This document shows, piece after piece, positions 1 through 64,000 of a stretch of 64,000 nt of DNA. The position numbers were made by a program, and so were the translations under genes. Position 1 is the first letter of the stretch, and every line of letters begins with the position of its first letter. A model generated the notes under the pieces. The model was not told where the DNA came from. It worked only from the letters and a program-made list of their open reading frames with translations, and made no database searches. The stretch comes from Rhodoferax sp. U2-2l (GTDB lineage Bacteria; Pseudomonadota; Gammaproteobacteria; Burkholderiales; Burkholderiaceae_C). The DNA is taken from the NCBI RefSeq assembly GCF_020594515.1, contig NZ_JAJCTH010000010.1, positions 62,001 through 126,000 of the forward strand, written 5' to 3'.

Positions 1-20
1 GCCCGAACAAGGAGTATTTT

Positions 21-971
21 TTGAAAATTTGTCTGGTAGGCGCCGGGGCGCTGGGGTGTGCCCTGGGTGGTTTGTTGACCGAGGCGGGCCACGAGGTGTG
101 GCTGGTCAACCGGGGGCTGGCGCCGGTGAATGCCCTGCGCGCGCATGGATTGCATCTCCGGGTTGACGGCGTTGACCGGGTGGTGCCGGTGCGCGCCACC
201 ACGGACTATGCCGACATCCTGGCCAGCAGCGGCACCATGGACCTGGTGATCGTGCTGGTCAAGTCCTTTCACACCCGCGAGGCCATCGCCGCCGCGCTGC
301 CGGTGGTGGGAGAGCACACGGCGGTGCTGTCGCTGCAAAATGGCCTGGGCCACGAGGACGTGCTGGCCGAGGTGGTGGGGCGGCACAAAGTGCTGGCTGG
401 CAAAACCTATGTGGGCGGGGTGCTGCTGGCGCCGGGGCACATCATCGCCGGTGTGGCGGGCAAGGAAACCCTGATTGGCGAGCTTGATGGCAGCTTGAGT
501 GAGCGGGTGCAGCGCATCGCCGACGTTTTCAACGCCGCCGGACTGCTGACCCATGCCAGCCAGAACATTCTGGGCGCCATGTGGGACAAGCTGCTGGTCA
601 ACGTCGCTACCGGTGCCCTGAGCGCCATCACCCGCCTGCCCTACGGCGAGTTGTACCAGGTGCCTGCCGTCCAGGCCTGCGGTGTGGCCGCCGTGGCCGA
701 GGCCATGGCGGTGGCTGCGGCCAGCGGCATCACGCTGCAAACCACCGATGCGCCGCAAGCCTGGGCCAAGGCCGCTGTCGGCATGCCGTTCGAGTTCAAG
801 GCATCGATGCTGCAAAGCCTGGAAAAAGGCTCGGTGACCGAGGTCGATTTTGTCAACGGTGCTGTGGTGCGCCAGGGCGCCTTGTGCGGCGTGCCCACGC
901 CGGTGAATCAGGCGCTGGTGGCTTGCCTCAAAGGGATCGAGCGCGGCTTGTTGGGCGCACCCCGGGTGTGA
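21..971 (+). CDS. panE: Ketopantoate reductase family protein (PanE/ApbA)
   Basis: 316-residue NADPH-dependent 2-dehydropantoate 2-reductase family protein; the classical member reduces ketopantoate to pantoate in cytosolic pantothenate synthesis. The N-terminal Rossmann motif VGAGALG lies at residues 6-12, and the family signature WDKLLVN supplies the expected catalytic Lys (about 190) and Asn (about 194). The start is TTG at 21, six bases after GGAG. It is followed 57 bases later by a shikimate dehydrogenase homologue on the same strand. In this catabolic setting it may reduce another 2-keto acid rather than serve pantothenate synthesis; that is inference, so the symbol is a family label. 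Confidence 0.8.
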   Translation: MKICLVGAGALGCALGGLLTEAGHEVWLVNRGLAPVNALRAHGLHLRVDGVDRVVPVRATTDYADILASSGTMDLVIVLVKSFHTREAIAAALPVVGEHTAVLSLQNGLGHEDVLAEVVGRHKVLAGKTYVGGVLLAPGHIIAGVAGKETLIGELDGSLSERVQRIADVFNAAGLLTHASQNILGAMWDKLLVNVATGALSAITRLPYGELYQVPAVQACGVAAVAEAMAVAAASGITLQTTDAPQAWAKAAVGMPFEFKASMLQSLEKGSVTEVDFVNGAVVRQGALCGVPTPVNQALVACLKGIERGLLGAPRV

Positions 972-1028
972 GGCAAGACGCACGTTGGCATCCAAACACC
1001 CCAAGGCGGCGCTGAACAGGAACTCACC

Positions 1029-1850
1029 ATGACCGACCGCTACGCCGTCATCGGCAACCCCATTGCGCAAAGCAAGTCACCCCTGATTCACGAGCTGTTC
1101 GCCCGTGCCACCGCGCAAGACATGACCTACGCCAGGCTGGAAGCGCCGCCGGGCGGCTTTGCGGCGGCGGTGGACGCCTTTCGGGCGGCTGGCGGCCGCG
1201 GGCTGAACATCACCACACCGTTCAAGCTCGACGCCGCCGCCTATGCCACCGAGGCCTCGGCACGGGTCAAGTTTTCCGGCGCTGCCAATGCCCTGAAGTT
1301 TGAAGGCAACCGGGTGCTGGCGGAGAACTTTGACGGCATCGGCCTGGTGCGCGATGTCACCTACAACCTGAACCAGTCGCTCAAAGGCCAGCGCGTGCTA
1401 ATGCTGGGTGCCGGGGGGGCCTGCCGGGGGGTGTTGCTGCCGCTTCTGGCGCAACAGCCCTATGAGCTGGTGATTGCCAACCGCACGCTGCAAAAGGCCT
1501 GTGACATCGCCAGTATCGGCGCGCAGTGGGGGCATGTGCGCTCCAGCAGCTACGCCGAGCTGGTCGGCCGCACCTATGACGTGGTGGTCAACGCCACGTC
1601 GGCCAGCATGCGTGGCGAACTGCCGCCCGTGCCTGCCAACGTGTTTGCGCGCTGCCACCTGGCCTACGACTTGAGCTACGGCAAAGGCTTGACCCCGTTT
1701 TTGCGGCTGGCCCTCAGCGAGGGCGTGCCAGCACTGGCGGACGGTGTGGGCCTTCTCACCGAACAGGCGGCTGAGGCCTTTGCATGGTGGCGCGGCGTGC
1801 GTCCCGACACCCAGGCCGTGCGGCATCTCCTGACCGTGCCGCTGGTCTGA
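1029..1850 (+). CDS. aroE: Shikimate dehydrogenase family protein (AroE-like)
   Basis: 273-residue shikimate/quinate dehydrogenase homologue, family-typical length. Visible are the substrate motif SKSP near residue 16, ITTPFK with the catalytic Lys66, the catalytic Asp102 and the nucleotide-binding GAGGACRG. The usual N-T-D-G is N-F-D-G here, so the Thr that normally touches shikimate is Phe; altered substrate choice is likely. CAGGAAC precedes the ATG. It sits between a PanE-like reductase and a TetR-TRAP carrier cluster, which suggests a catabolic hydroaromatic dehydrogenase rather than the housekeeping biosynthetic enzyme (inference). Confidence 0.82.
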   Translation: MTDRYAVIGNPIAQSKSPLIHELFARATAQDMTYARLEAPPGGFAAAVDAFRAAGGRGLNITTPFKLDAAAYATEASARVKFSGAANALKFEGNRVLAENFDGIGLVRDVTYNLNQSLKGQRVLMLGAGGACRGVLLPLLAQQPYELVIANRTLQKACDIASIGAQWGHVRSSSYAELVGRTYDVVVNATSASMRGELPPVPANVFARCHLAYDLSYGKGLTPFLRLALSEGVPALADGVGLLTEQAAEAFAWWRGVRPDTQAVRHLLTVPLV

Positions 1851-1934
1851 GCCCGGCCGAAGGCTGCGGCCATGACGCAGCCACCCATGAAAAAAAGTCG
1901 CTCGCCCCCAGGGGCTTGTACCTATACTTTGAAA

Positions 1935-2600
1935 ATGAACGATCTGGTCCATTTGGAAAACACGGCACCCGGCAAAACCACCACCCGCACCAACGATCCC
2001 GAGCGCACCATGGCCGGCATTCTGGAAGTGGCCACCAAAGAGTTTGCCGAAAAGGGCTTGAGTGGCGCCCGCATCGATGCCATTGCGGCTGCCACGCGCA
2101 CCAGCAAGCGCATGATTTACTACTACTTTGGAAGCAAAGAAGGCTTGTATGTGGCGGTGCTGGAGGATTCTTACCGCCGCATGCGCGAGATCGAGGCCGC
2201 GCTGCACCTGGAAAACCTGGAGCCCGTGGCAGCGCTGAAACGGCTGGTGGAGTTCACCTTCGACCACCATTGGGGCAACCCGGATTACATCCGTCTGGTG
2301 ATGAACGAAAACATCGAGCGCGGTGCTTATCTGGCGCAAAGCAAAAGTATCCAGGAGCTCAATGTGCCCGCCATTGCGGCCATCCAGGCGCTGTATGACC
2401 GCGGTGTGGCGCAGGGGGTGTTCCGTCCCGGGCTGGACGCCACCGACATCCACGCGTCGATCTCGGCGTTGACGTTTTTCAACGTCTCCAACCAGCACAC
2501 CTTCGGCTTGATTTTCAAGGACGCCGCCCAAGGCGAAGCCGCCCTGGCAACCCGGCGCGCCAACATCACCGAGATGGTGGTGCGGTTCCTGTTGCGCTGA
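1935..2600 (+). CDS. TetR/AcrR family transcriptional regulator
   Basis: About 221 residues. The N-terminal helix-turn-helix is clear: AILEVATKEFAEKGLSGAR-type region, then the recognition helix TSKRMIYYYFGSKEGLY. The C-terminal part is a TetR ligand-binding domain of normal size. The reading frame is open from an upstream ATG at 1872, but the ATG at 1935 gives a more usual N-terminus; neither has a strong ribosome site. The gene precedes a TRAP transporter operon by about 110 bases and an imperfect palindrome lies in that gap, so local control of the transporter is probable. Confidence 0.8.
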   Translation: MNDLVHLENTAPGKTTTRTNDPERTMAGILEVATKEFAEKGLSGARIDAIAAATRTSKRMIYYYFGSKEGLYVAVLEDSYRRMREIEAALHLENLEPVAALKRLVEFTFDHHWGNPDYIRLVMNENIERGAYLAQSKSIQELNVPAIAAIQALYDRGVAQGVFRPGLDATDIHASISALTFFNVSNQHTFGLIFKDAAQGEAALATRRANITEMVVRFLLR

Positions 2601-2663
2601 ACCGTGCATGGCGGTGCGGATGCCTTGGCTCAGATGACCAAGGGTAAATACCGATTTTTTAAA

Positions 2664-2677
2664 ACTAACCAGTTCGT
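2664..2677. promoter_or_regulatory. Candidate TetR operator upstream of the TRAP operon
   Basis: Imperfect palindrome ACTAACCAGTTCGT in the AT-rich gap between the TetR gene and dctQ; 5 of 7 base pairs match across the centre. Position and symmetry suit a TetR dimer. No other evidence. Confidence 0.4.
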
Positions 2678-2709
2678 ACATTAAAGCGCAACTAAGTTGG
2701 AGACACGGC

Positions 2710-3285
2710 ATGGTGCAAAAGTTGATCGGCAGGTATTGCCAGTTGCTGACGGCGATCATCGTCATCTGCTTGGCGCTGATGGTGTTCATGGTGTTTGGCA
2801 ACGTGGTGATGCGTTACGCGTTCAACTCAGGCATCACGGTCTCCGAGGAGTTGTCGCGCTGGTTGTTCTTGTGGCTGATCTTTTTGGGCGCCAGCGTGGC
2901 GGTGCATGAGCAAACCCACATGGGCAGCGACATGGTGATGGAAAAATTGCCGCCCAAGCTGCAGAAGGTGGGCGTGGTGATCGGTCAGTTGTTGATGTTG
3001 TGGGCCACCTTTTTGATTCTCAAAGGCAGTTGGGCGCAGACTGCCATCAACTGGGAGGTGCAGGCGCCGGTCACGGAATGGTCGATGGCCTGGGTCTACA
3101 GCACCGGGGTGGTGTTTGCCGTGGGCACCGGGCTGATGCTGCTCAGTGACCTGTGGTACACGCTGCGCGGTCAGATGACCCCGACCCAAATCCGCAAGGC
3201 CCGCCATGCCTTGGAGCGTGCCGAGATGGAGCGTGCCTCGACCGAGGCTGCGCAAGCCGACATCCGCAACACCAGCGCCAAATAA
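2710..3285 (+). CDS. dctQ: TRAP transporter small membrane subunit DctQ
   Basis: 191-residue membrane protein with four hydrophobic segments and the DctQ pattern VVMRYAFNSGITVSEELSRWLFLWLIFLG shortened here to the core NSGITVSEELSRW. It is the small integral membrane subunit of a tripartite ATP-independent periplasmic transporter, partnering DctM. GGAGA lies 7 bases before the ATG. Its stop is 14 bases from dctM, so the two are co-transcribed. The substrate cannot be read from this subunit; neighbouring genes suggest an organic or hydroaromatic acid. Confidence 0.88.
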   Translation: MVQKLIGRYCQLLTAIIVICLALMVFMVFGNVVMRYAFNSGITVSEELSRWLFLWLIFLGASVAVHEQTHMGSDMVMEKLPPKLQKVGVVIGQLLMLWATFLILKGSWAQTAINWEVQAPVTEWSMAWVYSTGVVFAVGTGLMLLSDLWYTLRGQMTPTQIRKARHALERAEMERASTEAAQADIRNTSAK

Positions 3286-3299
3286 CCCGGGCCCCCAAC

Positions 3300-4580
3300 A
3301 TGACGATCCTGATTTTTATCGCAGCGCTGATGGGGGCAGTGGCGCTGGGCATTCCGATTGCCTATTCCCTGCTGCTCTCGGGCGTCGCGCTGATGGTGCA
3401 CCTGGGCAACTTTGACGCGCAAATTCTGGCGCAAAACGTGTTGGAGGGCGCCAACAGCTTCCCGCTGCTGGCCGTGCCGTTCTTCATGCTGGCCGGTGAA
3501 ATCATGAACGCGGGTGGCTTGTCGCGCCGCATTGTGGACCTGGCCATTGCCCTGGTCGGCCATGTGCGCGGCGGCTTGGGTTATGTGACCATCGTCGCCG
3601 CCTGTTTGATGGCGTCGCTCTCGGGCTCGGCGGTGGCAGATACCGCCGCGCTGACCGCGCTGCTGCTGCCGATGATGGTGCGGGCCGGTCACCAGAAGGC
3701 GCGCTCGGGCGGTCTGATCGCCTCGGCCGGCATCATTGCGCCGATCATTCCGCCATCCATTCCGTTTGTGGTGTTTGGGGTGACCGCCAACGTGTCGATT
3801 GGCAAGCTGTTCATGGCCGGGATCGTGCCGGGGTTGATGATGGGCATCGCCTGCGCCATCGCCTGGTGGATCACCGCCCGCACGGAAGCTGTGGTGACGC
3901 CGCCGCGTGCCACCCGCGCCGATGTGCTCAAGGCGCTGCGTGAATCGTCGTGGGCGCTGGTGTTGCCGTTCATCGTGCTGTTCGGCTTGAAGTTTGGTGT
4001 GTTCACGCCCACTGAGGCCGCCGTGGTGGCGGCCATGTATGCGTTTTTTGTGGCCACCGTGGTGTACCGTGAACTGTCGCTCAAACAGTTGTACGAGGTG
4101 TTTGCGGCGTCGGCCAAAACCACGTCGATCATCATGTTCATGGTGGCAGCCGCTTCGGTGAGTGCCTGGCTGATTGCGGTGGCCGACCTGCCCGGTCAAC
4201 TGATCGCCGTGCTGGAACCCTTCATGCAAAGCCCGACCACCTTGTTGTGCCTCCTGATGCTGGTGCTGCTGCTGGTTGGCATGGTGATGGACCTGACGCC
4301 CACCATTTTGATTTTGGCGCCGGTGATGGTTCCGGTGGTCAAGGCCGCGGGTATTGACCCGGTGTATTTTGGTGTGTTGTTTGTGCTGGTCGGCGTGATT
4401 GGCCTGGTGACACCGCCGGTGGGCACGGTGCTCAACGTGGTGGCGGGTGTGGGCCACATGAAGATGGACCAGGTGGCGCGCGGGGTCATCCCCTTCATGA
4501 TTGCCGATTTGATTGTGCTGGCGCTGCTGGTGGCTTTCCCGGCGCTTGTGCTGGTGCCGCTGCAGTTCTTCTACAACTGA
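3300..4580 (+). CDS. dctM: TRAP transporter large permease DctM
   Basis: 426-residue, highly hydrophobic permease of the TRAP type, the Na+-coupled transport subunit. The frame opens further upstream (3153), but the ATG at 3300 gives the standard N-terminus MTILIFIAALMGAVALGIP and the usual family length. The proline-rich family signature IIPPSIPFVVFG is present near residue 155, and TPPVGTVLNV near residue 370. It lies between dctQ and dctP in the normal Q-M-P order. Confidence 0.9.
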   Translation: MTILIFIAALMGAVALGIPIAYSLLLSGVALMVHLGNFDAQILAQNVLEGANSFPLLAVPFFMLAGEIMNAGGLSRRIVDLAIALVGHVRGGLGYVTIVAACLMASLSGSAVADTAALTALLLPMMVRAGHQKARSGGLIASAGIIAPIIPPSIPFVVFGVTANVSIGKLFMAGIVPGLMMGIACAIAWWITARTEAVVTPPRATRADVLKALRESSWALVLPFIVLFGLKFGVFTPTEAAVVAAMYAFFVATVVYRELSLKQLYEVFAASAKTTSIIMFMVAAASVSAWLIAVADLPGQLIAVLEPFMQSPTTLLCLLMLVLLLVGMVMDLTPTILILAPVMVPVVKAAGIDPVYFGVLFVLVGVIGLVTPPVGTVLNVVAGVGHMKMDQVARGVIPFMIADLIVLALLVAFPALVLVPLQFFYN

Positions 4581-4667
4581 TTTTTCTCGGGTTGATGGGG
4601 TGCTGGGCACGCCGCCACATCAACCGTTTTCAACGGCGTCCCGATTGCACCGTAGATGGAGACACAC

Positions 4668-5675
4668 ATGAAACGCTTGGTCCTCAAATCCCTCGTCGCC
4701 GCCGTGGCGCTGGCCGCTTTCGGCATGGCTGGTGCGCAAGATATCAAAGAGCACACCTTCAAGTTCGCCACCAACGGCGCGGGCGAGCACCCGTCGGTGG
4801 CCGGCATGAAGAAGTTTTCTGAACTGCTGGCAGCCAAATCTGGCGGCAAGATGCAGGTCAAGATGTTCACCGGCGGCATTTTGGGCAGCGACCAGGCCAA
4901 TGTGTCGGCCATTCAGGGTGGCACGCTGGATATGGCGGTGATGAACACCGGCATTCTGGCCAGCGTGGCCAAGGAAATGGCGATTTTTGACTTCCCGTTC
5001 CTGTTTGCCAACGAAAAAGAGTCTGACGCGCTGGTGGACGGCCCGGTGGGCAAGCGTTTGCACCAAAAGCTCGAAGCCAAGGGCCTGATTGGCCTGTCGT
5101 ACTGGGAACTCGGCTACCGCCACATCACCAACAGCAAGCGCCCCATCGTCAAGGTGGAAGACGCGGAAGGCCTGAAGCTGCGCGTGATCCCGAACCCGAT
5201 CAACGTCGCCTGGGTCAAGGCGCTGGGCGCCAACCCGACCCCGCTGCCGTTCCCCGAGGTGTACGCCGCGCTGGAGCAAAAAGCCATTGACGGCCAGGAA
5301 AACCCGGTGTCGGTGATTGCCACCAGCAAGTTTTATGAAGTGCAGAAGTACATGACGCTGACCAACCACCAGTACAACCCGCAGTCGGTGATCTTCAGCA
5401 AGAAGGTCTGGGACAGCCTGAGCCCGGCAGAAAAGAAGATTGTTGATGAAGCGGCTGACGAAGCCACCAAGTACCAGCGCCAGCAAGCGCGTGCCGCCGT
5501 GGCCGTCAACATGGACGTGCTGAAAAAAGGGGGCATGACCGTCACCGAACTCAGCGCCACGGAAGTGGCCAAGCTGCGCGACAAGATGAAGCCGGTGATC
5601 GCCCAGTTCAGCGCCAGCGTGGGTGACGAGACGGTCAACGATGTGATGGCCGAGCTGGCCAAGATGCGCAAATAA
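4668..5675 (+). CDS. dctP: TRAP transporter periplasmic substrate-binding protein DctP
   Basis: 335 residues starting MKRLVLKSLVAAVALAAFGMAGAQ, a standard Sec signal peptide ending near AGAQ. An in-frame ATG at 4656 contains the GGAGA ribosome site, so 4668 is preferred. The mature part is a DctP-family receptor with the conserved Arg in GLKLRVIPNP, which in the family binds the ligand carboxylate. It delivers a carboxylate substrate to DctQM. A strong palindromic hairpin region follows the stop. Confidence 0.9.
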   Translation: MKRLVLKSLVAAVALAAFGMAGAQDIKEHTFKFATNGAGEHPSVAGMKKFSELLAAKSGGKMQVKMFTGGILGSDQANVSAIQGGTLDMAVMNTGILASVAKEMAIFDFPFLFANEKESDALVDGPVGKRLHQKLEAKGLIGLSYWELGYRHITNSKRPIVKVEDAEGLKLRVIPNPINVAWVKALGANPTPLPFPEVYAALEQKAIDGQENPVSVIATSKFYEVQKYMTLTNHQYNPQSVIFSKKVWDSLSPAEKKIVDEAADEATKYQRQQARAAVAVNMDVLKKGGMTVTELSATEVAKLRDKMKPVIAQFSASVGDETVNDVMAELAKMRK

Positions 5676-5685
5676 GTGGCGCCCG

Positions 5686-5768
5686 GGTGACCGCTGGCCG
5701 CGCCGGGCCCGCTGTCACCGGCCGCGTGGCATCGACCCCGGCAGCGGGGCCAAGCGCAGCGCTTGGCC
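5686..5768. terminator. Hairpin-rich region after dctP, probable transcript end
   Basis: Two inverted repeats follow dctP: GGTGAC (5686-5691) with GTCACC (5714-5719), and a perfect 10-bp palindrome GGCCAAGCGC / GCGCTTGGCC (5748-5768, one-base centre). A short T-containing stretch follows, not a classical T tract, so this is a tentative terminator. Confidence 0.4.
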
Positions 5769-5785
5769 GGGTTGCGTTCTTTGAT

Positions 5786-5829
5786 AAAAATAATAGCTGC
5801 AGGTCATTGTTTCATCTGGGCTAGAGCCC
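5786..5829 (+). repeat. Degenerate 44-nt intergenic motif ending in GGGCTAGAG (copy A)
   Basis: A-rich start, then AATAGCTGC, AGGTCA and GGGCTAGAG. The copy at 44881-44924 aligns without gaps at about 27 of 44 positions and shares AAAAA, ATAG, AGGTCA and GGGCTAGAG at identical spacing. It lies just upstream of the second AroE-like gene. I believe related sequences are dispersed in Comamonadaceae genomes, but that is from memory. Confidence 0.45.
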
Positions 5830-5847
5830 ATTCTGGTTGACAAAATC

Positions 5848-6681
5848 ATGCAAATCGACGGCAACACCGAGATCATCGCCCACATCGGCTTTCCCACCCA
5901 TGCGTTCAAGGCGCCGCTGATCTACAACCCCTGGTTCGAGACCGTCGGTATCAATGCCATCGTGGTGCCCATGTCGTGCCAGGTGGAGCCCTTTCCGCGG
6001 TTTTTGCGCTCGCTGTTTCACCTGGGCAACCTGCGCGGCGCACTCATCACCATGCCGCACAAGGTGAGCACGGTGGGCCTGCTCGACGAGGTGTTGCCTA
6101 CTGCGGCCATCGCTGGCAGCTGCAACGCGGTGCGCCGCCTGGCCGATGGCCGTTTGCAGGGCGACATGTTTGACGGCGAAGGCTTTGTGCGCGGCATCCG
6201 GCGCAAGGGCTTTGAGCCAAAGGGTCGGCGCGCGCTGGTGGTGGGGGCAGGCGGTGTCGGCTGTGCCATTGCCGCGTCACTGGCGGCGGCGGGTGTGCTG
6301 GAGATGGGCCTGTATGACGTGAACAACGCCGCAGCCCAAGGCCTGGCCAACCGCCTGTTGCAGCATTACCCGGACATGCGCATCCAGACCGGCAGCAACG
6401 ACCCGGCCGAGGTGGACCTGCTGGTCAACGCCACGCCCATGGGCATGAAAGACGGCGACCCGCTGCCGGTGGACATGGACCGCGTGGACGCCACGACGTT
6501 TGTGGGCGAAGTGGTCATGAAAACCGACATGACCGCCTTTTTGAAAGCTGCGCAGGCACGCGGCTGCCGCATCCAGATCGGCTCGGACATGTTGTACGAG
6601 CAGATTCCGGCGTATCTGGAGTATTTCGGCTACCCCGTGCCCACGCCCGAAGAATTGCGCGCGGCGGCCCATAACGTGTGA
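5848..6681 (+). CDS. Divergent shikimate dehydrogenase-like oxidoreductase
   Basis: 277 residues with the AroE fold signals: ITMPHK carrying Lys72, MFDGEG carrying Asp109, the dinucleotide motif VVGAGGVGCA and LLVNATPMGM. The SxS pair that binds the shikimate carboxylate in AroE is missing; the equivalent segment reads HAFKAP. The T of N-T-D is Phe. This places it among AroE-like paralogues with other substrates rather than biosynthetic AroE. The ribosome site is weak. It follows the TRAP operon and precedes an HMG-CoA-lyase-like gene. Confidence 0.8.
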   Translation: MQIDGNTEIIAHIGFPTHAFKAPLIYNPWFETVGINAIVVPMSCQVEPFPRFLRSLFHLGNLRGALITMPHKVSTVGLLDEVLPTAAIAGSCNAVRRLADGRLQGDMFDGEGFVRGIRRKGFEPKGRRALVVGAGGVGCAIAASLAAAGVLEMGLYDVNNAAAQGLANRLLQHYPDMRIQTGSNDPAEVDLLVNATPMGMKDGDPLPVDMDRVDATTFVGEVVMKTDMTAFLKAAQARGCRIQIGSDMLYEQIPAYLEYFGYPVPTPEELRAAAHNV

Positions 6682-6839
6682 AGCGCATCCGCTGCCACGA
6701 CCCGCAACCCAGGGCGCCGAGGCATCGATCCCGCGTGCTGAAACCCCGGACTTGATCCGTGGCCGGGATGACCGCCAAAACCGTGCCCGTTACCCCTGAT
6801 CCAAGCGGCGCTTTTTGCCAACCCAGTCGGAGTATGTCC

Positions 6840-7754
6840 ATGAAACCAGCAGAAGTTCTCATCAGCGAAGTGGGCCCGCGTGACGGCCTGCAGTCCGTCA
6901 AGGCCACCATGCCCACGGCCGACAAATTGCGCTGGATTGACGCACTGGTGGCCGCTGGTCTGCGCGAGATCGAGGTGGGCTCGTTTGTGCCGCCCAAGCT
7001 GCTGCCGCAGATGGCCGATGCGGCTGAGGTGGTGCGCCATGCGCTCACCCACCCCGGCGTGACCATCATGGCGCTGGTGCCCAATCTGCGTGGGGCCGAG
7101 GCCGCGTTGCGCTCAGGGGTGCACAAGATCACCATTCCGTGCAGCGCCAGCGAGGCGCATTCACTGGCCAATGTGCGCAAGAGCCGCCAAGAGATGGTCG
7201 AAGAAGTGCGCGCCATCGTGCGTCTGCGCAACGACATCGCCCCGGGTGTGAAGATCGAAGCCGGTTTGTCCACCGCCTTTGGCTGCACCCTTCAGGGCAT
7301 CGTCAGCGATGACGACGTGGTCTGGATGGCCGAGCAGGTCGTCGGGGCGGGCGCAGATGAAGCGGGCCTGTCCGATACCACCGGCATGGCCAACCCGGCT
7401 CAGGTGCGCCGCCTCTTTCACAAGGTGCGCGCCGCCATTGGCGACAAAACTGGTGCCGCGCACATGCACAACACGCGCGGGTTAGGTCTGGCCAACTGCC
7501 TGGCTGCCTACGACGTGGGCGTGCGCACGTTTGACAGTTCGCTCGGCGGCCTGGGCGGCTGCCCGTACGCGCCCGGTGCCTCGGGCAACGTCGTCACGGA
7601 AGACCTGGTGTTCATGTTTGAGGCCATGGGCATTGCAACCGGTGTCGACATCGACATGCTCATCGCCGCACGCGCGCCGCTGCAAGCGGGTTTGCCAGGG
7701 GAGCCGCTTTACGGCATGACCCCACTGGCCGGGCTGCCCAAGGGCTGGGTTTGA
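6840..7754 (+). CDS. Hydroxymethylglutaryl-CoA lyase family protein
   Basis: 304-residue TIM-barrel DRE lyase. It shows SEVGPRDGLQ (catalytic Arg-Asp pair), metal-ligand HMHNTRGLG and the Cys-containing loop GGLGGCPYAPGASGN, all characteristic of HMG-CoA lyase, which cleaves HMG-CoA to acetyl-CoA and acetoacetate. Start chosen at the ATG of 6840, seven bases after GGAG; an ATG at 6834 sits too close to it, and the open frame extends to a GTG at 6759. Paralogues act on other 3-hydroxy-3-methyl acyl-CoAs, so the exact substrate is unsure. Confidence 0.85.
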   Translation: MKPAEVLISEVGPRDGLQSVKATMPTADKLRWIDALVAAGLREIEVGSFVPPKLLPQMADAAEVVRHALTHPGVTIMALVPNLRGAEAALRSGVHKITIPCSASEAHSLANVRKSRQEMVEEVRAIVRLRNDIAPGVKIEAGLSTAFGCTLQGIVSDDDVVWMAEQVVGAGADEAGLSDTTGMANPAQVRRLFHKVRAAIGDKTGAAHMHNTRGLGLANCLAAYDVGVRTFDSSLGGLGGCPYAPGASGNVVTEDLVFMFEAMGIATGVDIDMLIAARAPLQAGLPGEPLYGMTPLAGLPKGWV

Positions 7755-7769
7755 CCGGCGCCGGGCCGC

Positions 7770-8381
7770 TCAGACAGCTGCGCAGCTGATCTCAGTTTGC
7801 GCGGCGCTCATCGCGGCGGCCTTGGCGGCGTCACCCATGGCCAGACCTTCGGCGCGAACAATGCGCACGTCGGTGATGCCAAAGAAGCCGAACACCACCT
7901 TCAGGTAACTCTCCTGGTGCTCCATGGCCTGACCGCCATCGCTGGTGGAATAAGCGCCACCGCGTGTCGAGGCCACGATCACCGTCTTGCCGGTGGCCAG
8001 ACCGGTCGGACCTTTGTCGGTGTAGGCGAAGGTGCGACCTGGCTGGGCCAGACGGTCAATCCAGGCCTTGAGCTGGGTCGGGATCGAAAAGTTGTAAAAC
8101 GGTGCGCCCACCACAATCACGTCCGCCGCCAGGAACTGGCTCACCAGCTTCTCGGACAGCGCGTTCTCGGCGCGTTGTGCCTCGGTAGGCTCCGCTTGGG
8201 CCACACCTTTGATCGCCAGCGCATCGGCGCCGAAATGGCCAATCGGGTTGGCCGCCACATCCAGGTACTCGACTGTGGTGTCGGGGTGCCCCTTGAGCCA
8301 CTGCGCCACCACCTCGGCGGTGAGCTGGCGCGAAGAAGAGTAGGTGCCCAGGATGCTGGAGTCAACGTGCAGTAATTTCAT
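7770..8381 (-). CDS. azoR: FMN-dependent NADH-azoreductase
   Basis: 203-residue flavodoxin-fold quinone/azo reductase, the usual AzoR length. The FMN-binding start [20 protein letters not shown], the motif [19 protein letters not shown] and the STRGG segment match the family. An in-frame ATG at 8414 is open, but 8381 gives the standard N-terminus. It reduces quinones or azo compounds with NADH in the cytosol. Its promoter region (8382-8566) contains a LysR-type palindrome, and the adjacent LysR gene is the likely regulator. Confidence 0.88.
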
Positions 8382-8460
8382 GGTGATGTTCTCGGTGATG
8401 TGGGAAGTCAACACGGGCTGCGTTGACCATGGATTGATTCTATTTTTGGCGTGATGTCTT

Positions 8461-8477
8461 GATAAGCTGGCCTTATC
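8461..8477. promoter_or_regulatory. LysR-type T-N11-A palindrome upstream of azoR
   Basis: Perfect inverted repeat GATAAG-ctggc-CTTATC containing T-N11-A (T at 8463, A at 8475), the LysR box form. It is about 80 bases upstream of the azoR start. A second half-symmetric site (TGTTC / GAACA) lies at about 8487-8504. Confidence 0.5.
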
Positions 8478-8566
8478 GGGAAATACTGTTCCAGATTCAG
8501 AACAATCAGACCCAGAACCCGCCCAAGCGTCTGCCTATCGACCACAGCCAACATGATGACTGGGTG

Positions 8567-9490
8567 TTACGCAGGCACCTGGGCCAGCGCCGTTTGCAGC
8601 ATGTCGATGAAGACGCGGGTTTTGATCGGCATCAGCTTGCGCTCGGGAAACACCGCCCACGCCACGTGGCTGGGCAGGCACCACAGCGGCAGCACCCGGC
8701 GCAGGGCGCCGCGGCGCACTTCGGAGGCGGCAAAGTAGTCGGGCACGGCGGCAATGCCCGCGCCGGCACAGGCCAGCTTGATCAGCAGTTCAGGCGAATT
8801 GGCGCTGGCTCGCCCGGGTGGCACACCTTGCCAGTGTTGTTCACCTTGGGCCAGGTTCCAGCGGGTGACCTCGCCATTGGTTTTGAGCATCCGGATAGCC
8901 TCGTGCTGCACCAGATCATCGGGCTCCGCCGGTTCGCCGTGTTCGGCCAGGTAGTTGGGCGAGGCGTACAGGCCAAAAGAAAACACCGCCAGCCGCCGTG
9001 CCGCCAGCGAGGCGTCGTCGGGCAGGTGGCCCATGCGCACCGCCACATCAAACCCTTCGCCCAGCAGATCGACCCGGCGCGGCGACAAGTCCAGCTCCAG
9101 CTGGATCGCCGGGTACAGCGCCACAAACGCCGCCAGCGTGTCGGCCAGGATCAGGGTTGCAAAATCACTCGGCATGGACACGCGCAGGCGCCCGCTCGGG
9201 GTGGCCTGACGACGCTCACGCAGGGCGGTGACGGCCTCGACCTCGGCCACCACCTGACGCGCGTGCTCCAGCAACTGCAGGCCGAACTCGGTCAGGGTCT
9301 GGCGTCGGGTGGTGCGCAGCAACAGCTTTTCGCCGAGCTGCTGCTCCAGGCTGGCCAGTCGGCGTGACACGGTGGATTTGGGCAAGCCCAGGCGCTCAGC
9401 CGCGCGGCTGAAGCTGCCGAGCTCGGCGACCCGGGCAAAGATCAGCAGATCGTTGGGGTCAACCGCGGTAGGGGTGAATAATTGTTCCAT
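8567..9490 (-). CDS. LysR family transcriptional regulator
   Basis: About 307 residues. The N-terminal winged HTH reads DLLIFARVAELGSFSRAAERLGLPKSTVSRR, followed by a LysR substrate-binding domain of normal length. The next upstream ATG (9505) would add five residues, but an inverted repeat overlaps it, so 9490 is preferred; neither has a clear ribosome site. It lies between azoR (same strand, downstream) and a divergent pirin gene. Both flanking promoters carry CCAGATNCA-like elements, so it probably controls both, perhaps in response to quinones or electrophiles (inference). Confidence 0.85.
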   Translation of the reverse strand: MEQLFTPTAVDPNDLLIFARVAELGSFSRAAERLGLPKSTVSRRLASLEQQLGEKLLLRTTRRQTLTEFGLQLLEHARQVVAEVEAVTALRERRQATPSGRLRVSMPSDFATLILADTLAAFVALYPAIQLELDLSPRRVDLLGEGFDVAVRMGHLPDDASLAARRLAVFSFGLYASPNYLAEHGEPAEPDDLVQHEAIRMLKTNGEVTRWNLAQGEQHWQGVPPGRASANSPELLIKLACAGAGIAAVPDYFAASEVRRGALRRVLPLWCLPSHVAWAVFPERKLMPIKTRVFIDMLQTALAQVPA

Positions 9491-9511
9491 CTGGACAACA
9501 ATCATATCCAG
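9491..9511. promoter_or_regulatory. Inverted repeat between lysR and pirin
   Basis: CTGGA and TCCAG separated by exactly 11 bases overlap the start region of the LysR gene and face the pirin gene. This is the expected place for an autoregulatory LysR site. Confidence 0.45.
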
Positions 9512-9599
9512 ATCAAGGGATTTTCAAAGCGATTACAGGGGAATACAGTTCAACCAGCACACGACAGCGTGTTTGCCACTTCTTTGAAAGGAATCCACC

Positions 9600-10499
9600 A
9601 TGGCCACCTCAGTTCAACAGCCAACCCAGCCCGACAGCACCCCCAGCGTTGAACACGCACGCACGGTGGAGCGGCTGATCACCGGCCAGGCCACGTCCGA
9701 TGGCGCGGGCGTCAAGCTGACCCGCGTGCTGACGCAAAACCTGCAGCACCGGCTGGACCCGTTTTTGATGCTGGATGCCTTTGGCAGCGACCAGGCCGAC
9801 GACTACATCGCCGGGTTCCCGGACCACCCGCACCGTGGTTTTGAGACCATCACCTACATGGTTGCCGGGCGCATGTTGCACCGCGACAGCGCTGGCCATG
9901 AGGGTCTGCTGGAAAACGGCGGCGTGCAGTGGATGACCGCCGGGCGCGGCGTGATCCACTCCGAAATTCCGCAGCAGGAAGAAGGGTTGATGGAAGGTTT
10001 TCAACTCTGGTTGAACCTGCCCCGGCAAGACAAGATGAACGCCCCCTGGTACCGCGATTTCAAAAACGCCGATCTGCCAAAGTACCTGACCGACGCCGGT
10101 GTGGCGGTGACGGTGATCGCCGGTGAGAGCCATGGCGTGACCGGTGCGGTGACGCGCGGCGGCACCCAGCCGCTGTACCTGGACGTGCATCTGCCCGCTG
10201 GCGCGCGGTTTGCGCAAGCCTTGGCGCCCGGTCACAACGCCTTTGTCTACGTTTACCGGGGTGAGGTGGCCATCGCCGGTCAAGCGGTGCCGCAGCAGCG
10301 CATGGCGATCTTGGCCAATGAGCCTGGAGCCGACGGCGTGGTGATCGAGGCTGGAAGCGATGCCAAACTGCTGATCGTTGCTGGCAAGCCGCTCAAAGAG
10401 CCGATTGTTCAGTACGGCCCGTTTGTGATGAACACCCAAGAAGAGATTTACCAGGCCTTGAGTGACTTTCGGGACGGGCGCCTGGGCGAGCGCCGTTGA
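9600..10499 (+). CDS. Pirin family protein (putative quercetinase)
   Basis: 299-residue bicupin of the pirin family. The metal-binding motifs are present: HPHRGFET (two His ligands) and GVIHSEIP (His and Glu). Bacterial pirins bind Fe or similar metals, and some act as quercetin 2,3-dioxygenases. AAAGGAA precedes the ATG. It is divergent from a LysR gene and beyond it azoR, an arrangement pointing to handling of quinone or flavonoid stress. Confidence 0.87.
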   Translation: MATSVQQPTQPDSTPSVEHARTVERLITGQATSDGAGVKLTRVLTQNLQHRLDPFLMLDAFGSDQADDYIAGFPDHPHRGFETITYMVAGRMLHRDSAGHEGLLENGGVQWMTAGRGVIHSEIPQQEEGLMEGFQLWLNLPRQDKMNAPWYRDFKNADLPKYLTDAGVAVTVIAGESHGVTGAVTRGGTQPLYLDVHLPAGARFAQALAPGHNAFVYVYRGEVAIAGQAVPQQRMAILANEPGADGVVIEAGSDAKLLIVAGKPLKEPIVQYGPFVMNTQEEIYQALSDFRDGRLGERR

Positions 10500-10583
10500 G
10501 CGCGGCCTGCGGCTAGGGTAGATTCGGCCGCAGGACGGCTTGCACCCCGTGCGCCGCCTGCGTTTGTTTGACCCGATTGCCCC

Positions 10584-11087
10584 ATGTCACAAAGGATCAC
10601 TGTGGACCTTCCCTTGCACCAACTTTCCATGACCGTGTTGATGACCCCCGACACCGCCAATTTTTCTGGCAACGTCCACGGCGGCAACATCCTGAAACTG
10701 CTCGACCAGGTGGCCTACGCCTGCGCCAGCCGTTACGCCGGGCGCTATGTGGTCACGCTCAGTGTGGACCAGGTGATGTTTCGCCAGCCGATCCACGTGG
10801 GTGAACTGGTCACGTTTTTGTCGTCAGTGAACCACACCGGCTCATCGTCGATGGAGGTGGGCATCAAGGTGATTGCCGAAAACATCCAGGACCGCGTGGT
10901 GCGCCATGTCAACAGCTGTTTTTTCACCATGGTGGCGATGGACGACGAGCGCAAGCCCGCGCCGGTGCCGCCACTGGAGCCCGCCACACCGGATGAGAAA
11001 CGTCGCTACAGCGCAGCCATCATGCGCAAAGAAATGCGCCGCGAGATGGAGCGGCGCTTTGCCGCCACGCGAACAGCGGCGCAGTGA
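10584..11087 (+). CDS. Acyl-CoA thioesterase, hotdog fold (YciA-like)
   Basis: 167-residue single hotdog-domain thioesterase. NFSGNVHGGNILKLLDQVAYACA carries the HGG-and-Asp pattern of the acyl-CoA hydrolase family (quoted core GNVHGGNILKLLDQ). The tail is charged and rich in Arg and Glu. It hydrolyses acyl-CoA to free acid and CoA in the cytosol; chain preference cannot be told. No ribosome site is striking. Confidence 0.82.
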   Translation: MSQRITVDLPLHQLSMTVLMTPDTANFSGNVHGGNILKLLDQVAYACASRYAGRYVVTLSVDQVMFRQPIHVGELVTFLSSVNHTGSSSMEVGIKVIAENIQDRVVRHVNSCFFTMVAMDDERKPAPVPPLEPATPDEKRRYSAAIMRKEMRREMERRFAATRTAAQ

Positions 11088-11180
11088 GCACCGTTAAAAA
11101 ATTCGGCAGGATGGAGACCGTTGCCCGCGTGGCACCGGGCCGGTCAGCCTCTCTTCACCGCGTTATGTCGGCCATCCCCG

Positions 11181-12122
11181 TCAACGGGTCAGCCACAGCA
11201 GCGCGCTCAAAGTGAAAAACGACACCACGGTGGTCACCAGTAGCGCGGCGGCGCCCAGCTCCTGCTTGCCATAAGACTGCGCCAGGATCGGGTAGATGCC
11301 CATCATCGGCATGGCCGCCATCATCACCGCAGCCAGTTGCAGTGACGGCTCCAGGGGTGGCAGCCCCAGCAGCGGCAGGGCCAGCGTGGCCAGGGCCACC
11401 GCTGCCGGGAACACCAGCAGTTTTCCCACCACAATCGGGGCGATGCGTCGGCCCATGCCTTGCAGCGGCAAACCAAACAGCGTGCCGCCAATCACAAACA
11501 GCGACAGCCCGGCGCTGGCCGCGGCAAACAGGTTGACACTGCGCAACAGCGGCGCGGGCAGCTCCCAGCGCATCAAGGCCACCAGCAAACCCGCGGCCAG
11601 GGCCACGATGAGCGGGTTTTTGGCCAGCTGCCGCACGGTGCGCACCAGCACCTCCCGCCCGTGGCCGCCGTGGCCCAGGCCGCGCTCGGCCAGCACCAGC
11701 AGCAGCGGGATCACCACCAGGTTTTCCACCATCATGTTCAGCGCCAGCGACACCGCTGCCACCGGCGCCAGCGTCAGCAGCAGGATCGGGTAGCCCATGT
11801 AACCGCTGTTGGAGCAGCTCATGCCCATCACCGCCATCACGTTGTCGATGAAGGGCAGCTGCTGGCGCTTGCCCCACCACAAGCCCAGAGCGATCACCAG
11901 CAGCGAGCCGAGGGTGTAGGCCAGCAAATAGGTGGTGTTGAGGATCTCGGCCAGGTTGCGCGAGGCCACCGCGTTGAACAGCAAGGCCGGCAGCGCCACC
12001 TTGACCACAAACTGGCCCAGCACCCGCATGTCGGCCTTGCTGAACCAGCCCAGGCGGGTGCAGACGTAGCCCAACGCAATGGCCAGATAAATCGGGCCGG
12101 TGATCCCCAGGATATCGGACAC
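11181..12122 (-). CDS. AEC family transporter (auxin efflux carrier fold)
   Basis: 313-residue membrane protein with about ten hydrophobic segments. The family pattern MSCSNSGYMGYPILL is in the first half and MMAAMPMMGIYPILAQSYG in the second. A GTG at 12122 starts the protein 5 bases after the stop of the preceding TIM-barrel gene, so the two are translationally linked. AEC carriers move small organic acids; with the upstream QuiC-like genes it may carry a hydroaromatic acid such as quinate or shikimate (inference). Confidence 0.82.
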   Translation of the reverse strand: MSDILGITGPIYLAIALGYVCTRLGWFSKADMRVLGQFVVKVALPALLFNAVASRNLAEILNTTYLLAYTLGSLLVIALGLWWGKRQQLPFIDNVMAVMGMSCSNSGYMGYPILLLTLAPVAAVSLALNMMVENLVVIPLLLVLAERGLGHGGHGREVLVRTVRQLAKNPLIVALAAGLLVALMRWELPAPLLRSVNLFAAASAGLSLFVIGGTLFGLPLQGMGRRIAPIVVGKLLVFPAAVALATLALPLLGLPPLEPSLQLAAVMMAAMPMMGIYPILAQSYGKQELGAAALLVTTVVSFFTLSALLWLTR

Positions 12123-12127
12123 AGTGG

Positions 12128-13003
12128 CTAGTGCGTCAGCACCCTTCTCAGCCGGATCTGGTTGGGCAGCGGCACCGAGCGTTGCAGCACGTCCTGCCCC
12201 AGCCACAGCGCGGCGCGCCAGGCCCGGTCTGCCACGCCGGGCGCGGGCAGGCTCTGGTAGTCGGTATTGCTCAGGCCCAGGCTGTAGTCGCCCCGGTAAC
12301 CCAGCGTGTGCAGCGTGCTGACAAAACGGGCCAGCTCGGTGCGGCGCACCCCTTCGCCGGGGAACAGGCGCGCCTGCGGGTCGGCCAGGTCCAGGCTGTC
12401 GGCCAGTTGCACCAGAAACAGTTTTTCGGCGTCCAGCATTTCCAGGTCGTTGTCGGTGCAGGGGCTGGCCAGGGTTTGGGTGGCGTCCAGGCACAGGCCC
12501 AGATTCGGCATGTCAGCCATACAAACGAGGTCCCAGGCCTGGCCAAAGTCACGGATGCTGTGGGCGCCGGCGTGCGCCCGGTAGGCGATGCGGATGTTTT
12601 TGGGAATCGCCAGCATGGCCAACTGGCGCAGGTGGCGCACCAGGGTGGCGTTGTCGCTGGCAGCACCCGGCAGGGTACTGGCGTTGAGCACCAGTTGGTG
12701 GCAGTGCACGGCCTGGCACATCTCCAGCAGGGTTTTGGCCACGTCAAGTTTGCAGGCGTGCAAGGGGCCGCTCAAGCCCTCAAAGTCGTTCAAGGCATCA
12801 AACGCGCTCACCCGCAGGCCGCTGCCCAGCACCTCGGCCACGGCGGCATCCACACCGTGCGCGTGGTGGCTCAGGTCGCTGGCGTGCAGCGTGATCTGGT
12901 TGAAGCCAGCCTCGCGCGCAGCGGCCAGGCGCCCGGCGAGCGAGCCCGCCAGCGCGCCGCTGTCCAGCCCAAAGTCGTCCATGTTGACACTGAAGGGGCT
13001 CAT
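12128..13003 (-). CDS. TIM-barrel sugar phosphate isomerase/epimerase (QuiC N-domain-like)
   Basis: 291-residue AP-endonuclease-2/xylose-isomerase-like barrel. It has the family metal-site strands, for example LGLCLDATQTLASPCTDND and EKLFLVQLADSLDLAD. In pseudomonads the 3-dehydroshikimate dehydratase QuiC1 fuses this type of domain to an HPPD-like domain; here the HPPD-like half is the gene just upstream (5-base gap). Together they may convert 3-dehydroshikimate to protocatechuate. That function is inferred from the pair and from nearby aroD and IclR genes, not from a diagnostic residue. Confidence 0.72.
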   Translation of the reverse strand: MSPFSVNMDDFGLDSGALAGSLAGRLAAAREAGFNQITLHASDLSHHAHGVDAAVAEVLGSGLRVSAFDALNDFEGLSGPLHACKLDVAKTLLEMCQAVHCHQLVLNASTLPGAASDNATLVRHLRQLAMLAIPKNIRIAYRAHAGAHSIRDFGQAWDLVCMADMPNLGLCLDATQTLASPCTDNDLEMLDAEKLFLVQLADSLDLADPQARLFPGEGVRRTELARFVSTLHTLGYRGDYSLGLSNTDYQSLPAPGVADRAWRAALWLGQDVLQRSVPLPNQIRLRRVLTH

Positions 13004-13008
13004 GGGGG

Positions 13009-13911
13009 TCAGGCCTGCTGGTTGTGGACGATCTCGAAGCTGACGCTGCCCATCAGGGTCTTGGTCAACGCGCCGCGCGCTTCGGTGTGCACGCTGCCGG
13101 ATTCGACAAACTCCACGCCTCGCTGCGAGAGTTCGGCCACGGTGGCCAGCACGTCGGCTGACCCCAAGCCAATGCGGTGCAGACCTTCGTCGTCCTCCAC
13201 GTCCAGCACGCTGGCCTCAGGCTCGATCAGCTGGATGTAAAAGCGCGACGCGCTCGGGCACGGGCTGCGCATAATACGGCCCTTGGGCAGGATGCCAAAA
13301 CGCTGCTCGGGCGGCAGGTCGGTAAAACCAAACAGTTCGCGGTAAAACTCGGTCCAGTCCTCGGTGCGGTCATTGCCGATGTACTGCACCACGCCAAAAA
13401 AGTGCAAACCGGCGGTGGCGGGCGGCTGCTGATCCACCCCCGGAATCGGCGTGAAATCCACGTCGTAAATCGAAAACACCTTGTGCCGATCGACAAAATA
13501 AATGCGGCTGGTGCCCACGCCATGCACGGCGGGAATGTTCAGCTCCATCACCTCGACTTGCGTGGCCACGCCCCAGGCGCCCAGATCGAGCGCCCGGTGG
13601 TAGGCGGCAGCAGCGTCGCGCACGCGCAGCGCAATGGCGCTGATGACCGGTTTGTCAGGCAGCGGCGTGCCTTTGGCATGGGCGTTGATGATGAGGTTGA
13701 TGGCGCCCTGGCGGTACAGCAGCACCTCGCGTGAGCGGTGCCGCGCCACCAGTTTGAAGCCCATGTTTTCCAGCACCTGGCCCAGCGCCTGCGGTTTGGC
13801 GGTGGCGTATTCGATGAACTCGATGCCGTCCAGCCCGATCGGGTTGGGTGCATCGGGAATGGCCTCGCGGTCGGCCCCAGAGGCGGGTGACGAGGTACTG
13901 ACTGCAACCAT
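13009..13911 (-). CDS. VOC/4-hydroxyphenylpyruvate dioxygenase-like protein (QuiC C-domain-like)
   Basis: 300-residue protein of two VOC modules related to 4-hydroxyphenylpyruvate dioxygenase. The first begins GIEFIEYATAKPQALGQVLE; the second contains AGLHFFGVVQYIG and FYIQLIEP, the family metal-ligand strands. The frame is open to 14073, but the ATG at 13911 gives the natural N-terminus and leaves a regulatory gap to the divergent IclR gene. It heads a three-gene operon with the TIM-barrel protein and the AEC carrier. True HPPD is about 350 residues and lies with tyrosine genes; the QuiC-type role fits better. Confidence 0.72.
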   Translation of the reverse strand: MVAVSTSSPASGADREAIPDAPNPIGLDGIEFIEYATAKPQALGQVLENMGFKLVARHRSREVLLYRQGAINLIINAHAKGTPLPDKPVISAIALRVRDAAAAYHRALDLGAWGVATQVEVMELNIPAVHGVGTSRIYFVDRHKVFSIYDVDFTPIPGVDQQPPATAGLHFFGVVQYIGNDRTEDWTEFYRELFGFTDLPPEQRFGILPKGRIMRSPCPSASRFYIQLIEPEASVLDVEDDEGLHRIGLGSADVLATVAELSQRGVEFVESGSVHTEARGALTKTLMGSVSFEIVHNQQA

Positions 13912-13984
13912 GATGGCGTCCTTCACGAATGATTCACAGCGATTATGCCGAGGCGGTCTGCCCATCTGATGCGATTTTGCCGCG

Positions 13985-14007
13985 TTGTGTGCGCTGAGCG
14001 TACGCAA
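13985..14007. promoter_or_regulatory. 23-bp palindrome between IclR gene and QuiC-like operon
   Basis: TTGTGTGCGCT / AGCGTACGCAA around a central G; 9 of 11 pairs match. It lies in the divergent promoter region 13912-14059, where an IclR regulator would be expected to bind. Confidence 0.5.
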
Positions 14008-14059
14008 ACAAGCGATGATTGAACGGTTTATGTGACCCACCCGCACCGGAGTTGCCACC

Positions 14060-14860
14060 ATGCCCCCTGCCACCAGCCCACGTCAGCCCAGCGTCACCAG
14101 CCCCACCCTTGACAAGCGCGACTGGATCGCCGGTCTTGAAAAAGGCCTGTCGATCATCGAAGCCTTTGACGACGCCAACCCGCGTATGACCGCCAGCCAG
14201 GCTGGCGTGCGCTGCGGTTTGACGCGCACCGCCGCGCGGCGCTACCTGCTGACGCTGACCTATCTGGGTTATGTGGCCACCGACGGCAAGCTGTTCTGGC
14301 TCACCCCGCGCGTGTTGCGGCTGGGGCAGAGTTACCTGGAATCGGCCCGGCTGCCGCGCATCGTGCAGCCGTTTTTGCAGCGCATCACCTCCGGCACGCA
14401 GGAGATCGCCTACATGAGTGTGATGGACGGCGACGACGTGGTCTACATCGCCCGCAACGGCTCATCCCGGGCCATGAACACCGGCATCGTGCTGGGCTCG
14501 CGGGTGCAGGCGCAGGTGACCGCCGCGGGCCAGCTGATGCTGGCCCTGCGCGACCCCGAGTGGCTGGACAACTGGCTGGCGCACCATGAGCTCAAGGCCT
14601 ACACCAGCCACACCATCAACAACAAGGCGCAGCTGCGCCAGGAACTGGCACGCATCCGCCAGCGCGGCTGGGCGGTGTCGGAGCAGCAGTTGGAGCTGAC
14701 TTACCGCGGTGTGGCTGTGCCGCTGATCAACCACCGCGGCGACCTGGTGGGCGCTTTGAACGTGACCATGCCCATGGGCCACGAGAGCACCGAAGACGCG
14801 GTGGCCCGCGTGTTGCCCGTGTTGATGGAGACGGCTCGCGCGCTGCGCAATCTGATTTGA
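14060..14860 (+). CDS. IclR family regulator (PcaR/PobR type)
   Basis: 266 residues with an N-terminal winged HTH (MTASQAGVRCGLTRTAARRYLLTL region, residues about 40-65) and a C-terminal IclR effector domain. The N-terminal LEKGLSIIEAFDD and the segment TRTAARRYLLTLTYLGYV are typical of the beta-ketoadipate pathway regulators PcaR/PcaU/PobR. GGAG lies 9 bases before the ATG. It is divergent from the QuiC-like operon and convergent with aroD, consistent with control of hydroaromatic or protocatechuate catabolism. Confidence 0.87.
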   Translation: MPPATSPRQPSVTSPTLDKRDWIAGLEKGLSIIEAFDDANPRMTASQAGVRCGLTRTAARRYLLTLTYLGYVATDGKLFWLTPRVLRLGQSYLESARLPRIVQPFLQRITSGTQEIAYMSVMDGDDVVYIARNGSSRAMNTGIVLGSRVQAQVTAAGQLMLALRDPEWLDNWLAHHELKAYTSHTINNKAQLRQELARIRQRGWAVSEQQLELTYRGVAVPLINHRGDLVGALNVTMPMGHESTEDAVARVLPVLMETARALRNLI

Positions 14861-14881
14861 CGGCGCAGCTGCCGCAGAAAC

Positions 14882-15664
14882 CTACTTCACACCCATGGCC
14901 TGGTTGACAATGGCCAGCACGGTGTTGAGCTCTTCGATGGGCACCTGACCCGGGGCCGAAGCGGCGGCGCCCACGGCAAAGCTCAAGCTGGAGCCAAACG
15001 CGCCGCCAATCATGCGGGTGATGGCGCCCAGCGGGCCCATGGACATGCTGATCAGCGGAATGCGCAGCTTTTTGCTCGCCTCCCGGGTGGCGGTCAGCAG
15101 GGTCAGCACGTCGTCCATGTCGCGCGGCATCACCGCCACCTTGGCCACGTCGGCGCCCAGCTGGTCGGCGCTCAGGAACTTGCCCACCAGGCTTTCCAGA
15201 CTGGGCGTGTAGGAGAAGTTGTGGAACGACAGCACCAGCTTGATGCCGTGCGACCTGGCGGCGCTGCGCACGCGCACGATGTTGGCCGGGTCGTTGGCCA
15301 TTTCGTAGTCGATCAGGTCGATGCTTTGGCTGGCGCACACCGCCTCATACAGGCTCAATACCTGGCCTTCGTTCAATGCAATCTTCTCACCACCTTCCAG
15401 GGTGGATCGGCGGGTGAACAGCACCGGGATGCTGCCGGCTCGGGCCTTGATGGCACGTGCGGCTGCCATGACGGCGCCAGCGTCACCGATCTGCTCAAAA
15501 AAATCGACCCGCCACTCCAGCACGTCGGGCTGTTTGGGCAGCACCACGTCCAGCTCGGCCAGCAGCTTGTCCAACGTGCGGCCCACCAGCGGGGTGCAGA
15601 TCAGCGGGAATTTGCCACCCGCGATGGGTTGGCCATGGAGATCGATCGTTTTGGGGGTTTGCAT
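14882..15664 (-). CDS. aroD: Type I 3-dehydroquinate dehydratase
   Basis: 260-residue class I dehydroquinase. It has the catalytic His in LSFHNF, the Schiff-base Lys in ADVAKVAVM, the substrate Arg in GAITRMIGGAFGSSLSFA and the Gln in APGQ. It dehydrates 3-dehydroquinate to 3-dehydroshikimate. Most beta-proteobacteria use type II AroQ for synthesis, so a type I enzyme next to QuiC-like genes suggests a catabolic role. A GGA lies about 11 bases before the ATG, directly after an intrinsic terminator (15681-15716). Confidence 0.87.
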   Translation of the reverse strand: MQTPKTIDLHGQPIAGGKFPLICTPLVGRTLDKLLAELDVVLPKQPDVLEWRVDFFEQIGDAGAVMAAARAIKARAGSIPVLFTRRSTLEGGEKIALNEGQVLSLYEAVCASQSIDLIDYEMANDPANIVRVRSAARSHGIKLVLSFHNFSYTPSLESLVGKFLSADQLGADVAKVAVMPRDMDDVLTLLTATREASKKLRIPLISMSMGPLGAITRMIGGAFGSSLSFAVGAAASAPGQVPIEELNTVLAIVNQAMGVK

Positions 15665-15680
15665 GGTGAGAGTTCCAAAT

Positions 15681-15716
15681 AAAAAAACCTGCCAGCGCCT
15701 TGGGGCGCATAGCAGG
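15681..15716 (-). terminator. Intrinsic terminator between aldehyde dehydrogenase gene and aroD
   Basis: On the minus strand a GC stem pairs CCTGC with GCAGG and inner GCGCC with GGCGC, followed by seven T residues. It ends the ThDP-TIM-aldehyde dehydrogenase operon only 17 bases before the aroD start, so aroD transcription must pass it or start within it. Confidence 0.75.
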
Positions 15717-15742
15717 CACTTTACGCCATGTTGGGTGTCGTT

Positions 15743-17212
15743 TTAGCAGGCGCTGGCCATGTCATCCGCGGTGAAGCTGCCTTCTTCCAGCGCCGGGTCG
15801 TAAAAGTCGCCAAACAGTTCCTGGTCGGAGGGTTTGTCCTCCTTGATCGGTACCGACACCCAGGTGGTGTTCATGTAGTGCTTCAGGCTGACGTTTTCGC
15901 TGATGATGTTGCCGCCCCAGGTGCCGCAGCCCAGGCTGCTGGTCATGGGCATGCCGTTGTTGAAGGCACCGGCGTTGGCCTTGCTTTGCGGCTGGCGCAC
16001 CATCATGCGGCTCACCGGCGCGGCCAAAGCCAGCTGGTGGATGTGCTCGGGGTTGAACGAGTAGATGCCGCAGGAGTGGCCTTTGCCGCCCACCTCGTAC
16101 ACGGCGCGCATCATGGTCAAGGCGTCGTCAAATGTGCCGTACTTGTAAACCGCCAGCAGCGTGGTGAGTTTTTCACGCGAGAACGGGTGGTCTTTGCCAA
16201 TGCCGTCGCCGTGCACGATGATGAATTGGCGGTCTGCGGGGATGCTGAAGCCCGCCGCTTCGGCCAGTTTTTGCGGCGCCACGGCCACGGTGTCGGCCAG
16301 GCGGTGGCCTTCGTCGTCCCACATGGCTTGGCGCAGCGCGGCTTTTTCCGCGTCGTTGGCGATGTAGCCGCCTTCCTTGACCAGTTGCGCCAGCAGCGCG
16401 TCAAAAATGCCTTCCTGAATGATCAGGTTGCCGTCGGCCGAGCAGCCCGAGCCAAAGTCGCTGGTCTTGCTCAGACGGGTGTTCAAAGCCGCTTCTTCGA
16501 TGTTGGCGGTTTCGTCGATCACCATCGTCGAGTTGCCCGCGCCCACGCCGTAAGCCGGGGTGCCCGAGCTGTAGGCGGCGCGCACCATCGGCTGGCCGCC
16601 GGTGGCGATCACCAGGTCGGCCTGGGCCATCAGCGCTTGCGACATCGGGATGTTGACCTTGGTTAGGCACTGCAGCAGGTCGGGTGGTGCGCCTTCTTTT
16701 TCCAGCGCTTCGCGCATCAGGCGAACCGTCTCAAAACTGGTTTTCTTGGCGCGCGGGTGCGGCGAAAAGATGACCGCGTCACGCGCCTTGATGGCGTAAA
16801 TGGCGTTGCCAGCGGGCGTCAGGTCGGGGTTGGTGGTGGGCACGATACAAGCCACCACACCGGCGGGTTTGCCGTATTTGACGAGGCCTTTTTCCGGGAT
16901 TTCTTCGATGATGCCCACGCTTTTCTGGCGCAGTGCGTCTCGCAAAATGCCGCGAATTTTCATGCGTTTGCCCATGCGGCTGTCCGGGTCGCCCAGGCGG
17001 CTTTCGGCAATGCCTTGTGCTACCAGGCGGGTGAAGGTTTTTTTGTTCGACACGGCCCAGGCCACGGCCTGGCACAGGCGGTCCACCCGCGCCTGGTCAT
17101 AGGTTTCGATGATGGCCAGCGCGGCGCGGGCCTTGGCAAAGGCGGCATCCAGCTCTTCGCGTTGCTCGGCATTGATCTCGGTCTTTTGGAGTTCGGGCGG
17201 GGTGGGGTTCAT
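15743..17212 (-). CDS. Acylating aldehyde dehydrogenase (sulfoacetaldehyde/acetaldehyde dehydrogenase type)
   Basis: 489-residue CoA-acylating aldehyde dehydrogenase, like SauS and the aldehyde half of AdhE. It shows VVACIVPTTNPDLTPAGN, the nucleotide segment TGGQPMVRAAYSSGTPAYGVG, and the catalytic Cys region SDFGSGCSADGNLI. It should oxidise a short aldehyde to its acyl-CoA with NAD(P)+. GGAGA precedes the ATG, which overlaps the stop of the TIM-barrel gene (ATGA). As the third gene after a ThDP enzyme and an isomerase, it may take the aldehyde made by the ThDP enzyme; the substrate is unknown. Confidence 0.83.
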   Translation of the reverse strand: MNPTPPELQKTEINAEQREELDAAFAKARAALAIIETYDQARVDRLCQAVAWAVSNKKTFTRLVAQGIAESRLGDPDSRMGKRMKIRGILRDALRQKSVGIIEEIPEKGLVKYGKPAGVVACIVPTTNPDLTPAGNAIYAIKARDAVIFSPHPRAKKTSFETVRLMREALEKEGAPPDLLQCLTKVNIPMSQALMAQADLVIATGGQPMVRAAYSSGTPAYGVGAGNSTMVIDETANIEEAALNTRLSKTSDFGSGCSADGNLIIQEGIFDALLAQLVKEGGYIANDAEKAALRQAMWDDEGHRLADTVAVAPQKLAEAAGFSIPADRQFIIVHGDGIGKDHPFSREKLTTLLAVYKYGTFDDALTMMRAVYEVGGKGHSCGIYSFNPEHIHQLALAAPVSRMMVRQPQSKANAGAFNNGMPMTSSLGCGTWGGNIISENVSLKHYMNTTWVSVPIKEDKPSDQELFGDFYDPALEEGSFTADDMASAC

Positions 17213-18069
17213 GCGGTTGTCTCCTGGCGGGTGTTGGTGTCAGTGGTGGTGTTGGTGGCGGGGTCGGTATCCAGATGCTGTTGGGCGGTTTGCAGGATGT
17301 GGCGCGCCCAGCCTTCAAAACCGATTTCGGCGCAGACCGGGTCGTTGGGAATCTCCAGCACGTAGGTCAAATCCTGCGGCATGGCGGCCAGGATGTTGGC
17401 CACACCAAAGTCGCCTTCACCCGGCGCCACGCGGCAGCTGCGGGCTTCAAAGAGTGTCGCGGCCAGGTCAGCGGGCATGGCCGCCGGGCCATCACACAGG
17501 TGGGCGTAGTTGAACCACTGGCGCGGCAGCGCGGCCAGGTCAGCCAGGCTGGAGCGCGAGCGGACAAAGTGCAGCATGTCCACCAACATCCCCGCGTTGG
17601 GCGCCTGGGCGGCTTCGAGTACGGCGGTGGCGGTGGCCAGGTTGCCGGTGTCGGTCCACCACGGGAACTCCAGATTCACCGTGATGCCCAGCGGCGCGGC
17701 CAGTTCACACAGGCGGGCAAAGCGGTCGTGGGCGCGCGCGCGGTCGGGGTCGGGCAGCTGGGCGATGATGTGGCGTGCGCCCAGCTCGGCGGTGGCGTCC
17801 AGCAGCGGCTGGTACATCTCGGGCGTGTGGGCGGGGTCCATGCGAGCCAGTTCCACGTCCCACACACGCACACCGGTTTGGGCCAGTGCCGCTTTGGTGG
17901 CCTGCATGGCCGCAGTGCTGGTGATGATGGGGTACAGCGGCTCGGTGTCAGTCACGCGGGTCAGGCGCAGGCCCACATAGTCGTAACCGGTGCGCGCGGC
18001 CACCTCGATCAGGTCCACCGGCGGCAGGCTGATGGCGCTTAAATGCGCCAGGGAATACAGGTGTTTCAT
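17209..18069 (-). CDS. TIM-barrel sugar phosphate isomerase/epimerase family protein
   Basis: 286-residue AP-endonuclease-2-like barrel, the fold of hydroxypyruvate isomerase, IolE/IolI and related enzymes. Metal-site strands are visible as ITVNLEFPWWTDTGN, AGMLVDMLHFVRS, WFNYAHLCDG and VAPGEGDFG. It is co-transcribed with the ThDP enzyme (26-base gap) and overlaps the aldehyde dehydrogenase by 4 bases. It probably isomerises or dehydrates a small sugar-like acid feeding the ThDP enzyme. The specific reaction cannot be assigned from sequence. Confidence 0.78.
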   Translation of the reverse strand: MKHLYSLAHLSAISLPPVDLIEVAARTGYDYVGLRLTRVTDTEPLYPIITSTAAMQATKAALAQTGVRVWDVELARMDPAHTPEMYQPLLDATAELGARHIIAQLPDPDRARAHDRFARLCELAAPLGITVNLEFPWWTDTGNLATATAVLEAAQAPNAGMLVDMLHFVRSRSSLADLAALPRQWFNYAHLCDGPAAMPADLAATLFEARSCRVAPGEGDFGVANILAAMPQDLTYVLEIPNDPVCAEIGFEGWARHILQTAQQHLDTDPATNTTTDTNTRQETTA

Positions 18070-18095
18070 GTTCTGGCCCTCTTGTTGGTGACGCT

Positions 18096-19874
18096 TCAGG
18101 CTCTGTTTTGCAGTGCGCTGGTGTCGGCGTGGTGGACCTTTTTGCCGGGCGAGTAGATGTCCATGATGTTCCAGTGGCCCGCGGTTTCCACCGGGGCGTT
18201 TTGCATCGCCACGTCGATGACAAACGGGCGGTTGGCCGCCATGGCTTGTTCCAGCGCGGGTTTGAATTCAGCCGCGCTGGTGACGCGCACGCCTTCGGCG
18301 CCGTAAGCCCGGGCAATGGCCGCAAAGTCGGCCTGGAACGGTGCGCCGTCTTTCATGAACAGCGTGCCGGTGGTGGTGCCGAAGTGCGCCAGTTGCAGCC
18401 CGGCAATGGTGCCAAAGGCGCAGTTGTTCATGATCACCCAGATCACCGGCACGTTGCTCTCGACCGCGGTGGCGAGCATGGCCGGGTTCTGGCCGAAACC
18501 GCCGTCACCCACCAGGGACACCACCACCCGGTTGGGGCAGGCCAGCTTGGCGCCGATGGCCGCCGGGGCGCCAAACCCCATGGTGGCAAAGCCGCCCGGG
18601 GTGAGGATGCTGCCGGGGGTGAAGATGTCAAACTGTTGGCCGACGCCGTTTTTGTTCCAGCCCACATCGGTGGTGATGATCACGTCGCGCGGCAACACGG
18701 CGCGCGCGTCGGCCAGGATGCGCTCGGGGCGCATCGGGAAGGCGTCGCTTTGTTGGGCAGCCACCAGTTTTGCTTTGAACGCGGTGCGGTTGGCCGCCAT
18801 CTCAAGCTTCAGCGTCTCGTTTTTGAAACCTTCTGGGTAGAGCTTCTTGGCGACACGGTTCAAGACCTTGAGCGCCTGCTTCAAATCCGCCACGGCGCCG
18901 ATCTGCACCGGGTAATTGCGGCCAATTTCGCTGGGGTCGATGTCGATGTGGATCAGCTTGGTCTGGCTGAAGTCAAAGGTGTAGTCCTTTTCCCAGGAGC
19001 TGCAGTCGGCTTCGGCAAACCGCGTGCCCAGGCCCAGCACCAGGTCGGCGTTCAGGCATTTGTCGTTGATGAACTTGGTGCCCCAGAAGCCGGTCATGCC
19101 CAGAACAAAGGGGTGGTCGTCCGGCAGCACACCCTTGCCCATCAGGCTGTGTGACACCGGCAGGCTCATGTGGTCAACAAATTCCTGCAGCTCAGCGGTG
19201 GCATCGGCCAGCACAATGCCGCCGCCGACATGCAGCTGCGGTCTTTTGGCGGCCACCAGCGCTTCAATGATTTGCGTCGCGACGTCATCGTCGATGCTCG
19301 GGGTATGCAGCTTTTTGGTGTGCGCCTTGAGCTTGGCGAAAAGTTCCACATCCACTTCTTTGGAGAAGATGTCCATCGGCACCGACAACAGCACCGGGCC
19401 GGGGCGACCTGTCTCGGCCAGCTGGAAGGCTTTTTCAATGATTTCCGGGAACAGGTCGGGCCGCTCGACCCGCCAGACGCGTTTGCAGAACGGGCGATAA
19501 ATCTCGCTTTGTGAGGCGTCGCTGTGCAGGTTCACTTCCTGGTGCGGATGCTTGCCGTAGTAATGGCTGGGCACGTCACCGGCAATCACCACCATCGGGA
19601 TCGAGTCGAGCGCCGCGTTGGCCACACCGGTGGCGGCGTTGGTCAGCCCGGGGCCGAGGTGGCTCAGCACCACGGCGGTGGTTTTTTTGGCGCGGGCGTA
19701 GCCGTCGGCCGCGTGGGCGGCGACTTGTTCATGGCGGGTGTTGATGAACCGGATGCTGCTGCCTTCCAGCGCGGTCAGCACCGCAATGTTGGTGTGGCCG
19801 CACAAGCCAAACAGATGTTCAACGCCGCGGTCTTCGAGGTATTTGACCAATTGGTGGGAAATCAGTGCTTGCAT
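18096..19874 (-). CDS. Thiamine diphosphate-dependent enzyme (acetolactate synthase-like)
   Basis: 592 residues with the three-domain ThDP layout: PYR domain with the catalytic Glu in NTRHEQVAAHAADGYAR (residue about 50), a central domain with LIHIDIDPSEIGRNY, and a PP domain with GDGGFGQNPAMLATAVESN through MNN, the GDG-N(25-30)-NN cofactor motif. It resembles IlvB, but no IlvN partner is adjacent and the operon partners are an isomerase and an acylating aldehyde dehydrogenase. It is therefore more likely a catabolic 2-keto acid decarboxylase or lyase. GGAGA precedes the ATG. Confidence 0.82.
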   Translation of the reverse strand: MQALISHQLVKYLEDRGVEHLFGLCGHTNIAVLTALEGSSIRFINTRHEQVAAHAADGYARAKKTTAVVLSHLGPGLTNAATGVANAALDSIPMVVIAGDVPSHYYGKHPHQEVNLHSDASQSEIYRPFCKRVWRVERPDLFPEIIEKAFQLAETGRPGPVLLSVPMDIFSKEVDVELFAKLKAHTKKLHTPSIDDDVATQIIEALVAAKRPQLHVGGGIVLADATAELQEFVDHMSLPVSHSLMGKGVLPDDHPFVLGMTGFWGTKFINDKCLNADLVLGLGTRFAEADCSSWEKDYTFDFSQTKLIHIDIDPSEIGRNYPVQIGAVADLKQALKVLNRVAKKLYPEGFKNETLKLEMAANRTAFKAKLVAAQQSDAFPMRPERILADARAVLPRDVIITTDVGWNKNGVGQQFDIFTPGSILTPGGFATMGFGAPAAIGAKLACPNRVVVSLVGDGGFGQNPAMLATAVESNVPVIWVIMNNCAFGTIAGLQLAHFGTTTGTLFMKDGAPFQADFAAIARAYGAEGVRVTSAAEFKPALEQAMAANRPFVIDVAMQNAPVETAGHWNIMDIYSPGKKVHHADTSALQNRA

Positions 19875-20020
19875 GGTGTCTCCAGGGGTGGGTGCCTTTT
19901 CGGCTAAAAGGCTGTGGCCGGTCGCGCAACGGGGCGTCTGCGAATCCGTGTTTCTGCGGTATCGGTGGCGACTTTAGCGAGCGGGCCTGGTTTTGAGAAC
20001 CCAAAATTGCGTGTTTTGCG

Positions 20021-20050
20021 CGTTAATCGAACGTCAATGAGCGATTAACG
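20021..20050. promoter_or_regulatory. 9-bp inverted repeat upstream of the ThDP-enzyme operon
   Basis: CGTTAATCG (20021-20029) and CGATTAACG (20042-20050) are exact inverted copies with a 12-base spacer, about 150 bases upstream of the operon start. The half-site resembles IclR-family half-sites such as those of PcaR, from memory. Likely a regulator binding site. Confidence 0.5.
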
Positions 20051-20063
20051 TACGTATTGAGGG

Positions 20064-20083
20064 TTTGTACTGTTTGGTACAAA
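20064..20083. promoter_or_regulatory. 7-bp inverted repeat TTTGTAC / GTACAAA
   Basis: Exact arms TTTGTAC and GTACAAA separated by six bases, 13 bases from the previous inverted repeat. Two strong palindromes side by side suggest a compound control region for the minus-strand operon. Confidence 0.45.
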
Positions 20084-20089
20084 ACGCGC

Positions 20090-20336
20090 TGGAGACGGTC
20101 CGAGGCAAGCAACCGGCGTCGCCAAAGCGCTCAAGGCCTGACAGACGCTACAACACCTGGCGCGGAGATGGCAAAGCCCACCGCCACCCGGCTTGCAGCC
20201 GGGTTGGCTCTAGGGGCGTCTGAGCCTTCCGCCCGCCTGGACGGAGGCCTGTCGGCCGGGTGGATGGCCCAACTTGGTTGTCCGCTCCCCCATCGGCGGA
20301 CGCTCTGGCGCACGTTGCAACGTGGCCAGCTGGTGT
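20090..20336. other. Non-coding gap with GC hairpins before the chemoreceptor gene end
   Basis: The 462-base gap 19875-20336 has no convincing gene. Apart from the two palindromes above, it contains a stem CCCGGCT / AGCCGGG (20187-20203, three-base loop) and other GC-rich inverted segments. These may end the minus-strand chemoreceptor transcript, though no T tract is seen. Confidence 0.4.
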
Positions 20337-22358
20337 TCAGCGGCGCGTCAGCAAGCGCACCGGCGCGGCTGCGGGCGCCGCAAGTTGGGCATCGGCCATG
20401 GGTGCGTTGTTGTCCAGATGGAACACGGCCATGGTGTTGACCAATTCGTCGGCCTGACTTTGCAAGCTGCTGGCAGCGGCAGCCATTTGTTCCACCAGGG
20501 CGGCGTTTTGCTGGGTCACTTGGTCCATCTGCGAAACCGCTTGGTTCACCTGGTTGACACCCAGGGCCTGTTCGCTGCTGGCGGCGCTGATCTCGCCCAT
20601 GATGTCGGTCACCCGCTTGATGGCGTTGACCACCTCAAGCATGGTGCTGCCCGCCTGATCCACCAGCGCCGAGCCCTCATCGACCCGCTGTTCGCTGGCG
20701 CCAATCAGCCGCTTGATCTCTTTGGCCGCCTCGGCCGAGCGTCCGGCCAGGCTGCGCACTTCACTGGCCACCACCGCAAAACCACGACCCTGTTCCCCGG
20801 CGCGGGCGGCTTCCACGGCGGCGTTCAGGGCCAGGATGTTGGTTTGAAACGCGATGCCGTCAATCACGCCGATGATGTCCGAGATCTTGCGCGAGGCATC
20901 GTTGATGTCCTTCATGGTGGTGATCACCTGGTGCATCACTTCACCGCCTTGGACAGCGACCGTCGAGGCGTTCAGGGCCAACTGGTTGGCCTGGCGCGCA
21001 CTGTCGGCGTTTTGTTTGACGGTGCCGCTGAGCTGCTCCATGGAGGCCGCCGTCTGCTGCAGCGCGCTGGCCTGGCTTTCGGTGCGCGAGGACAGGTCGT
21101 GGTTGCCTTGGGCGATTTCTGCACTGGCGGTGGCCACGCTGTGTGAGCCTGCGCGCACCTTGGTCACGACGCGAGCCAGGTTCTCTTGCATGTGTTTGAG
21201 TTGCGCCATCAGGCTGCTGGTGTCGTGGGCGGCCAGGGCGATGGGTGTGTCCAGATGGCCGTCAGCGACCCGTGCGGCGATGTCGGCGGCAGACGATGGC
21301 TCGCCCCCCAGCGGGCGCAGCACCAGCCGGTTGATCAGCACATTGAGCCCCAGGGTCACCACCAGCACGCTGAGCAAGCCCAAGCCGGCAGCAATGTAGC
21401 GCAGCTGGTGCACCCCGGCCAGCGCTTTGTCGTCCGGCACGGTGGCGGCAAATGACCAGGAGGTCTTGGTGGCCCCCACCTTCACCGGCACATAAAAGCG
21501 GGTCATGTCGGTTTGCAGTTGGTCGTCGAAAAAGTGCAACTCGTGGGTTTCACCCGCCTGGATGGCCGCTTTGGTGGCCAGGTCGGTGGCCGTTGTTCCC
21601 AAGTCTTTGCCGACATTTTTGTCGTCCACATCAGCGACATACAGGCCGCTGTTGGAGATCAGCGAGGCAAAGCCGGTGTCATAAGGACGAATCTTGCGCA
21701 CCTCAGCCTGGAAACCGTCCAGCGGCAGGTCGACGCCAACCACACCAACAAACTTGCCGTCCACCTGGATCGGCACCACCACCGAGGTCATGAGCACGTC
21801 CTTGCCCGCGATCTTGTAGGCATAGGGTTCGATCAGGGTCTCATCGCCGGATTGTTTGGCCAGCAGGTAGTAGTCACCCACACCCGGCTTCTCGTAGTCC
21901 ACCAGGGGTTCGATGGCAAGGTTGCCCGCGCCCCGGTTCCAGTAGGGGATGAACCGGCCGGTGGCATCATGGCCGGGCGCGCCGGCAAAGTCGGCATCTT
22001 TGCCGTCAAACGCGTCGGGTTCCCAGCAGGTCCAGACGCCCAGAAAATTCGTATTTCCCTCCAGCACACTTTTGAGCATGGCCTCGGTGGCCGTCCGGTC
22101 GGTCAAACCGACCGATTTGATACCGCGCAGGGCATGCGCCATGGCGCGGGCCGAATCCAGGGCCATCTCGATGCGCGCCGAGGTCTGGCTGGCATGGGTA
22201 CGGGCCAGCTGTTCGGTGTAACGCAGAACCACCGCTTTTTGCAGTGTGCTGGCCTGGTAGGTCAGCAAACCAATGGTCAGGGCGAAGGCCACCAGAACAA
22301 TGGCCGCAATCAACGGCAAGACTTTCATTCGAAGGGAAACGGATGTCCGGGCTGGCAT
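20337..22358 (-). CDS. Methyl-accepting chemotaxis protein with dCache sensor
   Basis: 673 residues from the ATG at 22358 (the frame is open to 22478). Layout: an N-terminal membrane segment (about 10-32), a periplasmic double-Cache domain (about 40-270) with [18 protein letters not shown] and [12 protein letters not shown], a second membrane segment, HAMP, and a cytoplasmic signalling domain with the hairpin tip [20 protein letters not shown]. It senses a small ligand and controls the CheA/CheW array. No CheR-docking pentapeptide is seen at the C-terminus. It is a single gene without che neighbours. Confidence 0.9.
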
Positions 22359-22498
22359 GAAGCAACTTTCAAAGGTCAAAGAAGGGTACACGGCAAGAGT
22401 AACACCAGAAAAAAGCACAGTCGCATCTCTGCCATGGGGCTGCCGGTTGCCTGCCGGTCCATAAGGCTTTCTTGACAACGCATCAGTCCGGCCTTGAA

Positions 22499-23176
22499 TC
22501 AGGCCGTCGCCGAGACGTTCCCCTGTAAGCCGCAGCCGCGCAGCAACAGCGACACCACATGGTCGGTGGCGCGGGTCTGGTCGGCGGGGGTGAACTCGGT
22601 GTGTCCCAACACGGCGGCTACCTGCACCTCAAAGTCAGCGTAGGTCTGGGTGGCGGCCCAGATGGTGAAAAACAGGTGCACCGGGTCCACCGGCGCCATG
22701 CGGCCCTGCGCCACCCACTGGGCGACGACTCCGGCCTTGGCCAGTACCAGCTCGCGCAGGTCGGTGGCCAGCAGGGTTTTGACCACCGGTGCACCGTGCA
22801 GCAGTTCGTTGGCAAACACGCGCGAGGCGTGTGGGCGCGTGATGGACAGGGCCATCTTGGCGCGGATGTAGGCCTCGATGGCTGTTTGGGGGTCCGCATC
22901 GGGTGTGATGACATCGGTGGGCGCCAGCCAATCTTGCAGGGTTTGCGCCAGCACCGCGCGGTACAAATCCTGTTTGGCGCCAAAGTAATAGTGCAGGTTG
23001 GCCTTGGGCAGCCCGGCCGCTTCGGCAATGGCGGCCATGGTGGCACCGCCAAACCCGGCACCGGCAAACACCCGCTCGGCAGCGGCCAGGATGCGCGCCT
23101 CGTTGGCCTGGCGGATCTGGCCTTTGCTGGCGTCGTCAACCTCGGGCGTGCGCTGACTGCGTTGGAGTGGTGTCAT
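22499..23176 (-). CDS. RutR-like TetR family regulator
   Basis: 225 residues. The N-terminal HTH ([27 protein letters not shown] core) is followed by a RutR-type C-domain; [30 protein letters not shown] and TYADFEVQV correspond closely to E. coli RutR, which senses uracil. It is the last gene of a minus-strand ABC importer operon, 56 bases after the binding protein. A RutR-type operator lies upstream of the first gene, so it probably represses its own operon in response to a pyrimidine or analogue. Confidence 0.82.
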
Positions 23177-23232
23177 GATGAAACAAGGGCCTCACCCGTC
23201 AGGACAAGACCCTTGGGGTTGGGGGTGGCCGT

Positions 23233-24249
23233 TTACTTGGCCGACGCTTCCCACACCACGTGGCTGTAGGCGGCTTTGCCCGGGTCTTTCTTGATCACTG
23301 GCGAGCTGCCAGCGGCCAGCAGCACCTTCACCGTGCGTTCATAGGCGGCCGGGTCCAGGTAGCCCATCTTGGCGGTGCTGGCGTTGGTGATCAGCTTGGC
23401 CACGTTTTCCATCTGGCGTTGCTGCACTTTTTCAGAGGCGCTGCCCGACATGTCGTTGGCCACCACAATCTTGGCGGCCTCGGCCGGGTTTTTCACCGCG
23501 TCGTTCCAGCCCTTGAAGGTGGCTTTGAGGAACTTGCCCATCTTGGCGACAAAAGCGGGGTCTTTGAGTTTGGCTTCCATCACATACAGGCCATCTTCGA
23601 GTGAGGCCACGCCTTCTTTTTCATAGAAGAAGGTGACCAGATCGCTTTCTTTGACACCTGCGTCCACCACCTGCCAGTACTCGTTGTAGATCATGGTCGA
23701 GATACAGGCGGCCTGGTTTTGCAACAGTGGGTCGACGTTGAAGCCTTGTTTGAGGATCTTGATGTCGGTGCCGGGTTTGTAGCCGAGCTTGGCCATCCAG
23801 TTCAGGAACGGGTACTCGTTGCCGCCGTACCAGACACCCAGCGTTTTGCCCTTGAAGTCTTTCGGGCTGCTCACACCGCTGGCCTTTTTGCAGGTCAGCA
23901 TCAGGCCGGACTGGTTGAACACCTGGGCGATGTTGACCAGCGGCACACCGGCTTCACGCGCGGCCAGCGCGTCGGGCATCCAGTTCACCACCACGTCGGC
24001 GCCATTGCCGGCAATCACCTGCACGGGCGAAATGTCGGGGCCACCGGGTTTGATCGTCACGTCCAGCCCCTCGGCCTTGTAATAGCCCTTGCTTTGCGCC
24101 ACGTAGTAGCCTGCAAACTGGGCTTGCGGCAGCCACTTGAGCTGCACGGTGACCTTGTCGGCCGCGCTGGCGCTCATGCTGGCCGTGACGCCACAGACCG
24201 CCAGCACGGCAGCCATCAGGCTGCTGGAGAACTTAAAAGAACGAGTCAT
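23233..24249 (-). CDS. ABC transporter substrate-binding protein (NMT1/THI5 type)
   Basis: 338 residues with a Sec signal peptide ending in SASA-AD near residue 30. The mature chain begins KVTVQLKWLPQAQFAGYYVAQ and carries GLDVTIKPGG, IAGNGADVVVNWMPDALAAR and YGGNEYPFLNWM, characteristic of the NMT1/THI5-like family that binds pyrimidine and thiamine-precursor compounds. It feeds the two permeases and ATPase encoded upstream. With a RutR-like regulator, a pyrimidine-related ligand is the best guess. Confidence 0.85.
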   Translation of the reverse strand: MTRSFKFSSSLMAAVLAVCGVTASMSASAADKVTVQLKWLPQAQFAGYYVAQSKGYYKAEGLDVTIKPGGPDISPVQVIAGNGADVVVNWMPDALAAREAGVPLVNIAQVFNQSGLMLTCKKASGVSSPKDFKGKTLGVWYGGNEYPFLNWMAKLGYKPGTDIKILKQGFNVDPLLQNQAACISTMIYNEYWQVVDAGVKESDLVTFFYEKEGVASLEDGLYVMEAKLKDPAFVAKMGKFLKATFKGWNDAVKNPAEAAKIVVANDMSGSASEKVQQRQMENVAKLITNASTAKMGYLDPAAYERTVKVLLAAGSSPVIKKDPGKAAYSHVVWEASAK

Positions 24250-24310
24250 GGGGGAAGCTCCTTAGGGTTGGTGGACAAACAAACAGACCGGTGACAAAAG
24301 GGGTGACACG

Positions 24311-25270
24311 CTACTTGCCTCGAACCGAGGGGTGCCAAAACGCCGCACGCCGCTCCAACTGGACCAGCACCGCATAAGCCAGCGAACCGGTCACCGCAGC
24401 CACCACAATCGCTGACCACACCAGCGGCATGTTCATGCGCGAGGCTTCGGTCGAAATCCGGAACCCCAGCCCGGCCGTGGGTGAGCCAAAAAACTCCGCC
24501 ACGATGGCCCCAATGAGTGCCAGCGTGGCATTGACCTTGAGCGCCCCAAAGATGAACGGCAGCGCAGACGGCAGGCGCAGCGCCAGCAGCGTGCGGGTGT
24601 AGCTGGCGGCGTAGCTGTACATCAGCTCGCGCTCCAGCTTGCCGGAGGCCTTGAGCCCGGCCAGGGTCGAGACCATCATCGGGAAAAAGGTCATCAGCAC
24701 CACCACCGCGGCCTTGGACGGCCACTCAAAACCAAACCACATGACAGCGATTGGCGCCACCGCCACCAGCGGCACGGTGCTGGTTAGGGACGCCAGCGGC
24801 AGCAGCCCGCGCTGCAAAAACGGCTGCCGGTCAATCGCCACCGCCACGGCAAACCCCAGGCCCGAGCCCAAGCCCCAGCCGATCAGCACCGCTTTGAGCA
24901 CGGTCTGCACAAAGTCACCCCACAACACCTCACTGTGCTCACCGAGGGACTGCAGGATCAGGCCCGGCGGTGGCAACAACACCCGCGGCACGTCAAACGC
25001 CACCACCAGCAACTGCCAGAAGTAGAGGACCCACAGGCCAAACAGCGCCGCCGTGGCCAAACCCAGCCAGCGGCGGCCATCCAGCGCGGCCAGCCGACGT
25101 ACCGACTGCACGGCCAGCGCGGCGATCACAAGCGTGGCACCCCAGAACAGAAAGCCCGGCGAGTCGCCCTCAGGTAACGCCCCCTGTGCTGCCGGATGGA
25201 TGAACACCAGACACGCCCCCGCCAGGCTGCACACCGCAAAGACCAGGGCTTTGACCAATGGCGCTTTCAA
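24311..25270 (-). CDS. ABC transporter permease, BPD type
   Basis: 319 residues with about seven hydrophobic segments and the permease coupling motif YAASYTRTLLALRLPSALPFI (core YAASYTRTLLALRLPSALP). The start is TTG at 25270: GGAGG lies about 8 bases upstream and the TTG overlaps the stop of the preceding permease (TTGA). The open frame extends further upstream but that part is out-of-frame reading of the other permease. It pairs with the next permease to form the transmembrane channel. Confidence 0.83.
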   Translation of the reverse strand: MKAPLVKALVFAVCSLAGACLVFIHPAAQGALPEGDSPGFLFWGATLVIAALAVQSVRRLAALDGRRWLGLATAALFGLWVLYFWQLLVVAFDVPRVLLPPPGLILQSLGEHSEVLWGDFVQTVLKAVLIGWGLGSGLGFAVAVAIDRQPFLQRGLLPLASLTSTVPLVAVAPIAVMWFGFEWPSKAAVVVLMTFFPMMVSTLAGLKASGKLERELMYSYAASYTRTLLALRLPSALPFIFGALKVNATLALIGAIVAEFFGSPTAGLGFRISTEASRMNMPLVWSAIVVAAVTGSLAYAVLVQLERRAAFWHPSVRGK

Positions 25271-26169
25271 ACCTGACCTCCACGGCGGCTCAGCACCAGT
25301 TTCTCCACCCCCGCCACGGCCAGGGTGAGTGCCAGACCGAGCAGCGCCGACATCACCAGCGCCGACCAAATTTGCACCGTGTTGCCGTAATACGAGCCGG
25401 TGAGCAGCCGCGCGCCCAGGCCCGCCACCGCGCCCGTCGGCAGCTCGGCCACCATGGCGCCAACCAGCCCAGCGGCAATGCCCACGCGCAAGGCCGGAAA
25501 CAAAAATGGCAGGGAGGCGGGCAGCCGCAACAGCCACAAAGCTTGCCACTTGCTGGCGGCATAGGTGTGCAGCATTTCGGTTTCGATCTTCTGCGGCGAG
25601 CGCAGGCCCTGCACCATCGCCACCGTCACCGGAAAAAAGCACAAATACATGGCAATCACCGCCTTGGGCGCCACGCCCGAAAAACCCAGACTCCCCAGAA
25701 TCACCAACACAATCGGCGCAATGGCCAGCACCGGCACACTTTGCGAGGCCACGATCCACGGAAGCAAGGCGCGGTCCAGCGTGCGCGAATGGACGATCAG
25801 CACCGCCAGCACCAGCCCCAGCAGCGTGCCCAGCACAAAACCCCACAGCGTGGATTCAGCCGTGACGGCCACATGGAACAGCAGGTTGCGCGGTGAGTCA
25901 ATCGGCCAGTCGACCAGGCTGCTCCAAAAATCTTTGGCCACCTGATGCGGCGTGGGCAGCACCGGGCGCTGCATGTCCATCGTGGCCGCCACCAGCTGGG
26001 GCCAGGTCCATGGCGCATCTGACGGCAACACGCGCTCAATCGCGCCCGCCGCATTCATCCACACCGCACCCACGTACCACAGCGCCACCACGCCCAGCAG
26101 GATCACCAGCACCGGCACCACGTCGCGCTGCAGGCGTTGCCAGGTGCCGGGGGAAACCACTTTAGTCAT
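25267..26169 (-). CDS. ABC transporter permease, BPD type
   Basis: 300-residue inner-membrane permease. It has an N-terminal membrane segment (about 15-38), a BPD permease core and the coupling loop TYAASKWQALWLLRLPASLPF. Start at the ATG of 26169, which overlaps the ATPase stop by 8 bases. It is homologous to its downstream partner, as usual in SsuC/ThiX-like heterodimeric importers. Confidence 0.85.
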   Translation of the reverse strand: MTKVVSPGTWQRLQRDVVPVLVILLGVVALWYVGAVWMNAAGAIERVLPSDAPWTWPQLVAATMDMQRPVLPTPHQVAKDFWSSLVDWPIDSPRNLLFHVAVTAESTLWGFVLGTLLGLVLAVLIVHSRTLDRALLPWIVASQSVPVLAIAPIVLVILGSLGFSGVAPKAVIAMYLCFFPVTVAMVQGLRSPQKIETEMLHTYAASKWQALWLLRLPASLPFLFPALRVGIAAGLVGAMVAELPTGAVAGLGARLLTGSYYGNTVQIWSALVMSALLGLALTLAVAGVEKLVLSRRGGQV

Positions 26170-26989
26170 GGTGACCGTCTGCCAGGGCTTCGCGCACTTC
26201 ATGCGCCACAGCCATGAATTCGGGCGTGTCGCGCAGGCCCAGGTGCCGCTCGTTGGGCAAGGGCGACTCAATCACCTTGACGATGCGCCCGGGGCGCGGC
26301 GACATCACCACAATCTTGGTCGAGAGGTAGACCGCCTCAGCAATCGAGTGGGTGACAAACACCACCGTGCGGCGTTCGCGCTGCCAGAGCTGCTGCAACT
26401 GTTCGTTGAGCCGGTCGCGGGTGATTTCATCGAGCGCGCCAAACGGCTCATCCATCATCAAAATCTTCGGCTCAAACGACAAGGCGCGGGCAATCGACAC
26501 CCGCTGCTGCATGCCGCCTGAGAGTTGCCACGGGTATTTGTTCTCAAAGCCCTTGAGGCCGACGCGCTCCAGGTGTTCGATGGCGATGGTTTTGCTGTCG
26601 GCCTGGGGGCGGCCCTGAATCTGCAGCGGCAGCGTCACATTGGCCAGCACGGTGCGCCATGGGAACAGCGCCGGGGCCTGAAACACATAACCGTAAGCGC
26701 GTGCCAGCCGCGCTTCATGCGGCGTGACGCCGTTGACCAGCACTTGGCCCGCGCTGATCGGCTCCAGATCGGCAATCACCCGCATCAGCGTGGTCTTGCC
26801 GCAGCCCGAGGGGCCGATCAGCGAGACAAATTCACCCTCGTGGATCTTCAGATCGATGTTGTCCAGCGCATGCACCGGGGCATCGGCGGTGGGATACACC
26901 ACGCTGGCCTGGCGAATGTCGATGGCCAGTCGCCCACCGGCAGGCGGCTGGAGCTTGGACAGAATGGACGTGTCTTCAGGGTGGTTCAT
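26162..26989 (-). CDS. ABC transporter ATP-binding protein
   Basis: 275-residue nucleotide-binding subunit with Walker A GPSGCGKTT, signature LSGGMQQRVSIARAL, Walker B ILMMDEPFGALDE and H-loop VFVTHSIAEAV. It resembles SsuB/TauB/ThiZ importer ATPases. The ATG at 26989 gives the natural start although the frame is open to 27049. It is the first gene of the five-gene minus-strand operon; a RutR-type palindrome lies about 55-70 bases upstream. Confidence 0.9.
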   Translation of the reverse strand: MNHPEDTSILSKLQPPAGGRLAIDIRQASVVYPTADAPVHALDNIDLKIHEGEFVSLIGPSGCGKTTLMRVIADLEPISAGQVLVNGVTPHEARLARAYGYVFQAPALFPWRTVLANVTLPLQIQGRPQADSKTIAIEHLERVGLKGFENKYPWQLSGGMQQRVSIARALSFEPKILMMDEPFGALDEITRDRLNEQLQQLWQRERRTVVFVTHSIAEAVYLSTKIVVMSPRPGRIVKVIESPLPNERHLGLRDTPEFMAVAHEVREALADGHHD

Positions 26990-27041
26990 GGGCACAGATA
27001 AAGGGAGAGTTGCACCAAAAAGCGGCCTTGCCCACAAGAAG

Positions 27042-27057
27042 CTAACCAATTGGTCAA
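27042..27057. promoter_or_regulatory. RutR-type operator upstream of the ABC importer operon
   Basis: Read on the minus strand the site is TTGACCAATTGGTTAG, matching 12 of 14 fixed positions of the E. coli RutR consensus TTGACCANNTGGTCAA as I recall it. It is centred on the perfect palindrome ACCAATTGGT. It sits in the operon promoter region whose last gene is RutR-like. Confidence 0.68.
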
Positions 27058-27174
27058 TTTATTCTAGGGTTCAAAGCGAGTTTCGTGCCAGAAAATGGGG
27101 TGGCCGCGGGTTAACCATGAGAGGCGGTCTCGGTGACAATGCCGCACTTTCACCGCGACGGATTGGGGCCTGCC

Positions 27175-27645
27175 ATGTCACTGTTTGCACCGCACAGGCG
27201 CTCGCGCACCGGCTATGGGCTGGTGCTGCTGCAGTTCGGGCTGCTTGCCGGGTTGGGGTTTTTGGCGCTGCCGCTGTTGCGGCTGGGTCAGGTGGGACTG
27301 ACTTGCTGGCTGCTGCTGGGGCTATCGGGTGGGCTGGGTGGCTGGACGCTGCTGCACAACCGGCTGGGCAACTTCAACGTGCACCCGCAGCCCAAGGCCG
27401 GCGGTGTGCTGGTCACCAGCGGGCCCTATCGGTGGGTGCGCCACCCGATGTACAGCACCGTGTTGCTGGCGGCCGCGGCTTTGGCCTGCGTGAGCGCGCA
27501 GGGGCTGGCATGGGGGGTGTGGCTGGCGCTGTTTGGCGTGTTGCTGGCCAAGGCCATGGTGGAAGAACAAGGCTTGCGTGAGCACTACCCTCAGTACGCT
27601 GCGTACTGCCGGCAGTGCAAACGCTTTGTGCCCGGGGTGTTTTAG
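27175..27645 (+). CDS. Isoprenylcysteine carboxyl methyltransferase-like membrane protein
   Basis: 156 residues with several membrane segments and the C-terminal ICMT/PEMT motif GGVLVTSGPYRWVRHPMYST plus the conserved Glu pair in VEEQGLREHYPQYAAYCR. Such proteins are membrane SAM-dependent methyltransferases of mostly unknown substrate in bacteria. Start taken at the ATG of 27175; an in-frame ATG at 27133 would add 14 residues. It stands alone, divergent from the ABC operon. Confidence 0.75.
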   Translation: MSLFAPHRRSRTGYGLVLLQFGLLAGLGFLALPLLRLGQVGLTCWLLLGLSGGLGGWTLLHNRLGNFNVHPQPKAGGVLVTSGPYRWVRHPMYSTVLLAAAALACVSAQGLAWGVWLALFGVLLAKAMVEEQGLREHYPQYAAYCRQCKRFVPGVF

Positions 27646-27690
27646 GCTGAAACGCCCGTCGCCGGGCTGTGCCGCCGAGGCGGCGTGCGG

Positions 27691-27891
27691 TTACTTCAGC
27701 ACCTGGTGGTAGCCGCGCAGGATCAGCGACGACAGTTTCAAAGGGGCGTTGCGCACGGCGCTGGGCAGCCAGCCCGGAGAATTCAGCGACACCCGCGTGG
27801 CCCAGCGCGTGTAGGGCCGCAGCCAGCTGGTTTTTTCGACAAAACGGCGCGCGTCCCGTGGGCGTTTGGGTGGGGTGTTTTGGCAAGACAT
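27691..27891 (-). CDS. Small basic hypothetical protein
   Basis: 66 residues, rich in Arg, Pro and Ser, no recognised domain. It starts MSCQNTPPKRPRDARRF and ends RGYHQVLK. An AGG lies just ahead of the ATG and a GC hairpin (CCGCC / GGCGG, about 27671-27683) follows the stop. It fills an otherwise empty gap between the ICMT-like gene and the efflux operon. It could be a chance frame. Confidence 0.4.
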   Translation of the reverse strand: MSCQNTPPKRPRDARRFVEKTSWLRPYTRWATRVSLNSPGWLPSAVRNAPLKLSSLILRGYHQVLK

Positions 27892-27995
27892 GGCCTGCGA
27901 TTGTGATGCGGTGGCGATAACCTGGTGGCCGTGGTGTCAAACCCGCGGGTTGTGGCCTGGGTCAGCCGCGCCGTCAGGCCACGCCAGGGGTGGGC

Positions 27996-29567
27996 TCAGT
28001 GCGCCCCCGCTGCCGCCTTGGCACCCGCCGCCCCAGCGCGCACATGGCGCGTGAGGTAGACCAGCGGAATCATCGCCAGAAAGGTCAGCGCCGAGGCAAA
28101 AAAGATGTCATTGGCGGCCAACATATAGGCCTGCTGGTTGGTCAGCCGGTCCACCACGGCCAGCGCCTGCTGCGGTGTGTAGCCGCTTGCCGCCAGCCCG
28201 CTGAGTGCGTCTTGCGTGGCGCTGCGACCCGCGTTGACGTAGTCGCTGAGCTGCGCGTGGTGCAGCGCGGCACGGTCTTGCCACAGGGTGGTGGCGATCG
28301 AGGTGCCAAAACTGCCCGCCGTGATGCGCACAAAGTTCGACAAGCCCGAGGCCGCGGCAATCCGGTCCGGCGACAGGCCCGAGAGCGTGATGGTCATCAG
28401 CGGGATGAAGAAAAACGCCATCGCCACGCCCTGGATCAGCGTCGGAACCATGATGGTGCCAAAGTTGGCCTGGGTGTTGAAGTTCGAGCGCATCCACAGC
28501 ACCAGGCCAAACACCATGAAGGCAAAGGCGGCAAAGTGGCGCGGGTCAAACTTGGCGATGTTTTTGCCCACCAGCGGTGACAAGATCAGCGCCATCAGCC
28601 CCACCGGCGCCAGAATCATGCCGGCCTGGGTGGAGGTGTAGCTCATGTACTGCTGCAGCCACAGCGGCAGCAACACCACATTGCCAAAAAACAGCCCGTA
28701 GCCCACCGACAGCGCCAGCACCCCGGCCCAGAAGTTGCGCCGCTTGAACAGCGTCAAGTCCACCACCGGGTGTTCCTCGGTCAGTTCCCAGATCAGAAAC
28801 GCCAGAAACCCCACCACCGCCACCACGGCCAGGGCCACCACCTCGCCCGAATGGAACCAGTCCAGCTCCTGCCCCTTGTCGAGCATGATTTGCAAGGAGC
28901 CGACCCAGATCACCAGCAGCGCCAGACCCACCGAGTCAATCGGCAGCTTGCGCGTCTGGCTTTCGCGTTTGTGAAAAATGCGCCAGGTGATGAAGGCTGC
29001 GCCCACACCCACCGGAATGTTGATGTAAAAAATCCACGGCCAGGAGATGTTGTCGGTGATCCAGCCGCCCAGCAGTGGCCCCAGCACCGGGGCGATCAGC
29101 GTGGTCATGGACCACAGCGCCATCGCCACCCCGGCCAGCGCGGGCGGGTAGCTGGAGAGCAGCAGCGCCTGCGACAGCGGAATCATGGGTCCGGCCACCA
29201 GACCCTGCAACACCCGAAAGATGATCAGTGTGGTCATGTTCGGGGCCAGCCCGCATAACCAGGAGGCCAGCACAAACAGGATGACGCTGGTGACAAACAG
29301 GCGCACCTGGCCAAATCGCTGCGCCAGCCAGCCGGTCAGCGGCACGGCAATGGCGTTGGCCACGCCAAAGCTGGTGATGACCCAGGTGCCCTGGTTCGGG
29401 CTGACCCCCAGGTCGCCCGCGATGGCGGGCAGCGACACGTTGGCAATGGAGGTGTCGAGCACGTTCATGAACGTGGCCGCAGACAGCGCCAGCGTGCCCC
29501 ACAAGCGGGCCGAGCCGGTCAAAGGTGGCGGGTGACGGTAGTCTGCGGCGGGGGTGGCGTGTGACAT
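27996..29567 (-). CDS. emrB: EmrB/QacA-type MFS drug efflux transporter (DHA2, 14 TM)
   Basis: 523 residues with about 14 hydrophobic segments. It has the DHA2 start LALSAATFMNVLDTSIANVSLP (core MNVLDTSIANVSLP), motif A-like GWLAQRFGQVRLF and the antiporter motif GPLLGGWITDNISWPWIFYIN (core LGPLLGGWITDN). Start at the ATG of 29567. It is the last gene of a marR-OMF-emrA-emrB operon, 13 bases after emrA, forming a tripartite proton-driven pump exporting toxic compounds across both membranes. Confidence 0.9.
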   Translation of the reverse strand: MSHATPAADYRHPPPLTGSARLWGTLALSAATFMNVLDTSIANVSLPAIAGDLGVSPNQGTWVITSFGVANAIAVPLTGWLAQRFGQVRLFVTSVILFVLASWLCGLAPNMTTLIIFRVLQGLVAGPMIPLSQALLLSSYPPALAGVAMALWSMTTLIAPVLGPLLGGWITDNISWPWIFYINIPVGVGAAFITWRIFHKRESQTRKLPIDSVGLALLVIWVGSLQIMLDKGQELDWFHSGEVVALAVVAVVGFLAFLIWELTEEHPVVDLTLFKRRNFWAGVLALSVGYGLFFGNVVLLPLWLQQYMSYTSTQAGMILAPVGLMALILSPLVGKNIAKFDPRHFAAFAFMVFGLVLWMRSNFNTQANFGTIMVPTLIQGVAMAFFFIPLMTITLSGLSPDRIAAASGLSNFVRITAGSFGTSIATTLWQDRAALHHAQLSDYVNAGRSATQDALSGLAASGYTPQQALAVVDRLTNQQAYMLAANDIFFASALTFLAMIPLVYLTRHVRAGAAGAKAAAGAH

Positions 29568-29580
29568 GGGGTGGTGATAA

Positions 29581-30834
29581 TCACAGTTTGGGATGCGACT
29601 TGGCCCCACCCGCGGACCCCAGATGGGCCGCAATCACCCGCTGCACCAGCGCATTGGCAGCGTCATCCGTCGGCAAAGCGGCAGGCGGTGCCACCGCCAC
29701 GCGCGGCACATCGGCCAGCGCCAGGCCATCGGTCTGGCGCACATCCACCTCGGCCGTCATCGACAAACCCACACGCAGTGGATGCTGGGCCAGTTCCTTG
29801 GCGTCCAGCGCAATGCGCACGGGCACCCGCTGTACCACCTTGATCCAGTTACCGGTGGCGTTTTGCGCGGGCAGCAGCGAAAACGCCGCACCCGTGCCCG
29901 CACCCAGCCCGCTCACCGTGCCGCTGTAACTGACTTTTTTGCCGTATTGGTCGGCCACCAGCGTCACCGGCTGGCCGATGCGGATGTTGCGCAACTGCAC
30001 TTCCTTGAAGTTGGCCTCCACCCAGACCTTGTTGAGCGCAATCACCGACATCAGCGGCGCGCCTGCGGCGACGCGCTGGCCCAGTTGCACCGTGCGTTTG
30101 GCGACATAACCGTCGACCGGCGCCAGCAGCGCCGTACGTTGGGTGGCCAGGAAGGCTTCGCGTAACCGGGCGGCGGCCAACTGCACACTGGGTTGCTGTT
30201 CGACGCTGGCGCCTTCGGTCAGCGTTTGATTGCTGTTGAGCTGTTCACGTGCGGTCACCACACCGGCCTGGGCGGCGGCCAGGGTGCTCTGGGCACTGAC
30301 CAGCTGCTGTTGGGCGTGTTGCAGTTCTTCCTGTGACACCGCGCCGTTGCCGCTGAGCGACTGGCGGCGTTTCAGGTCGTCGCTGGCGCGCTCGACCTCG
30401 ACCTTGGCTTTGCTGATATCGGCCTCACGCAGGGCAATCTGGGCCTGCAGCGTGGCGTTGTTGGCGTACAGCGTGCGCGCCTGGCGCACCGCCTGCGCCA
30501 GCGCGGCCTGGGCTTGGTCAAGTGCGACCTTCGAGTCCGCCGGGTCCAGCTGCACCAGCACTTGCCCGGCTTTGACGAAGTCGGTGTCGTTGGCCAGAAT
30601 GCCCTGCACCGTGCCGCCGATTTGCGGGGTGATCTGGATCACGTCGCCTTGTACATAGGCGTTGTCGGTGTCTTCATAGTGGCTGGCCACCAACCATGCG
30701 TAGGCGGCCCAACCCAGGCCTGCAACCACCCCCACGGTGGCGAGGATGGTCAGCCCCTGTTTGCGTTTGGGGTTGCCGCTGGCGCTGGCGGGGGTGCTGG
30801 GTGTGTGCGGGGGGGTGGATGGGCGGTCGGTCAT
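29581..30834 (-). CDS. emrA: EmrA/HlyD-type membrane fusion protein
   Basis: 417 residues: a short cytoplasmic tail, one membrane segment (LTILATVGVVAGLGWAAYAW region, about 27-47), a barrel-sandwich half beginning NAYVQGDVIQITPQIGGTV, a long coiled coil rich in Ala, Gln and Lys (about 100-230), then the second half with LLAPVDGYVAKRTVQLGQRV. It is the periplasmic adaptor linking EmrB to the outer-membrane channel. Start at the ATG of 30834; the open frame to 31002 overlaps the OMF gene. Confidence 0.9.
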   Translation of the reverse strand: MTDRPSTPPHTPSTPASASGNPKRKQGLTILATVGVVAGLGWAAYAWLVASHYEDTDNAYVQGDVIQITPQIGGTVQGILANDTDFVKAGQVLVQLDPADSKVALDQAQAALAQAVRQARTLYANNATLQAQIALREADISKAKVEVERASDDLKRRQSLSGNGAVSQEELQHAQQQLVSAQSTLAAAQAGVVTAREQLNSNQTLTEGASVEQQPSVQLAAARLREAFLATQRTALLAPVDGYVAKRTVQLGQRVAAGAPLMSVIALNKVWVEANFKEVQLRNIRIGQPVTLVADQYGKKVSYSGTVSGLGAGTGAAFSLLPAQNATGNWIKVVQRVPVRIALDAKELAQHPLRVGLSMTAEVDVRQTDGLALADVPRVAVAPPAALPTDDAANALVQRVIAAHLGSAGGAKSHPKL

Positions 30835-30910
30835 GCTGTGGTGTCCTGTCGGTATCTGGTAGGTGGCATATGCCGTTCGGCCGGTGGCGCTGGTTGGATC
30901 AAGGCCATGG

Positions 30911-32389
30911 CTATTCAAGAGCGGGCAATGGAGCGGGCAGTTCGCGGGTGTCTGGCGCGGTGTGGGCGGTGAAGCCCCCGCCCAGTGCGCGGGCCAGCGC
31001 AACCTGGTTGTGCAGCGCGCGGGTGGCCAGGTCAGCGTTCTGGCGGCGCTGTGTCAGTATCGCCGTCTCGGCATTGAGCACCTGCAGGGCGTTGAGCAGG
31101 CCGCTGCGGTAGCGCTGCTGTGCTGCCGCGTAAGTGGCTTGCGCGGCCAGGGCGGCTTGCTGTTGTTCGGCCTGCTGGCGCGCAATGGCCTGGCGCGACG
31201 CCAGTTGGTCGGCCACATCGTGGATGGCGTTGATCACCGTGGCGTTGTAACTTTCCACCGCCGCGTCGCGCTCGGCGGTGGTGGCGCCCAGGTTGGCGCG
31301 CAGGCGGCCACTGTCAAACAGCGGCAGGCTCAGCGCCGGGCCCACGCCCCACTGCTGGCTGCCCGATTGCAGCAGCTGGCCCAGTCCGATGCTGGAAAAG
31401 CCGACAAACGCGGTGAGGTTGATGTTGGGGTAGAACTGGGCTTTGGCGCTTGCCATGCCGTGCTCGGCTGCTTGCACACGCCAGCGTGCCGCCGCCACAT
31501 CGGCACGCTGGCCCAGCAGGTTGGCGTGGATGGCCGTCTCCAGCGGCAGGGGATGCAAGGCTTCTTGCCCTTTGAAAACAAGCGCCAGAGGTTGATTGGG
31601 TTCACCAACCAGCGCGGCCAGCGCGTTGTGTGTCAGGGCGATTTGTTCGTCCAGCAATTCAAGTTGCAGCCTGGCCTCGGGCAGGGCGCCCTGGGCTTGG
31701 CGGAGGTCCAGCGGGGTGTCCAGTCCGGCGTCAAAACGCGCTTGGACCAGTGTCAGGGTTTCCTCGCGCTGGGCCAGCATCCGCTTGGCAAGGCTGCGCT
31801 GCTCGTTGAGTCCAACCCAACTGAGGTAAGTGTGCGCCACCTGACTGGTCAGCAACACGCGGGCCGCTTGGGCATCGGCTTGGGCGGCGCGTGCGTTGCC
31901 CAGCGCGGCTTGCAACGCGGCGTGGTTTTTGCCAAAAAAGTCCAGCTCCCAGCTGCCGGCCAGTTGTGCTGTGCCACCGCTCTCCACCGCACCGGCCAGC
32001 GGTGGCGGGATGGCACCGTTGGCGGTGTAGCGCTGGCGGGTGGCGTTGAGCTGCGCGCCGAGTTGCGGCCGGGTGGTTGATTGGCTGAACTGCGCAGCGG
32101 CTTGCGCGGCGGCGATGCGGGCTTGGGCCAGCTTCAGGCTGGGGTTGGCCTGCAGCGCTTGTGCCTGCAGCTGGTTCAGCGTGTCGTCACCCAAGGCGCG
32201 CCACCACTGGGCGTCCAGCGGCGCGGCGGCTGTGGTCAGCCCCAACGAAGCCACATCGCGCAACTGCGCCTGCGGTTGGATGCCGGAAAAGTCGGCGCAG
32301 CCTGCCAGCAAGCCCGCGATCAGGGTGGCGGCCAGTGTGCCGGCGGATGCCCGACGCACGGCAAAAGAGGAGGGGGTGTTATGGCGCAT
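30911..32389 (-). CDS. RND/MFS efflux outer membrane lipoprotein, NodT/OprM family
   Basis: About 492 residues with a lipoprotein signal peptide ending LLAGC-A, then two repeated OEP domains typical of TolC/OprM channels, for example NPSLKLAQARIAAAQA and SLPLFDSGRLRANL. Start at the ATG of 32389 inside the end of marR; a GTG at 32407 is also possible. It provides the outer-membrane duct for EmrAB. Confidence 0.88.
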   Translation of the reverse strand: MRHNTPSSFAVRRASAGTLAATLIAGLLAGCADFSGIQPQAQLRDVASLGLTTAAAPLDAQWWRALGDDTLNQLQAQALQANPSLKLAQARIAAAQAAAQFSQSTTRPQLGAQLNATRQRYTANGAIPPPLAGAVESGGTAQLAGSWELDFFGKNHAALQAALGNARAAQADAQAARVLLTSQVAHTYLSWVGLNEQRSLAKRMLAQREETLTLVQARFDAGLDTPLDLRQAQGALPEARLQLELLDEQIALTHNALAALVGEPNQPLALVFKGQEALHPLPLETAIHANLLGQRADVAAARWRVQAAEHGMASAKAQFYPNINLTAFVGFSSIGLGQLLQSGSQQWGVGPALSLPLFDSGRLRANLGATTAERDAAVESYNATVINAIHDVADQLASRQAIARQQAEQQQAALAAQATYAAAQQRYRSGLLNALQVLNAETAILTQRRQNADLATRALHNQVALARALGGGFTAHTAPDTRELPAPLPALE

Positions 32390-32909
32390 GCTGGTCTTTG
32401 GCGTCACGCAGGGCTTCGGCGGTGGTGAGAACGCGGCGCAGCAGGCCTTGGAGGGTGCGCCATTCGTCCGTGCTGAAGCCCGCCAGGTGGGTGTTTTGCA
32501 CCCGGCTCAGCACGGCGGGAATCTGCTTGGCTGCGGCTGTGCCCGCGGGGGTGAGCTCAATGTGGACCACGCGCCGGTCGTCCAGCGAGCGCACCCGGCG
32601 GCACAGCTGCTTGGCCTCCAGCCGGTCAAGCAGGCGCGTCATCGAGCCCGCGTCCAGATCCGACTCGCGCGCCAACTCGGCCACGGTGGAGCCACAACCC
32701 AGGTGCAGCTTGAACAGCGGCACCCATTGCGCGTTGGTCAGGCCCAGCGGCTCCATCTCGCGGTCCACTTCGCGTGAGATGTGGTTCACGATGCGTCGCA
32801 TCATGAACCCCACGCTCTCGCTGGGCCGGTAGTCACTTGCCTGGTAAAAATCCACCGCCGCGCCGGGGGCGGTGGGGTCGAAGGAAGAAGGTGGGGTGGT
32901 GGTGTTCAC
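32379..32909 (-). CDS. MarR family transcriptional regulator
   Basis: 176 residues with a winged HTH: GSTVAELARESDLDAGSMTRLLDRLE followed by the wing CRRVRSLDDRRVVHIELT (core DDRRVVHIELT). It heads the efflux operon and overlaps the outer-membrane gene by 11 bases, the usual setting of an EmrR-like local repressor. Two short palindromes lie just upstream of its start. Confidence 0.88.
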   Translation of the reverse strand: MNTTTPPSSFDPTAPGAAVDFYQASDYRPSESVGFMMRRIVNHISREVDREMEPLGLTNAQWVPLFKLHLGCGSTVAELARESDLDAGSMTRLLDRLEAKQLCRRVRSLDDRRVVHIELTPAGTAAAKQIPAVLSRVQNTHLAGFSTDEWRTLQGLLRRVLTTAEALRDAKDQHAP

Positions 32910-32923
32910 ACCCCGAAATATAC

Positions 32924-32950
32924 TTGCCTATGCAATCATTTGTCAGACAA
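32924..32950. promoter_or_regulatory. Paired MarR-type palindromes upstream of marR
   Basis: TTGC-ctat-GCAA (32924-32935) and TTGT-cag-ACAA (32940-32950) lie 15-41 bases upstream of the marR start in an AT-rich patch. Form and position suit MarR autoregulation. Confidence 0.5.
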
Positions 32951-32982
32951 TAGTTGCAATGACAATTTTTGGCATAGGGTTT

Positions 32983-34125
32983 TTACCGATGCCCGCTCAA
33001 ACCCAGCTCGGTCAAGGCACCGGCCAAGGTGGCCACGGTGTCGTCCACGTTGCGCAGCTTGTCCAGGCCAAACAGCCCGACCCGGAAAGTCATGAAATCG
33101 GCCGGCTCATCGCACTGCAGCGGCACACCGGCGGCGGTTTGCAGGCCGATGGCCAGAAACTTCTTGCTGTTCTGGATTTCCGGGTCGGTGGTGTAGCTCA
33201 CCACCACGCCCGGTGCCTTGAAGCCATCGGCCGCCACGCTGGCCAAGCCCCGGCTCTCAAACAATGCACGCACCTTCTGGCCCAACTCGGCTTGTTGGGC
33301 GCACACTTTGTCAAAGCCGTCGGCGCGGGTTTCCAGCATCACGTCGCGCAGGCGCACCAGCGCGTCGGTGGGCATGGTGGCGTGGTAGGCGTGGCCACCG
33401 CCTTCGTAGGCTTCCATCATCTGCAGCCACTTCTTGAGATCGCAGGCGTAGCTGCTGCTGGTGGTGCCATCGATGGCGGCGCGCGCGCGCGCACTTAAGG
33501 CAACCATGGCGCAGCAGGGTGAGCCGCTCCAGCCTTTTTGCGGCGCAGTCACCAGCACGTCGATGCCGGTGGCTTCCATGTTGACCCAGATCGCACCCGA
33601 GGCCACACAGTCCAGCACCATCAGGCCACCGACCTCGTGCACGGCGTCGCTCACGGCACGCAGGTAGGCGTCGGGCAGCATCATGCCGCTGGAGGTTTCC
33701 ACATGCGGGGCAAACACCACGTCAGGCTTGTTGGCGCGGATGCTGGCCACCACCTCGTCCACCGGGCACGGCATCCAGGGCGACTGGCGGCTGTCATTGA
33801 CCCGGCGGGCTTTCAGCACGATGGACTCGGACGGAATCTTGCCCATGTCAAAAATCTGTGTCCAGCGGTAGCTGAACCAGCCGTTGCGGATGACCAGCAC
33901 CTTCTTGCCGGTGGCAAATTGCCGCGCCACTGCTTCCATGCCAAAAGTGCCGCTGCCGGGCACCAGCGCCGTGCTTTGGGCGTGGTAGACCTCTTTGAGC
34001 GTGGCGGAGATATCACGCATCACGCCCTGAAAACGTTTGGACATGTGGTTCAAGGCGCGGTCGGTGTAGACCACAGAAAACTCAAGCAGGCCGTCGGGGT
34101 CAATGTTGGAAAGCAAGGCTGGCAT
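32983..34125 (-). CDS. Class V aminotransferase (alanine-glyoxylate/aspartate aminotransferase-like)
   Basis: 380-residue PLP enzyme of the class V small subgroup. It shows PGSGTFGMEAVARQ, FAPHVETSSGMMLPD, LMVLDCVASGAI with the cofactor Asp, and the PLP Lys in VTAPQKGWSG. AGGAG lies before the ATG at 34125; the ATG at 34143 contains that ribosome site and is rejected. Amino donor and acceptor cannot be told. It stands alone between gcdH (divergent) and the efflux operon. Confidence 0.85.
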   Translation of the reverse strand: MPALLSNIDPDGLLEFSVVYTDRALNHMSKRFQGVMRDISATLKEVYHAQSTALVPGSGTFGMEAVARQFATGKKVLVIRNGWFSYRWTQIFDMGKIPSESIVLKARRVNDSRQSPWMPCPVDEVVASIRANKPDVVFAPHVETSSGMMLPDAYLRAVSDAVHEVGGLMVLDCVASGAIWVNMEATGIDVLVTAPQKGWSGSPCCAMVALSARARAAIDGTTSSSYACDLKKWLQMMEAYEGGGHAYHATMPTDALVRLRDVMLETRADGFDKVCAQQAELGQKVRALFESRGLASVAADGFKAPGVVVSYTTDPEIQNSKKFLAIGLQTAAGVPLQCDEPADFMTFRVGLFGLDKLRNVDDTVATLAGALTELGLSGHR

Positions 34126-34282
34126 GGGAAGCGCTCCTGTCATTTTTGGGAAAATGCTGCCAGCTTAGCACGGGCATGTGGGTTGGCGGGCGATCCGCCG
34201 CTGGCTGTATGACACCTGTATCCCTGCCATGCCAGTTAGCATGCAGCCATCCACTTTTGCTCACCCTTTCAGGAGATCACCC

Positions 34283-35476
34283 ATGGCCAAAGCGTCCTTC
34301 AACTGGCAAGACCCTTTTTTGCTGGAACAGCAGCTCAGCGATGATGAGCGCATGGTCAAGGACGCCGCAGCTGCCTATTGCCAGGACAAATTGCAGCCAC
34401 GCGTGATCGAGGCCTTTCGCCACGAGCAGACCGACCCCACCATCTTTCGCGAGATGGGTGAACTCGGTATGCTGGGCCCAACCATCCCCGAGGCTTATGG
34501 TGGCCCGGCGCTGAACTACGTGGCCTACGGTCTGATCGCCCGCGAAGTCGAGCGCGTGGACAGCGGCTACCGCAGCATGATGAGCGTGCAAAGTTCACTG
34601 GTGATGGTGCCGATTTTTGAGTTTGGCAACGAGGCCACGCGCCAGAAATACCTGCCCAAATTGGCTACTGGTGAGTGGATTGGTTGTTTTGGCCTGACCG
34701 AGCCCAACCACGGCAGCGACCCGGCCAGCATGCTGAGCCGTGCGGTCAAGGTGCCCGGCGGCTACAAGCTCAGCGGCAACAAGATGTGGATTTCCAACAG
34801 CCCGATTGCCGACGTGTTTGTGGTCTGGGCCAAAGAGGTGACGGAGAACGGTACGGTGGGGCCGATCCGTGGTTTTGTGCTGGACAAGGGCGCACCAGGC
34901 TTGAGCGCCCCGGCCATCCACGGCAAGGTGGGCTTGCGGGCCAGCATCACTGGCGAGATCGTGATGGACGGTGTGTTCTGCCCCGAAGAAAACGCTTTCC
35001 CCGAGGTGCAAGGCCTCAAAGGCCCGTTCACCTGCCTCAACAGCGCCCGCTACGGCATTGCCTGGGGTGTTTTGGGTGCGGCCGAGGATTGCTGGCTGCG
35101 TTCACGCCAGTACGTGCTGGACCGCCAGCAGTTTGGCCGCCCGCTGGCTGCCAACCAGTTGATCCAGAAAAAGCTGGCTGACATGCAGACAGAAATTGCG
35201 CTGGGCCTGCAGGGCTGCCTGCGCCTAGGCCGCATGAAGGACGAGGGCACGGCGTCGGTCGAGATCACCTCGATCTTGAAGCGCAACTCGTGTGGCAAAG
35301 CACTCGACATCGCCCGTCTGGCGCGCGACATGATGGGTGGCAACGGCATCAGCGACGAGTTTGGTGTGGCGCGGCACCTGGTGAATCTGGAGGTGGTCAA
35401 CACCTACGAAGGCACGCACGACATCCACGCCCTGATTCTGGGGCGGGCGCAGACGGGGATTCAGGCGTTTTGCTGA
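34283..35476 (+). CDS. gcdH: Glutaryl-CoA dehydrogenase
   Basis: 397-residue acyl-CoA dehydrogenase of the glutaryl-CoA type. It has [52 protein letters not shown] and the catalytic-Glu region [18 protein letters not shown]. The enzyme oxidises and decarboxylates glutaryl-CoA to crotonyl-CoA in lysine, tryptophan and benzoate breakdown, passing electrons to ETF. AGGAGA precedes the ATG at 34283. A CoA transferase 430 bases downstream likely makes its substrate. Confidence 0.92.
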
Positions 35477-35537
35477 ATAGGGCGGCCGTTTGGGAACTGC
35501 CAGACACCCGACCGTGAGGACGCGGGCACCTGTGGTG

Positions 35538-35616
35538 GCAGCGGGTGGGCTGTGGGCCCCCGCCTCAACGCGCTGCGCTTTGCGAAGTCGGCGGGTTCCC
35601 ACAGCCCGCCCGCTGC
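35538..35616. repeat. Long hairpin element, copy 1
   Basis: A 19-bp stem (35538-35556 with 35598-35616; one G-T wobble) encloses a loop containing a 30-base core (35562-35591, starting GCCTCAACGCGCTGCG). The same core recurs in reverse orientation in copy 2 with a different stem. The 431-base gap 35477-35907 otherwise shows no gene. Confidence 0.6.
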
Positions 35617-35770
35617 TGCATGTATTGCAGGGTGCGAGCTTTCAATACCAAGGCAGTCAGCCAATGCGTCACCGGTGTATACGTCACCCCAACACCCTAA
35701 GACAGGGCCAAACAACACCGTTAGTCCGCCTGCATCTGGTTTCCTGCTCGACGAACCCTTCCGCCGTTCA

Positions 35771-35847
35771 GGCCATGCGGGTTTGGGCAGGGGGCCGACT
35801 TCGCAAAGCGCAGCGCGTTGAGGCACCCTGCCCAAGCCCGCGTGGCC
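35771..35847. repeat. Long hairpin element, copy 2 (inverted)
   Basis: A 22-bp stem (35771-35792 with 35826-35847; two wobble-compatible mismatches) encloses the exact reverse complement of the copy 1 core (35795-35824). Stem sequences of the two copies differ while pairing is kept. Confidence 0.6.
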
Positions 35848-35907
35848 AGCCACAAACACCGATCCGTCAACGGCTGACCCCCTGACTTCAAACCCAACAA
35901 CAAAACC

Positions 35908-37209
35908 ATGACAACCCAAGCCGCCCTCAGCCACCTCAAAGTTCTGGACCTCTCGCGCGTGCTGGCCGGCCCCTGGTGCACCCAAATGCTGGCGGACCTG
36001 GGCGCCGATGTGATCAAGGTGGAGCGTCCAGGCGCCGGTGACGACACCCGCCACTGGGGCCCGCCCTTCCTCAAGGATGCCGACGGCAACGACACGGCGC
36101 AAGCCACCTACTTCACCGCCTGCAACCGCAACAAACGCGCCATCACGCTGGACATGGCCCAGCCCGAAGGCCAGGCGCTGATCCGCCAGATGGCCGCTGG
36201 CAGCGACATCCTGGTCGAGAACTTCAAGGTGGGCGGCCTGGCGCAATACGGGCTGGACTACGAGAGCCTGAAAGCCATCAACCCACGCCTGATCTACTGC
36301 TCGGTCACCGGCTTCGGCCAGACCGGCCCGTATGCCGAGCGCGCCGGTTACGACCTGATGATCCAGGCCATGAGTGGCCTCATGAGCATCACCGGCCACG
36401 CCGATGAGCAACCCGGCGGCGGCCCGATGCGTATGGGTGTGGCGTTGATCGACGTGTTGACCGGCATTTACGCCTGCAGCGCCATCTTGGCTGCGGTCGA
36501 AGCACGCCACAAAACGGGTGCTGGCCAGCACATCGACATGGCCTTGCTTGATGTCGGCATGGCGGTGCTGGCCAATCAGGCCGCTGGTTACCTGAACACC
36601 GGCCAGGTGCCGCAACGCCAGGGCAACACCCACCCCAGTCTGGCGCCGTACCAGACCTTCGACACCCTGGATGGCAGCATGTTGCTGGCGATTGGCAACG
36701 ACGGCCAGTTTGTGCGTTTCTGCGACGCTGCGGGTCAACCTGGGTGGGCGCAGGACGAACGTTTTCGCAGCAACACCCTGCGGGTCAAAAACCGGGAAGC
36801 CCTGGTGGCCCTGATGCTGCCCGTCACCCGCACCCGCAGCACGGCGGACTGGACCAGACTGCTGGAAGACAAAGCCGTGCCCTGCGGCCCGATCAACACC
36901 CTGGCCCAGGCCTTTGCTGACCCCCAGATTTTGGCCCGGGGTTTGGTGCTGAATCAAACACTAGGCATGTCACCAAAACGTCTGGAAGCCACCGATAGCG
37001 CAGCTTTTCGAAGTGCATTGCCCCCTGCGGCGGCCGCTGGCACCGCCACCCAGGTGCGCACCGTGGCCAACCCCATGCGCCTTAGCGCCACGCCCACGGT
37101 GCTGCGCCGTGCACCACCCACCTTGGGTCAGCACACGCAAGAAGTGCTGGCAGAATTGGGGCTGGATGCCGCACAGATTGCTGGCCTACGCAGCCGCAAC
37201 GTCATTTAA
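35908..37209 (+). CDS. Class III CoA transferase (CaiB/BaiF; glutarate-type)
   Basis: 433-residue family III CoA transferase. It has LDLSRVLAGPWCTQMLADLGADVIKVE near the N-terminus (core VLAGPWCTQMLADLGADV), the NRNKRAITLD segment and the catalytic Asp in RMGVALIDVLTG (about residue 185). It transfers CoA between acyl-CoA and a free acid. Being next to gcdH suggests a succinyl-CoA:glutarate CoA transferase. No strong ribosome site is visible. Confidence 0.85.
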   Translation: MTTQAALSHLKVLDLSRVLAGPWCTQMLADLGADVIKVERPGAGDDTRHWGPPFLKDADGNDTAQATYFTACNRNKRAITLDMAQPEGQALIRQMAAGSDILVENFKVGGLAQYGLDYESLKAINPRLIYCSVTGFGQTGPYAERAGYDLMIQAMSGLMSITGHADEQPGGGPMRMGVALIDVLTGIYACSAILAAVEARHKTGAGQHIDMALLDVGMAVLANQAAGYLNTGQVPQRQGNTHPSLAPYQTFDTLDGSMLLAIGNDGQFVRFCDAAGQPGWAQDERFRSNTLRVKNREALVALMLPVTRTRSTADWTRLLEDKAVPCGPINTLAQAFADPQILARGLVLNQTLGMSPKRLEATDSAAFRSALPPAAAAGTATQVRTVANPMRLSATPTVLRRAPPTLGQHTQEVLAELGLDAAQIAGLRSRNVI

Positions 37210-37242
37210 AAACAAGCCATCGGCATCCTTCAGGGGGATGCC

Positions 37243-38223
37243 ATGGATCGAACCGAACGGTTCTACAAAATCAGCGAATTGCTGCGCGCCAACAAGGTCA
37301 TCAGCTTTGCCACGTTGTTGGCCACGCTGGAGACCTCCCGCTCCACCCTCAAACGTGATCTGAAGTACCTGTGCGACCGCCTGCACAACCCCATCGTCTA
37401 CAACCGCCAACGCGGCGGCTACCAGCTAGCGGCCCCTGACCCAGCCGACAAACACGCGCACGAGTTGCCCGGGCTGTGGTTCTCTCCCACCGAAATCCAC
37501 GCCCTGCTGACCATGCAGCAACTGCTGGCCGGGCTGGACCCGGGTGGGCTCCTGACCAGCCACATCGCCCCGCTGATGGCGCGTCTGAACGCCCTGCTGG
37601 GGCCAGAAGGCAATGCCGAGGCTACCGAGCTGCGCCAGCGTGTGCGCATCATCCGCCTGGCGCAACGCGGCGTGCGCCCGCGCCACTTTGAGCAAGTCGC
37701 CACCGCCCTGGCCCAGCGCAAGCGCCTGCACATGGCCTACACCGCACGCGGCAACGGCCACACCACCGAGCGCGACATCTCGCCCCAGCGCCTGGTGCAC
37801 TACCGCGACAACTGGTACCTGGATGCCTGGTGCCATTACCGCCAGCAATTGCGCAACTTTGCGCTGGACGCCATCACCCGGCTGGAGCCGCTCAACGAGC
37901 CTGCGCGTGAAGTCAGCCCCGCGCAACTCAGCGCCACCTTCGGCCCCGGCTACGGCATTTTTTCAGGCGGCAAGCTGCGCTGGGCCCGCCTGCGCTTTAG
38001 CCCCGAGCGCGCCCGCTGGGTGGCGCAAGAGCAGTGGCACACCGAGCAAAGCGGCAAGTTCGAGAGCGACGGCAGCTACCTGCTGCGCCTGCCCTACACC
38101 GACCACCGCGAGCTGATCATGGACATCCTCAAACACGGCACCCACTGCGAAGTGCTGGGGCCGCCCTCGCTGCGCAAAGTCGTCGCGGAGGAGGTGAAAA
38201 AGCTGGGTGAAAAATATTTCTGA
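37243..38223 (+). CDS. HTH and WYL-domain transcriptional regulator
   Basis: 326 residues: an N-terminal DeoR/HTH_11-type helix-turn-helix (ERFYKISELLRANKVISFAT, TSRSTLKRDLKYLC; residues about 4-50), a middle linker and a WYL domain (NWYLDAWCHYR, about 190-205) with C-terminal extension. WYL domains bind ligands, likely nucleic-acid derived, and are frequent in regulators of prokaryotic immunity. It lies 82 bases upstream of cas3 on the same strand and 33 bases after the CoA transferase; regulation of the CRISPR locus is plausible but unproven. Confidence 0.85.
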   Translation: MDRTERFYKISELLRANKVISFATLLATLETSRSTLKRDLKYLCDRLHNPIVYNRQRGGYQLAAPDPADKHAHELPGLWFSPTEIHALLTMQQLLAGLDPGGLLTSHIAPLMARLNALLGPEGNAEATELRQRVRIIRLAQRGVRPRHFEQVATALAQRKRLHMAYTARGNGHTTERDISPQRLVHYRDNWYLDAWCHYRQQLRNFALDAITRLEPLNEPAREVSPAQLSATFGPGYGIFSGGKLRWARLRFSPERARWVAQEQWHTEQSGKFESDGSYLLRLPYTDHRELIMDILKHGTHCEVLGPPSLRKVVAEEVKKLGEKYF

Positions 38224-38305
38224 GGGGGTGAGCAGAGGGTCATCTGGTGGACCTTTGGGCGGGTAAGCTGGCTGCAAATCAACAATATTCGCGGGGGAAG
38301 TCATC

Positions 38306-40567
38306 GTGTCAGACGCATTGGCTCATTCGGGTGGGCACTTGTTGGCCATGCATTTGGAAAAGGTTGCTGAATTGGCGGCCGAGTTTTCCAAGGCATTTGA
38401 TGCTGCCGAACCCGCATTACGCTGGGCTTATCTGGCGGGCTTGTGGCATGACCTTGGCAAATACCGCCCTGGTTTTCAGCGCTATGTTCGGCTGGCAGAT
38501 AACCCGGATGCGCACATCGAAGGCAAAGTAGGTGGGCGCGAGAAGACCCATTCAGCTGCTGGCGCACTGTGGGCCATGCAGCAATTGCCCAAACCCTACG
38601 GCAACGTCCTTGCCTACCTGATTGCGGGTCATCATGCGGGGTTGGACAACTGGGATGGAGAGGGTGGTGGGCTCGCGTGGCGTTTGCAAGGTGAAGATGC
38701 ACAAGCCGAGTTAAGTACGGCTCTAAAAGCTACCCCACCCGCCAGCATTTTGAGTGCTGGTACCTTCATTCCTGACTTGCGTTACTTACCCGGTGGCGCA
38801 GCAGGCTTTGCCTTGTGGATGCGCATGCTGTTCTCATGTCTGGTCGATGCTGACTTTCTGGACACCGAAGCGCACTTTGATGCTGGCAAACCCGCCCGCC
38901 GCGAAGGCTTTCCCACGCTTGCACAAATGCGCTTGGTCTTTGATGCCCACATGGCCGCGTTGCCGGTGGTAGACACCCCCGTCAACACTTTGCGCGCCAA
39001 CATCCTGCGCCAGTGCCGTGCCAAGGCGGCACTGCCAGCGGGTTTCTTCTCGCTTACCGTGCCAACGGGCGGTGGCAAGACGCTTTCCAGTCTGGCGTTT
39101 GCGTTGGAGCACGCCCAAGCCCATGACAAGCGCCGCATCATTTACGCCATTCCCTACACCAGCATCATTGAGCAGACGGCAGATGTATTTCGCAACGTGT
39201 TCAAAGCACTGGGCGACGAGGTGTTGATTGAGCACCATAGCCAGGCCGATGCCGCAGAGAAGGACGAAACCATGCGCAGCCGCCTGGCCTGCGAGAACTG
39301 GGACGCACCGCTGGTGGTCACCACCAATGTGCAGTTGTTCGAGTCTCTGTTCGCCGCCAAGACCTCGCGCTGCCGCAAGCTGCACAACCTGGTGGGCAGC
39401 GTCATCGTGCTGGACGAAGCGCAGCAACTGCCCCCCGAGTTCTTGCAGCCGATCCTGGACGTGCTTAATCTGCTGGTGGCGCATTACGGCGTGACCGTGG
39501 TGCTGTGCACCGCCACCCAGCCCGCGCTGAGCAGCACCACCTATTTCGATGCCAGCAAGAACTTGCGTGGCTTGGAAAACGTGCGCGAGATCATCGACGA
39601 CCCCGACGCCTTGTTTGATGCGCTCAAGCGCGTCCATGTGGTGCTGCCACCTGACTGGACCACCCGCACCGCCTGGGCCGACATTGCCACACAGCTCAGT
39701 GCCGAAGACTGCGTGCTGGCCATCGTCAACACTCGCAAGGCCGCTCGCGAATTGCAGCGACTGATGCCTGTTGACACCTTGCATTTGTCCGCCTTGATGT
39801 GTGGCGCACACCGCAAAGACGTCATCACCCAGATCAAAGAACGCCTGAAGGCCAAGCGTGAGGGGCGCGACCAGCGGCCTCTGCGCGTCGTCTCGACCCA
39901 GTTGGTGGAAGCCGGTGTGGACATTGACTTCCCGGTGGTCTACCGCGCCTTGGCCGGGCTCGACTCCATCGCCCAGGCGGCTGGCCGCTGCAACCGCGAA
40001 GGGCGCATGAACGGCAAGGGCCGCGTGGTGGTGTTTGTGCCACCAGAGCGGCCGCCCCTGGGTCATCTGCGCAAGGGTGCCGATGCCTGCATCTCCATTC
40101 TGAACGGTCAGGCGCACGACCCGCTGGCTCGCACCTTGTTTGATCGCTATTTCAAAGAGTTTTACAACTCGGTGGATTTGGATGCCAAGGGAGTAGTCAG
40201 ACTACTCACGATCAACGACCGCAAAACCCTGAGTGTCCAGTTCCGCACTGCAGCTGAAGCGTTTCGCCTGATTGACGACCAAGACAACGCCACGGTGGTC
40301 GTTCGCTACGCAGAGCACGGTGACGAGATTGAAAAGCTACTTCTGAAATTGGCGGCTGAAGGCCCGCAGCGCTGGCTGATGCGCAAGCTACAGCGTTACA
40401 CCGTCAGCATCCACAAACGGGTGGCAGACAAGATGCTGGTGCAAGGTAGTTTGACCTTGCCCATGCCTGGGCTCTATGTGCAAGTGAACGCTGAGAATCT
40501 TTATGACCCCATGCTCGGTTTGAATCCGATTGACGCTGTTTTCAACCCCGGTGGCTTTGCTATTTGA
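38306..40567 (+). CDS. cas3: CRISPR-associated helicase/nuclease Cas3 (type I-C)
   Basis: 753 residues. The N-terminal HD nuclease has AHSGGHLLAMHLEKVAE and WHDLGKYRPGFQRY (His48-Asp49). The SF2 helicase follows with Walker A PTGGGKTLSS (about 252-261), a DEAQ box VIVLDEAQQLPPEF (about 365-378), TATQP, and motif VI QAAGRCNREG (about 555). Cas3 is recruited by target-bound Cascade to nick, unwind and degrade DNA. The start is GTG at 38306 after GGGGGAAG. It heads a tightly packed cas operon. Confidence 0.95.
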   Translation: MSDALAHSGGHLLAMHLEKVAELAAEFSKAFDAAEPALRWAYLAGLWHDLGKYRPGFQRYVRLADNPDAHIEGKVGGREKTHSAAGALWAMQQLPKPYGNVLAYLIAGHHAGLDNWDGEGGGLAWRLQGEDAQAELSTALKATPPASILSAGTFIPDLRYLPGGAAGFALWMRMLFSCLVDADFLDTEAHFDAGKPARREGFPTLAQMRLVFDAHMAALPVVDTPVNTLRANILRQCRAKAALPAGFFSLTVPTGGGKTLSSLAFALEHAQAHDKRRIIYAIPYTSIIEQTADVFRNVFKALGDEVLIEHHSQADAAEKDETMRSRLACENWDAPLVVTTNVQLFESLFAAKTSRCRKLHNLVGSVIVLDEAQQLPPEFLQPILDVLNLLVAHYGVTVVLCTATQPALSSTTYFDASKNLRGLENVREIIDDPDALFDALKRVHVVLPPDWTTRTAWADIATQLSAEDCVLAIVNTRKAARELQRLMPVDTLHLSALMCGAHRKDVITQIKERLKAKREGRDQRPLRVVSTQLVEAGVDIDFPVVYRALAGLDSIAQAAGRCNREGRMNGKGRVVVFVPPERPPLGHLRKGADACISILNGQAHDPLARTLFDRYFKEFYNSVDLDAKGVVRLLTINDRKTLSVQFRTAAEAFRLIDDQDNATVVVRYAEHGDEIEKLLLKLAAEGPQRWLMRKLQRYTVSIHKRVADKMLVQGSLTLPMPGLYVQVNAENLYDPMLGLNPIDAVFNPGGFAI

Positions 40568-40576
40568 AGGAAAACC

Positions 40577-41230
40577 ATGCCCAGTTTTTGCCTCGAAGTC
40601 TCAGGCCCTTTTGCCTGTTTTACCCGCCCGGAGATGAAGGTGGAGCGCGTCTCTTATGACGTGATGACCCCGTCTGCCGCCCGCGCCGTGTTTGAGTCCG
40701 TGTTGTGGAAGCCAGCCATCCGATGGCGGGTGCATCGCATTGAGGTGCTCAAACCCATCCGCTGGATCAACTTGCGGCGCAATGAAGTCAGCGCCGTGGT
40801 GTCCATCCGCAATGTGCAGCATGCCATGACGGCAGGCAGCGGCACGCTGGGGCTGTACATCGAAGACGAACGCCAGCAACGTGCAGGCTACTTTCTGCGC
40901 GACGTGGTCTACCGCATCCATGCCAATTTGTCGCTGGCCCCGGGCTGCACCGAGCCTTTAATGAAATACACCGAGATGTTCACCCGCCGGGCCAGCAAAG
41001 GCCAGTGTGTGAACCAGCCGTATCTGGGCTGCCGTGAGTTTGCTGCGGACTTCCGTTTGGTCACCGCTGATACGCCCCCCGCTACGCCGATTGGAGACAC
41101 CCGCGAGCTAGGCTGGATGCTGCATGACCTGGACTTCGCTCACCCCTCTGACCCGCAGCCCCGCTTTTTCAATGCCAAGCTGGACAAAGGTGTGGTGCAG
41201 GTTCCCCCATTTGAGGAGTCACGCGGATGA
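40577..41230 (+). CDS. cas5: Cas5c pre-crRNA processing endonuclease (type I-C)
   Basis: 217-residue RAMP protein of the Cas5d/Cas5c type, beginning FCLEVSGPFACFTRPEMKVERVSYDVMTPSAARAVFE (core RVSYDVMTPSAARAVFE). In type I-C, which lacks Cas6, this protein cleaves the repeat and caps the crRNA 5-prime handle. The conserved pattern LRDVVYRIHANL and the segment KYTEMFTRRASKGQCVNQPYLG are present. It starts 9 bases after cas3 and its stop overlaps cas8c (ATGA). Confidence 0.95.
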   Translation: MPSFCLEVSGPFACFTRPEMKVERVSYDVMTPSAARAVFESVLWKPAIRWRVHRIEVLKPIRWINLRRNEVSAVVSIRNVQHAMTAGSGTLGLYIEDERQQRAGYFLRDVVYRIHANLSLAPGCTEPLMKYTEMFTRRASKGQCVNQPYLGCREFAADFRLVTADTPPATPIGDTRELGWMLHDLDFAHPSDPQPRFFNAKLDKGVVQVPPFEESRG

Positions 41231-43098
41231 TTTTGCAAGCCTTGACCGACTACTACCGCCGTGCGGAACTTTCACCACCTGGATGGGAATTAAAGGCGAT
41301 ACCGTTCTTTATCGTTCTTGATCTTGATGGTCAAGTGGTTAGCGTGATATCGCGCGCTGATCAAGCCAATCCACGTGGCAGTCAAATTTTGGTTCCTCAG
41401 TCGGAGATTCGATCGGGGAAAAATGCTTGGGCACAGCCCAATCTACTTTGGGATCACTACGGATTTGTTTTGGGTGAGCCCAAGCGAAAACCTAACGGGG
41501 ACATTGACCCAATAGATTCATATGAGAAGGCGGCAAAGCAGCTTGGTGCATTCGTTGCGCGCATTCAATCACTGCTGGTGAGATATCCAGAGTCGAGGGG
41601 GTTGGCCTCGATATCAAAGTTTTATGCGAGTGGTGAATACAAGAAAGTCTTTGCTAGGCCTGATGCTGTCGAAATTGTGAGGATCGCAGGCGCGAACATG
41701 ACGTTTCGGCTGGTGGGTGAAATCGAGCCGATCCTTCATGAAAAATGGGTACGAGACATTGTTTCGACGAGCGCCACTGCAGATGAAGATGCTGAAGATT
41801 TTGTTGTACCAAAGTCAGCCATGTGTCTAGTTACTGGTGATCTCGCAGAAATTGCACGATTGCATCCAAAAATCTACCGAGTCTGTTCAAAACCGACTGC
41901 GCTTGCTGCAGCCAATTCAAAGGAAGCGCAAGCCTATTCTTCATACGGTAAGGATCAAGGTTTCATTTTTCCAGTTGGGAAACCTGCTGTCTTCGCGTAC
42001 ACCACTGCGCTAAACCACCTGCTGCGCAAGGACTCGCCCCAACGCATTCAGGTGGGAGATGCGTCCACGGTGTTTTGGGCTGAGCGTGATTCGGACTTTG
42101 AGACGACCGTCGTTGATATTTTTGGTGACCCACCCAAGGACGACCCAGACCGAAGTACTCGCGCGGTACAGGCCGTGCTGAATGCGGTGCACAGTGGCAA
42201 ATGGGGTTCGTCTGATGAAAACACGCGCTTTTATGTCTTGGGTCTGGCCCCCAACGCGGCGCGCATCAGCATCCGCTTTTATCACTGCGTAACCCTGGGC
42301 GAGCTGGGCCAGCGCATCGCTCAGCACATTAAGGACTTGGAACTGGCGCGAGGGTCGTATGACCCGCAATATCCAAGTTTGAAGCGATTGCTTCAAACGG
42401 TTTGTCTAGCCACCAGCAGTCAACCCTTTGGCGACATTGACCGGCTTCCCCCGAACTTGGGCGGTGCCATTGTGGACGCTATTTTTGAGAGTGAAAACAC
42501 TCCGTATCCGGCGTTGTGGCTTAACGCGGCGGTAGGTCGCTGCCGCGCAGAGCAAGCGAAGAAAACGCAGCAGGGAACGCAAGCTCAAAACGTCCCATAC
42601 GCCCGGGCCGCGGTGATTAAAGCTTGTCTCAATCGACAAATACGCAGAACAAATCTTTCAGCACCCGACCACTTACATGAAAAGGAGTTCCTACCCATGC
42701 TTGATCTCACAAATACCAATCCGGGATACCTTTTAGGTCGGCTGTTTGCTGTCCTAGAACGATTGCAAGAGACCTCCGCAGGTGGCGGTGGAAAGTTGAA
42801 TTCAACGATTCGAGATAAATACTACGGTGCGATGGCTAGTTCGCCTGGGATAGTTTTTCCAACGCTGGATAACCTCAAAACCTCGCATTTAAAGAAGCTA
42901 CCTTGGGCACAAAAGGAGTGGTTTGACAAGTTGATTGGGGGGATTCTGAGCGAGCTACCCGATATCCCAAGACAGCTACCACTCCCAGACCAGGGCCGCT
43001 TTGCGCTGGGCTACTACCACCAGCGACAAGACTTTTTTACCAAAAAACCTGACGACTCCATCATCACAACTGCCTCCAAGGAAGGAACCCCAGCATGA
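41227..43098 (+). CDS. cas8c: Cas8c (Csd1) large Cascade subunit
   Basis: 623-residue type I-C large subunit, beginning MILQALTDYYRRAELSPPGW. It should recognise the PAM and help form the R-loop. Family segments such as PVGKPAVFAYTTALNHLLR, RFYVLGLAPNAARISIRFY and DLTNTNPGYLLGRLFAVLE are present. Start and stop overlap cas5 and cas7 by 4 bases. Base composition is uneven: about 41290-41990 and 42600-43000 are visibly richer in A and T than 42000-42480. An internal start for Cas11c lies at 42697. Confidence 0.95.
   Translation: MILQALTDYYRRAELSPPGWELKAIPFFIVLDLDGQVVSVISRADQANPRGSQILVPQSEIRSGKNAWAQPNLLWDHYGFVLGEPKRKPNGDIDPIDSYEKAAKQLGAFVARIQSLLVRYPESRGLASISKFYASGEYKKVFARPDAVEIVRIAGANMTFRLVGEIEPILHEKWVRDIVSTSATADEDAEDFVVPKSAMCLVTGDLAEIARLHPKIYRVCSKPTALAAANSKEAQAYSSYGKDQGFIFPVGKPAVFAYTTALNHLLRKDSPQRIQVGDASTVFWAERDSDFETTVVDIFGDPPKDDPDRSTRAVQAVLNAVHSGKWGSSDENTRFYVLGLAPNAARISIRFYHCVTLGELGQRIAQHIKDLELARGSYDPQYPSLKRLLQTVCLATSSQPFGDIDRLPPNLGGAIVDAIFESENTPYPALWLNAAVGRCRAEQAKKTQQGTQAQNVPYARAAVIKACLNRQIRRTNLSAPDHLHEKEFLPMLDLTNTNPGYLLGRLFAVLERLQETSAGGGGKLNSTIRDKYYGAMASSPGIVFPTLDNLKTSHLKKLPWAQKEWFDKLIGGILSELPDIPRQLPLPDQGRFALGYYHQRQDFFTKKPDDSIITTASKEGTPA
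42697..43098 (+). CDS. cas11c: Cas11c small subunit from internal start within cas8c
   Basis: 133 residues, in frame with cas8c from Met491. A strong ribosome site AAAGGAG (42681-42687) precedes the internal ATG by 9 bases, and the product begins MLDLTNTNPGYLLGRLFAVL. In studied type I-C systems the small subunit Cas11c is translated in just this way from the 3-prime third of cas8c and is needed for Cascade. Seen: ribosome site and ATG. Known: family behaviour. Not shown: actual translation here. Confidence 0.75.
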   Translation: MLDLTNTNPGYLLGRLFAVLERLQETSAGGGGKLNSTIRDKYYGAMASSPGIVFPTLDNLKTSHLKKLPWAQKEWFDKLIGGILSELPDIPRQLPLPDQGRFALGYYHQRQDFFTKKPDDSIITTASKEGTPA

Positions 43099-44054
43099 GC
43101 ACCGATAAAGCACTCGCCAACCGCTACGACTTCGTTCTGATTTTTGATGTGAAGGACGGAAACCCCAATGGTGACCCCGATGCAGGCAACATGCCGCGTC
43201 TGGACGCGGAGTCAGGTCATGGACTGGTGACCGATGTGTCGCTCAAACGCAAGGTGCGTAACTTTATTGGGCTCGTCAAAGGCGAACAGACTGGATTTGA
43301 TATTTTCATTAAAGAGAAGGCGGTATTGAACCAACTTATTGAGCGTGCTTATGAGAAGAGCCCAGAAGTGCAATCTGCAATGGAGGCATGGAAGGCTTGG
43401 CAAAAGGATAAGAAAAAGAATCAAAAACCTCCTAGGCATTACGAAGACATCGCTCGTGATTGGATGTGTCACAACTTTTTCGACGTGCGTACATTCGGTG
43501 CCGTCATGAGTACCGGTGATGAGGATGCAGAAAGCAAGTTGAAAAAAACTGCTGGGCAGGTTCGTGGACCGGTTCAATTGACTTTTGCACGATCAGTCGA
43601 GCCGATCGTTGCTCTGGAGCATTCCATTACCAGGATGGCCGTTACTAACGAAAAGGATTTGGAGAAAGAGCGCACCATGGGCCGCAAGCACACCGTGCCC
43701 TACGGCGTGTATGTGGCCCACGGTTTTGTGTCGTCGTTCCTGGCCAAACAGACCGGGTTTGGTGAGGATGACTTGGAACTGGTGTTCCAGGCCCTGGCGC
43801 AAATGTTCGAGCATGACCGTTCTGCCGCTCGCGGCGAAATGTCCACCCGTGGGCTTTACGTGTTCAAGCATGACAGCGAGCTGGGCAACGCCCCGGCCCA
43901 CGCTTTGTTTGACCGCCTCAAGGTAGAACCCAAGTCCGAGGGCGAAGTGGCCCGTAGCTTTGACGCATACGCCGTGGCGTTTGATGGTCAGAGTCTGGCG
44001 GTTGGGCAATCCGTTCAACCTGCGCCTGGCGTGACTTTGACTCGGCGCTGCTGA
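43095..44054 (+). CDS. cas7: Cas7c (Csd2) backbone subunit
   Basis: 319-residue RAMP backbone protein with the Csd2 signature RYDFVLIFDVKDGNPNGDPDAGNMPR (core DVKDGNPNGDPDAGNMPR) and LKRKVRNFIGL. Several copies coat the crRNA in Cascade. The middle segment VRTFGAVMSTG and AVTNEKDLEKERTMGRKHTVPYGVY (core RTMGRKHTVPYGVYVAHGF) match the family. The first two thirds of the gene are more A/T-rich than the last third. It overlaps cas8c by 4 bases; the next gene, a BRO-N protein, starts 11 bases downstream. Confidence 0.95.
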   Translation: MSTDKALANRYDFVLIFDVKDGNPNGDPDAGNMPRLDAESGHGLVTDVSLKRKVRNFIGLVKGEQTGFDIFIKEKAVLNQLIERAYEKSPEVQSAMEAWKAWQKDKKKNQKPPRHYEDIARDWMCHNFFDVRTFGAVMSTGDEDAESKLKKTAGQVRGPVQLTFARSVEPIVALEHSITRMAVTNEKDLEKERTMGRKHTVPYGVYVAHGFVSSFLAKQTGFGEDDLELVFQALAQMFEHDRSAARGEMSTRGLYVFKHDSELGNAPAHALFDRLKVEPKSEGEVARSFDAYAVAFDGQSLAVGQSVQPAPGVTLTRRC

Positions 44055-44065
44055 TTGGAGCGAGC

Positions 44066-44908
44066 ATGAAAATCCTGCCCACCGACTTCGACGGTCAGTC
44101 CATCCGCCGCGTGTACGACGAAGACACCGAAACCTGGTGGTTTTCGGTGATTGACGTGGTGCAAGTGCTCACGCAGCAAGTGGATGACCTGACCGCCAGA
44201 AAGTATTGGAACCAGCTCAAACGGCGGCTTGCCAATGAGGGGAGTCAACTGGTGACAAGTTGTCACCAGTTGAAAATGCCCGCTGCCGATGGCAAGCAGC
44301 GTCTGACCGACGTAGCCACCGCCGAAACCCTGCTGCGCTTGGTGCAATCTGTCCCCAGCCCCAAAGCCGAGCCCATCAAACTCTGGCTGGCCAAGGTGGG
44401 TTACGAGCGCATGCAAGAGCTGGCCGACCCGGCCTTGTCGCTCGACCGCGCCCGCCAGACCTGGCAGCAGCATGGCCGCAGCGACAAGTGGATTCAGCAG
44501 CGCATGACTGGGCAGGAAACCCGCAACAAGCTCACCGACTACTGGAGCGCGCACGACATCAAAAAGGGCAGCGAATTTGCCATCCTGACCAACATCATTC
44601 ACCAGGAATGGGCGGGCTTGAGCGTGGCCGAGCACAAAGGCATGAAGGGTCTGACCAGCCACAACCTGCGCGACCACATGAGCGAGGCGGAGCTGATCTT
44701 CACCGCGCTGGCCGAACTGTCCACCCGCCAGATCGCGCAGAGTGTGGAAGCCATTGGCATGGCAGAAAACAAGACGGCTGCCAAAGCGGGTGGGCGCATT
44801 GCCCGCCAAGCACGTCACCAGTTGGAGAGCCAAACCGGTAAGTCCGTGGTGTCCGGCGAGAACTTCTTACCAGTTACTGCAAAAAAGATAGTTAAAGGTC
44901 AAGATTAG
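44066..44908 (+). CDS. BRO-N/DinD-like protein embedded in the cas operon
   Basis: 280 residues. Residues about 5-115 form a BRO-N (phage antirepressor-type) domain: FDGQSIRRVYDEDTETWWFS, DVVQVLTQQVDD, YWNQLKRRLANEG, SPKAEPIKLWLAKVGYERMQE. The C-terminal part (about 130-250) resembles DNA-damage-inducible protein D: KGSEFAILTNIIHQEW, LTSHNLRDHMSEAELIFTALAEL. It has a ribosome site (GGAGCGAG) 4-11 bases before the ATG, starts 11 bases after cas7 and ends 26 bases before cas4, so it is transcribed with the cas genes. It is not a standard type I-C gene. It may be a DNA-binding regulator, a damage sensor or a passenger; function unknown. Confidence 0.8.
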   Translation: MKILPTDFDGQSIRRVYDEDTETWWFSVIDVVQVLTQQVDDLTARKYWNQLKRRLANEGSQLVTSCHQLKMPAADGKQRLTDVATAETLLRLVQSVPSPKAEPIKLWLAKVGYERMQELADPALSLDRARQTWQQHGRSDKWIQQRMTGQETRNKLTDYWSAHDIKKGSEFAILTNIIHQEWAGLSVAEHKGMKGLTSHNLRDHMSEAELIFTALAELSTRQIAQSVEAIGMAENKTAAKAGGRIARQARHQLESQTGKSVVSGENFLPVTAKKIVKGQD

Positions 44909-44924
44909 ACAAGGGCTAGAGGCA
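44881..44924 (+). repeat. Degenerate 44-nt motif ending in GGGCTAGAG (copy B)
   Basis: Overlaps the last nine codons and stop of the BRO-N gene and ends just before cas4. It aligns ungapped with copy A at 5786-5829 (about 27 of 44 positions). It may mark the join where the BRO-N gene entered the cas operon. Confidence 0.4.
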
Positions 44925-44934
44925 CAAATCTCTT

Positions 44935-45573
44935 ATGGAAACGGCAGAACCCATTCCCTTGTCCGCCCTGCAGCACTGGCACTACTGCCCGCGCCAGTGC
45001 GGTCTGATCCATCTGGAGCAGGTGTTTGACGACAACGTGCACACCTTGCGTGGTCAGGCGGTGCATGCCAAGGCGGATCAGCCCGGCGTGGAAACCGCCA
45101 AGGGTGTGCGCGTGGAGCGCGCCTTGCCGCTGTGGCATGACGCGCTGGGGCTGATCGGCAAGTCAGACGTGGTGGAGTTTTTGGCCGGTGGTGTGCCCTA
45201 CCCAGTGGAATACAAACACGGCAGCCGCAATAAAGCCGCCGACATTGCCGCGTGTGACGACATCCAACTGGCCGCGCAGGCCCTGTGCCTGGAAGCCATG
45301 ACCGGCAAACCGGTGAACGAAGGTGCGCTGTACTACGCCACCTCTAAGCGCCGCCGGGTGGTGCCGATCACCGTGCAGTTGAAGACTGACGTGGCACAAA
45401 CCGCGCAGGCCATCCGCCAGATGCTGGCCAGCGGCACGCTGCCACCACCCCTGAGCGGTGAGCAAGCCGCCAGACGCTGCAAGGCGTGTTCGCTGCAAGA
45501 GCGTTGCCAGCCGCAAGCCACCCATGCGGGCTTGCTCTCTGCCCGCGCCGCCTTGTTTGACCCTGACGCATAG
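44935..45573 (+). CDS. cas4: Cas4 exonuclease (type I-C adaptation)
   Basis: 212-residue RecB-like nuclease. The iron-sulfur cluster Cys set is visible as YCPRQCGLIH near the N-terminus and CKACSLQERC near the C-terminus; nuclease motifs are IGKSDVVEFL and PVEYKHG (Lys and Glu of the active site). Cas4 trims prespacers and helps select PAM-correct ends with Cas1-Cas2. No strong ribosome site is apparent after the BRO-N gene. Confidence 0.94.
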   Translation: METAEPIPLSALQHWHYCPRQCGLIHLEQVFDDNVHTLRGQAVHAKADQPGVETAKGVRVERALPLWHDALGLIGKSDVVEFLAGGVPYPVEYKHGSRNKAADIAACDDIQLAAQALCLEAMTGKPVNEGALYYATSKRRRVVPITVQLKTDVAQTAQAIRQMLASGTLPPPLSGEQAARRCKACSLQERCQPQATHAGLLSARAALFDPDA

Positions 45574-45595
45574 CGTGGCCTGAAAGCCTTTACCC

Positions 45596-46624
45596 ATGCA
45601 ACTCCTCAACACCCTGTACGTCACCACGCCCGACACCTATCTGCGGCTGGACAACGACACCCTGCGTGTGGAGGTAGACCGCGAAACGCGGCTGCGCGTG
45701 CCGCTGCACCACCTGAGCGCGGTGGTGTGTTTTGGCCACACTGGTTTGTCGGCCCCACTCATGCACCGGTTGGCAGAGAGTGGCGTGGCACTGGTGCTGC
45801 TTGACGACAACGGCCGTTTCAAAGCGCGTCTAGAAGGTGCTGTCAGTGGCAATGTGTTGCTGCGCCAGGCCCAGTTTCAGCGCGTAGCCGACCCTGCCTT
45901 CACGCTCGACATGGCCCGTGCCAGTGTGGCGGGCAAGATCAAAAACACCCGGCAAGTCTTGCAGCGCGGTGCCCGCGAAGCGAAGTCTGAGGATGAGGCC
46001 AAGGTCTTGACACGTTTAGCAGATGATCTGGCCGCCAGCCTGCGCGCCTTGCCCGAGGTCACCAACCTGGACAGCTTGCGTGGCGTCGAAGGTGAAGCCG
46101 CACGCCAATACTTCAGCGGCCTGAACCTGCTGGTGCGCCCTGACCAACGCGCTGCCTTTGCCATGGATGGCCGCAGCCGCCGCCCACCGCGAGATCGCTT
46201 CAATGCCATGCTGTCGTTCATGTACGCCATGTGGATGAACGATTGCCGCAGCGCGCTGGAAGCAGCAGGGTTGGACCCGCAGGTGGGCTTCTTGCACGCT
46301 TTGCGGCCAGGCCGCGCCGCTTTGGCGCTGGACTTGATGGAAGAGTTCCGCCCCTGGGCCGACCGGCTGGCCCTGACCCTCATCAACCGGGGCCAGTTGA
46401 GTGCGGACGATTTTGTGCTGCGCGAAGGCGGTGGCGTGTCGCTGCAGCCCGATGCTCGCAAGGCCGTGGTGGTGGCCTTTCAGGAGCGCAAAAAGGACGA
46501 AATCAACCACCCGCTGCTGGCGCAATCCGTGCCGCTGGGTTTGGTGCCGCTGGTGCAAGCCAGGCTGATGGCTCGCGCCCTGCGTGAAGACGGCGCACCC
46601 TATGTGCCCTTTGTGGCGAAGTAA
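45596..46624 (+). CDS. cas1: Cas1 integrase (type I-C)
   Basis: 342 residues, starting MQLLNTLYVTTPDTYLRLDNDTLRVE, the I-C Cas1 beta-sandwich. The catalytic Glu lies in LRGVEGEAARQYF, the His in QVGFLHALRPGR and the Asp in LALDLMEEFRP. It integrates new spacers at the leader end of the array with Cas2. It is 22 bases after cas4 and 9 bases before cas2. Confidence 0.96.
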   Translation: MQLLNTLYVTTPDTYLRLDNDTLRVEVDRETRLRVPLHHLSAVVCFGHTGLSAPLMHRLAESGVALVLLDDNGRFKARLEGAVSGNVLLRQAQFQRVADPAFTLDMARASVAGKIKNTRQVLQRGAREAKSEDEAKVLTRLADDLAASLRALPEVTNLDSLRGVEGEAARQYFSGLNLLVRPDQRAAFAMDGRSRRPPRDRFNAMLSFMYAMWMNDCRSALEAAGLDPQVGFLHALRPGRAALALDLMEEFRPWADRLALTLINRGQLSADDFVLREGGGVSLQPDARKAVVVAFQERKKDEINHPLLAQSVPLGLVPLVQARLMARALREDGAPYVPFVAK

Positions 46625-46633
46625 AGGGCCATC

Positions 46634-46924
46634 ATGCTGGTACTGGTTTGTTACGACGTGAGCACCGAAACCAAGGCCGGCCGCCGCCGTTTGCGCCGCG
46701 TGGCGCGGGTGTGTGAGAGCACCGGGCAGCGGGTGCAAAAGTCGGTGTTTGAGTGCCAACTGGACGTGGCCAGGTTTGAAACCCTGGAGCGCGAGCTGCT
46801 GGCCGAAATCGATCCCAGCATGGACTGCCTGCGGCTGTACCGCATTCCCGGCACACGCGGTTTTGAGGTGATCGAACACGGCACCTTCAAGGCCGTGGAT
46901 TTTGACGGGCCGCTGGTGCTTTAA
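46634..46924 (+). CDS. cas2: Cas2 (type I-C)
   Basis: 96-residue ferredoxin-fold protein beginning [20 protein letters not shown] with the conserved Asp8, then the family segment [14 protein letters not shown]. It dimerises and bridges two Cas1 dimers in the integrase. It is the last gene of the operon, directly before the leader. Confidence 0.96.
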
Positions 46925-47149
46925 GCGCCGTTCACCAGGGCCCATGCCAGTTTTGCCATGGTATGGTTACCTCCGCGAACCCCAAGTGATGGCTTTGTCA
47001 CCCAGAGGTTCGCGCCCTTTGCAATTCTTTGTTTTGAATGGTTTTTTGATTTTTTTGAGGTTGAATTTTTTGCAGACACATGTCGTCATCGCCAGGTCCG
47101 CGGAAATGCACGAAAAAATCGTTGACCAGTAAGGCGTTGGATGCGCGGA
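46925..47149 (+). promoter_or_regulatory. CRISPR leader
   Basis: 225 bases between cas2 and the first repeat with a T-rich middle (about 47020-47075) unlike the GC-rich surroundings. The undecayed repeats begin here and the decayed ones are at the far end, which marks this as the leader. Array promoter and integration signals should lie here; no exact -10/-35 or IHF match was convincing. Confidence 0.8.
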
Positions 47150-50100
47150 GGTTCGCCCGCCAGCAATGGCGGGCGTGGATTGAAACTCGCTGGTCAGCAC
47201 CCAGTCCCAGACCTTGCGAAGGTTCGCCCGCCAGCAATGGCGGGCGTGGATTGAAACCTCACCCGCCTTGGCCTTGGCTGAGTTGATGGTTGGTTCGCCC
47301 GCCAGCAATGGCGGGCGTGGATTGAAACATCCATGCTGCGCGAGACTTTGGGCACCAACGGAAGGTTCGCCCGCCAGCAATGGCGGGCGTGGATTGAAAC
47401 GATGTCGGCGTCTTGCCGTCGCGGGCTGCGCGTGGGTTCGCCCGCCAGCAATGGCGGGCGTGGATTGAAACCATCTTCACGCCAAAGTCCGCTACGGCAT
47501 AGGCGGGTTCGCCCGCCAGCAATGGCGGGCGTGGATTGAAACAGGTAGCCCATGGCGGCGTTGATCGCAGCGGTTCGCGGTTCGCCCGCCAGCAATGGCG
47601 GGCGTGGATTGAAACTTCTGCGCGCCCGGTCAGGTATTTGCCGATGTCGGTTCGCCCGCCAGCAATGGCGGGCGTGGATTGAAACTACTGGTGGTGATTG
47701 GACTCACGCAAACATCCGGCCGGTTCGCCCGCCAGCAATGGCGGGCGTGGATTGAAACTTGATGATGTGGCGTCTAAAGGTGGTTGGCCGTCGGTTCGCC
47801 CGCCAGCAATGGCGGGCGTGGATTGAAACTATCAATCTGTAACGCACTGGCCGCACTGTTTGCGGTTCGCCCGCCAGCAATGGCGGGCGTGGATTGAAAC
47901 TATTGATCTACCAATGTTGATTGCAAAAGCAAAAGGTTCGCCCGCCAGCAATGGCGGGCGTGGATTGAAACAGTCGTTCGCCATCAAGAGCTATCACGGT
48001 GGTGGGGTTCGCCCGCCAGCAATGGCGGGCGTGGATTGAAACAATCAAGAAACGGCCTGTTCTTGATCGGCTCCTGGGTTCGCCCGCCAGCAATGGCGGG
48101 CGTGGATTGAAACGACCAAAATTCTGGGCGTTAATCCGGGGTGATGTAGGTTCGCCCGCCAGCAATGGCGGGCGTGGATTGAAACAATTCGGATTGTGCG
48201 AGGTCCATGCTACCCGCAGGGTTCGCCCGCCAGCAATGGCGGGCGTGGATTGAAACCGGTCTTTGACCGAAGCCATAGAAACAGAAACCCCGGTTCGCCC
48301 GCCAGCAATGGCGGGCGTGGATTGAAACCTTTGGCGGCTATGGTGTTGCCAATGGAACAGGTAGGTTCGCCCGCCAGCAATGGCGGGCGTGGATTGAAAC
48401 AAGAGCTCACCGATGCCATCGCCAGCAAATCAGGGGTTCGCCCGCCAGCAATGGCGGGCGTGGATTGAAACATCGTCTGGCACATCATCAAGCGTTTTGC
48501 AGCCAAGGTTCGCCCGCCAGCAATGGCGGGCGTGGATTGAAACACACCGTAAGCAACAAAAAGATTACGATCTGGAGGTTCGCCCGCCAGCAATGGCGGG
48601 CGTGGATTGAAACCCTCAAACGTCATCCGCTTTGAGCCCCGCACGCGGGTTCGCCCGCCAGCAATGGCGGGCGTGGATTGAAACTGGCTGACCCATGGAT
48701 TCAACCGTGCGGCACACGGGTTCGCCCGCCAGCAATGGCGGGCGTGGATTGAAACGGCAACTGCTGTCGGTGTTTCGATGGGCTTGGAGGGTTCGCCCGC
48801 CAGCAATGGCGGGCGTGGATTGAAACGCTCGATTATGCAAACTGGTCTAGATCGCTTGCGGGTTCGCCCGCCAGCAATGGCGGGCGTGGATTGAAACCCT
48901 CAAACGTCATCCGCTTTGAGCCCCGCACGCGAGGGTTCGCCCGCCAGCAATGGCGGGCGTGGATTGAAACATACCAGTGGCGCCCGAGCCAACCAGTGTC
49001 ACGGGGTTCGCCCGCCAGCAATGGCGGGCGTGGATTGAAACTGGAGCTCATCGGTAACGCCAAGTTGCCGGGCCGTGGTTCGCCCGCCAGCAATGGCGGG
49101 CGTGGATTGAAACACGCGCCTGGGGTCGTAAATGATCAACCTGTTGAGGTTCGCCCGCCAGCAATGGCGGGCGTGGATTGAAACACCTCAAACAGGGAGA
49201 CGTCCCACGTATCAGGGAGGTTCGCCCGCCAGCAATGGCGGGCGTGGATTGAAACAATGCACCGGCACTACAACGTTGACGTCCTGCTTAGGTTCGCCCG
49301 CCAGCAATGGCGGGCGTGGATTGAAACAGCCTCTCGGTGAATGCTCTGGCCTGTTGCGCTTTGGTTCGCCCGCCAGCAATGGCGGGCGTGGATTGAAACA
49401 GTCACGACCCGGACAGTTACCAGCTGTGCCGGGGTTCGCCCGCCAGCAATGGCGGGCGTGGATTGAAACTGATGGAGTAGCGGCCATGACCGACTACGCT
49501 CTCGGTTCGCCCGCCAGCAATGGCGGGCGTGGATTGAAACTGAGAAAAAGAACTACAGCGGTTGCGATCCAGGCGGTTCGCCCGCCAGCAATGGCGGGCG
49601 TGGATTGAAACACACCAAGCAGAAACGCAAAATCCCCGGCTTGGTGGTTCGCCCGCCAGCAATGGCGGGCGTGGATTGAAACGGGATGTGGGGGGAAGGT
49701 TTGTAAAGGTTCGGGTGGTTCGCCCGCCAGCAATGGCGGGCGTGGATTGAAACATTGCCGGGCCAGTTGCATCAGGAGCAACGCCGAAGGTTCGCCCGCC
49801 AGCAATGGCGGGCGTGGATTGAAACATCGTTTTTGCTGTCATCGCTGGCGTGATGGCCTGGTTCGCCCGCCAGCAATGGCGGGCGTGGATTGAAACTGCC
49901 TAATACTGATCCGCAGCAGTGGCGCACGCCAGGGTTCGCCCGCCAGCAATGGCGGGCGTGGATTGAAACGCCAGTAGAAAGGAAAACCGGAGAAAAGAAC
50001 TGTGGGTTCGCCCGCCAGCAATGGCGGGCGTGGATTGAAACTTCAGTTGGCTCTCCAGCCACTGAATCGCCTGAGGGTTCGCCCGCCAGCAATGGCGGGC

Positions 50101-53100
50101 GTGGATTGAAACTTTTACGATACGTTTATTGATCTTGACGACTGTCGGGGTTCGCCCGCCAGCAATGGCGGGCGTGGATTGAAACTGATGGAGTAACAGC
50201 CTTGACCGACTACGCTCTCGGTTCGCCCGCCAGCAATGGCGGGCGTGGATTGAAACCCCCAGGTAGTAGCAGTGCAGGTCGTGAAGGGCTGGTTCGCCCG
50301 CCAGCAATGGCGGGCGTGGATTGAAACATTGATCTTGACGACTGTCATTTTCAGCCAAAACGGTTCGCCCGCCAGCAATGGCGGGCGTGGATTGAAACAT
50401 CCTGCTTGGTGCGAGAGGGGGCGATTGATGGGGGTTCGCCCGCCAGCAATGGCGGGCGTGGATTGAAACTCCGCCAGCTGGTTGGTCGGGTGGCTCGCAA
50501 GCCGGTTCGCCCGCCAGCAATGGCGGGCGTGGATTGAAACGTCTATTGATGGTCCAACAAAAATCACGGATCATGGTTCGCCCGCCAGCAATGGCGGGCG
50601 TGGATTGAAACGGCCTGGGCTATATCGGGGGGTATCTCCAATGAAGGTTCGCCCGCCAGCAATGGCGGGCGTGGATTGAAACCTCTACGTGTTGTGCCGT
50701 ATGTATAACCTTGGTGGGTTCGCCCGCCAGCAATGGCGGGCGTGGATTGAAACAAATTGGCAGCATGGGTAACAAACCCACAAAACGGGTTCGCCCGCCA
50801 GCAATGGCGGGCGTGGATTGAAACCAGGTAGCTGTCTTGCAGTTCCCATACCTGGGGGGGTTCGCCCGCCAGCAATGGCGGGCGTGGATTGAAACACTGT
50901 GGCCTGCAAAAACGTCATTGAGTGTGGCCGGTTCGCCCGCCAGCAATGGCGGGCGTGGATTGAAACTTTGAAAATCAGGCAACTTAGCCGCGTTTACTTG
51001 GGTTCGCCCGCCAGCAATGGCGGGCGTGGATTGAAACAAGCCCTTTCGAGTGAAACTCGGAAAAAGGGCGCGGGTTCGCCCGCCAGCAATGGCGGGCGTG
51101 GATTGAAACCACAAATCGTACAGGCGAACGGCGTTCCGCTGATGGTTCGCCCGCCAGCAATGGCGGGCGTGGATTGAAACCGTATATTGATGCAGCTTTG
51201 TTGATTAATAAATTCGGTTCGCCCGCCAGCAATGGCGGGCGTGGATTGAAACAGGAGTTTGTCGATTCCGTTGCCGCTAAATCCGGGGTTCGCCCGCCAG
51301 CAATGGCGGGCGTGGATTGAAACCCCTTGAGAGGCAGCAGGCTCAGCCAGGACGCGGGGGTTCGCCCGCCAGCAATGGCGGGCGTGGATTGAAACGATAT
51401 GAAACTGCGTACTTATGGCCTGATGGCCGGGTTCGCCCGCCAGCAATGGCGGGCGTGGATTGAAACCACCCACCAAGCCGGGGCTGTCTCGGTGATCTGG
51501 CGGTTCGCCCGCCAGCAATGGCGGGCGTGGATTGAAACAAAACCGCAGGATTCGCCCGCGTTGTTGTCGGCGGTTCGCCCGCCAGCAATGGCGGGCGTGG
51601 ATTGAAACCAACCATCAGCAGAAGGGTGGTGCAAAGAGCTTGGGTTCGCCCGCCAGCAATGGCGGGCGTGGATTGAAACGGATTTGTGCGGCTGACGGTC
51701 CAAAACTACAGCAGGTTCGCCCGCCAGCAATGGCGGGCGTGGATTGAAACCCCCACCTGAGCGTCGACAAGTTCCTGCGCAAAGGGTTCGCCCGCCAGCA
51801 ATGGCGGGCGTGGATTGAAACCTCTTCGCGCCGCTGGCGGCGCCGGGTGGCGCGGCGGTTCGCCCGCCAGCAATGGCGGGCGTGGATTGAAACAACCGCA
51901 TAGCCCGGGAGCGGCGCCGTGGTGATTGGTTCGCCCGCCAGCAATGGCGGGCGTGGATTGAAACTCTCGGGCCTGTTACGTCAGGGTGCCGGACAAGCCT
52001 GGTTCGCCCGCCAGCAATGGCGGGCGTGGATTGAAACCCGGTCCCCCTGGTTTCCAAGGTCGGCGCAACCAAGGTTCGCCCGCCAGCAATGGCGGGCGTG
52101 GATTGAAACGGCTCAGTCCAATATGTATAACACGGCGCAACGGGGTTCGCCCGCCAGCAATGGCGGGCGTGGATTGAAACTATGCCGTGCTGGCCCGCGC
52201 CATCGCGCCGCGCCGGTTCGCCCGCCAGCAATGGCGGGCGTGGATTGAAACCGTTTTAGTGGTGTTGTTCGTAACGTTTTGCGTGGGTTCGCCCGCCAGC
52301 AATGGCGGGCGTGGATTGAAACCCTTTGACTGGATGGCGCGGCGTGCTGGCACCAAGGTTCGCCCGCCAGCAATGGCGGGCGTGGATTGAAACATTGACG
52401 GGCCAGACGCTGGAGGTGGCACCCCGAAGGTTCGCCCGCCAGCAATGGCGGGCGTGGATTGAAACAACACCGTGGGCGCGATGACGCCCGTGTGGGTGGT
52501 GGTTCGCCCGCCAGCAATGGCGGGCGTGGATTGAAACCAATACAGCGATGCTGAACGGCACCTGCCAATCTGGGTTCGCCCGCCAGCAATGGCGGGCGTG
52601 GATTGAAACCCACCTTCGGGGATCAAAAAGGGGACATTTCGGCTGGTTCGCCCGCCAGCAATGGCGGGCGTGGATTGAAACCCGAGTTGGCGCATAAAGG
52701 TGATCCAGTCCGCATCGGTTCGCCCGCCAGCAATGGCGGGCGTGGATTGAAACCCCAACAGCGCCAACTGTTCCGGGTCGTGACTGAAAGGGTTCGCCCG
52801 CCAGCAATGGCGGGCGTGGATTGAAACGTACAGGTCTTTGATGTACTCGGTCAGCTTCTCGGGTTCGTCCGCCAGCAATGGCGGGCGTGGATTGAAACTT
52901 CAGAACCATGCGCGTGCCCACCGAGCCATCAGTGGTTCGTCCGCCAGCAATGGCGGGCGTGGATTGAAACAATATGCCCGCCAGTGGTGCCGTTGCCATC
53001 GGTGGGTTCGTCCGCCAGCAATGGCGGGCGTGGATTGAAACGCGTCAGCTTCGAGGCCCTACGCACCGGGCAAGGCGGTTCGTCCGCCAGCAATGGCGGG

Positions 53101-53328
53101 CGTGGATTGAAACTGCTGTGGCTCAAGGGAGTGACCTTCCCGCCTCTGGTTCGTCCGCCAGCAATAGCGGGCGTGGATTGAAACATCTGGTACGTCGCCG
53201 CGATGTGTTATTTCGCTGGGGTTCGTCCGCCAGCAATGGCGGGCGTGGATTTAAACGACAAGGACATACTGCTTTTGGACCGGGCGATCAAGTTTCTTTC
53301 GCCAGTAATGGCAGACACCGATTGAAAC
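47150..53328 (+). CRISPR. Type I-C CRISPR array: 86 clear repeats plus one decayed repeat, 86 spacers
   Basis: Hand count of repeat starts from 47150 to 53292 gives 87 units spaced 70-74 bases. The 37-base repeat is GGTT, stem CGCCCGCC, loop AGCAAT, stem GGCGGGCG, then the 11-base handle TGGATTGAAAC; spacers are 33-37 bases. Repeats 1-80 appear identical. Repeats 81-86 share a C-to-T change at position 7, 85 and 86 have further changes, and 87 is strongly decayed. The ATTGAAAC end and the leader position show transcription on the + strand. Several spacers are related in pairs (see findings). Confidence 0.98.
52862..53328 (+). repeat. Variant and decayed trailer-end repeats
   Basis: Repeats starting at 52862, 52934, 53005, 53077, 53148 and 53220 read GGTTCGTCC at the start instead of GGTTCGCCC; the 53148 copy also has AATAGCGG and the 53220 copy ends TTTAAAC. 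The last unit (53292-53328) keeps GCCAGTAATGGC and ATTGAAAC only. These are the oldest units. Confidence 0.85.
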
Positions 53329-53426
53329 AATTCAACCCTCTATGCCCTGATGTCAAGCGCATCTTGCAGGGTGTGCCTCAGACGCTGGATACGAACCTGC
53401 GGTTGAGCTCGCATCCAGCCAGTGCT

Positions 53427-54620
53427 TCAGGTGCCCAGCCGCCTTGCCTGAGCATCCCGCCGCTCCACCACCTTCAACCCCAGCAGCAACCCCGTCCCCA
53501 GCGCCATCACGCCGGCGGCAAAGTACAGTCCGGCGTTGTAGCTGCCCAATCTGGCGGCCACCAGGCCGGTGATGGCCGGGCCGATGATCTGCGCCACGCC
53601 GTAGCTCAGCGTCATCTTGCCCATCATCTTGGCCGGTTTTGTGGGGTAATAGCGCCCGGCCATGCTCAGCACCAGGCTGACCATGCCGATGAAGGTGCCG
53701 CCAAACAGCAGCGCGCCACACAGCGTCGGGATCAGCCCGCCCACCAGTACCGGCAGCAGGATGCCGACAATTTGCAGCACCGCCGCCAGGATCAGGGCAT
53801 TCAGGTCGCCGGTGCGCCGGGCGATCAGGTCCCAGTTGATGCAGGCCGGGGCGGCACCCAGGCCAATCGTCAGAAACACCAGGTTGCCCTGGCCCGCCAG
53901 CCCCGGCAGCTGGTTGACGATGGCCACAATGAAGGTGGCGCTCACCACATAGCCAAAGCCGGCGCAAAAGTAGGCTGCCATGAAGACGCGCAGGTACAGC
54001 TGGCTTGGCGGGTTGTCCACCATCTTGTGGCCGCTGGTGGTCAGCCCGCTGGTGTCGGGGCGCGGCAGCCAGGCCAGCGCGGGCACCAGCAGCAGGCAGC
54101 CCAGGGCGGCAAAAGCCCACCATTGCTCACGCCAGTCCAGCGCCGGGTGCATCAGCATCACCGCTGCCGAGCAGCCCGCAATGCCCAGCCCGATGCCCGA
54201 GAAGTGGATGCCCAGCTCGCTGCGGTGCTGGTGGCGGATGAGCCAGTTCAGAATCAGGCCGGTGCCCAGCAGCATGCCCGCGGCGCTGCTCAGCCCGGCC
54301 ACATACCGTGACAGCGCCCACACCACCACGTTGGTGCTCAGCCCCATCACCACCGTGCTCAGCACCGCCAGCACCATGCCGATGCGGTACAGCTTGTCTT
54401 TGAGCACCAGATCGCTGATTTGTGAGGCCAGAAGCGCGCCGCTCAGGTAACCCGCGTAGTTGATGGCGGCCAGCCAGCCTGCAGCCGCCACGCCCAACCC
54501 GGCTTGCTGCTGCATCAGCGGCAGCAGTGGGGTGTAAGAGAAGCGCGCCACCCCCAGCACCAGCACCAGGCTGAAAATGCCCGCGCCCAGCACCCGCAGG
54601 CGCGCCAGCTGGCGGGTCAA
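53427..54620 (-). CDS. MFS transporter, YbfB/YjiJ family
   Basis: 397 residues with about twelve hydrophobic segments. The YbfB/YjiJ-type start is LVLGVARFSYTPLLPLMQQ, followed by AAAGWLAAINYAGYLSGALL. The substrate is unknown. Its start overlaps the stop of the upstream histidine kinase gene by 4 bases, so the two are co-expressed. Between it and the CRISPR array lie 98 bases with no visible gene. Confidence 0.85.
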   Translation of the reverse strand: MTRQLARLRVLGAGIFSLVLVLGVARFSYTPLLPLMQQQAGLGVAAAGWLAAINYAGYLSGALLASQISDLVLKDKLYRIGMVLAVLSTVVMGLSTNVVVWALSRYVAGLSSAAGMLLGTGLILNWLIRHQHRSELGIHFSGIGLGIAGCSAAVMLMHPALDWREQWWAFAALGCLLLVPALAWLPRPDTSGLTTSGHKMVDNPPSQLYLRVFMAAYFCAGFGYVVSATFIVAIVNQLPGLAGQGNLVFLTIGLGAAPACINWDLIARRTGDLNALILAAVLQIVGILLPVLVGGLIPTLCGALLFGGTFIGMVSLVLSMAGRYYPTKPAKMMGKMTLSYGVAQIIGPAITGLVAARLGSYNAGLYFAAGVMALGTGLLLGLKVVERRDAQARRLGT

Positions 54621-56620
54621 CCGGCGCCTTTTAACCAGCGCGTCAGCGCACGGTTCAGGTTGGGCAGGTCAATCGGCTTGGTCAGGAAGTCGTCCATGCC
54701 GGCCTCCAGGCAGCGCTGGCGGTCCTCGGCAAAGGCGCCGGCGGTCAGGGCAATGATGGTGGTGGGGGCTGCGCCCGTGTCGCTTTCCCACTGGCGGATG
54801 CAGCGGGTGGCCTGCTGGCCGTCCATCACCGGCATCTGGATGTCCATCAGGATCACATCAAAGCGCGGGCCTTGCCTGACCGCTTCAAACGCGGCGTGGC
54901 CGTTGTCGACAAACTCGGCCTGCATCGCCAGGCGTTGCAGCAGGGCCTGGATCACCACGCGGTTGACCGGGTGGTCTTCAGCCACCAGCACGCGCCCCTG
55001 CAGCGCCCCGTTTTGACCGGCAGCGCGTGCGGCAACCTTCGGCTGGGGCGAGTCGGCGGTGACGTCTGCTGGTGGCAGATGCGCTGGCACGCGAAACCAG
55101 AACCGCGCGCCTTGCCCCGGCTGGCTCTGCAGCCCGGTGTGGCCGCCCATCAGCTCGGCCAGTTTCGCCACAATCGACAAGCCCAGACCGGTGCCGCCAA
55201 ACTGGCGCGTGGTGGAGCTGTCTGCCTGGGTAAACGGCTTGAACAACAGGGTCTGTTTGTCAGGTGCAATGCCGATGCCGCTGTCGTGTACCGCAAACTC
55301 CAGCCAGACCACGCCTTGGGGGTCGGTGAGGTGGGCCACGTCGACCCTCACATGGCCGCGATGGGTGAATTTGATGGCGTTGCTGACATAGTTGCCCAGC
55401 ATTTGCTGCAGGCGGTAGGTGTCGCCCACGTAGGTGTCGTGCGGCAGGCTGGCGCTGCTGATCTGCAGGTCCAGGCCTTTGCTTCGGGCCAGCTGCTCGA
55501 ACACGGCGGCGGTGGCGCCCAGCAGTTGCCGCGGGTTGAACGGGCTGCTGACCAGATCGACCTTGCCCGCCTCGACCTTGGACAGGTCCAGCACGTCGTT
55601 GAGCTGGCTCAGTAGCGTCTGGCCCGAGCTCAGGATGGTGTTGGCGTGGCTGCGCAGGTCGGCTGGCGAGAGGTCGGGCATCAGCAGCAGCTGCGCCATG
55701 CCCAGAATGCCGTTGAGCGGTGTGCGCAGCTCATGGCTCATGGTGGCCAGAAAATCGCTCTTGGTGCGGGTGGCGGCTTGCGCCAGGTCGAGCGCGATTT
55801 TCAGCTCCACCTCATGGCGTTTGCGCTCGCTGATGTCCACGTAGGCACCCACTACCCGCACCGGCTCGCCCTGGGCGTTGCGCTCGGCCACCCGGCCACG
55901 GTCCAGCACCCAGATTTCCGAGCCGTCCTTGCACACCATGCGGTGCTCGGAGCTGTAAAACTCGCCCTGGCCATCCAGCAACTGGCGCAGCCGCTGCCAC
56001 ACCATCGCCCTGTCGTCGGGGTGAATGCGCTTGGAGAACGCGTCCACGTGGCCGGTGATCTCGCCGTCTTCAAAACCCAGAATGCGGTACCAGCGCTGGT
56101 TATGCACCACGCGGCCACTGGCCACATGCCAGTCCCAGATGCCTTCTTGTGTGGCGGCCATCACCTCTTGCAGGCGCTGCTCGCTTTGGGCCACCTGCTG
56201 CTGGGCCCGCACCACATCGGTGATGTCGTGCGCAATCACCAGAATCTGGTTGCGACCGCGGGCGTCCTTGAACGGCCGCTTGATCGACTTGAAGTGCCGG
56301 ATCTCACCGGTGAGTGCGTTGCGGCTGTCTTCAAACACCACCTCGGTCTCGCCGCGGGCCATGATGCCCAGCACATTGGCCCGGTAGCCGTCGGCCAGTG
56401 CCTTGGGCACCCCAAAATCACCGTCGTGTTTGCCCACCATGGCCTCGGGCGTGGTGTTGTACAGCCGGGCCAGCGTCTGGTTGCACAGCAGGAAGTCGCC
56501 CTGGGCGTCTTTCAGCACGATGACATCGGGAATCTCTTCAAACACGGCCTCAAAAAGCGCCAGCCGATCCCGGCTTGTGGCCAGCTCGGCGGCGTCAGGC
56601 AGCGCACGGTCGTCAAACAT
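54617..56620 (-). CDS. Hybrid sensor histidine kinase (PAS-PAS-HisKA-HATPase-REC)
   Basis: 667 residues with no membrane segment. Two PAS domains (about 15-135 and 145-270, the second with a PAC-like ending YVDISERKR), HisKA with the phospho-His in MSHELRTPLNGILGM (about 300), an HATPase with NYVSNAIKF, DSGIGIA and GGTGLGLSIV, and a C-terminal receiver with the phospho-Asp in VILMDIQMPVMDG. GGAG lies before the ATG of 56620, favoured over 56638. No Hpt or output regulator is adjacent. Overlap with the MFS gene suggests linked function. Confidence 0.9.
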   Translation of the reverse strand: MFDDRALPDAAELATSRDRLALFEAVFEEIPDVIVLKDAQGDFLLCNQTLARLYNTTPEAMVGKHDGDFGVPKALADGYRANVLGIMARGETEVVFEDSRNALTGEIRHFKSIKRPFKDARGRNQILVIAHDITDVVRAQQQVAQSEQRLQEVMAATQEGIWDWHVASGRVVHNQRWYRILGFEDGEITGHVDAFSKRIHPDDRAMVWQRLRQLLDGQGEFYSSEHRMVCKDGSEIWVLDRGRVAERNAQGEPVRVVGAYVDISERKRHEVELKIALDLAQAATRTKSDFLATMSHELRTPLNGILGMAQLLLMPDLSPADLRSHANTILSSGQTLLSQLNDVLDLSKVEAGKVDLVSSPFNPRQLLGATAAVFEQLARSKGLDLQISSASLPHDTYVGDTYRLQQMLGNYVSNAIKFTHRGHVRVDVAHLTDPQGVVWLEFAVHDSGIGIAPDKQTLLFKPFTQADSSTTRQFGGTGLGLSIVAKLAELMGGHTGLQSQPGQGARFWFRVPAHLPPADVTADSPQPKVAARAAGQNGALQGRVLVAEDHPVNRVVIQALLQRLAMQAEFVDNGHAAFEAVRQGPRFDVILMDIQMPVMDGQQATRCIRQWESDTGAAPTTIIALTAGAFAEDRQRCLEAGMDDFLTKPIDLPNLNRALTRWLKGAG

Positions 56621-56854
56621 ACGGGCACTCCATTGCATCTACGGACATCGGCACAGGATCCTGGTCGGATAAAGAGGCACATTATTCACCGCAATGTCGC
56701 CATCAGCCAGTGAAACGGGGCGCAGGCTGCCGTTCAAGTCAAATTAATTGAACATAACCAACAATCCAGTTGAATCTGTTTGCATTCATCGGTTTCTAAA
56801 CTACCTGCCATATCCGGCCAGCCTGCCGGGACCCACGCTTTTTGGAGTCTTCTT

Positions 56855-57427
56855 GTGAACCTGCCCTTGTCCCCTGATCTGAGCCGCCCGCCCCGTTACA
56901 CCGGGCTCGCCACCGCGATGCACTGGCTGCTGGCCATGGCCATCCTGGGCCTGTTCGGGGTCGGTCTGTACATGACAGATTTGCCGTTTTCGCCAACGCG
57001 TCTGAAGCTGTACAACTGGCACAAGTGGGCCGGTATCGTGTTTTTGGCGCTCACCGTGTTGCGCCTGCTGTGGCGCCTCACACACCGCCCGCCTGCCTTG
57101 CCGCAAAGCGTCACGCTGGCCATGCCGGGCTGGCAGATGCAGGCTTATCACGCCACCCATCACCTGATGTACGCGCTGTTTTTTGTGGTGCCGTTGCTGG
57201 GTTGGGCCTACAGCTCGGCCGCAGGGTACCCGATCGTGCTGTTCGGGGCGATCCCGTTGCCAGACTTTGTCGGCCCCGACAAGGCGCTGGCCGAGTTGAT
57301 CAAGCCCTGGCATGGCTGGGCGGCCTGGACGCTGATCGGTCTGGCCGTGCTCCACATAGCCGCCGCGCTGAAACACCACTGGATCGACCGTGACGGCCTG
57401 ATGCTGCGCATGCTGCCCCAACGCTGA
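56855..57427 (+). CDS. Cytochrome b561 family protein
   Basis: 190 residues, four membrane helices, with haem-ligand His residues in TAMHWLLAMAI, YNWHKWAGIVF, HATHHLMYALFFVVPLLGW and GWAAWTLIGLAVLHIAAALKHHW. The start is GTG at 56855 after GGAG; the frame is open to 56780. It likely passes electrons from quinol to a periplasmic partner. It precedes two YceI genes, a common grouping in proteobacteria. Confidence 0.86.
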   Translation: MNLPLSPDLSRPPRYTGLATAMHWLLAMAILGLFGVGLYMTDLPFSPTRLKLYNWHKWAGIVFLALTVLRLLWRLTHRPPALPQSVTLAMPGWQMQAYHATHHLMYALFFVVPLLGWAYSSAAGYPIVLFGAIPLPDFVGPDKALAELIKPWHGWAAWTLIGLAVLHIAAALKHHWIDRDGLMLRMLPQR

Positions 57428-57511
57428 AGCACGCGCACCCCTTGGCCTGCGACTTGTCTTGAACTTTTGCGACGATTTTTCCCCCAAATATTTTTTTTGA
57501 AGAACCCGCCC

Positions 57512-58084
57512 ATGAAAACCACCTTGTTGACCGTTGTCTTGACCACCGCTGCGCTGAGCGGCCTGTCCTCAAGCGCCCTGGCCGAGCAAAAGCTGCTGCC
57601 TGCCCAAAGCGAGCTGAGCTTTGCCGCCAAACAGATGGGTGTGCCGGTCAGCGGCCACTTCAAGAAGTTTGACGCCAACATCAGTTTCGACGCCGCCAAG
57701 CTGGCCACCAGCAAAGTCACCTTCACGGTGGACATGGGCAGTGCCACCATGGGCAGTGCCGAGGCCGACAGCGCCTTGCCCACCGCGCCCTGGTTCAATG
57801 TGCCGAAGTTTCCGCAGGCCACCTTCACCTCCAGCGCGTTCAAGGCGCTGGGCGGCGGTCAATATGAACTGGCCGGACAACTCAGCATCAAGGGCCAGGC
57901 GCAACCCGTGCGGGTGCCTTTGAGCATGACCCAAAGCGGCGCGGTGACCGTGGCCACCGGCGTGCTGCCGATCAAGCGGCTGGCCTTCAAGATTGGCGAC
58001 GGCGACTGGGCCGACACCTCGATGGTGGCCGACGACGTGCAGGTCAAGTTCAAGTTTGCGCTCGGCGGTGTTGGCAAGCTGTAA
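57512..58084 (+). CDS. YceI family periplasmic protein
   Basis: 190 residues starting MKTTLLTVVLTTAALSGLSS with signal cleavage near ALA-EQ. The mature domain is a YceI lipocalin-like barrel that in homologues binds polyisoprenoid or quinone-like lipids: LSFAAKQMGVPVSGHFKKFD, SAEADSALPTAPWFNVPKFP (core ADSALPTAPWFNV), ELAGQLSIKGQAQPVRVPL. Start at 57512; an upstream TTG/ATG frame to 57467 lacks a signal-like start. It lies 84 bases after the cytochrome gene. Confidence 0.88.
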   Translation: MKTTLLTVVLTTAALSGLSSSALAEQKLLPAQSELSFAAKQMGVPVSGHFKKFDANISFDAAKLATSKVTFTVDMGSATMGSAEADSALPTAPWFNVPKFPQATFTSSAFKALGGGQYELAGQLSIKGQAQPVRVPLSMTQSGAVTVATGVLPIKRLAFKIGDGDWADTSMVADDVQVKFKFALGGVGKL

Positions 58085-58134
58085 GCGCCCGCTCTGTTTC
58101 TTTTGTCGATTTTTCAACCCTTCAGGAGTTTTTC

Positions 58135-58710
58135 ATGCGTTTGTCCCTTATCCCCGCCGCCGCTGCCGCCGTCTTGCTCGCCAGCACCGTGTCTGCCCAG
58201 GCTGCCAGCTACGCCATCGACCCGACGCACACCTTCGTGACGTTTGAGATCAGCCACTTTGGCACCACCACCAACCGGGGCCGCTTTGACAAGAAGGAAG
58301 GCGCGGTGGAATTTGACCGTGCCGCCAAGACCGGCAAGGTGACGCTGACGGTGGACACCACCTCCGTCAACACCGGCACCGCCGCGTTCAACAAGCACCT
58401 GCAAAGCGCGGACCTGTTCAACGCCGAAAAATTCCCCACCATGACCTTTACCGCCGACAAATTTGTGTTCAACGGCGACAAAGTGGCTGAAGTGGCCGGC
58501 ACGCTGACCCTGCTGGGCAAAACCAACCCGCTGACCCTGAAGGCCACCAACTTCAACTGTTATCAGAACCCGATGCTCAAGCGCGAAGTGTGTGGCGGCG
58601 ACTTTGAAGCCACGCTGGACCGCACCGCCTACGGCATGAACTATGGCATCGACTGGGGTTTCCCGAAAGACGTGCGCCTGGTGGTGCAGGTGGAAGCCGT
58701 CAAACAGTAA
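58135..58710 (+). CDS. YceI family periplasmic protein
   Basis: 191 residues with a signal peptide MRLSLIPAAAAAVLLASTVS ending QAA-SY. The YceI pattern YAIDPTHTFVTFEISHFGTT, LQSADLFNAEKFPTMTFT and GTLTLLGKTNPLTLKATNFN is complete, with Cys residues at CYQNPMLKREVC. TCAGGAG precedes the ATG. It is the last gene of the cytochrome b561-yceI-yceI unit and is followed by a strong terminator. Confidence 0.92.
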   Translation: MRLSLIPAAAAAVLLASTVSAQAASYAIDPTHTFVTFEISHFGTTTNRGRFDKKEGAVEFDRAAKTGKVTLTVDTTSVNTGTAAFNKHLQSADLFNAEKFPTMTFTADKFVFNGDKVAEVAGTLTLLGKTNPLTLKATNFNCYQNPMLKREVCGGDFEATLDRTAYGMNYGIDWGFPKDVRLVVQVEAVKQ

Positions 58711-58736
58711 CTTTTTCTGTTTCAGGGATGAAATAG

Positions 58737-58778
58737 GCTACCAGCCCTCGTGAATAAAGGGCTGGTAGCTTTTTTTTT
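58737..58778 (+). terminator. Intrinsic terminator after the second yceI
   Basis: A perfect 12-bp stem GCTACCAGCCCT / AGGGCTGGTAGC with a 9-base loop is followed by nine T residues on the + strand. Confidence 0.93.
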
Positions 58779-58802
58779 GGTCGTGAAGGACGGTTGAAAA
58801 AA

Positions 58803-59339
58803 TCATGGCGCCAGCAGTTGCTGCTGGCCCATGAGGCCGCGCAGCCGATACTGCTCGCGGTCAATGTCCTGCAACTGCTGGCGAATGCGGCGCTTCTCGT
58901 CGTCGCTGGTGGCTGACTCCAGCTTCTTGTGCAGGCGGTTGATGTCCTGGGTGTTGTTTTGCATGCGCTGACGGGTCTGGTACACCTGCAGCCCCGCGTT
59001 GAGGGCGCGCGCAAACCCCTCATGACCCGGCTGGCCAGCGCACACCGCGCCCTTGCTGCTGCGACCCTGCAGCCCTTGCTGCCAGCCGCTGGCCGGGGTG
59101 CAAAACCGCTGGATGCCCACATCCCACCCCTGACGGTAGGCCGCTGCGTCGGGAACCACCCCGGATTGGCCGCAGTCTTCGGTGTAAGCCGCCAGTTGGC
59201 GCTCGGGCTCGCCACGGGCACCATCGTTGTGTCCCACGCGGCCCCAGTCGGCCACCCGGCATTCGGACTCGGACATCGACGCGCATCCGCCCAGCAGCAG
59301 CGGTGCAAGCACCAGCGCAAGGACACACGGTTTGAACAT
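58803..59339 (-). CDS. DUF2799 lipoprotein
   Basis: 178 residues from the ATG of 59339. A lipoprotein signal peptide ends LLGGC-A. The DUF2799 pattern is seen in SECRVADWGRVGHNDG, YRQGWDVGIQRFCTP and GFARALNAGLQVYQ, followed by a charged Gln/Arg-rich coiled coil. The role is unknown. It lies downstream of hemG on the same strand (44-base gap). Confidence 0.8.
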   Translation of the reverse strand: MFKPCVLALVLAPLLLGGCASMSESECRVADWGRVGHNDGARGEPERQLAAYTEDCGQSGVVPDAAAYRQGWDVGIQRFCTPASGWQQGLQGRSSKGAVCAGQPGHEGFARALNAGLQVYQTRQRMQNNTQDINRLHKKLESATSDDEKRRIRQQLQDIDREQYRLRGLMGQQQLLAP

Positions 59340-59383
59340 GGCCGCAGCGGCGACAGTGCGGGGTCGCGTCGCCAACGGCGGTG

Positions 59384-59938
59384 TCATGGCTTGGTAGGGC
59401 TGGGGAGCGGCAGCGCACACACTTGGTGCGCAAAAGCTTCCACCGCGGCCCAGTCGGTGAATTCAAACGCCTGGGTGATGTCGGTCGGGCCTTTGGTGAT
59501 GAGCATGATGAAACGGATCATCTGCTTGTCCACAAAACCCAGCGCCGGGTAATTCAGCCGCCCGGCAAACACACCGGCCAGCTGCGGCTTCCAGGCCAAC
59601 TGTTTGAGCAGTTTGACCATGTAGGGGTTGGTGTGCGGCTGGTTTTTCTCGGGCTTGCGCGCCACCACGTTGACGGAAAACAGCGCGTTGGCCTTGCGCG
59701 CCAGCAGCGCCTGATGTTTCTGGATGAACTCGGCCACCTGCGGGCGGTGTTTGCCGTAGCGGATGCTGGCGCCAATGACGATGCGCTCGAACTTGTCCAG
59801 GTTCAGGCTGTGCGCCTGGTCCAGCGGCGCCAGGGTCACGTTCTGGCCGAGTGCGGTCATGACGAATTTCATGCGCTCGCAAATGTGCCGCGTGTGGCCG
59901 TCAACGGTGGAGTAGATGAGCAGGGTGTGGTGGGTCAC
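59384..59938 (-). CDS. hemG: Flavodoxin-type protoporphyrinogen IX dehydrogenase HemG
   Basis: 184-residue flavodoxin-fold protein. The FMN P-loop lies in LLIYSTVDGHTRHICERM; IVIGASIRYGKHRPQVAEFI and the long-chain insert segment around NPYMVKLLKQLAWKPQLAGVFAGRL match menaquinone-dependent HemG, which oxidises protoporphyrinogen IX in haem synthesis. The start is a GTG at 59938; the frame to 60004 is open but lacks support. Confidence 0.83.
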   Translation of the reverse strand: MTHHTLLIYSTVDGHTRHICERMKFVMTALGQNVTLAPLDQAHSLNLDKFERIVIGASIRYGKHRPQVAEFIQKHQALLARKANALFSVNVVARKPEKNQPHTNPYMVKLLKQLAWKPQLAGVFAGRLNYPALGFVDKQMIRFIMLITKGPTDITQAFEFTDWAAVEAFAHQVCALPLPSPTKP

Positions 59939-60010
59939 GGTGGCAAAGAGAAGTTGAAAAGTCGGCGCGATGCTACCGCTGTGCGTCGACGGGTGGTGTG
60001 ACAAAAGTCA

Positions 60011-62062
60011 TCAATCGTCGTTCAGGTTGCCGGGCTTGAAGGCACTGGCCAATTTGGCCTGGGTGTCGTCGTTGACCTGCGCGTAATGCGAGAAGGTCAG
60101 GCTGTACGAACCCTGGCCGCCGGTGAGGGATTTGAGGCGGCTCTGGTAGTCGCCCAGCTCGGCCAGCGGCATCTGGCCGGAAATCGCCACGGTGCCCATC
60201 GGGCGCGGCTGGGTGCCGGTGATGTGGCCGCGTTTGCTGGCCAGGTCGCCGGTCAAATCCCCAATGGCTGATTCGGGTGCCACCACTTCGATGCTGACCA
60301 CCGGCTCCAGCACGATGGGTTTGGCCGCGCGCACCGCTTCCAGCGTGGCCTTGCGAGCCGCTGCCACAAACGCCACTTCTTTGCCGTCCACCGCGTGGGT
60401 TTTGCCGTCAAACACGGTCACGCGCAAATCGTGCAGCGGGAAGCCCGCCACCGCGCCTTCCGCCAGCGCCTGCAACACGCCTTTTTCCACCGCCTGCATG
60501 AACACGCCGGGAATGGCGCCGCCCTTGACCACGTCTTCAAACTCAAAACCGGCGCCGCGCTCCAACGGCTCGACCCGCAAAAACACCTCGCCAAACTGGC
60601 CCGCGCCGCCGCTTTGTTTCTTGTGGCGGCAGTGGCCTTCGGCCTTGCCGAGGATGGTTTCACGGTAGGCGATTTGCGGCTCGCTGGTGTCAAGCTCCAG
60701 CTTGAACTGCTGCTGCATGCGCAGCATCTTGGCGCGCAGGTGCATGTCGCCCAGGCCGCGGATCACCGTCTCATTGGTGCCCGGGTGGCGCTCCACGGTG
60801 AAGCAGGGGTCTTCCAGCTCCAGCTTGTGCAAGATCTCGAACAGGCGCTGCTCGTCACCCTTGCGCTGGGTCTGCACCGCCAGGCCCTGCATGGGTTGTG
60901 GGAAGGCCAGCGGTTTCAGGTGCACGTTGTCCAACGCGTGGGAGTCGTGGATGACGCAGTCAAACTCGATCTCTTCCACCTTGGCCACCGCGCCAATGTC
61001 GCCCGGCACCAGGGTGTCCACTTCCACATAGTCCTTGCCCTGCAGGCGGTACAGGTGGTTGACCTTGAACGGACGTTTGCCCGAGCCGGCGAACAGCTGC
61101 GCGTCTTTGCGCACCGTGCCCTGGTGCACCCGGAAGATGCCCAGCTTGCCGATGAAGGGGTCCATCACCACCTTGAACACATGCGCCAGCACCGGCAACG
61201 CGTCGTCGGGCTGGGCGGCGTAGGCCTCTTCCACGCCGGCCTCGGTCTTGAAAAACGGTGGCGGGTTGCCCTCTGACGGGTTGGGCGCCAGTTTGACCAG
61301 CGCGTCCAGCAACTGCGGCACACCGGCGCCGGTTTTGGCCGAGACAAACAGGATCGGAATCAGGTGCCCGGCGCGCAGCGCTTTCTCGAACGGGGCGTGC
61401 AATTCGTCCGGGCTGGGGTCGGTGCCGTCTTCCAGATACCGCGCCATCAGGTCGTCGTCTTCTTCAATGAGCTGATCAATCAGCGCGCGGTGCGCGGCGG
61501 CCACACTGGCAAAGTCGCTCTCGCCGTCGTCATGGCCCAGCAGCTCCACCACATCCTGGGCGTGGTGCGCAGGCAGGTCCAGCAGCAGGCATTGTTTGCC
61601 AAAACGTTCGCGGATGTCGTCCACCAGCGCAGCCAGGTCCAGGTTGTCGGCGTCGATCTTGTTGATGAGGATCATGCGGCACAAGCCACGCTCACCGGCC
61701 AGGTTGAACATGCGCTCGGTGGTTAGCTCGATGCCGGTTTGGGCGCTGACCATGATCAGCGCGGTGTCGGCGCCCGCCAGCGCGGCAATCGCCTGGCCAG
61801 CAAAGTCGGGGTAACCGGGGGTGTCGAGCAGGTGAATGCGGGTGTCGGCACAGGTCAGGCTCACCACGGCCGATTGCAGCGAGTGGCCCAGTTGTTTTTC
61901 AATCGGGTCAAAGTCACACACGGTGTTGCCTTTTTCCACCGTGCCACGGCTGGCAATGGCGCCGGTGGCGGCCAGCAGGCTCTCCACCAACGTTGTTTTA
62001 CCGACAGACCCGTGACCCACCAGGGCCACGGCACGGATGTTTTCAGAGGGTTGGAGGCGCAT
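60011..62062 (-). CDS. EF-G-like translational GTPase (non-canonical paralogue)
   Basis: 683 residues with full EF-G architecture (GTPase domain about 1-270, domains II-V). The GTPase motifs differ from housekeeping FusA: G1 is GHGSVGKTT rather than AHIDAGKTT, G3 is DTPGYPDFAG rather than DTPGHVDF, G4 is NKID. The domain IV region KQSGGAGQFGEVFLRVEP and the C-terminal IGDLTGDLASKRGHITGTQPR are conserved. Likely an EF-G2-type ribosomal factor with a role in special conditions. Start at the ATG of 62062. No rps/tuf neighbours, as expected for a paralogue. Confidence 0.85.
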   Translation of the reverse strand: MRLQPSENIRAVALVGHGSVGKTTLVESLLAATGAIASRGTVEKGNTVCDFDPIEKQLGHSLQSAVVSLTCADTRIHLLDTPGYPDFAGQAIAALAGADTALIMVSAQTGIELTTERMFNLAGERGLCRMILINKIDADNLDLAALVDDIRERFGKQCLLLDLPAHHAQDVVELLGHDDGESDFASVAAAHRALIDQLIEEDDDLMARYLEDGTDPSPDELHAPFEKALRAGHLIPILFVSAKTGAGVPQLLDALVKLAPNPSEGNPPPFFKTEAGVEEAYAAQPDDALPVLAHVFKVVMDPFIGKLGIFRVHQGTVRKDAQLFAGSGKRPFKVNHLYRLQGKDYVEVDTLVPGDIGAVAKVEEIEFDCVIHDSHALDNVHLKPLAFPQPMQGLAVQTQRKGDEQRLFEILHKLELEDPCFTVERHPGTNETVIRGLGDMHLRAKMLRMQQQFKLELDTSEPQIAYRETILGKAEGHCRHKKQSGGAGQFGEVFLRVEPLERGAGFEFEDVVKGGAIPGVFMQAVEKGVLQALAEGAVAGFPLHDLRVTVFDGKTHAVDGKEVAFVAAARKATLEAVRAAKPIVLEPVVSIEVVAPESAIGDLTGDLASKRGHITGTQPRPMGTVAISGQMPLAELGDYQSRLKSLTGGQGSYSLTFSHYAQVNDDTQAKLASAFKPGNLNDD

Positions 62063-62163
62063 AGTTGGCTCGCGATAGGAAGTTGTGAGCCTTGAGTTTA
62101 CGCCGCAGACAAGTTTTTCGACAGATGTTTTCAGGCCCAATCAAACGTCAAATTTTGCGCCGT

Positions 62164-63516
62164 TCAGCCCGGGAAAAGCTCGGGATTCTGCGCGATCACC
62201 CGCTGCAGGTGCGCCAAGCAGGTGGCGTCAATCGCCGTACCCACGCTGTCTTGCATGATGGCCAGGGTTTGGTCGACCGGCACCGCGCCGCGGTAGGGCC
62301 GCTCGGCGGTGATGGCGTCAAAAATATCCGCCGTGGTGATGATGCGGGTTTCCAGGCAGATGTCTTTGGCCAGCAGGCCGCGCGGGTAACCCTTGCCGTC
62401 CAGGCGCTCATGGTGCGCGGCCGACACCCGCGCCAGCTCGTCAAAAATGCGCACCCGGCCCAAAATGGCTTCGGTGTAGCTGGCGTGGCGCTGCACTGCG
62501 TGCCATTCGGCCTCATCCAATTTGCCGGGCTTGTCCAGAATGCTGTTGCTGACCCCCAGCTTGCCCACGTCGTGTAAGAGCGCGCCGCGTTTGAGCCAGC
62601 GCCGACGCGCCTCGGGCACGCCCAGCGACTCGCCCAGCAGCGCGGTGTACAGGCCCACGCGGGCGCTGTGCCCGGCGGTGAACGGGCTTTTGGCGTCCAC
62701 CACCTGGCCAAAGGCTTCGGCAATGTCGTCCAGGTAGTCTTCGTCCAGGGTCACCTCATGGCCGCCAGGCTCCAGCGCGTAGACAGCGCGCTCCAGCGTG
62801 GCGGGCACGCCGCTGAGCACCTGCCAGAAGGCTTCTTCCTGCGCCACGGCCTCAAACGCGGCCACCAGATTGGGGTCAAACCAGCTGCCAGCGCGGGCTT
62901 TGATCTCGGCCAGCGCGGTTTGGTGCCCCTGCGAGGCCTGGTGCACATCAATCACCTGCGCCAGCAGGGCAATGCGCGCCTGCACCGGAATGGCGCTGCC
63001 CGCCAGGTGGTCGGGGCGGCCCTGGCCGTTCCAGTGTTCGTCCAGCGCGTGGATGCCTTGCGCCACGGCTTCGGGAAAACGCAGCTGGCGCGCAATGTCG
63101 GCGCCGCGTGTGCAGCGGGTGTGGATGAGTTCCTGGGCAATCGCGTCGCCGTGACTCAGGATGCCGCCCAGCGCCTTGAGCCGGTCACGCAGGCCCACCG
63201 CCGGGCCGGTATGGCGCAGCACAAACCGCAGCACCTGTGGCAGGCTGCCGTCCACCCACTTGAAGTCACGCTTGAACTGAAGGTCGTCGGTGACATACAG
63301 CTCGCAGATGCGCGCGGCGTTGCTGGAGCAGCCCAGGTCTTTGAGCAGCAGCGTGTAGTACAGCGTCCACAAGTCGTCGTTGCTCAGGCCGATTTTTTGG
63401 CCGATGTGCATGCCGATCCAGCAGCAGCGCACGCAATGGCCTTCGGGCTGGCCCTCGGTGATGTCCAGCGCATGGCTCAATGCGGCCATCAGTTCGGCGA
63501 GTTTCAAGGACTGCAC
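62164..63516 (-). CDS. Tandem HD / HD-GYP domain protein
   Basis: 450 residues. The C-terminal HD-GYP domain is intact: TAGHSARVGLYT, LLHDVGKLGVSNSILDKPGKL, HHERLDGKGYPRGL (about residues 280-420). The N-terminal half is a second, degenerate HD module (GHCVRCCWIGMHIGQKIGL, LLLKDLG). HD-GYP proteins hydrolyse cyclic di-GMP to pGpG or GMP. The N-terminal half may be regulatory. It is a free-standing soluble protein on the minus strand. Confidence 0.87.
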   Translation of the reverse strand: MQSLKLAELMAALSHALDITEGQPEGHCVRCCWIGMHIGQKIGLSNDDLWTLYYTLLLKDLGCSSNAARICELYVTDDLQFKRDFKWVDGSLPQVLRFVLRHTGPAVGLRDRLKALGGILSHGDAIAQELIHTRCTRGADIARQLRFPEAVAQGIHALDEHWNGQGRPDHLAGSAIPVQARIALLAQVIDVHQASQGHQTALAEIKARAGSWFDPNLVAAFEAVAQEEAFWQVLSGVPATLERAVYALEPGGHEVTLDEDYLDDIAEAFGQVVDAKSPFTAGHSARVGLYTALLGESLGVPEARRRWLKRGALLHDVGKLGVSNSILDKPGKLDEAEWHAVQRHASYTEAILGRVRIFDELARVSAAHHERLDGKGYPRGLLAKDICLETRIITTADIFDAITAERPYRGAVPVDQTLAIMQDSVGTAIDATCLAHLQRVIAQNPELFPG

Positions 63517-63572
63517 CTCAGGCCCCCATGAAAATCACCGCGATGACCGCCAAGGCCTGTCATGACCAGCTG

Positions 63573-64000
63573 TCACAAAGGGTGCTCGGTATAAAACTTG
63601 CCCCCGTGGTACAGCAGCGGTGAGGCACCGGCGCGGTGGCTGCAGGATTCCACCTCGCCGACAAAAATCACATGGTCACCTTCCACATAACGGCTGCGGT
63701 TGAAACACTCAAAGGTGGCCACGCTGCCGGTGATCAGCGGCGCGCCGCTGCGCCCCTCGGTGAAATCCAGATCCGCAAACCGGTCCACCCCGCGCGTGGC
63801 AAACCGCAGCGCCAGCGCCTGCTGGTCGGCCGCCAGAATGTTGATGGCGTAGTGCGAGCCCTGGCGGAATGCGTCCATGGTGCTGGCCGCCTGCGACAGG
63901 CTCCACAACACCAGCGGCGGGGTGAGTGACACCGAGTTGAACGAATTGGCGGTCAGCCCGACCAGATCGCCCGAAGGCGTGCAGGCCGTGACGATGGTCA
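63573..64000 (-). CDS. Flavin reductase family protein (partial, runs off the window)
   Basis: The 3-prime end of a minus-strand gene; the start lies beyond base 64000. The visible residues include VTACTPSGDLVGLTANSFNS, VSLTPPLVLWSLS and RFADLDFTEGRSGAPLI, characteristic of FMN-binding flavin reductase domains (DIM6/NTAB, HpaC-like) that supply reduced flavin to monooxygenases. Ending: GGKFYTEHPL. The partner oxygenase is not in view. Confidence 0.85.
   Translation of the reverse strand, partial: TIVTACTPSGDLVGLTANSFNSVSLTPPLVLWSLSQAASTMDAFRQGSHYAINILAADQQALALRFATRGVDRFADLDFTEGRSGAPLITGSVATFECFNRSRYVEGDHVIFVGEVESCSHRAGASPLLYHGGKFYTEHPL

What the first reader, a model, noticed from the sequence alone, without database searches (positions are those of the whole stretch)
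44066..44908. BRO-N/DinD-like gene built into a type I-C cas operon between cas7 and cas4
The gene is packed 11 bases after cas7 and 26 bases before cas4 with its own ribosome site, splitting interference from adaptation genes. BRO-N proteins are DNA-binding antirepressor-type factors of phages, and the C-terminal half resembles SOS-induced DinD, which in E. coli affects RecA filaments. A damage- or phage-responsive protein made with Cascade and Cas4-Cas1-Cas2 could tune adaptation, signal infection or inhibit recombination. It could also be a passenger. This is the strongest candidate here for an unlisted Cas accessory.
Basis: partly seen in the sequence, partly recalled or inferred. Interest (0 to 1): 0.72.

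Follow-up and report, generated by a model that had tools for sequence, protein, structure and literature searches.

The report
Self-reading DNA-binding gene in cas operon
A gene tucked between two CRISPR genes encodes a DNA-binding protein whose reading helix changes, across many bacterial groups, in step with a mirror-image DNA site inside the gene's own coding sequence, so the protein probably switches itself (and perhaps the defence genes behind it) on and off; it is a roaming defence-island gene, not a dedicated CRISPR part.

Summary
The gene is real and sits as described: 280 aa, 11 nt after cas7 and 26 nt before cas4 in a complete I-C operon. It is not specific to CRISPR. At least 8 of 41 I-C loci in the family carry it. 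Near-identical homologues also lie after hsdS in type I R-M operons, in Shango, I-B and I-F loci, and alone. The same cas7-cas4 junction takes toxin-antitoxin modules in 8 of 12 I-C loci examined that lack it.

The important find is inside the gene. Codons 61-69 form a 27-bp palindrome (44246-44272) whose two arms covary across homologues: 193 doubly changed cells against 56 expected. Residues 45-52, on the predicted recognition helix of the Bro-N domain, predict the 7-nt half-site exactly in about 90% of cases, even from neighbours under 55% identical. Other parts of the protein manage 5-45%. The exact site occurs once in the genome. E. coli K-12 dinD holds the same kind of covarying palindrome at the corresponding place.

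Best reading: a self-regulating DNA-binding protein whose operator lies in its own coding sequence. Binding is strongly inferred; repression and any effect on cas4-cas1-cas2 are untested. I found no earlier description, but that search was limited.

The parts
44066..44908 (+). Bro-N protein gene (280 aa; PADLOC PDC-S13, PHROG 15286)
44246..44272 (.). intragenic palindrome CAACTGGTGACAA-G-TTGTCACCAGTTG (codons 61-69, QLVTSCHQL); perfect arms extend to 44245-44273; proposed operator, half-site GGTGACA
   Evidence: sequence; arm covariation; only exact copy in the genome
44198..44221 (+). codons 45-52 (RKYWNQLK) of the predicted recognition helix (AF2 helix 41-57) that predict the palindrome half-site
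44105..44395 (+). Bro-N domain (residues 14-110), predicted wHTH/APSES-like DNA-binding fold
44411..44875 (+). C-terminal half (residues 116-270), mostly helical, very conserved, function unknown; weak likeness to DinD, DdrC-like overall arrangement
43095..44054 (+). cas7c (upstream neighbour)
44935..45573 (+). cas4 (downstream neighbour)
45596..46924 (+). cas1 (45596-46624) and cas2 (46634-46924), the genes that an intragenic roadblock would affect

Best explanation
The gene encodes a probably dimeric winged-helix DNA-binding protein that recognises a palindrome carried inside its own coding sequence. The recognition helix (residues 45-52) reads the 7-nt half-site, here GGTGACA. Helix and palindrome change together, so each family member is addressed to its own gene. 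Bound protein most likely blocks RNA polymerase part-way through its own gene and so represses itself; in an operon this would also damp the genes downstream (here cas4-cas1-cas2). Because gene and operator are one piece, the cassette can move between operons (type I R-M, CRISPR I-C/I-B/I-F, Shango, solo) without a promoter of its own and stay self-regulated. Shown: the palindrome, the compensatory change of its arms, the helix-to-half-site correspondence, its uniqueness in the genome, the mobility between contexts. Inferred: physical binding (about 0.9), negative autoregulation (about 0.65), an effect on downstream defence genes (about 0.4). What releases the protein (for example DNA damage or phage DNA) is unknown.
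For: (1) Arm covariation in 62 distinct 27-mers: 91.0% of cells paired against 64.1 +/- 1.1 shuffled (0/500), 193 doubly changed cells against 56, score 0.698 against 0.201; slid by 1-3 columns it falls to 26-38%. It is not protein-driven: with the same peptides and the genes' own codon usage 8.0 of 13 pairs form, observed 11.6; Val codon GTG/GTT/GTA goes with partner His/Asn/Tyr. (2) Helix code: RKYWN[KQ]LK-GGTGACA, RNYWKVLK-GGTTACA, RKYWKVLK-GGTAACA, xAYWRKLK-CGTGACA, xVYWRVLK-CGTTACA, RDYW[FY]..K-GTCGACA, [KR]RYWSDLK-GTACGA, NRYWSDLK-TTACGA, TDYLKKLR-GGGACA. It held in loci fetched afterwards from another phylum, down to 42-44% identity. 1-nearest-neighbour exact 7-nt prediction from residues 43-52: 0.88 on later loci, 0.93 and 0.89 with neighbours at most 70% or 55% identical; other regions 0.04-0.45. 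(3) Partial correlation with the palindrome, C-terminal distance removed: 0.61 at residues 44-50, 0.17-0.25 at 71-80 just beside the palindrome, about 0 at 8-31 and over most of the C-terminal half. (4) AF2: HTH-like helices 28-36 and 41-57, pLDDT 81-88; N-domain resembles the APSES DNA-binding domains Mbp1 and DNA-bound PCG2 (Z 7.2-7.4). (5) Exact core once in 4.23 Mb. (6) DinD: K-12 dinD and homologues hold covarying palindromes at the matching codons; the 32-bp K-12 site occurs once per genome in 1,884 genomes.
Against: No binding, expression or regulation data. The AF2 C-terminal half is poorly predicted (pLDDT down to 40, pTM 0.46) and no dimer was modelled. Helix and palindrome are about 25-75 nt apart, so linkage adds to their association, although the lower correlation next to the palindrome argues against linkage alone. 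Two plasmid homologues beside parAB have no palindrome (L147, L148), and some members have imperfect ones (L081, L095, L174; the common E. coli non-K-12 dinD allele). Roadblock repression from inside a gene is inferred, not measured.
Confidence: 0.72

Rival explanations
1. Unlisted Cas accessory: a damage- or phage-responsive protein specialised to tune I-C adaptation or interference.
For: Recurs at the effector/adaptation boundary of I-C loci, also where the effector is a different Cas8c variant or the order is changed (L009, L014, L018, L039, L042); also cas4-BRO-cas1b-cas2 in an Arcobacter I-B locus and cas1f-BRO in I-F.
Against: Absent from most I-C loci of the family; close homologues in R-M, Shango and solo sites; 12 label changes on the tree; the junction also takes toxin-antitoxin modules.
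Confidence: 0.1
2. Passenger addiction-type module: the junction is an insertion spot for selfish, self-regulated modules, and this gene persists there like the HicBA, HigBA and ParDE pairs found at the same place.
For: 8 of 12 I-C loci without the gene have a 0.5-1.8 kb insert at the junction, all with toxin-antitoxin-like genes (RelE, HicA, ParE, PIN by Pfam); 10 of 33 loci with the gene have such a module nearby as well.
Against: One gene only, no partner seen in most contexts; no toxic domain recognised. Compatible with the best explanation (it concerns why the gene stays, not how it is regulated).
Confidence: 0.3
3. The palindrome is an RNA hairpin in the mRNA (pausing, processing or translation control), not a DNA operator.
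For: Arms of 11-13 nt with a 3-5 nt loop could fold in RNA.
Against: Few G-U pairs: mismatches inside the stem are no more often G-U than A-C; the helix code is explained by DNA reading, not by RNA structure; no Rfam match.
Confidence: 0.04
4. Mutational upkeep: template switching in the palindrome keeps arms matched without selection.
For: Quasi-palindrome correction is a known bacterial mutation process (own knowledge).
Against: It does not explain the match with helix residues, nor retention at one position down to about 42% identity.
Confidence: 0.03
5. The palindrome is a target or attachment site used when the gene moves, rather than an operator.
For: The gene hops between operons and carries its own site.
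Against: No nuclease, integrase or transposase domain; the site is in the middle of the gene; no copies in the flanking sequence.
Confidence: 0.06

Closest known systems
PADLOC PDC-S13 / PDC-S04 (phage-defence candidate single genes), PHROG 15286
   Same: Full-length PDC-S13 match, 400 bits; full-length PHROG 15286 match; found in defence contexts
   Different: No function, operator or mechanism came with the models; the embedded covarying palindrome is not mentioned in anything found
E. coli DinD (b3645), SOS-induced, reported to act on RecA filaments (reference 97 in PMC4457935)
   Same: Bro-N domain and a covarying palindrome at the corresponding codons
   Different: Own promoter region upstream of dinD; sequence relation of the C-terminal halves weak; solitary gene
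DdrC of Deinococcus radiodurans
   Same: Best full-length fold match (Foldseek E 5.9e-7; Z 9.2, 178 aligned, rmsd 13.6); damage-induced DNA-binding protein, monomer and dimer (PMC5436757)
   Different: Reported to bind DNA without sequence specificity (PMC5436757); domain arrangement fits poorly (large rmsd)
APSES/KilA-N type DNA-binding domains (Mbp1, PCG2)
   Same: N-domain fold, Z 7.2-7.4
   Different: Eukaryotic transcription factors, no embedded operator known to me
Antitoxin-type autorepressors of toxin-antitoxin modules (HicB, HigA)
   Same: Small self-regulated modules at the same cas7-cas4 junction
   Different: Two genes, operator in the promoter (own knowledge), no operator inside the coding sequence

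Membership tests
Bro-N domain proteins (PF02498) | Bro-N domain above gathering score | tested here: met
   34.5 bits against 25.6, residues 14-110
PADLOC PDC-S13 | full-length profile match | tested here: met
   400 bits, residues 8-273 of 280
DinD | homologous C-terminal domain | tested here: inconclusive
   BLASTP E 0.023; hhalign E 0.011, probability 4%
DinD | own damage-induced promoter | tested here: inconclusive
   lies 11 nt after cas7 and no sigma-70-like site was found in 43500-45100, but LexA boxes were not searched and regulation not measured
DinD | action on RecA filaments | not testable with these tools
   needs biochemistry
DdrC | shared two-domain fold | tested here: inconclusive
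   E 5.9e-7 and Z 9.2, but rmsd 13.6 and a low-confidence C-terminal half
dedicated Cas accessory | found mainly at cas loci and in most loci of the subtype | tested here: not met
   8 of 41 I-C loci; many homologues in R-M, Shango and solo sites
phage antirepressor | common in phage genomes | tested here: not met
   4 of 50,697 phage records; one IMG/VR locus
toxin-antitoxin module | toxin plus antitoxin gene pair | tested here: not met
   single ORF between cas7 and cas4 here
autoregulatory DNA-binding protein with an intragenic operator | palindrome in own gene, specific to own recognition helix | tested here: met
   (sequence evidence only)
autoregulatory DNA-binding protein with an intragenic operator | binding and repression | not testable with these tools
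   needs EMSA/ChIP and expression assays

The most novel reading that the evidence does not exclude
A widespread class of bacterial regulators, including E. coli DinD, carry their operator inside their own coding sequence, with a readable residue-to-base code linking recognition helix and operator. As mobile cassettes they bring CRISPR adaptation genes, type I R-M genes and other defence genes under a self-addressed roadblock that is lifted on infection or DNA damage.
Probability: 0.35. Interest if true: 0.92.

Novelty: new variant of a known kind. Interest (0 to 1): 0.82.

Why it matters
A DNA-binding family appears to carry its operator within its own coding sequence, with both parts changing together across several phyla. 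That gives a natural, readable protein-DNA recognition code from many sequences, a route to function for a widespread uncharacterised defence-island family, and a directly testable prediction for E. coli K-12 dinD, an SOS gene of unclear role. It also shows a way for a gene to stay self-regulated while moving between operons, and flags the cas7-cas4 junction of I-C operons as an insertion spot for self-regulated modules.

Tried and rejected
Second copies of the palindrome as a promoter operator: 9-mer half-site matches in 81 loci are scattered; the 11-nt repeat at 44814-44824 is not conserved. Protein-level cause of the palindrome: rejected by the synonymous-codon null and the Val-codon/partner rule. 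RNA family: no Rfam match. Phage origin: few phage or plasmid records. Relatives among solved structures by sequence: nothing meaningful. Literature: Bro-N with type I-C and CRISPR, PDC-S13 (13), Bro-N with palindrome (32), with restriction-modification and defense (33), DinD with Bro-N (89), intragenic operator with autoregulation (90), toxin-antitoxin with cas operon and type I-C (99) gave no prior description; the DdrC structure paper and the DinD-RecA paper are not held. A planned distance correlation of the gene with Cas1/Cas7 failed in the script and was not repeated. The DinD palindrome set was hand-picked from the distinct, well-formed sites, so its percentages are biased upward; one search lists nearly all, including poor ones (L135, L138, L142, L206) and one without (L203).

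Full report
OBSERVATION. The ORF 44066-44908 (+, 280 aa) is present as described, 11 nt after cas7c and 26 nt before cas4, in a complete type I-C operon preceded by a WYL regulator gene and followed by a large repeat array. Pfam finds Bro-N at residues 14-110; NCBIfam finds nothing; PADLOC places the whole protein in PDC-S13, an uncharacterised phage-defence candidate; PHROG 15286 also fits. The 'DinD-like' C-terminal half is only weakly supported.

WHERE THE GENE LIVES. About 24 lie among cas genes, nearly always directly before the adaptation genes cas4-cas1-cas2, also where the effector is a different Cas8c variant or the last effector gene is cas3 rather than cas7. Others lie behind hsdS in type I R-M operons (Methylase_S in 11 of 34 same-strand upstream neighbours of non-CRISPR loci; ResIII in 5 and HsdM_N in 4 of 26 downstream neighbours). 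Others sit between sngA and sngB of Shango (L058, L066), beside cas1f in I-F (L064, L080), between cas4 and cas1b in an Arcobacter I-B locus, or stand alone. In 301 genomes of the window's family, 41 have I-C cas1, 29 have a homologue, and in 8 the two lie side by side. On a tree of the C-terminal part the CRISPR label needs 12 changes (26 when shuffled): clustered, but moving in and out. Phage and plasmid records rarely hold it.

THE JUNCTION. In 12 I-C loci without the gene, four have a tight cas7-cas4 junction (29-49 nt) and eight have 0.5-1.8 kb inserts, all with toxin-antitoxin-like genes: RelE plus HTH, HicA with a HicB-like partner, ParE plus an addiction component, a PIN protein. The same-genus genome G215 has a RelE/HTH pair there. 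Ten of 33 loci with the gene have such a module nearby too. So the boundary between effector and adaptation genes is an insertion spot, and the gene is one of several self-regulated modules that use it.

THE PALINDROME. Codons 61-69 read CAACTGGTGACAAGTTGTCACCAGTTG, a palindrome with 13-nt arms and a 1-nt centre (44246-44272). In homologues the sequence changes but the symmetry stays: GGTGACA, GGTTACA, GGTAACA, CGTGACA, CGTTACA, GTCGACA, GTACGA, TTACGA, GGGACA, GGGTACA and others, each with its complement on the other arm. Over 62 distinct sites, 91.0% of cells are paired against 64.1% shuffled, 11 of 12 pairs have compensatory changes, and doubly changed cells number 193 against 56. Synonymous Val codons on one arm go with different amino acids on the other (GTG-His, GTT-Asn, GTA-Tyr), so the constraint is on nucleic acid, not on protein. 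No second copy recurs in the flanks, and the exact core occurs once in the 4.23 Mb genome.

THE CODE. Residues 45-52, early in the second helix of the predicted helix-turn-helix (AF2 helices 28-36 and 41-57, pLDDT 81-88), map onto the half-site. Thirty-two different octamers each go with one half-site, allowing small variants. The correspondence was first read from 125 loci. It then held in loci fetched later from another phylum (Desulfobacterota) and from plasmids, at identities down to about 42%. A nearest-neighbour test gives exact 7-nt prediction in 0.88 of the later loci, and 0.93 or 0.89 over all loci when the neighbour may be at most 70% or 55% identical; other parts of the protein give 0.04-0.45. 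With C-terminal distance removed, correlation with the palindrome is 0.61 at residues 44-50, only 0.17-0.25 at residues 71-80 beside the palindrome, and about 0 at 8-31 and over most of the C-terminal half. Linkage alone would not give that order. Same-position evidence includes Lys/Gln50 with GTGACA but Val50 with GTTACA or GTAACA in two backgrounds (RNYWKVLK, xVYWRVLK), and Asn45 with TTACGA against Arg/Lys45 with GTACGA.

DinD. E. coli K-12 dinD has TGACCATTTCGAGGA-GA-TCCTCGATATGGTCA at codons about 58-69, and most DinD homologues examined have a covarying palindrome there (counts on a selected set). The 32-bp K-12 site is found once per genome, in dinD, in 1,884 genomes. E. coli has a second, 86-87% identical dinD allele group (about 2,732 genomes against 1,932 K-12-like) with a different helix and a different, less perfect palindrome.

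MECHANISM. The simplest account is that the protein binds its own gene as a dimer and limits its own transcription by roadblock; in an operon this would also damp what follows. Shown by sequence: palindrome, covariation, code, uniqueness, mobility. Inferred: binding, repression, downstream effect, release signal. The best full-length fold match is DdrC, a damage-induced DNA-binding protein, with poor overall superposition; DdrC is reported to bind DNA without sequence specificity (PMC5436757), so sequence reading would be a difference. RNA hairpin, mutational upkeep and mobility site are less likely (see rivals).

VERDICT. The gene is a recurrent but non-dedicated resident of cas operons. Its embedded, co-evolving operator appears undescribed within the limits of my search (open-licence papers only) and extends to E. 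coli dinD, where it can be tested directly.

Noticed in passing
L210-L219, L003, L006, L018, L024, L035, L039, L042, L044 (cas7-cas4 junctions): The cas7-cas4 junction of I-C operons is an insertion spot for toxin-antitoxin modules (HicBA-like, RelE/HTH, ParE/addiction component, PIN), alone or together with the Bro-N gene.
   Followed up: partly
L133 3761-4585 (E. coli K-12 dinD), L206, L208: E. coli dinD exists as two allele groups about 13% apart in DNA, with different recognition helices and different intragenic palindromes.
   Followed up: partly
L147 4977-5828, L148 4974-5825: On Candidatus Chlorohelix plasmids a distant Bro-N homologue lies shortly downstream of parA-parB genes and has no palindrome.
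   Followed up: no
L058 7161-14437, L066: A Bro-N homologue lies between sngA and sngB of a Shango-type defence operon.
   Followed up: no
L009, L014: I-C-like loci with order WYL-cas5-cas8c variant-cas7-cas3 share the same Bro-N-cas4-cas1-cas2 block as ordinary I-C loci, as if effector modules had been exchanged.
   Followed up: no
window 47144-53329: Very long I-C repeat array (at least 86 repeats) behind cas2, suggesting an active adaptation module despite the inserted gene.
   Followed up: no
L104, L111, L112, L117, L128: Several homologues are broken by in-frame stops or truncated, as expected of a gene often gained and lost.
   Followed up: no
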